Of a DNA stretch of 19,108 nucleotides, positions 1 to 19,108 are shown one piece after another. Within the stretch, counting starts at the first letter, position 1. Each line of letters begins with the position of its first letter. The position numbers and the translations under genes are program-made. The notes beneath the pieces were generated by a model. It was not told the DNA's origin. It saw nothing but the letters and a program-made list of their open reading frames with translations, and searched no databases. This stretch comes from an uncultured Lachnospiraceae bacterium (GTDB taxonomy: Bacteria; Bacillota; Clostridia; Lachnospirales; Lachnospiraceae), in the NCBI GenBank assembly GCA_934370915.1, contig CAKRNI010000025.1, forward strand, positions 1-19,108. The letters run 5' to 3'.

Positions 1-750
1 TTATTTGTAATTAACGATCTTTCCGAAATCAGCCTTTAAGGACGCGCCGCCGACAAGTCCTCCGTCGATATCCGGCTGTGCAAAAAGCTCTGCCGCGTTT
101 CCGGCATTTACAGATCCGCCGTACTGGATGCGGATCGCTTCCTTTGTTGCCTCGTCATAGATCTCGCCGATGCATGCACGGATCGCTCCGCAGACTTCCT
201 CAGCCTGCTCTGTGGTAGCTGTCTTTCCGGTTCCGATCGCCCAGATCGGCTCGTAAGCGATCACAGCAGTCTTTGCCTGATCTGCTGTCACGTTCTGGAA
301 CGCGATCTTTACCTGCTTGCGGATCCAGTCCAGAGTGATTCCCTGTTCTCTCTGGGTAAGAGTCTCACCGCAGCAGATGATCGGGGTCAGTCCATGCTCG
401 AATGCCTTTAAGACTTTCTTATTGACGGTCTCATCTGTCTCAGCGAAGTACTCTCTTCTCTCGGAATGTCCGATGATCACATATTTTACGCCGGCATCTG
501 TCAGCATATTCGGGGAGATCTCGCCTGTGTATGCGCCCTTCTCCTCGAAATACATATTCTCAGCGCCAACCTCAATATTTGTTCCCTCGCATGCCTTTAC
601 GACAGGAATAATGTCGATAGCCGGAACGCAGAATACAACGTCCGCTTCTTCCGTCTTAACGAGCGGCTTTAATGTCTCAACGAGTGCCACTGCCTCGGAC
701 GGAGTCATGTTCATTTTCCAGTTTCCAGCGATAATTTTCTTTCTTGCCAT
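1..750 (-). CDS. tpiA: Triosephosphate isomerase
   Basis: Complete 249-residue TIM-barrel enzyme that interconverts dihydroxyacetone phosphate and glyceraldehyde 3-phosphate in cytosolic glycolysis. The diagnostic residues are all present: Lys12 in GNWKMN, the catalytic His95 in IGHSERR, the catalytic base Glu167 in [12 protein letters not shown], and the phosphate-binding YGGSV loop near the C-terminus. Length is normal for bacteria. The stop codon occupies the first three bases of the window, so whatever follows it (often a phosphoglycerate mutase gene in this cluster type) is outside. It is the third gene of the gap-pgk-tpiA series, but a terminator-like hairpin after pgk and a leader of about 310 bases suggest partly independent expression. 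I found no convincing promoter in that leader. Confidence 0.98.
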
Positions 751-926
751 GGTTATCTACCCCCATATATACCAATATTTATCTTCAAGATCCATATCCA
801 GGATTCTCTCTGAACGATAACATTCAAAAACTACATCTGCAGTTTTCCATACTATGACAAAATCCGGGACGGGATCACCGCCCCGGATCTGAAATCTCGG
901 ACAATATTATCTATAATGCCGTGTTT

Positions 927-957
927 CTTCTTGTTTTCATTTCATGAAAACAAGAAG
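927..957. repeat. Perfect 14-bp inverted repeat, 3-base loop
   Basis: Arms CTTCTTGTTTTCAT (927-940) and its exact complement (944-957) surround the loop TTC. Neither strand has a T-tract directly after the stem, so this is not a standard intrinsic terminator. It could be an operator, an mRNA-stabilising hairpin in the tpiA leader, or part of a dispersed repeat. Confidence 0.8.
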
Positions 958-976
958 CCGGGGGCGTCCCCCCTAT

Positions 977-1041
977 GCAAGTTTACACTAAAAAAAGCTT
1001 ATGCAAGCGAGCTTGCAACACTTTTTTCAGCGCAAACTTGC
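977..1041 (-). terminator. Nested hairpin, probable pgk terminator
   Basis: Three concentric pairs of arms are visible. GCAAGTTT (977-984) pairs with AAACTTGC (1034-1041). AAAAAAG (991-997) pairs with CTTTTTT (1021-1027). TGCAAGC (1002-1008) pairs with GCTTGCA (1011-1017) around a GA loop. Read on the minus strand, the core stem is followed by TAAGC and then seven Ts, the form of an intrinsic terminator, 20 bases after the pgk stop codon. The A/T arms make it look bidirectional, although no plus-strand gene needs it. Confidence 0.7.
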
Positions 1042-1060
1042 GCACGGCTGACTGGTTTCA

Positions 1061-2284
1061 TTATTTGTCGTCAGCTGCAGCAACGCCCGGAAGCTCTTTT
1101 CCTTCCAGGAACTCTAAGGATGCGCCGCCGCCTGTGGAGATGTGGCTCATCTTGTCGCCGAAGCCGAGCTGGTTGACTGCTGCCGCGGAATCACCGCCGC
1201 CGATGATCGTTGTAGCGTCTGTCTCAGCAAGTGCTTTTGCAACCGCGATGGTACCTGCAGCGAGAGTCGGGTTCTCGAATACGCCCATCGGTCCGTTCCA
1301 TACAACCGTCTTCGCGCTCTTTACAGCTTCTGTGTAGAGCTTGCAGGTCTCCGGTCCGATATCAACGCCCTCTTTGTCTGCCGGGATCGCGTCTACGGAA
1401 ACGTACTCAACCTCAACCGGTGCGTCGATCGGGTTCGGGAATTCAGCAACAACGGTTGTATCAACCGGAAGGAGAAGCTTCTTTCCAAGCTTTTCTGCCT
1501 TCTCCATCATCTCCTTGCAGTAGTCGATCTTTGTATCGTCAACTAAGGACTTACCGATCTCCTTGCCCTGTGCCTTTAAGAAGGTGTAGGCCATGCCGCC
1601 GCCGATAATAAGGGTATCGCATTTCTCAAGCAGGTTGGAGATTACGTTTAACTTATCAGCAACCTTTGCGCCGCCGAGGATTGCTACGAACGGACGAACC
1701 GGGTTCTCAACCGCGTTTCCAAGGAACGCGATCTCTTTCTCCATCAGGTATCCGACAACGTTGGAGCCGCCCTTTGCGGAGATGAATTTTGTAACACCTG
1801 CTACGGAAGCGTGTGCTCTGTGGGAGGAACCGAACGCGTCGCATACATAATCGTCTGCAAGATCCGCGAGCTCTTTGCTGAACTCCTCGCCGTTCTTTGT
1901 CTCCTCAGCACCGCGGAAACGTGTATTCTGAAGAAGGACTACGTCCCCCTCTTTCATCGCTTCCACTGCCTTTGTTGCAGCTTCGCCGGTTACGTTGTAA
2001 TCAGAAACGAATACAACTTCCTTTCCAAGCTTTGCGGAAAGGCTCTTTGCAACCGGTGCAAGGGATTCTCCCTCGTTCGGGCCGTTTTTAACTTTTCCGA
2101 GGTGGGAGCAGAGAATTACCTTGCCGCCATCGTTGATCAGCTTCTGGATCGTCGGGAGAGCCGCGTTGATACGTGTCTCGTCTGTGATCTCGCCGTTCTT
2201 AAGCGGTACGTTGAAATCACAGCGGACTAAAACTCTTTTACCTTTTACGTTGATATCATCAACTGTTTTCTTATTTAAAGACAT
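1061..2284 (-). CDS. pgk: Phosphoglycerate kinase
   Basis: A 407-residue cytosolic enzyme transferring phosphate from 1,3-bisphosphoglycerate to ADP, the first ATP-forming step of glycolysis. The start is ATG at 2284 (protein [10 protein letters not shown]), preceded by a strong AAGGAGG at 2294-2300. A longer open frame reaching back to 2413 adds 43 residues unlike any PGK and is rejected. Family signatures seen are [12 protein letters not shown] near the N-terminus, the substrate-binding LCSHLGK stretch, [14 protein letters not shown] in mid-protein, and GGGDSAAA plus [16 protein letters not shown] in the C-terminal nucleotide-binding domain. It lies between gap and tpiA, separated from each by about 310 bases of structured intergenic sequence. 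No clear promoter was found upstream, so its expression may rely on read-through of the gap terminator. Confidence 0.98.
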
Positions 2285-2392
2285 GTCGGAATTCCTCCTT
2301 GATATTTTCTGACAAACGTCTGCCTGTCTTCCGACCCACGGCAGCCGCCGGAGTCTATCGCGGGAAGCGGGCTTTCGCGCGCTTTCCACGTG

Positions 2393-2417
2393 AAAAAGAA
2401 TGTGCCTTGGCACATTC
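2393..2417 (-). terminator. Terminator-like hairpin in the pgk leader
   Basis: GAATGTGCC (2398-2406) and GGCACATTC (2409-2417) form a perfect 9-bp stem with a 2-base loop. On the minus strand it is followed by TTTTT, at 2397-2393. It lies 109 bases before the pgk start and after the gap terminator, so it could reduce read-through into pgk, or be part of a dispersed repeat. Confidence 0.5.
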
Positions 2418-2423
2418 TCGCGC

Positions 2424-2463
2424 CTCGCGCGGTCGCTTGCGACAATCTACGTCTTCGCGCGAG
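2424..2463. repeat. Two-tier GC-rich inverted repeat
   Basis: Outer arms CTCGCGCG (2424-2431) and CGCGCGAG (2456-2463) enclose GTCGC (2432-2436) and GCGAC (2439-2443) with a 2-base loop. Function is unknown. It sits in the pgk leader between two other hairpins. Confidence 0.6.
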
Positions 2464-2490
2464 TGCGCATCTTTGGCACGTCAGTGCCTT

Positions 2491-2533
2491 TTTATGTAAC
2501 AGGGAATTCCTCGGAATTTCCTGTTACATAAAA
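2491..2533. repeat. Long palindrome, about 20-bp arms with 2-base loop
   Basis: TTTATGTAACAGG plus GAATTCC (2491-2510) pairs with 2513-2533 with a single G/T mismatch and the loop TC. The flanking T and A runs can extend the stem. It directly adjoins the gap terminator. A perfect near-zero-loop palindrome of this size may be a cruciform, a strong RNA hairpin or the tip of a mobile-repeat remnant. Confidence 0.75.
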
Positions 2534-2564
2534 AAGGGATCCGGTCCTCAACAGACCGGACCCC
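2530..2564 (-). terminator. Intrinsic terminator of gap
   Basis: On the minus strand, CCGGTC (stem right arm GACCGG at 2554-2559, left arm CCGGTC at 2541-2546) extends through GGG/CCC at the base and is followed by six Ts (2535-2530). It lies 38 bases past the gap stop codon. It separates gap from pgk transcriptionally, at least in part. Confidence 0.85.
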
Positions 2565-2601
2565 TCAGTGAGTCTATTTTGTCACAATTTCTGTGGACCG
2601 A

Positions 2602-3621
2602 TTAAGCATTTAACAGTTTTCCGAAGTGCTTAATTGTACGAACCATCTGGCTTGTGTAGGAGTTCTCGTTGTCGTACCAGGATACAACCTGAACCTCAGA
2701 TGTGTTCTCGTCGATCGGGAGAACCATTGTCTGTGTTGCATCGAAGAGAGAACCGTATCTCATACCAACGATATCGCTGGAAACGATCTCATCTGTGTTG
2801 TAGCCGAAGGACTCGTTGGAAGCTGCCTTCATTGCTGCGTTGATGGATTCCTTTGTCGGCTGGCCCTTAACAACAGCTGTTAAGATTGTTGTGGAACCTG
2901 TCGGTGTAGGAACACGCTGAGCGGAACCGATGAGCTTGCCGTTTAATTCCGGAATTACAAGGCCGATTGCCTTTGCAGCGCCTGTGCTGTTCGGAACGAT
3001 GTTGATCGCTGCTGCACGGCTTCTTCTCTTGTCGCCCTTTCTCTGCGGTCCGTCAAGTGTCATCTGGTCGCCTGTGTAAGCGTGGATTGTGCACATGATA
3101 CCGGACTGGATCGGGTAAGAATCGTTTAATGCCTTTGCCATCGGAGCGAGGCAGTTTGTTGTACAGGAAGCAGCGGAGATGATGTGGTCATCTTTGCTTA
3201 ATGTCTCGTGGTTTACGTTGTAAACGATTGTCGGAAGATCGTTTCCTGCCGGAGCGGAAATGATAACGTGCTTAGCGCCTGCATCGATATGAGCCTGTGC
3301 TTTTGCTTTGGATGTGTAGAAGCCTGTGCACTCAAGAACAACGTCTACACCGATCTCGCCCCACGGAAGCTCTGCTGCGTTTGCTTTCGCGTAGATCTTG
3401 ATCTCTTTGCCATCAACAGTGATGGAATCCTCACCGTAGGAAACTGTATCCGCAAGAGCGTATCTGCCCTGTGTGGAATCATATTTTAAAAGGTGTGCGA
3501 GCATCTCCGGAGAGGTTAAGTCGTTGATCGCAACGATCTCGAATCCCTCTGCGCCAAACATCTGTCTGAATGCAAGACGGCCAATACGGCCAAAACCATT
3601 AATCGCAACTTTAACTGCCAT
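2602..3621 (-). CDS. gap: Glyceraldehyde-3-phosphate dehydrogenase, type I
   Basis: A 339-residue glycolytic dehydrogenase that oxidises and phosphorylates glyceraldehyde 3-phosphate with NAD. Residues 1-12 hold the Rossmann motif INGFGRIGR, and Asp34 in AINDLTS is the expected NAD-ribose contact. The catalytic Cys153 lies in SAASCTTNC and His180 in [10 protein letters not shown]. The C-terminal SWYDNENSY signature is present. Length and start are normal, and AGGAGG (in the CCTCCT stretch at about 3630-3637) precedes the ATG. It has its own promoter at 3757-3785 and its own terminator at 2530-2564. No CggR-type regulator gene lies upstream; the neighbour there is the divergent sensor kinase. 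The set of residues fits the NAD-dependent catabolic enzyme rather than a GapB type. Confidence 0.98.
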
Positions 3622-3756
3622 TTTTCTTTTCCTCCTAGAAAATGATGTGTGGTCGTTTCATAACCATTCAGCATGTCCGCACGTTTCACGGACCGTAAAG
3701 GATACTCTGAAACGCCAAACAGTTATGATTGTTAAATATTAATCAACCTTGGTTTT

Positions 3757-3785
3757 ATTGTACCTAATTCTGCCAGAAATAGCAA
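3757..3785 (-). promoter_or_regulatory. Sigma-A promoter of gap
   Basis: On the minus strand TTGCTA (3785-3780) and TACAAT (3762-3757) are separated by exactly 17 bases. The predicted start at about 3750 gives a gap leader of roughly 130 bases. That leader contains TGATT/AATCA arms around an AT core (about 3725-3745) and GTCCG/CGGAC arms (about 3676-3694), either of which could be a regulatory site. Confidence 0.75.
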
Positions 3786-3879
3786 GTCCTTTTTACAAAC
3801 TTTTCCCAATATGAATCGAAGATTTTCTCCTTTTTTCGGCAAAAGCCGGGAATCCCTCTTTTTTTCGTCATCTTTCCTC

Positions 3880-3908
3880 TTGAAACTCCCTCTTTTTTTT
3901 TTTATACT
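3880..3908 (+). promoter_or_regulatory. Sigma-A promoter of the sensor kinase operon
   Basis: TTGAAA (3880-3885) and TATACT (3903-3908) are 17 bases apart, with a run of about 12 Ts in the spacer. The predicted start at about 3915 leaves a 5' leader of about 245 bases before the kinase ATG at 4161. The promoter is back to back with the gap promoter. Confidence 0.65.
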
Positions 3909-3914
3909 AAGGCA

Positions 3915-4120
3915 TAATATGTTGAGGTCAAAAAGTCTTTTGACCTCTCTGATACCGGATTGCTCCGCACTACGTGCTCCCGCAATCCTCAAAACATTCG
4001 TAATTCGCTCATTTTTCTTTGAAAAATGGCTACTTACTCATGTTTTGGCGGGTCCCAAGGTCCAAAATCCTCCTGCAAGCAAGCTTGCGTCGGACTTCAG
4101 ACCTTTTGACCCTAATATCA
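3915..4120 (+). other. Highly structured leader or dispersed palindromic element
   Basis: Almost the whole stretch can fold on itself. P1 is GAGGTCAAAA (3924-3933) with TTTTGACCTC (3938-3947), loop AGTC. P2 is GGATTGC (3957-3963) with GCAATCC (3982-3988), enclosing GCAC/GTGC. P3 is CAAAACAT (3990-3997) with ATGTTTTG (4040-4047), capped by CATTTTTC/GAAAAATG (4010-4028). P4 is GCAAGC/GCTTGC (4075-4088) inside AAGGTC (4057-4062)/GACCTT (4100-4105). TTTTGACC recurs at 4104-4111 and could replace the P1 right arm to close the whole element. TAATAT occurs at both edges (3915-3920 and 4113-4118), which could be a target-site duplication. It matches no riboswitch class I know. The alternatives are a cis-regulatory RNA of the kinase operon or a MITE-like intergenic repeat. 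Confidence 0.6.
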
Positions 4121-4160
4121 AAATATTAACACCTGTATTCCACCATGGAGGACACGTTTC

Positions 4161-5843
4161 ATGATGCAGAAATTTCGAAAACTATCTCTGGAGAGCCAGC
4201 TGTTTTTCAGCTTTATGGCAGTGTCCGTCTGCCTGCTGCTCCTCTCCTTAAGTATAACCCTTTCTTCGACAATTACACGTCAGCGTCAGGAGATCGATAA
4301 AAATATCAGCGCTCTCGCCGCCTATGTTGCCTCCATGGACAGCGTTGTCTCCATGCTGGAAAACGGTTATCCGGACGGATCCGCCAATGAAGCTCTGGAT
4401 TCCCTGTCTGAAAATTTTCCCGATCTCAATGTCATGGCCATTTATAATACGACCGGGCTGCGGTTCTACCACACAAACCGGAAGGAGACGGGAGAAACCT
4501 TCGTCGGCGGCGAGGAGGAGGCAATCTTAAAGGGCAGCCAGCCCTATATCACCATCGGTTACGGTACAAACGGTTCCCAGCGGCGGGCCTTCCATTCGAT
4601 CCGGAACAGCGACGGAGCAATCATCGGTTTCGTTATAGCGTCGGTCTTCAACACCTATATCTCCGAGCAGGTCCACGAAGTCTTTCCTACCTATTTACTG
4701 GCAGCGATGATCATGCTGCTCGTCAGCATCTTTCTGTCCCGCGGGCTCGTCTCTCTTCTCCGGGACTCCCTGATGGGACATCACCCGACGGAGCTGCTCG
4801 ACCTGTACCTGCGTCAGGATACCGTTTTGAATGCACTGGAGGAAGGTCTTGTCGCCACGGATTCCACCGGCTCTGTGGTTTACGCAAATCAGGCGGCAGA
4901 GCGGCTCTTTCATGTCCTGCCTGAAAAACCGGAGGATCCGCCGTCTGTCTCCCAAGACGATGGGACTTCTGGACAGGAACGGACCGAACCTCTTATGGAA
5001 GGACGCACTTTCAGGGATTTCTTCCCGGAATCCCAGGCAGACCGGGTCCTCGCGTCCGGCACACCTTCCTACCACCGTGCCTGCACCTGTGAGAACCGAA
5101 GGCTTCTGGTCAGTGAGATTCCGGCAGACACCCAGACGGAGCATCCGGTGATCCTCACGATCATCAATGACCAGACGGAGATGGAGACGGTCATGGACGA
5201 GCTCACCGGAGCAAAGGCGATGCTTGACACACTGCGCGCCTTCAACCACGAATTTTTAAATAAGCTCCACGTGATCCTCGGCTACCTCCAGACCGGACAG
5301 ACTGACGAGGCCATCAACTTCATTATCAACAGCAACCTTGTCTCCAGCCAGTCGATCCGCCAGACAGCGGACTGCCTGCGCGTGTCAAAGATCTGTGCCC
5401 TTGTGATCGGAAAAATGATGCATGCCGCGGAGCTCGGCATCCTGCTCACCGTCTCCCCGGACAGCCGCTGTCTGGAAAAGGATCTTCTTCTTCCGGTCGA
5501 AAACTATATCACGATCGTCGGAAATCTTCTCGAAAATGCCATCGAGGAGCTTTCCGCCGGCAGTCCTGAGATCCGGGAGATCACACTCGGGATCTACTGT
5601 GACCCGGACTGCAACATCATCACCTGTGAGGACACCGGGCGCGGGATCCGTCCGGATCTGATCGACAGGATCTATGAAAAGGGTGTCTCATCCAAGGGCA
5701 CAAACCGCGGAACCGGACTTTTCCTGATCAAACAGCTTGTAGACAATGGGAACGGCGAGATCTCCATCGAGACAGAACCGGGAGAGGGAACCTGCTTTAC
5801 CATCACATTTACGGAAAGGAAGCATACACCATGTACCATGTAA
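4161..5843 (+). CDS. CitA/DcuS-family sensor histidine kinase
   Basis: A 560-residue membrane kinase, with GGAGG just before the ATG. A first membrane segment at about 14-36 is followed by an extracytoplasmic sensor domain (about 38-174), a second membrane segment (about 175-200), a cytoplasmic PAS domain starting near 217 (DTVLNALEEGLVATD), then the kinase core. The phospho-acceptor is His363 in FNHEFLNKLH, the pattern typical of the DcuS/CitA group. The N-box is GNLLENAIEEL with Asn459, followed by EDTGRGI (491-496) and GTNRGTGLFL (513-522). Family members sense di- and tricarboxylates or related acids outside the cell. The ligand cannot be read from the sequence. The last 13 bases overlap the response regulator gene, so the pair is translationally coupled. 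The downstream GltS-like transporters are the likely targets. Confidence 0.92.
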   Translation: MMQKFRKLSLESQLFFSFMAVSVCLLLLSLSITLSSTITRQRQEIDKNISALAAYVASMDSVVSMLENGYPDGSANEALDSLSENFPDLNVMAIYNTTGLRFYHTNRKETGETFVGGEEEAILKGSQPYITIGYGTNGSQRRAFHSIRNSDGAIIGFVIASVFNTYISEQVHEVFPTYLLAAMIMLLVSIFLSRGLVSLLRDSLMGHHPTELLDLYLRQDTVLNALEEGLVATDSTGSVVYANQAAERLFHVLPEKPEDPPSVSQDDGTSGQERTEPLMEGRTFRDFFPESQADRVLASGTPSYHRACTCENRRLLVSEIPADTQTEHPVILTIINDQTEMETVMDELTGAKAMLDTLRAFNHEFLNKLHVILGYLQTGQTDEAINFIINSNLVSSQSIRQTADCLRVSKICALVIGKMMHAAELGILLTVSPDSRCLEKDLLLPVENYITIVGNLLENAIEELSAGSPEIREITLGIYCDPDCNIITCEDTGRGIRPDLIDRIYEKGVSSKGTNRGTGLFLIKQLVDNGNGEISIETEPGEGTCFTITFTERKHTPCTM

Positions 5844-6517
5844 TCATCATTGAGGACGATCCGATGGTCGCCTCCATCAATAAACAGTATGTCGAGGTCA
5901 CCCCGGAGTTCCGGGTGGATCGGATCTTTAAAAACGGGGCGGAGGCACTCCCCTACCTGAAGACAAATCCCGCTGACCTGATCATTCTCGATTACTATAC
6001 TCCGGTCATGAACGGCGGTGAGTTTCTCGATGCCCTCCACAGTGCCGGTCTCACACCGTCCGTCATTATGGTCACATCAGCAAACGATACGGATATCGTC
6101 CGCTCCCTGTTGAACCGCGGGATCACCGACTATCTCGTAAAACCCTTCGAATATACGCGTTTTAAGACAGCTCTTGACCGTTTTACCGAGACAAAGAAGT
6201 ATCTGGAGCACAGCCACGGGGGACTCGGCCAGCACGATATCGACCGTCTCTTTTCCGTGAATGACCAGAGGGCGGATGCAAAGCCGTCACTCGCAAAGGG
6301 ATTGAACGAGACAACCCTCGCCATGATCCGGGAATATCTTCAGAACAACCGGAATGGCTTCTTTACCAGCGAACAGATCGCCGAGCAGATCCATCTCTCC
6401 CGCATCACGATCCGCAGATACATGAACTATATGGTAGACACCGGCGAGATCATCAGCACGATCGATTACAAGACCGGCGGCCGCCCCTCGATCAAATATG
6501 GATTCGGACAAAAGTGA
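5831..6517 (+). CDS. DcuR/CitB-family response regulator
   Basis: A 228-residue cytoplasmic regulator. The receiver domain (1-120) has the acidic pocket E8-D9-D10, phospho-acceptor Asp54 (LILDYYTPVMNG), Thr82 and Lys104 (VKPF). The C-terminal part (about 155-225) is a winged-helix type DNA-binding domain (TSEQIAEQIHLSRITIRRYM) ending in GRPSIKYGF, the layout of the CitB/DcuR group and not of OmpR or NarL types. It begins inside the kinase gene. Its likely targets are the two symporter promoters downstream, both of which carry GTTACTTA near the -35. No clear terminator follows, only a short CTGCC/GGCAG repeat at about 6520-6536, so some read-through into the first transporter is possible. Confidence 0.92.
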   Translation: MYHVIIIEDDPMVASINKQYVEVTPEFRVDRIFKNGAEALPYLKTNPADLIILDYYTPVMNGGEFLDALHSAGLTPSVIMVTSANDTDIVRSLLNRGITDYLVKPFEYTRFKTALDRFTETKKYLEHSHGGLGQHDIDRLFSVNDQRADAKPSLAKGLNETTLAMIREYLQNNRNGFFTSEQIAEQIHLSRITIRRYMNYMVDTGEIISTIDYKTGGRPSIKYGFGQK

Positions 6518-6754
6518 TCTGCCCTCTGATGGCAGTTACGATATTTACAAAACCTGTTACTTACTTACTTAAATTGACACCATGCACAAAATCTTTTATT
6601 CTTTTTATAAAGTTTTTACACATTTTTCATCAATGTAAACGGGGTATAAACAGATGGAGCGCTTTTCTTTTCATCTGTGAGCTGTTTCCGGATTCCCGGG
6701 ACAGGAAAAGATGAGCGGAATGTGTAAGGAAAAAAAAGGATAGGAGGATATTTT
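6518..6754 (+). other. Promoter region of the first GltS-like gene
   Basis: This holds GTTAC at 6535-6539 and again at 6556-6560, 21 bases apart (two helical turns). The second copy runs on as three TTAC-type repeats to 6572. A sigma-A promoter follows at 6574-6602. The leader of about 145 bases contains a CTGT-CCGG / CCGG-ACAG hairpin at about 6679-6703 and an AGGAGG ribosome binding site just before the ATG at 6755. Confidence 0.6.
6556..6602 (+). promoter_or_regulatory. Promoter with candidate response-regulator site
   Basis: TTGACA (6574-6579) and TATTCT (6597-6602) are 17 bases apart. Immediately upstream lies GTTACTTACTTACTTAA (6556-6572), in the position an activator touching the -35 region would occupy. 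A related GTTACTTAA lies at the second transporter promoter. Binding by the adjacent regulator is an inference. Confidence 0.6.
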
Positions 6755-8005
6755 ATGGAGAATATCATCAGCTATTTCGGCACCTACACACCAGCTGCCG
6801 ACGGCGCAATCGCAAGTTTCAAATTTGAGTATTTATGTACTCTCGGCTTTGCAGCAATCGTAATCTTCCTCGGACGCGCGATCGTCGCACGTTCCGCGGC
6901 ATTAAGAAAATACGCGATTCCTGCTCCGGTTGTTTCCGGTATCATCTTTTCAATTCTCATTTCCGCGATCAAGATGACCGGCACAGTCAGTATCAGTTTT
7001 GACGCAAAGGTCATGAAAGACCTCTGTCAGAACCTCTTCTTCCTCTGCGTAGGCTTCGGCTTCAGCGCAAAGATGTTAAGACATGCAGGCGGAAAGCTCT
7101 GCGTCATGATCGCATTTGCTGCCTGCCTCCTGATCACCTGTCAGGACATCCTTGGTGTTGCGATCGCTCACCTGATCAACTTAAATCCGCTCCTCGCTCT
7201 CCAGTGTTCTTCCGCAGCGATGTCCGGTGGTGTTGGTACTGCATCTGCCTTTGGTCCGATCTTCGAGGGCTGGGGTGCACAGGATGCTACAACGATCGGT
7301 GTTGCGGCAGGTACTCTTGGTAACGTTATGGGCTCCCTCATCGGTGGTCCGATTGCAGCTTTCCTGATTGCAAAGCACGGTTTAAAGGCTGATCCGAACG
7401 ATAAGCCGGAAGCAAAGGCAACCGGCAAGGCACCGGAGCTTAACAACACAAAGATGATCATGATGTTCGCAATGTGCTTACTCCTCGCAGCTCTCGGTAT
7501 GCCGATCTACTGCTTACTCGACAACATCCCGATGATCGAGATGCCGAAATTCATCGGCTGCCTCTTCGCAGGTGCCATCGCAAGAAACGTCATGGAAGCA
7601 GCAAACATCAAGTTCTATGTTCCGGAGGTTGATGCTATCGAGCATATGTTCCTGGAGCTTTACCTTGCACTTGTTCTTATGACAACGGACTTCACGAAGC
7701 TTGCCCCGGTTGCAGGCCAGATGGGTATCATCCTCGTAGCACAGGCGATCCTCATAGCTCTGTTCGGTATCTTCGTATCCTTCAACCTCTTTGGCCATGA
7801 CTACGGCGCAGCCGTTATGACCGCCGGCAACATCGGTTGGGGCTGCGGTTCCGGTCCGAACGCAGTAGCGAACGAAAAGGCAGTTATGGATCAGTATGGA
7901 TGGCACAACATTGCATGGGTTCTCTACCCGTCCTTCGCTGTTATCATCGATGATATTTACAACCCGATCTTCCTTTCCATCTTTGGTGGCTTATTCAAAG
8001 GCTGA
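6755..8005 (+). CDS. GltS-like (ESS family) sodium:glutamate symporter protein, copy 1
   Basis: A 416-residue, very hydrophobic inner-membrane protein with about ten to eleven predicted membrane segments. LRKYAIPAPVVSG near residue 51, the glycine-rich CSSAAMSGGVGTASAFGPIF in mid-protein, GSLIGGPIAAFLIAKHGL, and a second-half repeat with AGNIGWGCGSGPNAVANEKAV match the pattern of the ESS (GltS) glutamate:Na+ symporters. The substrate is not proven. It follows the two-component genes, has its own promoter and a strong AGGAGG, and ends in an intrinsic terminator. An 89% identical copy follows. Substitutions between the copies cluster at about residues 60-85 and 130-145. Confidence 0.8.
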   Translation: MENIISYFGTYTPAADGAIASFKFEYLCTLGFAAIVIFLGRAIVARSAALRKYAIPAPVVSGIIFSILISAIKMTGTVSISFDAKVMKDLCQNLFFLCVGFGFSAKMLRHAGGKLCVMIAFAACLLITCQDILGVAIAHLINLNPLLALQCSSAAMSGGVGTASAFGPIFEGWGAQDATTIGVAAGTLGNVMGSLIGGPIAAFLIAKHGLKADPNDKPEAKATGKAPELNNTKMIMMFAMCLLLAALGMPIYCLLDNIPMIEMPKFIGCLFAGAIARNVMEAANIKFYVPEVDAIEHMFLELYLALVLMTTDFTKLAPVAGQMGIILVAQAILIALFGIFVSFNLFGHDYGAAVMTAGNIGWGCGSGPNAVANEKAVMDQYGWHNIAWVLYPSFAVIIDDIYNPIFLSIFGGLFKG

Positions 8006-8058
8006 TCGTAAGTCAGATCCCATATACAGTTTTTGATCTTGATACATACCCCCCTTAT

Positions 8059-8101
8059 ATCCGCCCGGAGAGATTCCCACTCTTCCGGGCGGATTTTTTT
8101 G
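8059..8101 (+). terminator. Intrinsic terminator after symporter copy 1
   Basis: ATCCGCCCGGA (8059-8069) pairs with TCCGGGCGGAT (8084-8094), an 11-bp GC-rich stem followed by seven to eight Ts. Confidence 0.92.
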
Positions 8102-8436
8102 TGCGCGAAGATACAGGCTGCCGCAGGCGGCTGCGCGAGACGTCCAGGACATGTCAAGTCTTTTCCCGCTAATTTTCCGTACAGCTTTATATTCTCTCTG
8201 TATCCGTTTTTGTATATTTTTTACTGTATTTTTGTTACTTAAGTTACAATTGTTGGTTAATACTTATTAAAATTGCATTTTGTTTGAAAATATTTTATCC
8301 TTTTTTCATAAAAATTTTACCTTCCCAAACAACTCCGGCAGGCTCCTCTGTGGGGAAATAAAACAGTTCCATTCGCTGTTTCGTTTTCAGGAAGCTTTCG
8401 GAGCACACCTACAAAAAAAGGATTGGAGGAACTCTT
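8102..8436 (+). other. Promoter region and leader of the second GltS-like gene
   Basis: No gene is visible. After the terminator there is a GCCGC/GCGGC mini-hairpin (about 8119-8130), then AT-rich sequence with the candidate operator and promoter at 8232-8273, then a leader of about 155 bases with GGAGG just before the ATG at 8437. Confidence 0.6.
8232..8273 (+). promoter_or_regulatory. Candidate activator-dependent promoter of symporter copy 2
   Basis: TTGTTACTTAAGTTACAA (8232-8249) is an 18-base imperfect palindrome centred on CTTAAG, with only one mismatched pair, and contains GTTAC twice, 9 bases apart. It overlaps a weak -35 (TTACAA, 8244-8249). A good -10, TAAAAT (8268-8273), lies 18 bases on. 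A weak -35 covered by a palindrome shared with the first transporter promoter suggests activation by the upstream regulator. Confidence 0.5.
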
Positions 8437-9687
8437 ATGGAAAGTATCATCAGTTATTTCGGCACCTACAAACCGGCAGCCGACGGAGCAGTCGCCTCTT
8501 TCAAATTTGAGTACCTGTGTACTCTCGGTTTCGCGGCCATCGTAATCTTCCTCGGCCGGGCCATCGTTGCCCGTTCCGCGGCTCTCAGAAAGTACGCGAT
8601 CCCGGCGCCTGTTATTTCCGGTCTGATCTTCTCTATCATCGTATCCTGCATCAAAGGCGTAGGAATCGTCGGAATCTCCTTCGACGCGACGATCATGAAG
8701 GATCTCTGCCAGAACTTATTCTTCCTCTGCGTGGGCTTCGGCTTCAGCGCGAAGATGTTAAAGCACGCAGGCGGAAAGCTCTGTGTCCTCATCGCATTTG
8801 CTGCATGTCTTCTGATCACCTGTCAGGACCTCTTAGGATACGCCCTGAGCCAGCTCATCGGAATGCACCCGCTCTTAGCGCTCCAGTGTTCTTCCGCAGC
8901 GATGTCCGGCGGTGTCGGCACCGCGTCCGCGTTCGGTCCGATCTTTGAGGAATGGGGCGCACCGGATGCCACCGTTGTTGGTGTCGCAGCCGGTACCATG
9001 GGAAATATCATGGGCTCCCTGATCGGCGGTCCGGTTGCAGCCTTCCTGATCGCAAAGCACGGCTTAAAGTCTGATCCGAACGACAAACCGGAAGCACATG
9101 CAACCGGCAAGGTTCCGGAGCTTAACAACACAAAAATGATCATGATGTTTGCGATGTGTCTTCTTCTCGCAGCACTCGGAATGCCGATCTACTGCCTGCT
9201 TGATAACATCCCGATGATCGAGATGCCGAAATTCATCGGCTGCCTCTTCGCCGGTGCCATCGCGAGAAACGTCATGGAAGCAACCGGAATCAAGTTCTAT
9301 GTACCGGAGGTTGACGCTATTGAACACATGTTCTTAGAGCTCTACCTTGCCCTCGTACTTATGACCACTGACTTCACGAAGCTTGCTCCTCTTGCAGGAC
9401 AGATGGGCATCATCCTCGTTGCACAGGGCATCTTCATGGCACTCTTTGGAATCTTTGTATCCTTCAACCTCTTCGGCCGCGATTACGGCGCAGCTGTCAT
9501 GACAGCCGGAAACATCGGCTGGGGCTGCGGTTCCGGTTCCAACGCCGTCGCAAACGAGAAAGCGATCATGGACCAGTACGGCTGGCACACCATCGCATGG
9601 GTTTTATATCCGTCCTTTGCCGTTATCATCGACGATATCTACAACCCGATCTTCCTCTCCATCTTCGGAAGCCTGTTCCGGAGTTGA
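8437..9687 (+). CDS. GltS-like (ESS family) sodium:glutamate symporter protein, copy 2
   Basis: A 416-residue membrane protein colinear with copy 1 with no gaps. By my count about 47 positions differ, roughly 89% identity. The same family signatures are present (LRKYAIPAPVISG, AMSGGVGTASAFGPIF, GNIGWGCGSGSNAVANEKAI). The stretch of about residues 228-283 is identical in the two proteins, although the DNA differs at many synonymous sites there, which points to purifying selection rather than very recent conversion. Differences concentrate around residues 63-83 and 130-145, within membrane segments, and could alter affinity or substrate. It has its own promoter region and ends in a strong terminator. 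Confidence 0.8.
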   Translation: MESIISYFGTYKPAADGAVASFKFEYLCTLGFAAIVIFLGRAIVARSAALRKYAIPAPVISGLIFSIIVSCIKGVGIVGISFDATIMKDLCQNLFFLCVGFGFSAKMLKHAGGKLCVLIAFAACLLITCQDLLGYALSQLIGMHPLLALQCSSAAMSGGVGTASAFGPIFEEWGAPDATVVGVAAGTMGNIMGSLIGGPVAAFLIAKHGLKSDPNDKPEAHATGKVPELNNTKMIMMFAMCLLLAALGMPIYCLLDNIPMIEMPKFIGCLFAGAIARNVMEATGIKFYVPEVDAIEHMFLELYLALVLMTTDFTKLAPLAGQMGIILVAQGIFMALFGIFVSFNLFGRDYGAAVMTAGNIGWGCGSGSNAVANEKAIMDQYGWHTIAWVLYPSFAVIIDDIYNPIFLSIFGSLFRS

Positions 9688-9735
9688 CAGAACCTTACAA
9701 CGTTTAGTGGTTTCTCATTTGTATAACCCTCTTTT

Positions 9736-9769
9736 CCGGTCGGAGATCCCCCCTCTCCGACCGGTTTTT
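9736..9769 (+). terminator. Intrinsic terminator after symporter copy 2
   Basis: CCGGTCGGAGA (9736-9746) pairs with TCTCCGACCGG (9754-9764), a perfect 11-bp stem with a C-rich loop followed by TTTTTG. Confidence 0.93.
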
Positions 9770-9789
9770 GTTTGTTTTTCTAAAATACA

Positions 9790-9819
9790 TTGTATCTGCC
9801 GCGGATTTTATGTTATACT
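9790..9819 (+). promoter_or_regulatory. Possible promoter of the TAXI lipoprotein gene
   Basis: TATACT (9814-9819) is a good -10. The best -35 is TTGTAT (9790-9795) at 18 bases. Just downstream, AAGTTACAA (9831-9839) repeats exactly the nine bases found at 8241-8249 in the second symporter promoter, hinting at co-regulation. Confidence 0.5.
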
Positions 9820-9898
9820 CTAAAGATGTAAAGTTACAAAAGCTGTCCGGAGCTTTTTCCGGTTTTACAGCCTGACACACAAGGAATGGGATATCTTC

Positions 9899-10912
9899 AT
9901 GCATAAATTTTCACACATAATTTCTTTGTTCCTCGTCTGTACCGGTCTCGCGCTTGGCGGATGCGGAAAAGCTTCCGTGCCCCCGCAGGGCCAGACAGGG
10001 GCAGCATCGGATTCATTAAAAATTCTGACGATCGGAACTGCCGACAGCGGCGGGACCATGTACCCGGTCGGAAAAGCGATCTCCGGGGTCGTTGAGGAGG
10101 CCGACTCCACCCTCAAACTGAACGTCAGCGCTTCCACGGGCTCCTCCGGAAATGTCCGCTCCCTCCAACAGGGAAGCATCGATCTCGGACTTGTCAGCGG
10201 TGACGTGGCCTTCGCCGCAGTAAACGGAAGCGGTGAATTCAAGGACGCTCCGTTTAAAGGACTCAAGGTTATCGCAGCCCTCTATCCGAGCCTCTCGAAC
10301 TGGATGGCCCGGGATGATTCCGGAATTTTTTATGTGCATGATCTGAAGGGGAATAAACTTGGGGTCGGTCCTCATGATTCCACCACGGAGCTCGCCGCAA
10401 AGGTTTCCCTGAGTGTTCTCGGTGTCACGGAGCAGAATTCCACCCTCGTTAACTGTGGCCTCGGATCGGGCGCTGAGGAGGTAAAAAACAGGACTCTCGA
10501 CGCGATCCACGGGTTCACCGGTGTACCGATCTCCGGACTCACAAAGCTGGCGGACGAGGTTCCATGCCATCTTTTAAAATACACGGGTTCTGAACTCCGC
10601 TCCATCATCCGCTCCAATCCATTCTATTATATGGAGGAGATTCCCGCCGGTACCTACAACGGTCAGGACGAGGATGTTGCAACCTTTGGGATCAAATGTC
10701 TCCTCTGCGTCAGCGAGAACATGGGCGACGATCTCGTCTATGAGATCACCTCGATCCTCTACGAGAACCGTGACCGCTTAAAGGATCTCCATCCCGCCCT
10801 CTCCTATGCCTCACAGACGGGATTCTTGTACGAGGATCTTCCGATCGAGCTTCATCCGGGGGCTGAGCGGTATTATGCGGAGCAGGGGCTTCTGCAGGAA
10901 CACAGCAGATAA
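9899..10912 (+). CDS. TAXI-family solute-binding lipoprotein (orphan)
   Basis: A 337-residue exported binding protein. Residues 1-22 form a lipoprotein signal (hydrophobic stretch ending LGGC, Cys22), so it should be tethered outside the membrane. The mature part matches the TAXI subfamily of TRAP-transporter binding proteins: IGTADSGGTMYPVGKAIS near the N-terminus, STGSSGNVRSLQQGSIDLGLV, DLKGNKLGVGP, and HPGAERYYAEQGLL at the end. TAXI proteins normally pair with a large fused TRAP permease; none is present here. A TAXI protein from Thermus is known to bind glutamate. It may feed the GltS-like carriers, present ligand to the sensor kinase, or serve a distant permease. These three options are inference. 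It has its own promoter and terminator. Confidence 0.88.
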   Translation: MHKFSHIISLFLVCTGLALGGCGKASVPPQGQTGAASDSLKILTIGTADSGGTMYPVGKAISGVVEEADSTLKLNVSASTGSSGNVRSLQQGSIDLGLVSGDVAFAAVNGSGEFKDAPFKGLKVIAALYPSLSNWMARDDSGIFYVHDLKGNKLGVGPHDSTTELAAKVSLSVLGVTEQNSTLVNCGLGSGAEEVKNRTLDAIHGFTGVPISGLTKLADEVPCHLLKYTGSELRSIIRSNPFYYMEEIPAGTYNGQDEDVATFGIKCLLCVSENMGDDLVYEITSILYENRDRLKDLHPALSYASQTGFLYEDLPIELHPGAERYYAEQGLLQEHSR

Positions 10913-10941
10913 TTCTTTTCAGTATAAAATATAAACAGTCG

Positions 10942-10987
10942 AATGCGCACCATCCGGGGACAAGATCCCGGTTGATGCGCATTTTTT
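10942..10987 (+). terminator. Intrinsic terminator of the TAXI gene
   Basis: AATGCGCA (10942-10949) pairs with TGCGCATT (10976-10983). An inner CCGGG/CCCGG stem extends it. Six Ts follow (10982-10987). Confidence 0.88.
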
Positions 10988-11028
10988 GCCCATGGCAGAT
11001 CTGTAACTTAAAAAATCATCTTTACCCC

Positions 11029-11057
11029 TTGTCATATAGTTTTTAATACTATATAAT
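11029..11057 (+). promoter_or_regulatory. Sigma-A promoter of the DUF1836 gene
   Basis: TTGTCA (11029-11034) and a consensus TATAAT (11052-11057) are exactly 17 bases apart. The start at about 11064 lies after the ATG at 11060, which supports 11081 as the real start codon. Confidence 0.82.
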
Positions 11058-11080
11058 AGATGGATGAAAGGAGTTTCACC

Positions 11081-11701
11081 ATGAGAACGAATGAAGAACG
11101 ACTGAATGAGCTGCTCGCTCACCTGGACAGCCTCGACCATATCCATGTCGATGAGATCCCGCAGATCGACCTCTATATGGATCAGGTGACGACCTTTATG
11201 GAGAAGCACCTCGGTGAGTTAAAGCGCTATCCGGAAGACAAGGTTCTGACAAAAACCATGATCAACAACTACGCGAAAAACAACCTGCTTCCATCCCCGG
11301 TACGGAAAAAATATAATCAGGAGCATATCCTGCTTCTGGTGTTTATCTATTATTTCAAAAATCTGCTGAGCTTCACGGATATTGAGACGGTTCTTTCCTA
11401 TATCACAGAAAACCATTTCGGCACAGATGAGTCCTCCCTGTCGGAGATCTACACGAAGGTCTTTTCTCTGGAGCATGAACAGATGGACCGGCTGAAGGAC
11501 GATGTGAAGGAGAAATTCGAGAAAGCGAAGGAGACCTTCCCCACTGCCGCGGAGGGATCGGAGGATCCTGAGAATGCGGAAGCGCTGCAGCTCTTCGCGT
11601 TTATCTGCGAACTGGCTTTCGACGTGTTCTTAAAGAAGCAGATGATCGAGCGACTGGCCGATGAGCTCCGGGCTGAAAATCCGCCGAAGAAAAAGAAATA
11701 A
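11081..11701 (+). CDS. DUF1836 family protein
   Basis: A 206-residue soluble protein. The start at 11081 (MRTNEERLNEL) is chosen because AAAGGAG stands about 8 bases before it and because the promoter predicts a transcript beginning after the in-frame ATG at 11060. The stretch at about residues 60-105, TMINNYAKNNLLPSPVRKKYNQEH followed by a hydrophobic helix, is the DUF1836 signature and resembles a MerR-like helix-turn-helix, so a DNA-binding role is possible. The molecular function is unknown. The C-terminal end is lysine-rich. It is a single-gene unit that converges with the yerC-type gene on a shared terminator. Confidence 0.8.
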   Translation: MRTNEERLNELLAHLDSLDHIHVDEIPQIDLYMDQVTTFMEKHLGELKRYPEDKVLTKTMINNYAKNNLLPSPVRKKYNQEHILLLVFIYYFKNLLSFTDIETVLSYITENHFGTDESSLSEIYTKVFSLEHEQMDRLKDDVKEKFEKAKETFPTAAEGSEDPENAEALQLFAFICELAFDVFLKKQMIERLADELRAENPPKKKK

Positions 11702-11704
11702 TTC

Positions 11705-11763
11705 AAAAAGACCTTCCTGCAAAAGCAATCCCCATTTTGCTTCTGTCAGAAGGTCTTTCTTGT
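11705..11763. terminator. Bidirectional terminator between convergent genes
   Basis: AAAGACCTTC (about 11707-11716) pairs with GAAGGTCTTT (11749-11758), with an inner GCAAAA/TTTTGC stem. T-rich sequence follows on the plus strand and an A run (11705-11709) supplies the T-tract on the minus strand. It can serve both the DUF1836 gene and the yerC-type gene. Confidence 0.8.
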
Positions 11764-11785
11764 TTTCATATTAAAATACTTTCTC

Positions 11786-12106
11786 TTATTTCTCAGCGCC
11801 GTCCCCATCATCGAGCTTCTCGAATCCAAGGCGCTTGAATACCATATCGTATCCGTCACTTCCATAATTTAAAGACCGGTTTACACGGCTGATCGTCGCG
11901 GTGGAAGCTCCCGTGCTCTCCGCGATATCGAGATATGTCCGCTTTTCCCTCAGCATCTTTGCAACCTCATAACGCTGAGATAAGGACAATAACTCATTCA
12001 CCGTGCAGACGTCCTCAAAAAAGGCATAGCACTCTTCCGGTGTTTTTAATGTCAGAACCGCCTCAAAAAGGTGATCAACTGCATCTGTTTTGATTTTCTT
12101 ATTCAT
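11786..12106 (-). CDS. yerC: YerC/YecD-type TrpR-like transcriptional regulator
   Basis: A 106-residue protein. The middle part, TPEECYAFFEDVCTVNEL followed by LSQRYEVAKMLREKRTYLDIAESTGASTATISRVNRSL, is the TrpR-fold helix-turn-helix of the YerC/YecD family. The members are dimeric DNA-binding proteins, and their target is not established from this sequence. Complete, with normal length. Upstream, an inverted repeat GCAGCAAA/TTTGCTGC lies in its leader and may be its own operator. The symbol is used in the family sense. Confidence 0.85.
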   Translation of the reverse strand: MNKKIKTDAVDHLFEAVLTLKTPEECYAFFEDVCTVNELLSLSQRYEVAKMLREKRTYLDIAESTGASTATISRVNRSLNYGSDGYDMVFKRLGFEKLDDGDGAEK

Positions 12107-12136
12107 GTTTACTGTTACCCCTTCTGCTTCATATTT

Positions 12137-12165
12137 GCAGCAAATTCAGAACAATTTTTTGCTGC
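12137..12165 (-). promoter_or_regulatory. Inverted repeat upstream of the yerC-type gene
   Basis: GCAGCAAA (12137-12144) and TTTGCTGC (12158-12165) are perfect 8-base arms 13 bases apart, about 30-60 bases before the start codon. A dimeric TrpR-fold regulator could bind such a site, giving autoregulation. On the plus strand it is followed by ATTTTTT and could instead act as a terminator, but no plus-strand gene ends nearby. Confidence 0.45.
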
Positions 12166-12242
12166 ATTTTTTATGGATCATTTCGTTCAACGCACTAATC
12201 ACAGTTTAACACGTTAGATTCAAAAAGTCCAGTGTTTCTGCA

Positions 12243-12297
12243 TAAAAAAGCAAAAAGAGTTATGGCTGCCATATCCTGTTGGAATATAAGCAGCCAT
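12243..12297 (-). terminator. Terminator of the PTS operon
   Basis: ATGGCTGC (12262-12269) pairs with GCAGCCAT (12290-12297), with partial inner pairing. On the minus strand two T-runs follow (in CTCTTTTTGCTTTTTTATG). It lies directly after the HAD phosphatase stop codon. Confidence 0.65.
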
Positions 12298-12300
12298 TTT

Positions 12301-13134
12301 CTATGCCAACATAAATTTCTCCACAACCAGCCCGACACCGTCATCATTGTTGGACGCCGTGATATAGTCCGCTGCGTTCCGCACCGGAAGGACCGCGTTC
12401 TCCATTGCAACGCCAAGTCCCGCGTACCTGATCATCGTGAGGTCATTGTAGCCGTCCCCGCAGGCGATCATCTGCTCTCTTGTGAGCCCAAGGACCTCCA
12501 GCAGGCGTTCCAGACTCTGGGCCTTATCGATTCCCTTCGGCAGTACTTCAAGAAAGAACGGATCCGAGCGGTAGACGCTGAAATTCTTTCCCATCGCTGC
12601 CTTTACCTTCGGTTCCACCATCGCAAGGTAGTCTCCGTCCTCCATCATAAGAAACTTCGGGACTTCAAAATTTACGTACTCCTTCATGTTCTCCGGTTTC
12701 AAAAGCTCCATCCCGTTGATCCGGCTCTCCAGCTTTGCGTAGGGAGATTCCGGATTTGAGGAGATGATCCTGCTGCCCTCATATGTGGTGATATCGACCT
12801 GATGTTCCTCCGCAAGTCCGATAATCTTCTTGTTGGCAGAAACCGGCAGGGATCTCGCAAACACCGTCTCCCCGGTCTTGCAGTTGATGATCCGCCCACC
12901 GTTGAAGGAGAGGATATAGCCGCTGTACCCGTCCAAACACAGCTCCTTTGCAAGCGGCATCACGCCCTGGGTCGGCCGCCCCGACGCGAGAACCACCTTT
13001 TTTCCACGCTCCTGTGCCTTCATAAGCGCCGCCTTTGTTCTTGGCGTGATCACCTTGTCCCGGTTCGTCAGCGTTCCGTCCAGATCCAGAACGATGATCT
13101 CGTAAGAACCTGCCATGTTTTTTTCTGTCTGCAT
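12301..13134 (-). CDS. Cof-type HAD-superfamily sugar-phosphate phosphatase
   Basis: A 277-residue cytosolic phosphatase of the HAD IIB (Cof) subfamily. The start is ATG at 13134 (MQTEKNMAGSYE), with GGAGGAG at 13141-13147. A TTG further up would overlap that ribosome binding site. Motif I is VLDLDGTLTNRD (nucleophile and acid/base Asp), motif II is VLASGRP, and motif IV is ACGDGYNDLTMIRYAGLGVAMENA; the large cap between motifs II and III is typical. Family members remove phosphate from sugar phosphates, pyridoxal phosphate or flavin precursors. Position as last gene of the PTS operon, 35 bases after ptsI, suggests relief of sugar-phosphate overload, which is inference. Confidence 0.9.
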   Translation of the reverse strand: MQTEKNMAGSYEIIVLDLDGTLTNRDKVITPRTKAALMKAQERGKKVVLASGRPTQGVMPLAKELCLDGYSGYILSFNGGRIINCKTGETVFARSLPVSANKKIIGLAEEHQVDITTYEGSRIISSNPESPYAKLESRINGMELLKPENMKEYVNFEVPKFLMMEDGDYLAMVEPKVKAAMGKNFSVYRSDPFFLEVLPKGIDKAQSLERLLEVLGLTREQMIACGDGYNDLTMIRYAGLGVAMENAVLPVRNAADYITASNNDDGVGLVVEKFMLA

Positions 13135-13169
13135 ATATGACTCCTCCAAGCGCAGGACGCGCTGTTTTT

Positions 13170-14798
13170 TTACTTTGTTAGATCCGTCTCCCGGATCTTC
13201 TTTCTCACCTTCAGAAGAAAGGACGGGGACACTGAAAGCTCGTCGATCCCCATTTTCAGGAATTCTTCCGTAAGCCCGGTCTCCGCTCCCAGCTCGCCGC
13301 AGATTCCCACCGTACAGCCGTGTCTGTGACCGCTCTCCGCCACAAACCGGATCAGCCTCATTACTGCCGGATGTCTCGGATCATAGAATTGATCCAGCTT
13401 CTCGTTCTGTCTGTCGATGGCCAGCGTATACTGGACGAGGTCGTTGGTTCCGATGCTGAAGAAATCCACCTCTTTTGCAAGGTCATCACTGATGATGGCC
13501 GCCGCCGGGGTCTCGATCATGATACCGATCGACACATCACCGAAGGGAACTCCCTGTCCGCTCAGCTCCTCCCGGACAGATGCCGCGATCTCCTTCGCCT
13601 TCCGGACTTCCCATAGCGACGCGATCATCGGAAACATGATCGAGATCTTTCCGAACGCGCTGGCCCGGTAGATCGCCCGAAGCTGGGTCTTGAAGATCTC
13701 CGGTCTTGTGAGGCAGATCCGGATCGCGCGGTAGCCCATCGCCGGATTTTCTTCCTTCTTTAATTTAAAATACTCTGCCTGCTTGTCGGCACCGATATCC
13801 AGAGTGCGGATAATGACCTCTTTTCCCGCCATCATCTCCGCCACCTGACGGTACGCGGCAAACTGCTCTTCCTCTGTCGGATAGGTCTTCTTCTCCAGAT
13901 ACAAAAACTCGCTCCGGAACAGGCCGATGCCCGCCGCGTTGCTCTTTAAGACCTCCGCCACATCCGACACATCTCCGATATTGGCGTAGAGCTTCACCTT
14001 TGTTCCGTCCAGAGTGATGTCCTCTTTGTCCTTCAATTCCTGCAGAAGGCGTTCCTGCTCCTCCTCCGCCCTCTTCTTGTTCTCCAGAACAGCCAGCGTT
14101 TTCTCATCCGGATCCACATAAAGTGTCCCTGTCTCGCCGTCGATGACCGCCATCTTTCCGTCCCAGGACTCCCTTATCGCCACAGAGACAAGCGCCGGGA
14201 TATTCATGCTTCGCGCCAGGATCGCCGTGTGGGAGTTCGGAGACCCCTGTTCCGTGATAAATCCCAGCAGCATGTCCTTTTCCAGCTGTACCGTCTCACT
14301 GGGGGCCAGATCCTCCGCCATAAGGATCACCGGGCGGGTCAGAAAGCCGGACTCCACCGCGTTGCCGGAAAGGATCTTTATAAGCCGGTCCGTGATATCT
14401 TTTACATCCGCTGCCCGGGCGCGGAAATACTCATCATCCATATCGGCAAACAGGCGGTAAAAATTATCTCCCGTCACCGCCGCTGCGTACTCTGCGTTCG
14501 TCTTCTGGTTTCTTATGATGTTCAGCACCGAATCCCGGTAATCCGCGTCCTCAAGCATCATCATGTGGACCTCAAACACCGCCGCTCCGGTCTCACCGAC
14601 CTCTTCACACGCTTTCCGGTGAAGTGTTCTGAGCTCCTCTTTTGCGCACGCCACAGCCGCCTCGTACCGGCTGACCTCCTCCCCGGTATTCTCCACCGTG
14701 CGGCGCTTCACCTGACTTTCCGTCTTCCTGTGGTAAAGGATCGGCCCGATCGCTACCTTATTTAATATTGATTTTCCTTTGATGATCTCCATGCTCAT
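13170..14798 (-). CDS. ptsI: PTS enzyme I (PEP-protein phosphotransferase)
   Basis: A 542-residue cytosolic enzyme that takes phosphate from PEP and gives it to HPr. The phospho-His is His190 in GSPNSHTAILARSMNIPALV. The C-terminal PEP-binding barrel shows GIGLFRSEFLY, the MGYRAIR stretch, IMIETPAA, FFSIGTNDLVQYTLAIDR and the active-site Cys in GICGELGAE. Length is slightly below the usual 570. The ATG at 14798 begins 9 bases after the HPr stop, and its ribosome binding site (GTGAGG) overlaps that stop, so the two are translationally coupled. GPNS is a mild variant of the common GGRTSH signature. Confidence 0.95.
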   Translation of the reverse strand: MSMEIIKGKSILNKVAIGPILYHRKTESQVKRRTVENTGEEVSRYEAAVACAKEELRTLHRKACEEVGETGAAVFEVHMMMLEDADYRDSVLNIIRNQKTNAEYAAAVTGDNFYRLFADMDDEYFRARAADVKDITDRLIKILSGNAVESGFLTRPVILMAEDLAPSETVQLEKDMLLGFITEQGSPNSHTAILARSMNIPALVSVAIRESWDGKMAVIDGETGTLYVDPDEKTLAVLENKKRAEEEQERLLQELKDKEDITLDGTKVKLYANIGDVSDVAEVLKSNAAGIGLFRSEFLYLEKKTYPTEEEQFAAYRQVAEMMAGKEVIIRTLDIGADKQAEYFKLKKEENPAMGYRAIRICLTRPEIFKTQLRAIYRASAFGKISIMFPMIASLWEVRKAKEIAASVREELSGQGVPFGDVSIGIMIETPAAAIISDDLAKEVDFFSIGTNDLVQYTLAIDRQNEKLDQFYDPRHPAVMRLIRFVAESGHRHGCTVGICGELGAETGLTEEFLKMGIDELSVSPSFLLKVRKKIRETDLTK

Positions 14799-14807
14799 AT
14801 ATCTGCC

Positions 14808-15065
14808 TCACAGTTTTGCCTCAAAAAACTTTTGCACCGCCTCTGCCGCCTCTTCTTCATCCGCACCGCAGACTTCCACTGTGACCGTCTGTCCGTGCCG
14901 GACACCAAGAGCCATCACCGCCATCAGTTTTTCGGCATCTGCCTGTTTTGTCTCTGTCTTTATCGTAATCTGTGACCGGAATTTTTTTGCAAGCTTCGCC
15001 AGTTCTCCCGCCGGTCTCACATGAATTCCGATCCCGTCTGTAATTGTATACTGAAATGTCTCCAT
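14808..15065 (-). CDS. ptsH: HPr-like phosphocarrier with Lys at position 46
   Basis: An 85-residue phosphocarrier. Starting at ATG 15065 (METFQYTI) puts the phospho-acceptor of GIHVRPAG exactly at His15, as in standard HPr; a TTG two codons earlier is rejected. His15, Arg17, Pro18 and Ala19 are present, so transfer from enzyme I to IIA should work. The region around position 46 reads DAEKLMAVMALG where Bacillus HPr has NLKSIMGVMSLG: Ser46, the HPr kinase target, is replaced by Lys. This protein therefore should not be a CcpA co-repressor, and another HPr may do that job elsewhere. It lies between the IICBA and enzyme I genes, 46 bases after the first. Confidence 0.93.
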   Translation of the reverse strand: METFQYTITDGIGIHVRPAGELAKLAKKFRSQITIKTETKQADAEKLMAVMALGVRHGQTVTVEVCGADEEEAAEAVQKFFEAKL

Positions 15066-15111
15066 AATCAACCCACTTCCTGTCTTTCTTTTTTCAGTTC
15101 ATTCGTTCCTG

Positions 15112-17247
15112 TCACGGTTCACGCCCTGCGCAAACTGTACCCGTTTTTCCCTCATCTTTTATGCGCAGCTCCATGAGAGGTTCTCCCGCCCGGACTCTGC
15201 CCTGTTTTAAAATGCACAGTTCCACATTTTCCGGAAGATCCGTAAAGAGAACCGGCGATGCCAGTGATGGAACCCTGTCTTTTATTTTCTGAAGCTCCAC
15301 GTTCAAAAGTCTGTCTCCCGCATGAACCCGGTCCCCGTCCCGCACAAAGGACTCAAATCCATCTCCGGACAGCGATACCGTATCGATCCCAACATGGACC
15401 AGCAGCTCATAGCCCTCATCGGTCCGGAAACCGACAGCATGCTTTGTGGGGAACACGAATGTCACGGTCCCGTCTGCCGGCGCACATACCGTGCCTTCTT
15501 CCGGAATGATCGCGGTGCCATCTCCCATCATTTTTCCGGCGAATGCCTCATCCGGGACTTTAGCGAGAGGGATGACCGTGCCCGTCATCGGACTTTCGAT
15601 CATGACATGTCTGTTTTTTCTTTCGGATCCCGTTTTTTCATCTCCGGGCTTTCCCATATATTCTTCCAGATCGGATTTGATGACTGACACCTGCGGGCCA
15701 TAGATGATCTGGACGCCGTTTCCCTTTTTGATGACGCCGGACGCCCCGGTCCTCTTAAGGACTGTCTCGTCCACCTTTTTTTCATCGTTTACGGTACAGC
15801 GGAGTCTCGTGGCACAGCAGTCCACGTCGATGAGATTCTCCGCTCCGCCAAGTCCTCTTAAAATCTCTCCGGAACGTGTCCCGGTCCGTCCGGAAGCTGC
15901 TCCCTGTCTTTCCTCTTTTCTCTGTTTTGTATCGCTTCTTGTATAGAGCTTCGCCGCTACCCCCGTCTCCCGTCCCGGAGTCTTATAATTCAGCTTCCGG
16001 ATCAGGAGGAGGAATACTGCGTAATACATAAGAAAATAAAACACACCGGTCACCACGATCCAAAGCCACCCGGTCTTTCGGTTTCCCTGTAAGATTCCAA
16101 AGAGAAACAGGTCGATCAGTCCGCCGGAAAATGTCATTCCGACGCCCACATCAAGCATGTGCATCAGCATATACGCCAATCCCGCAAATACGCAGTGGAT
16201 CCCGTAGAGCAGAGGGGCTGTAAACAGGAATGTAAACTCCAGAGGTTCTGTGATCCCGGTAAGCATGGAGGTCAGTGCCGCAGAGAGGAGAAGTCCCGAT
16301 ACTTCCTTCTTCTTTTCCGGCAGAGCCGCCCTGTACATGGCGAGAGCCGCCCCCGGAAGTCCGAAGATCATCAATGGGAATTTTCCCGCCATAAATCTTG
16401 TTGCTTCCACGGAAAACCTTGTCGTTTTTGGGTCCGCAAGCTCCGCGAAGAAGATGTTCTGGGCGCCCTCCACGATTTTTCCGCCGATCTCCATGGTGCC
16501 TCCCACGGCTGTCTGCCAGAATGGGATGTAAAATACATGGTGCAGGCCGAATGGGATCAGGGCACGTTCCATGAACCCGTAGAACCATGTTCCGGGATAC
16601 CCTGAACGGAGTACGAAGCCGCCGATTCCGGAGATCGCCGTCTGGACCGGTGGCCAGACAAAGTACATGAGAATGCCCACGAGGACATAGAACAGGGCGC
16701 TGACGATCGGGACAAATCTCGTCCCGCCGAAGAAGGAAAGCACCTGAGGGAGCTCGATCCTGTAATATTTATTATGGAGCCATGCGGTCCCAAGACCCAC
16801 AAGAATCCCGCCGAACACGCCCATCTGCAGGGACCGGATTCCCGCCACCATGGCACCTGCCCCCTCTTTTAAGCCGTCCGTTCCACCGTTCACTGCGATC
16901 ATCGCCCCGATGGAGGCATGCATGACGAGAAATGAGATGACCGCCGCCAGTGCCGCGACTTCCTTCTCTTTTTTTGCCATTCCGATGGCAACGCCCATGG
17001 CGAACAGGATCGGGAGGTTCGCAAATACGATATCTCCCGCCCGGCTCATCACCGTAAACAGCGCGTTCCAGAAGGTTCCCGGTCCCAGGATCCGTGTGAG
17101 CCCGTAGGTTTCAAGCATCGTGGTGTTCGCGAAGGAACCGCCGATCCCAAGCAGCAGTCCCGCCGCGGGCAGCAGCGCGATCGGCAGCATAAACGACCGG
17201 CCGATCCGCTGCAGAACGCCAAAGACCTGATCTTTCATGAATCTCAC
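15112..17247 (-). CDS. ptsG: PTS glucose-type permease, IICBA fusion
   Basis: A 711-residue three-domain permease. Residues 1 to about 425 are the IIC membrane channel of the glucose family, with GITEPLEFTFLFTAPLLYGIHC and GMTFSGGLIDLFLFGIL. A charged linker follows (about 430-460). Residues about 460-540 are IIB with the phospho-Cys478 in DCCATRLR. Residues about 565-690 are IIA with His603 (FPTKHAVGF) and the phospho-His618 (LLVHVGIDTVSLSGDGFE). It imports and phosphorylates a hexose; the overall pattern favours glucose over N-acetylglucosamine or maltose, but that is not certain. First gene of the operon with HPr, enzyme I and the HAD phosphatase. GAAAGGGTGAG precedes the ATG. A terminator-like hairpin ends about 20 bases upstream. 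Confidence 0.93.
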   Translation of the reverse strand: MRFMKDQVFGVLQRIGRSFMLPIALLPAAGLLLGIGGSFANTTMLETYGLTRILGPGTFWNALFTVMSRAGDIVFANLPILFAMGVAIGMAKKEKEVAALAAVISFLVMHASIGAMIAVNGGTDGLKEGAGAMVAGIRSLQMGVFGGILVGLGTAWLHNKYYRIELPQVLSFFGGTRFVPIVSALFYVLVGILMYFVWPPVQTAISGIGGFVLRSGYPGTWFYGFMERALIPFGLHHVFYIPFWQTAVGGTMEIGGKIVEGAQNIFFAELADPKTTRFSVEATRFMAGKFPLMIFGLPGAALAMYRAALPEKKKEVSGLLLSAALTSMLTGITEPLEFTFLFTAPLLYGIHCVFAGLAYMLMHMLDVGVGMTFSGGLIDLFLFGILQGNRKTGWLWIVVTGVFYFLMYYAVFLLLIRKLNYKTPGRETGVAAKLYTRSDTKQRKEERQGAASGRTGTRSGEILRGLGGAENLIDVDCCATRLRCTVNDEKKVDETVLKRTGASGVIKKGNGVQIIYGPQVSVIKSDLEEYMGKPGDEKTGSERKNRHVMIESPMTGTVIPLAKVPDEAFAGKMMGDGTAIIPEEGTVCAPADGTVTFVFPTKHAVGFRTDEGYELLVHVGIDTVSLSGDGFESFVRDGDRVHAGDRLLNVELQKIKDRVPSLASPVLFTDLPENVELCILKQGRVRAGEPLMELRIKDEGKTGTVCAGREP

Positions 17248-17265
17248 CCTTTCATTTTTTGTTAA

Positions 17266-17316
17266 AGAAAAAAGTTCCGGAAAGTGATACCGGAACTTCC
17301 TTACCTTGATTATTAT
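17266..17316 (-). terminator. Terminator or attenuator directly before the PTS operon
   Basis: On the minus strand AAGTTCCGG and CCGGAACTT form a 9-bp stem followed by TTTTTTC. It lies between the M23 peptidase stop (17334) and the IICBA ATG (17247), ending about 20 bases before that ATG. A second weak stem, CCTTGA/TCAAGG, precedes it. It may simply end the peptidase transcript. The lack of room for a promoter afterwards suggests regulated read-through. Confidence 0.8.
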
Positions 17317-17333
17317 GGGAAGATTTCAAGGTT

Positions 17334-18503
17334 TTATTCTTTTATTTCATTCTCCTTGCCTTCGGGCGCGAAACTCCCGTCTGGTTCTGACTGCGCAAAC
17401 GTTTCCTGCTGCTCTCCTTCTCCCGGGATTCCCGGATCCTTCATACCATATACTCTCGTCCACTCCTTTGTTCCATCCACCTTCACCGTCTCGCTCTGGT
17501 TCAGCCGCAGGAACTTCACGAGCTCGTAGCAGTTGATCCAGATCTCGTTGTTTCCTTCTTTCTGTGACTCGTCAAAGATAAGCTGGAGCCCGAAATGAAG
17601 GTGCGGGGTCGTGATGTTGTTGGTATTCTCCGTGGTGCTGTATCCGGTCCGGCCGAGATACCCGATCACATCTCCCGCCGTCACGATACTGCCCTCTTTC
17701 AGATCCGACTGATATGGATAATTCTGGCGCAGATGGGCGTAATAGTAATACCGCTTTTTATCGAAGCTCCTGATCCCGATCCGCCATCCGCCGTACCGGT
17801 TCCAGCCCAGCGCTTCCACATATCCGGACTCCACCGCGATCACCGGTGTTCCCACCTGCCCCATCATGTCGTGACCCAGATGTTTCCGCTTAAACCCGTA
17901 GGAACGGGACGCGCCGAAATCATCGAAATCGCTGTAGGGAAAATTTTTGGCGATGGGAGAGAATGCCTTCAGACCATACTTCGTGAGCCATACCTTATCA
18001 CTGCCGGTCTCCTGCTCAAAATACCCAACCATGCCGTCTAAAACCGCCCCGTACGCCTCCCTGTAATAGGCATAATATTTCATATCCTTCGCGATCTCTT
18101 CCATTGCCGCCCCGGACTTTAATTTCTCCACCACCGCATCGAGATCCGCCTGCCTGAACAGCTCGAAATTGCCGCCGTACTTTGCCCCGAGATACGCGAG
18201 CAGCTCCACCCAGTTTAAATGTGTCTTCTCCTGTACCGTCCCCATATCCAGATGAAACGCCTTCTCCATCACGTCTGCCGGCACCTGAAACTCCACCCAG
18301 TGGATGTACTTCTTCTTTTGTGCATCTTCCGCGTCCCCGGCTTCTCCCGCCGGACTTCCTTCACCGCTCTCCTCCATCACCGCGTATGTATTCTCCGCCG
18401 CCGCTTTCCTGCTCTGGACACACAGCGAAACTGTCAGGATAAAAAGGATCAGCAGCTGCGCCCCAATCACCGTCGTCGACCCCGGATGCACATTTTTCCT
18501 CAT
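17334..18503 (-). CDS. Membrane-anchored M23 family metallopeptidase
   Basis: A 389-residue protein. The start is ATG at 18503 (MRKNVHPGS), with AAAGGAG about 10 bases before; a frame-internal ATG at 18524 lies before that site and is rejected. A single hydrophobic segment at about 12-33 acts as signal anchor, so the rest is outside the cell. An acidic low-complexity stretch and a helical middle part follow. The C-terminal LytM-type domain carries the zinc motif HxxxD in KHLGHDMMG, then YYAHLRQ, and HLHFG as the second zinc motif, so it should be catalytically competent against peptidoglycan peptide bonds. SpoIIQ-type or cell-separation roles are possible, not shown. The C-terminal tail after the domain is Glu/Pro-rich. 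Confidence 0.88.
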   Translation of the reverse strand: MRKNVHPGSTTVIGAQLLILFILTVSLCVQSRKAAAENTYAVMEESGEGSPAGEAGDAEDAQKKKYIHWVEFQVPADVMEKAFHLDMGTVQEKTHLNWVELLAYLGAKYGGNFELFRQADLDAVVEKLKSGAAMEEIAKDMKYYAYYREAYGAVLDGMVGYFEQETGSDKVWLTKYGLKAFSPIAKNFPYSDFDDFGASRSYGFKRKHLGHDMMGQVGTPVIAVESGYVEALGWNRYGGWRIGIRSFDKKRYYYYAHLRQNYPYQSDLKEGSIVTAGDVIGYLGRTGYSTTENTNNITTPHLHFGLQLIFDESQKEGNNEIWINCYELVKFLRLNQSETVKVDGTKEWTRVYGMKDPGIPGEGEQQETFAQSEPDGSFAPEGKENEIKE

Positions 18504-18553
18504 GGCAGACTCTCCTTTCCACATACATCTCAGTGTATGCGGACAGGCCGGAA

Positions 18554-18598
18554 ATTATGAAAAAAAGAGCCTCACGGGTTCCTTTACAGCTCTCCACG
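18554..18598 (-). terminator. Possible terminator of the DUF3842 gene
   Basis: On the minus strand AGAGC and GCTCT flank about 18 bases and are followed by a run of seven Ts. The stem is short and overlaps the stop codon, so this is tentative. Confidence 0.4.
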
Positions 18599-19000
18599 GC
18601 GGATCTTCAAAACTTCCTCCACCGCAAGCTTCACATACTCTCCCATCGAAACGTCCCGACAGCCCACAACGAAATGCTGACAGCGGTTTACCGGGATCAA
18701 CACCTTTTTTGCCGGGCTCTGGCCGATGGATACGGCCATCTTTGGGGTGATCTCGCCCATGAGGGAATCGGCAATGACGATCCCCATGGGGCCGACAATG
18801 ACGTCGGCCGTGCGGCTTGCGACTACCGCCGGGTTCTCCCCGGTAGCACCCGCATCCGCGCCGGCCTTCAGCATCGCTGCCGTGGCGATGCTGTTCGTTC
18901 CGATCGCAAGAATCTCATCCCCCGGACAAAATTTCTTTAACTGTTCCACCAGGCCTTTTCCCATCTTTCCCCCCTGGCCGTCGATTACCACGATCGTCAT
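18584..19000 (-). CDS. DUF3842 family protein
   Basis: A 138-residue cytosolic protein matching the DUF3842 pattern. It opens with TIVVIDGQGGKMGKGLVEQL, a glycine-rich loop after the first beta strand that resembles a Rossmann-type nucleotide-binding start. It continues with ILAIGTNSIATAAMLKAGAD and IVGPMGIVIADSLMGEITP. A Cys/His pair (NRCQHFVVGC) lies near the C-terminus. The function is unknown. Its ATG directly abuts the stop codon of the upstream gene with no gap, so the two are co-transcribed and probably translationally coupled. Confidence 0.85.
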   Translation of the reverse strand: MTIVVIDGQGGKMGKGLVEQLKKFCPGDEILAIGTNSIATAAMLKAGADAGATGENPAVVASRTADVIVGPMGIVIADSLMGEITPKMAVSIGQSPAKKVLIPVNRCQHFVVGCRDVSMGEYVKLAVEEVLKIRRGEL

Positions 19001-19108
19001 TTATTCCACTGCTCCCTCCAATTCTTTCAGTTTCTCATATAGAAAGGTATTCACCGGAAGGGAAAATCCCTCTTCCTTTGCGATCTTAAGCATCGTCCCC
19101 GCGAACAG
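19001..19108 (-). CDS. C-terminal end of a ketopantoate-reductase-like protein (partial)
   Basis: Reading the minus strand from the window edge gives 35 codons and a TAA at 19003-19001. The peptide runs LFAGTMLKIAKEEGFSLPVN, then TFLYEKLKELEGAVE. The form (FAGT, helix, GxxxPVN, then a helix with KLKELE) matches the last helices of the 2-dehydropantoate 2-reductase family (PanE/ApbA C-terminal domain), which reduces ketopantoate in pantothenate synthesis or related 2-oxoacids. Most of the gene is outside the window, so the assignment rests on a short tail. Confidence 0.6.
   Translation of the reverse strand: MFAGTMLKIAKEEGFSLPVNTFLYEKLKELEGAVE

Follow-up and report, generated by a model that had tools for sequence, protein, structure and literature searches.

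A TAXI lipoprotein, a DcuS-type sensor kinase and ESS carriers in gut Clostridia: a possible inherited unit for the sensing and uptake of an organic anion

What is the role of a TAXI lipoprotein that is encoded beside two ESS carriers and a two-component system, with no TRAP permease next to it? The question is raised by a 19,108-nt stretch of DNA, here called the window, on the plus strand of which the genes for a kinase, a regulator, two ESS carriers and a TAXI lipoprotein lie within 7 kb. All of the genes named in an earlier note on this DNA, that is, a carboxylate-type sensor pair, two ESS-like carriers and the lipoprotein, are present and lie much where that note had placed them (Table 1). 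We refer to them as the module.

Table 1. Genes and putative control signals of the module (positions in the window)
Feature	Position	Strand	Evidence and remarks
Sensor kinase, DcuS/CitA-type	4161..5843	+	profile searches
Response regulator, DcuR-like	5831..6517	+	profile searches; gene overlaps kinase gene
Conserved box and promoter before carrier 1	6536..6605	+	alignment; 51.4 bits with box model R1, itself a training row
ESS carrier 1	6755..8005	+	PF03616; motifs GGVG, GSGPNAVANEKAV
Terminator after carrier 1	8059..8094	+	strong hairpin with T run, z -5.86
Diverged copy of box and promoter before carrier 2	8235..8304	+	37.1 bits with R1, also a training row
ESS carrier 2	8437..9687	+	PF03616; motifs GGVG, GSGSNAVANEKAI
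Terminator after carrier 2	9736..9764	+	strong hairpin with T run, z -6.15
TAXI promoter-like site, TTGTAT-18-TATACT with TG	9790..9819	+	weak alone: equalled or beaten by 28 of 100 shuffles
TAXI lipoprotein	9899..10912	+	TIGR02122; Met54, Ser100 and Ser131 replace VcGluP Y45, Q93 and E125
Terminator after TAXI	10941..10984	+	strong hairpin with T run, z -4.37

The kinase was identified as possessing HATPase_c and SPOB_a domains over cut-off, with sCache_3_2 and PAS below it; among NCBIfam models the DcuS/MalK family fits it best over the whole length (276.5 bits, short of the cut-off of 520). The regulator contains a Response_reg domain and is best matched over its full length by DcuR (151.6 bits, again below the cut-off, 262). 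R, H, F and R are retained in the kinase at the positions of DcuS R107, H110, F120 and R147, which we take to be ligand-binding positions; its relatives are less strict, keeping the R147 position in 11 of 15 cases and the F120 position in 9 of 15.

Both carriers match PF03616 (268.8 bits for carrier 1, 259.5 bits for carrier 2), but they fail the GltS equivalog model TIGR00210 (234.1 and 230.3 bits against a cut-off of 310.75), and because of this “GltS-like” is a fitting description while “glutamate carrier” goes beyond the evidence. E. coli GltS shares PF03616 and 31% identity with the module carrier; its motifs are GGHG and GATPTAIANMQA, whereas those of the module carriers are GGVG and GSGPNAVANEKA. 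Judged by such comparisons, the module carriers are a subfamily separate from GltS. A recent tandem duplication was considered as the origin of the two carriers and discarded, as the tree does not pair them as sisters, although a single clade is only borderline rejected (AU p 0.051). None of the solved structures searched by sequence at E 0.001 matched the carrier, and the predicted structure model, which was poor (pLDDT 53), was left unused.

The lipoprotein is a TAXI protein both by family (TIGR02122, 264 bits against a curated cut-off of 84.35) and by fold, its predicted model (pLDDT 89) having 1us4 and 9ibo as the best solved matches; a lipobox, LGGC with Cys22, can be read from the sequence. 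It has the same fold as the TAXI-TRAP proteins VcGluP and TtGluBP [TM (query) 0.79–0.80, about 30% identity], with Met, Ser and Ser in place of the VcGluP residues given in Table 1. Two of these residues are critical to the glutamate site, and they are Met and Ser in 19/19 module TAXIs, none of which has the glutamate-type Y and Q; among the database relatives listed, Met-Ser-Ser occurs in 119 of 120. The earlier note had suggested glutamate as a ligand common to lipoprotein and carriers. Since the key VcGluP residues are replaced throughout the module TAXIs and the carriers belong to a separate subfamily, shared glutamate is unsupported. A carboxylate, though not L-glutamate, is the probable ligand. 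By sequence comparison the TAXI site residues and the carrier motifs change together. Lys266, at first a candidate for binding a carboxylate, was given up because other TAXI groups also have Lys or Arg at that position.

In the TAXI tree, from which L035 and L045 were left out, to which L067 was not added and in which the long branches L039 and L040 are of unsure place, the module TAXIs fall apart from three GltS-linked TAXIs, a forced common group being rejected (AU p 2e-5). The TAXI-ESS pairing in the module thus seems, on this phylogeny, to have arisen separately from that of the GltS-linked TAXIs. A different group of orphan TAXIs has galK and a DUF1177 gene as neighbours and no ESS carrier.

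The locus had been read in the earlier note as one block closed by terminators. It is not a single operon, as terminators follow carrier 1, carrier 2 and TAXI each. The promoter at 3880 is a consensus match only; the region has 10 sites of this kind, where shuffles would lead one to expect 8.2. A search of the window with the box model R1 matched only the two carrier promoters, and the box was not found before TAXI. This box, which was defined on the same sequences in which it was noticed (from a set that left out L064 and the gaps before the carriers at L008, L016 and L017), precedes the carrier in 16/16 module genomes searched, 2 of them outside training, the search having been made without G001, G008 and G017. 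L011, kept out of the box alignment, was later recovered by the model; no match at E <= 1 was obtained in G012 and G014 (up to 150 candidates scored per genome), and with simple-consensus scoring three of 19 carrier gaps did no better than shuffles. The gaps before TAXI possess a hairpin with a T run in 15 of 18 cases, and their best promoter has a TG-extended -10 in 16 of 18. By its signals TAXI would be a separate transcription unit, usually behind a terminator.

Conservation of the gene order had been proposed as a check on the module. Of the 21 loci found via the carrier, which span several families, 16 have the full order kinase-regulator-carrier-TAXI, as do both of the new genomes from a TAXI-led search; the linkage is far beyond chance. 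Of 21 genomes, 18 have the module kinase together with the module TAXI, and the other three (G012, G014 and G017), which retain the carrier, have neither; this split represents few losses and was counted without kinship correction. In an even sample of 250 genomes the two occur in the same four, and in G016 TAXI is kept though it lies on a different contig from the kinase and carriers. This distribution suggests that TAXI follows the kinase in inheritance, rather than just the carrier. The genomes without kinase and TAXI may have acquired the carrier alone; G017 (1.5 Mb) and G012 (2.0 Mb) are small and therefore perhaps incomplete. Clostridiales-1 RNA gave no match in the 7 relatives scanned and was for this reason excluded from the module. 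Frames of ~670 aa after TAXI in Oscillibacter, initially taken by their length for TRAP permeases, were read by eye as 5'-nucleotidases, and there is no fused permease there.

Our preferred reading, which we hold tentatively and at a little below an even chance, is that of an inherited unit which senses and takes up one organic anion, TAXI being a co-receptor of the kinase and probably also a substrate donor. The lipoprotein would be made from its own promoter before induction, would catch the ligand at the cell surface and, acting as a co-receptor that the DcuS-type kinase requires, would present the ligand to that kinase. Once phosphorylated, the regulator would bind the TTAC box beside the carrier promoters, raising the ESS carriers, to which TAXI would probably also pass the ligand on. 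Presentation of ligand to the kinase, one of two roles offered in the earlier note, becomes a stronger candidate, because TAXI appears to be passed on together with the kinase and not just with the carrier. For the other role, a binding protein serving an ESS carrier, the conserved linkage speaks for the pairing while the novelty has gone, since Jaques et al. put forward TAXI delivery to GltS, together with binding data, in August 2025 (PMC12344293).

That same work lends weight to a quite possible, if less probable, alternative, namely that TAXI is a transport partner only, of the TAXI-GltS type with a changed substrate, and that the kinase senses through its own sCache domain and merely regulates the carrier. 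TAXI-GltS pairs and fusions are published (PMC12344293), one fusion and two further pairs were found in this analysis (L026, L034 and L069), and the concerted change of TAXI site and carrier motifs fits this reading as well; furthermore, the kinase keeps its own carboxylate residues, so that a co-receptor may be unnecessary. Under that alternative, however, it is odd that all three genomes with the carrier and without the kinase have no TAXI, and that the carrier box is missing at TAXI. The transcription signals of TAXI, and the orphan TAXIs by galK and the DUF1177 gene, would also suit a chance neighbour, with the two-component system and carriers forming one unit and TAXI an adjacent orphan of separate function. 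We consider this unlikely in view of the order preserved across several families, the joint absence of TAXI and kinase, and the retention of the unlinked TAXI in G016.

Very improbable, in our estimation, is that TAXI partners a TRAP permease whose gene lies at another place in the genome. DctM proteins do occur in 21/21 genomes, and some of the nearest outside relatives of the module TAXIs are TRAP-linked (L066, which has a DctM protein of 655 aa, and L065, with a similar candidate frame of 667 aa). Yet in five of the 18 module genomes no fused permease of the TAXI type exceeds the cut-off (in G016 two pieces fall below it). Of the 37 fused permeases that do exceed it, 35 lie within 1 kb of another TAXI match by hand count, and TAXI-TRAPs are reported as always having fused permeases. 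A fused TRAP permease was found neither beside TAXI in the window, in agreement with the earlier note, nor near the module TAXIs of relatives, and no clear TRAP partner emerged elsewhere in the genomes of those relatives.

These comparisons suggest that TAXI-ESS pairing has more than one origin and no fixed tie to glutamate, which supports a real coupling of binding protein and ESS carrier. We might go further and propose a second class of ESS carriers that depend on a binding protein, one that evolved separately and has a non-glutamate ligand, in which TAXI is the shared receptor for carrier and DcuS-type kinase and the whole is one inherited unit in gut Clostridia; this is conceivable, though on balance doubtful. 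The module is a compact system in which to ask whether one binding protein can serve a carrier and a kinase at once, with a candidate control box defined and natural genomes with the carrier alone available for comparison.

Among known systems, the module is not of the TAXI-TRAP type, as no fused DctQM permease gene lies beside its TAXI. It resembles the TAXI-GltS systems (PMC12344293) in having a lipoprotein TAXI gene in conserved adjacency to an ESS carrier, with no TRAP permease, and in both cases ligand delivery to an elevator-type carrier is a proposal. BP0403 of the BP0402/BP0403 TAXI-GltS pair binds L-glutamate and keeps Y and Q, and the main text of that paper mentions neither a kinase nor a two-component system (PMC12344293). 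The module TAXI differs in being of conventional size, neither overlapping nor fused with the carrier, in belonging to a different clade from three GltS-linked TAXIs and in having Met/Ser in place of Y/Q. Beyond that paper, then, are the changed TAXI site, the separate clade and the apparent inheritance of TAXI with the kinase; no report of a kinase-linked TAXI-ESS unit was found in the open-licence literature searched.

The DctB-DctS-DctA system of Bacillus subtilis has DctA as its carrier and a binding protein of the DctP type. As in that system, a DcuS-family kinase, a regulator, a secondary carrier and an extracytoplasmic binding protein are encoded together here; with TAXI and ESS parts instead, the module is not a member of the type, though it may work alike. 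DctB is reported, in a review, to be needed for sensing. Likewise BctC, a TctC-family protein with a TctAB permease (tripartite tricarboxylate transporter) where the module has TAXI with ESS, is encoded beside the two-component system BctDE and is reported to be necessary for both transport and signalling. The best reading by analogy is that the module, made up of TAXI and ESS components, would work in the manner of DctB-DctS-DctA and of BctC with BctDE.

The unit formed by a DcuS/CitA-type kinase, a DcuR-like regulator, an ESS (GltS-like) carrier and a TAXI lipoprotein is real, conserved and narrowly spread. Searching the species-genome collection once with carrier 1 yielded 21 loci (in records titled Lachnospiraceae, Oscillospiraceae, Oscillibacter, Pseudoflavonifractor and others). 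With gene order assigned by blastp of simple ORFs against the window proteins, the order kinase-regulator-carrier-TAXI was complete in 16 of these, and both module-level genomes newly found through a TAXI-led search contain the whole unit. The gene linkage seen in the candidate module of the earlier note is conserved among relatives. The 16 include L021, whose kinase is cut by the contig end. L008 begins at the carrier with the TAXI gene next, and L017 begins shortly before the carrier, after which no TAXI gene follows. L012 and L014 have the carrier, the other module genes not adjoining. L016 consists of kinase, regulator, a second-type ESS carrier (40% identical), the carrier and then, 1 kb further, the contig end; the TAXI gene of this genome (G016) sits on a separate contig, L027. 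Two carriers of the same subfamily occur in the window only.

Features of the module and its borders in the window
Feature	Position	Strand	Remark
Clostridiales-1 RNA (RF01699, 143 bits)	3950-4120	-	
DcuS/CitA-type kinase	4161-5843	+	
DcuR-like regulator	5831-6517	+	gene overlaps kinase gene
ESS carrier 1	6755-8005	+	
ESS carrier 2	8437-9687	+	
TAXI lipoprotein	9899-10912	+	
DUF1836 gene	11029-11701		adjoins TAXI gene, directly downstream of module

The unit is rare. The TAXI-led search of 250 genomes from the family of G009 gave six positives at E 1e-80, four at module level (G009, G020, G442 and G503; 473–517 bits) and two lower (332–347 bits). Counting the centre genome, module-level matches were seen in at least 1 of 295 genomes of the order sample and at least 2 of 79 relatives of G005, and the carrier subfamily in at least 1 of 398 genomes of the phylum sample; these frequencies are lower bounds, the first pass scoring few candidates per genome. 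In the window, the module lies between tpi, pgk and gap on one flank and PTS genes on the other, all of which we take to be core genes. Of all promoter-like matches in the region scanned, that of the DUF1836 gene is the best (11 of 12). The Clostridiales-1 RNA lies opposite the stretch from a promoter-like site at 3880 to the kinase start and would therefore be antisense to the kinase leader; it was not found in seven relatives scanned.

The kinase and the TAXI protein occur together. A kinase profile search found the module kinase in 18 of the 21 genomes, and the three in which it is missing (G012, G014 and G017) are exactly those without a module TAXI; of these, G012 lacks any TAXI, G014 carries a TRAP-linked TAXI as well as a fusion, and G017 has one that is TRAP-linked. 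If the two were independent the odds of this match would be 1 in 1330, a figure that ignores kinship, and two of the three genomes, G017 and G012, are small. Among the 250 genomes of the TAXI-led search, both proteins reach module level in the same four. The next-best kinases (360–455 bits) are about 30% identical and have other neighbours (9 loci examined). The window kinase retains the four DcuS positions R107, H110, F120 and R147; its relatives are less strict (15/15, 13/15, 9/15 and 11/15, respectively).

The main proposal of the earlier note, a TAXI protein serving a GltS-type carrier, is already covered by Jaques et al. 2025 (PMC12344293), and the transport half of the module is published in principle. 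These authors report that BP0403, an L-glutamate-binding TAXI protein, is encoded beside gltS, that TAXI genes of conventional size adjoin gltS elsewhere too, and that 14 TAXI-GltS fusions exist, chiefly in Lachnospiraceae; they say that experiments are still required for functional coupling of TAXI and GltS. Other TAXI systems, by their account, handle 2-oxoglutarate, 2-hydroxyglutarate or orthophthalate (PMC12344293). The sensor half, separate origin and changed site of the module were not found in the literature searched. Pseudoflavonifractor sp. 60, to which L014 belongs, holds both a lone module-type carrier and a 785-aa TAXI-ESS fusion with a glutamate-type site (L026:2706-5063).

For the glutamate-binding VcGluP, a severe drop in affinity is reported only on loss of Y45 (213-fold) or Q93 (990-fold), and E125 also contacts the amino group (PMC11574862). 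Unlike VcGluP, the module TAXIs, aligned with 1us4, 8s4j and 9oz4, have Met at position 45 and Ser at 93 and 125 (19/19; window and 18 relatives). Tyr, Gln and Glu are kept in 8 of the 11 TRAP-linked TAXIs that these genomes encode, the remaining three varying at 93 and 125. All three residues also stand in L034 and the fusion L026 (by alignment) and in L069 (by direct reading), the three TAXIs that go with GltS-type carriers. Among the best 120 of 485 database relatives, ranked by similarity to the window protein, 119 have Met-Ser-Ser and one Met-Gly-Ser. By alignment, then, the module site differs from the known glutamate site. This does not amount to a claim that no amino acid is bound, since the residue corresponding to VcGluP position 40 is invariably Asp (Asp49 in the window TAXI), which could hold an amino group. 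In L003 the called TAXI frame (12052-12939) has no leader and a signal-like stretch lies upstream in a different frame; either an interruption of this gene or a misreading may be the cause.

All 21 module rows fall into a single clade (100/98) of a 45-protein TAXI tree, and this clade groups with the TRAP-linked L065 and L066 and a galK-linked group (99/99). The three GltS-linked TAXIs fall among glutamate-type TRAP TAXIs, apart from the module rows, and a topology that keeps every ESS-linked TAXI in one group is worse by 108 log units (AU p 2e-5). The simplest reading would be that the TAXI-ESS link was gained twice; it is not the sole one, because the root was not inferred and only three rows are GltS-linked. 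Read by eye, the TAXIs L065:8092-9093 and L066:7909-8949, possibly TRAP-linked kin of the module TAXIs, resemble them in the site, with Met at 45 and Ser at 125; the L066 gene is followed by a DctM permease gene. L028, L029, L030 and L031 carry another group of orphan TAXIs, close to the module TAXIs in the tree, beside a presumably galK-like gene (in L028 also a DUF1177 gene); their three site positions are mixed, and no permease was seen adjoining them.

The carriers differ from E. coli GltS as well. GGVG and GWGCGSG.NAVANEKA, in what we take to be the two re-entrant loop regions, were present in all 25 module-type carriers read (two in the window, 21 loci, L063 and L064), whereas the corresponding motifs of E. 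coli GltS, L034, L026 and L069 are GGHG or GGHA and GFG.GATP.A.ANMQA. Carrier 1 has GSGPNA and carrier 2 GSGSNA, a position also split among relatives. The two genes are 81% identical in DNA; of their 236 differences, 168 fall on the third base of a codon, a sign that both proteins are under constraint.

A TRAP partner, whose absence the earlier note had remarked upon, was not found for the module TAXI. Among the matches listed, the DctM protein closest to any module TAXI is about 20 kb off (G009). Fused permeases are reported in TAXI-TRAPs without exception in one account (PMC5812351). DctM proteins are present in all 21 genomes and a fused TAXI-type permease above cut-off in 15; none above cut-off was found in G003, G008, G010, G013 and G016, five of the 18 module genomes, G016 having two adjoining permease pieces below it. 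By hand count, 35 of 37 above-cut-off fused permeases have another TAXI match within 1 kb.

A hairpin with T run lies downstream of each carrier gene and of the TAXI gene, so the block comprises several transcription units. Eighteen aligned carrier gaps share a box, the proposed target of the regulator, of approximately TTACAAAA then TACTTACnTAAATTGAC, extending into the -35. A model built from carrier gaps picks out the carrier promoter in 16/16 module genomes searched (14 being training rows, G011 and G016 not), finds only the two carrier promoters in the window up to E 5, and has no match at E 1 in G012 and G014. Besides carrier promoters, two sites match at 25 bits or more: L102 (25 bits), in front of a carrier of the second ESS type seen in L016, and L101 near 5623-5673 (30 bits), before a SulP/STAS permease gene of G020. 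Some SulP proteins carry C4-dicarboxylates, so the latter is a hint to the module ligand. A weak site (16 bits) precedes the second carrier of G016. A 39-base consensus scores 18–37 in carrier gaps and 16–21 in TAXI gaps, against a mean of 18.9 and a maximum of 25 in shuffled carrier gaps; because three carrier gaps lie at the shuffle mean and further ones below the maximum, it is weak evidence by itself. The TAXI gaps have a hairpin with T run in 15/18 and a best promoter with TG-extended -10 in 16/18; in 13/18 the promoter score is equalled by no more than 5 of 100 base-shuffled sequences (the window's own by 28 of 100). We infer that the TAXI protein is probably made without the regulator.

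The TAXI protein might act as a co-receptor for the kinase, which would fit its want of the carrier's box and its tie to the kinase, or might deliver ligand to the carrier, which would fit the joint change of the two proteins; these roles appear compatible, and both can be true. The module may be likened to DctB with DctS and DctA and to BctC with BctDE, reported as systems in which the binding protein serves the carrier and also informs the kinase (PMC6978683, PMC5812351).
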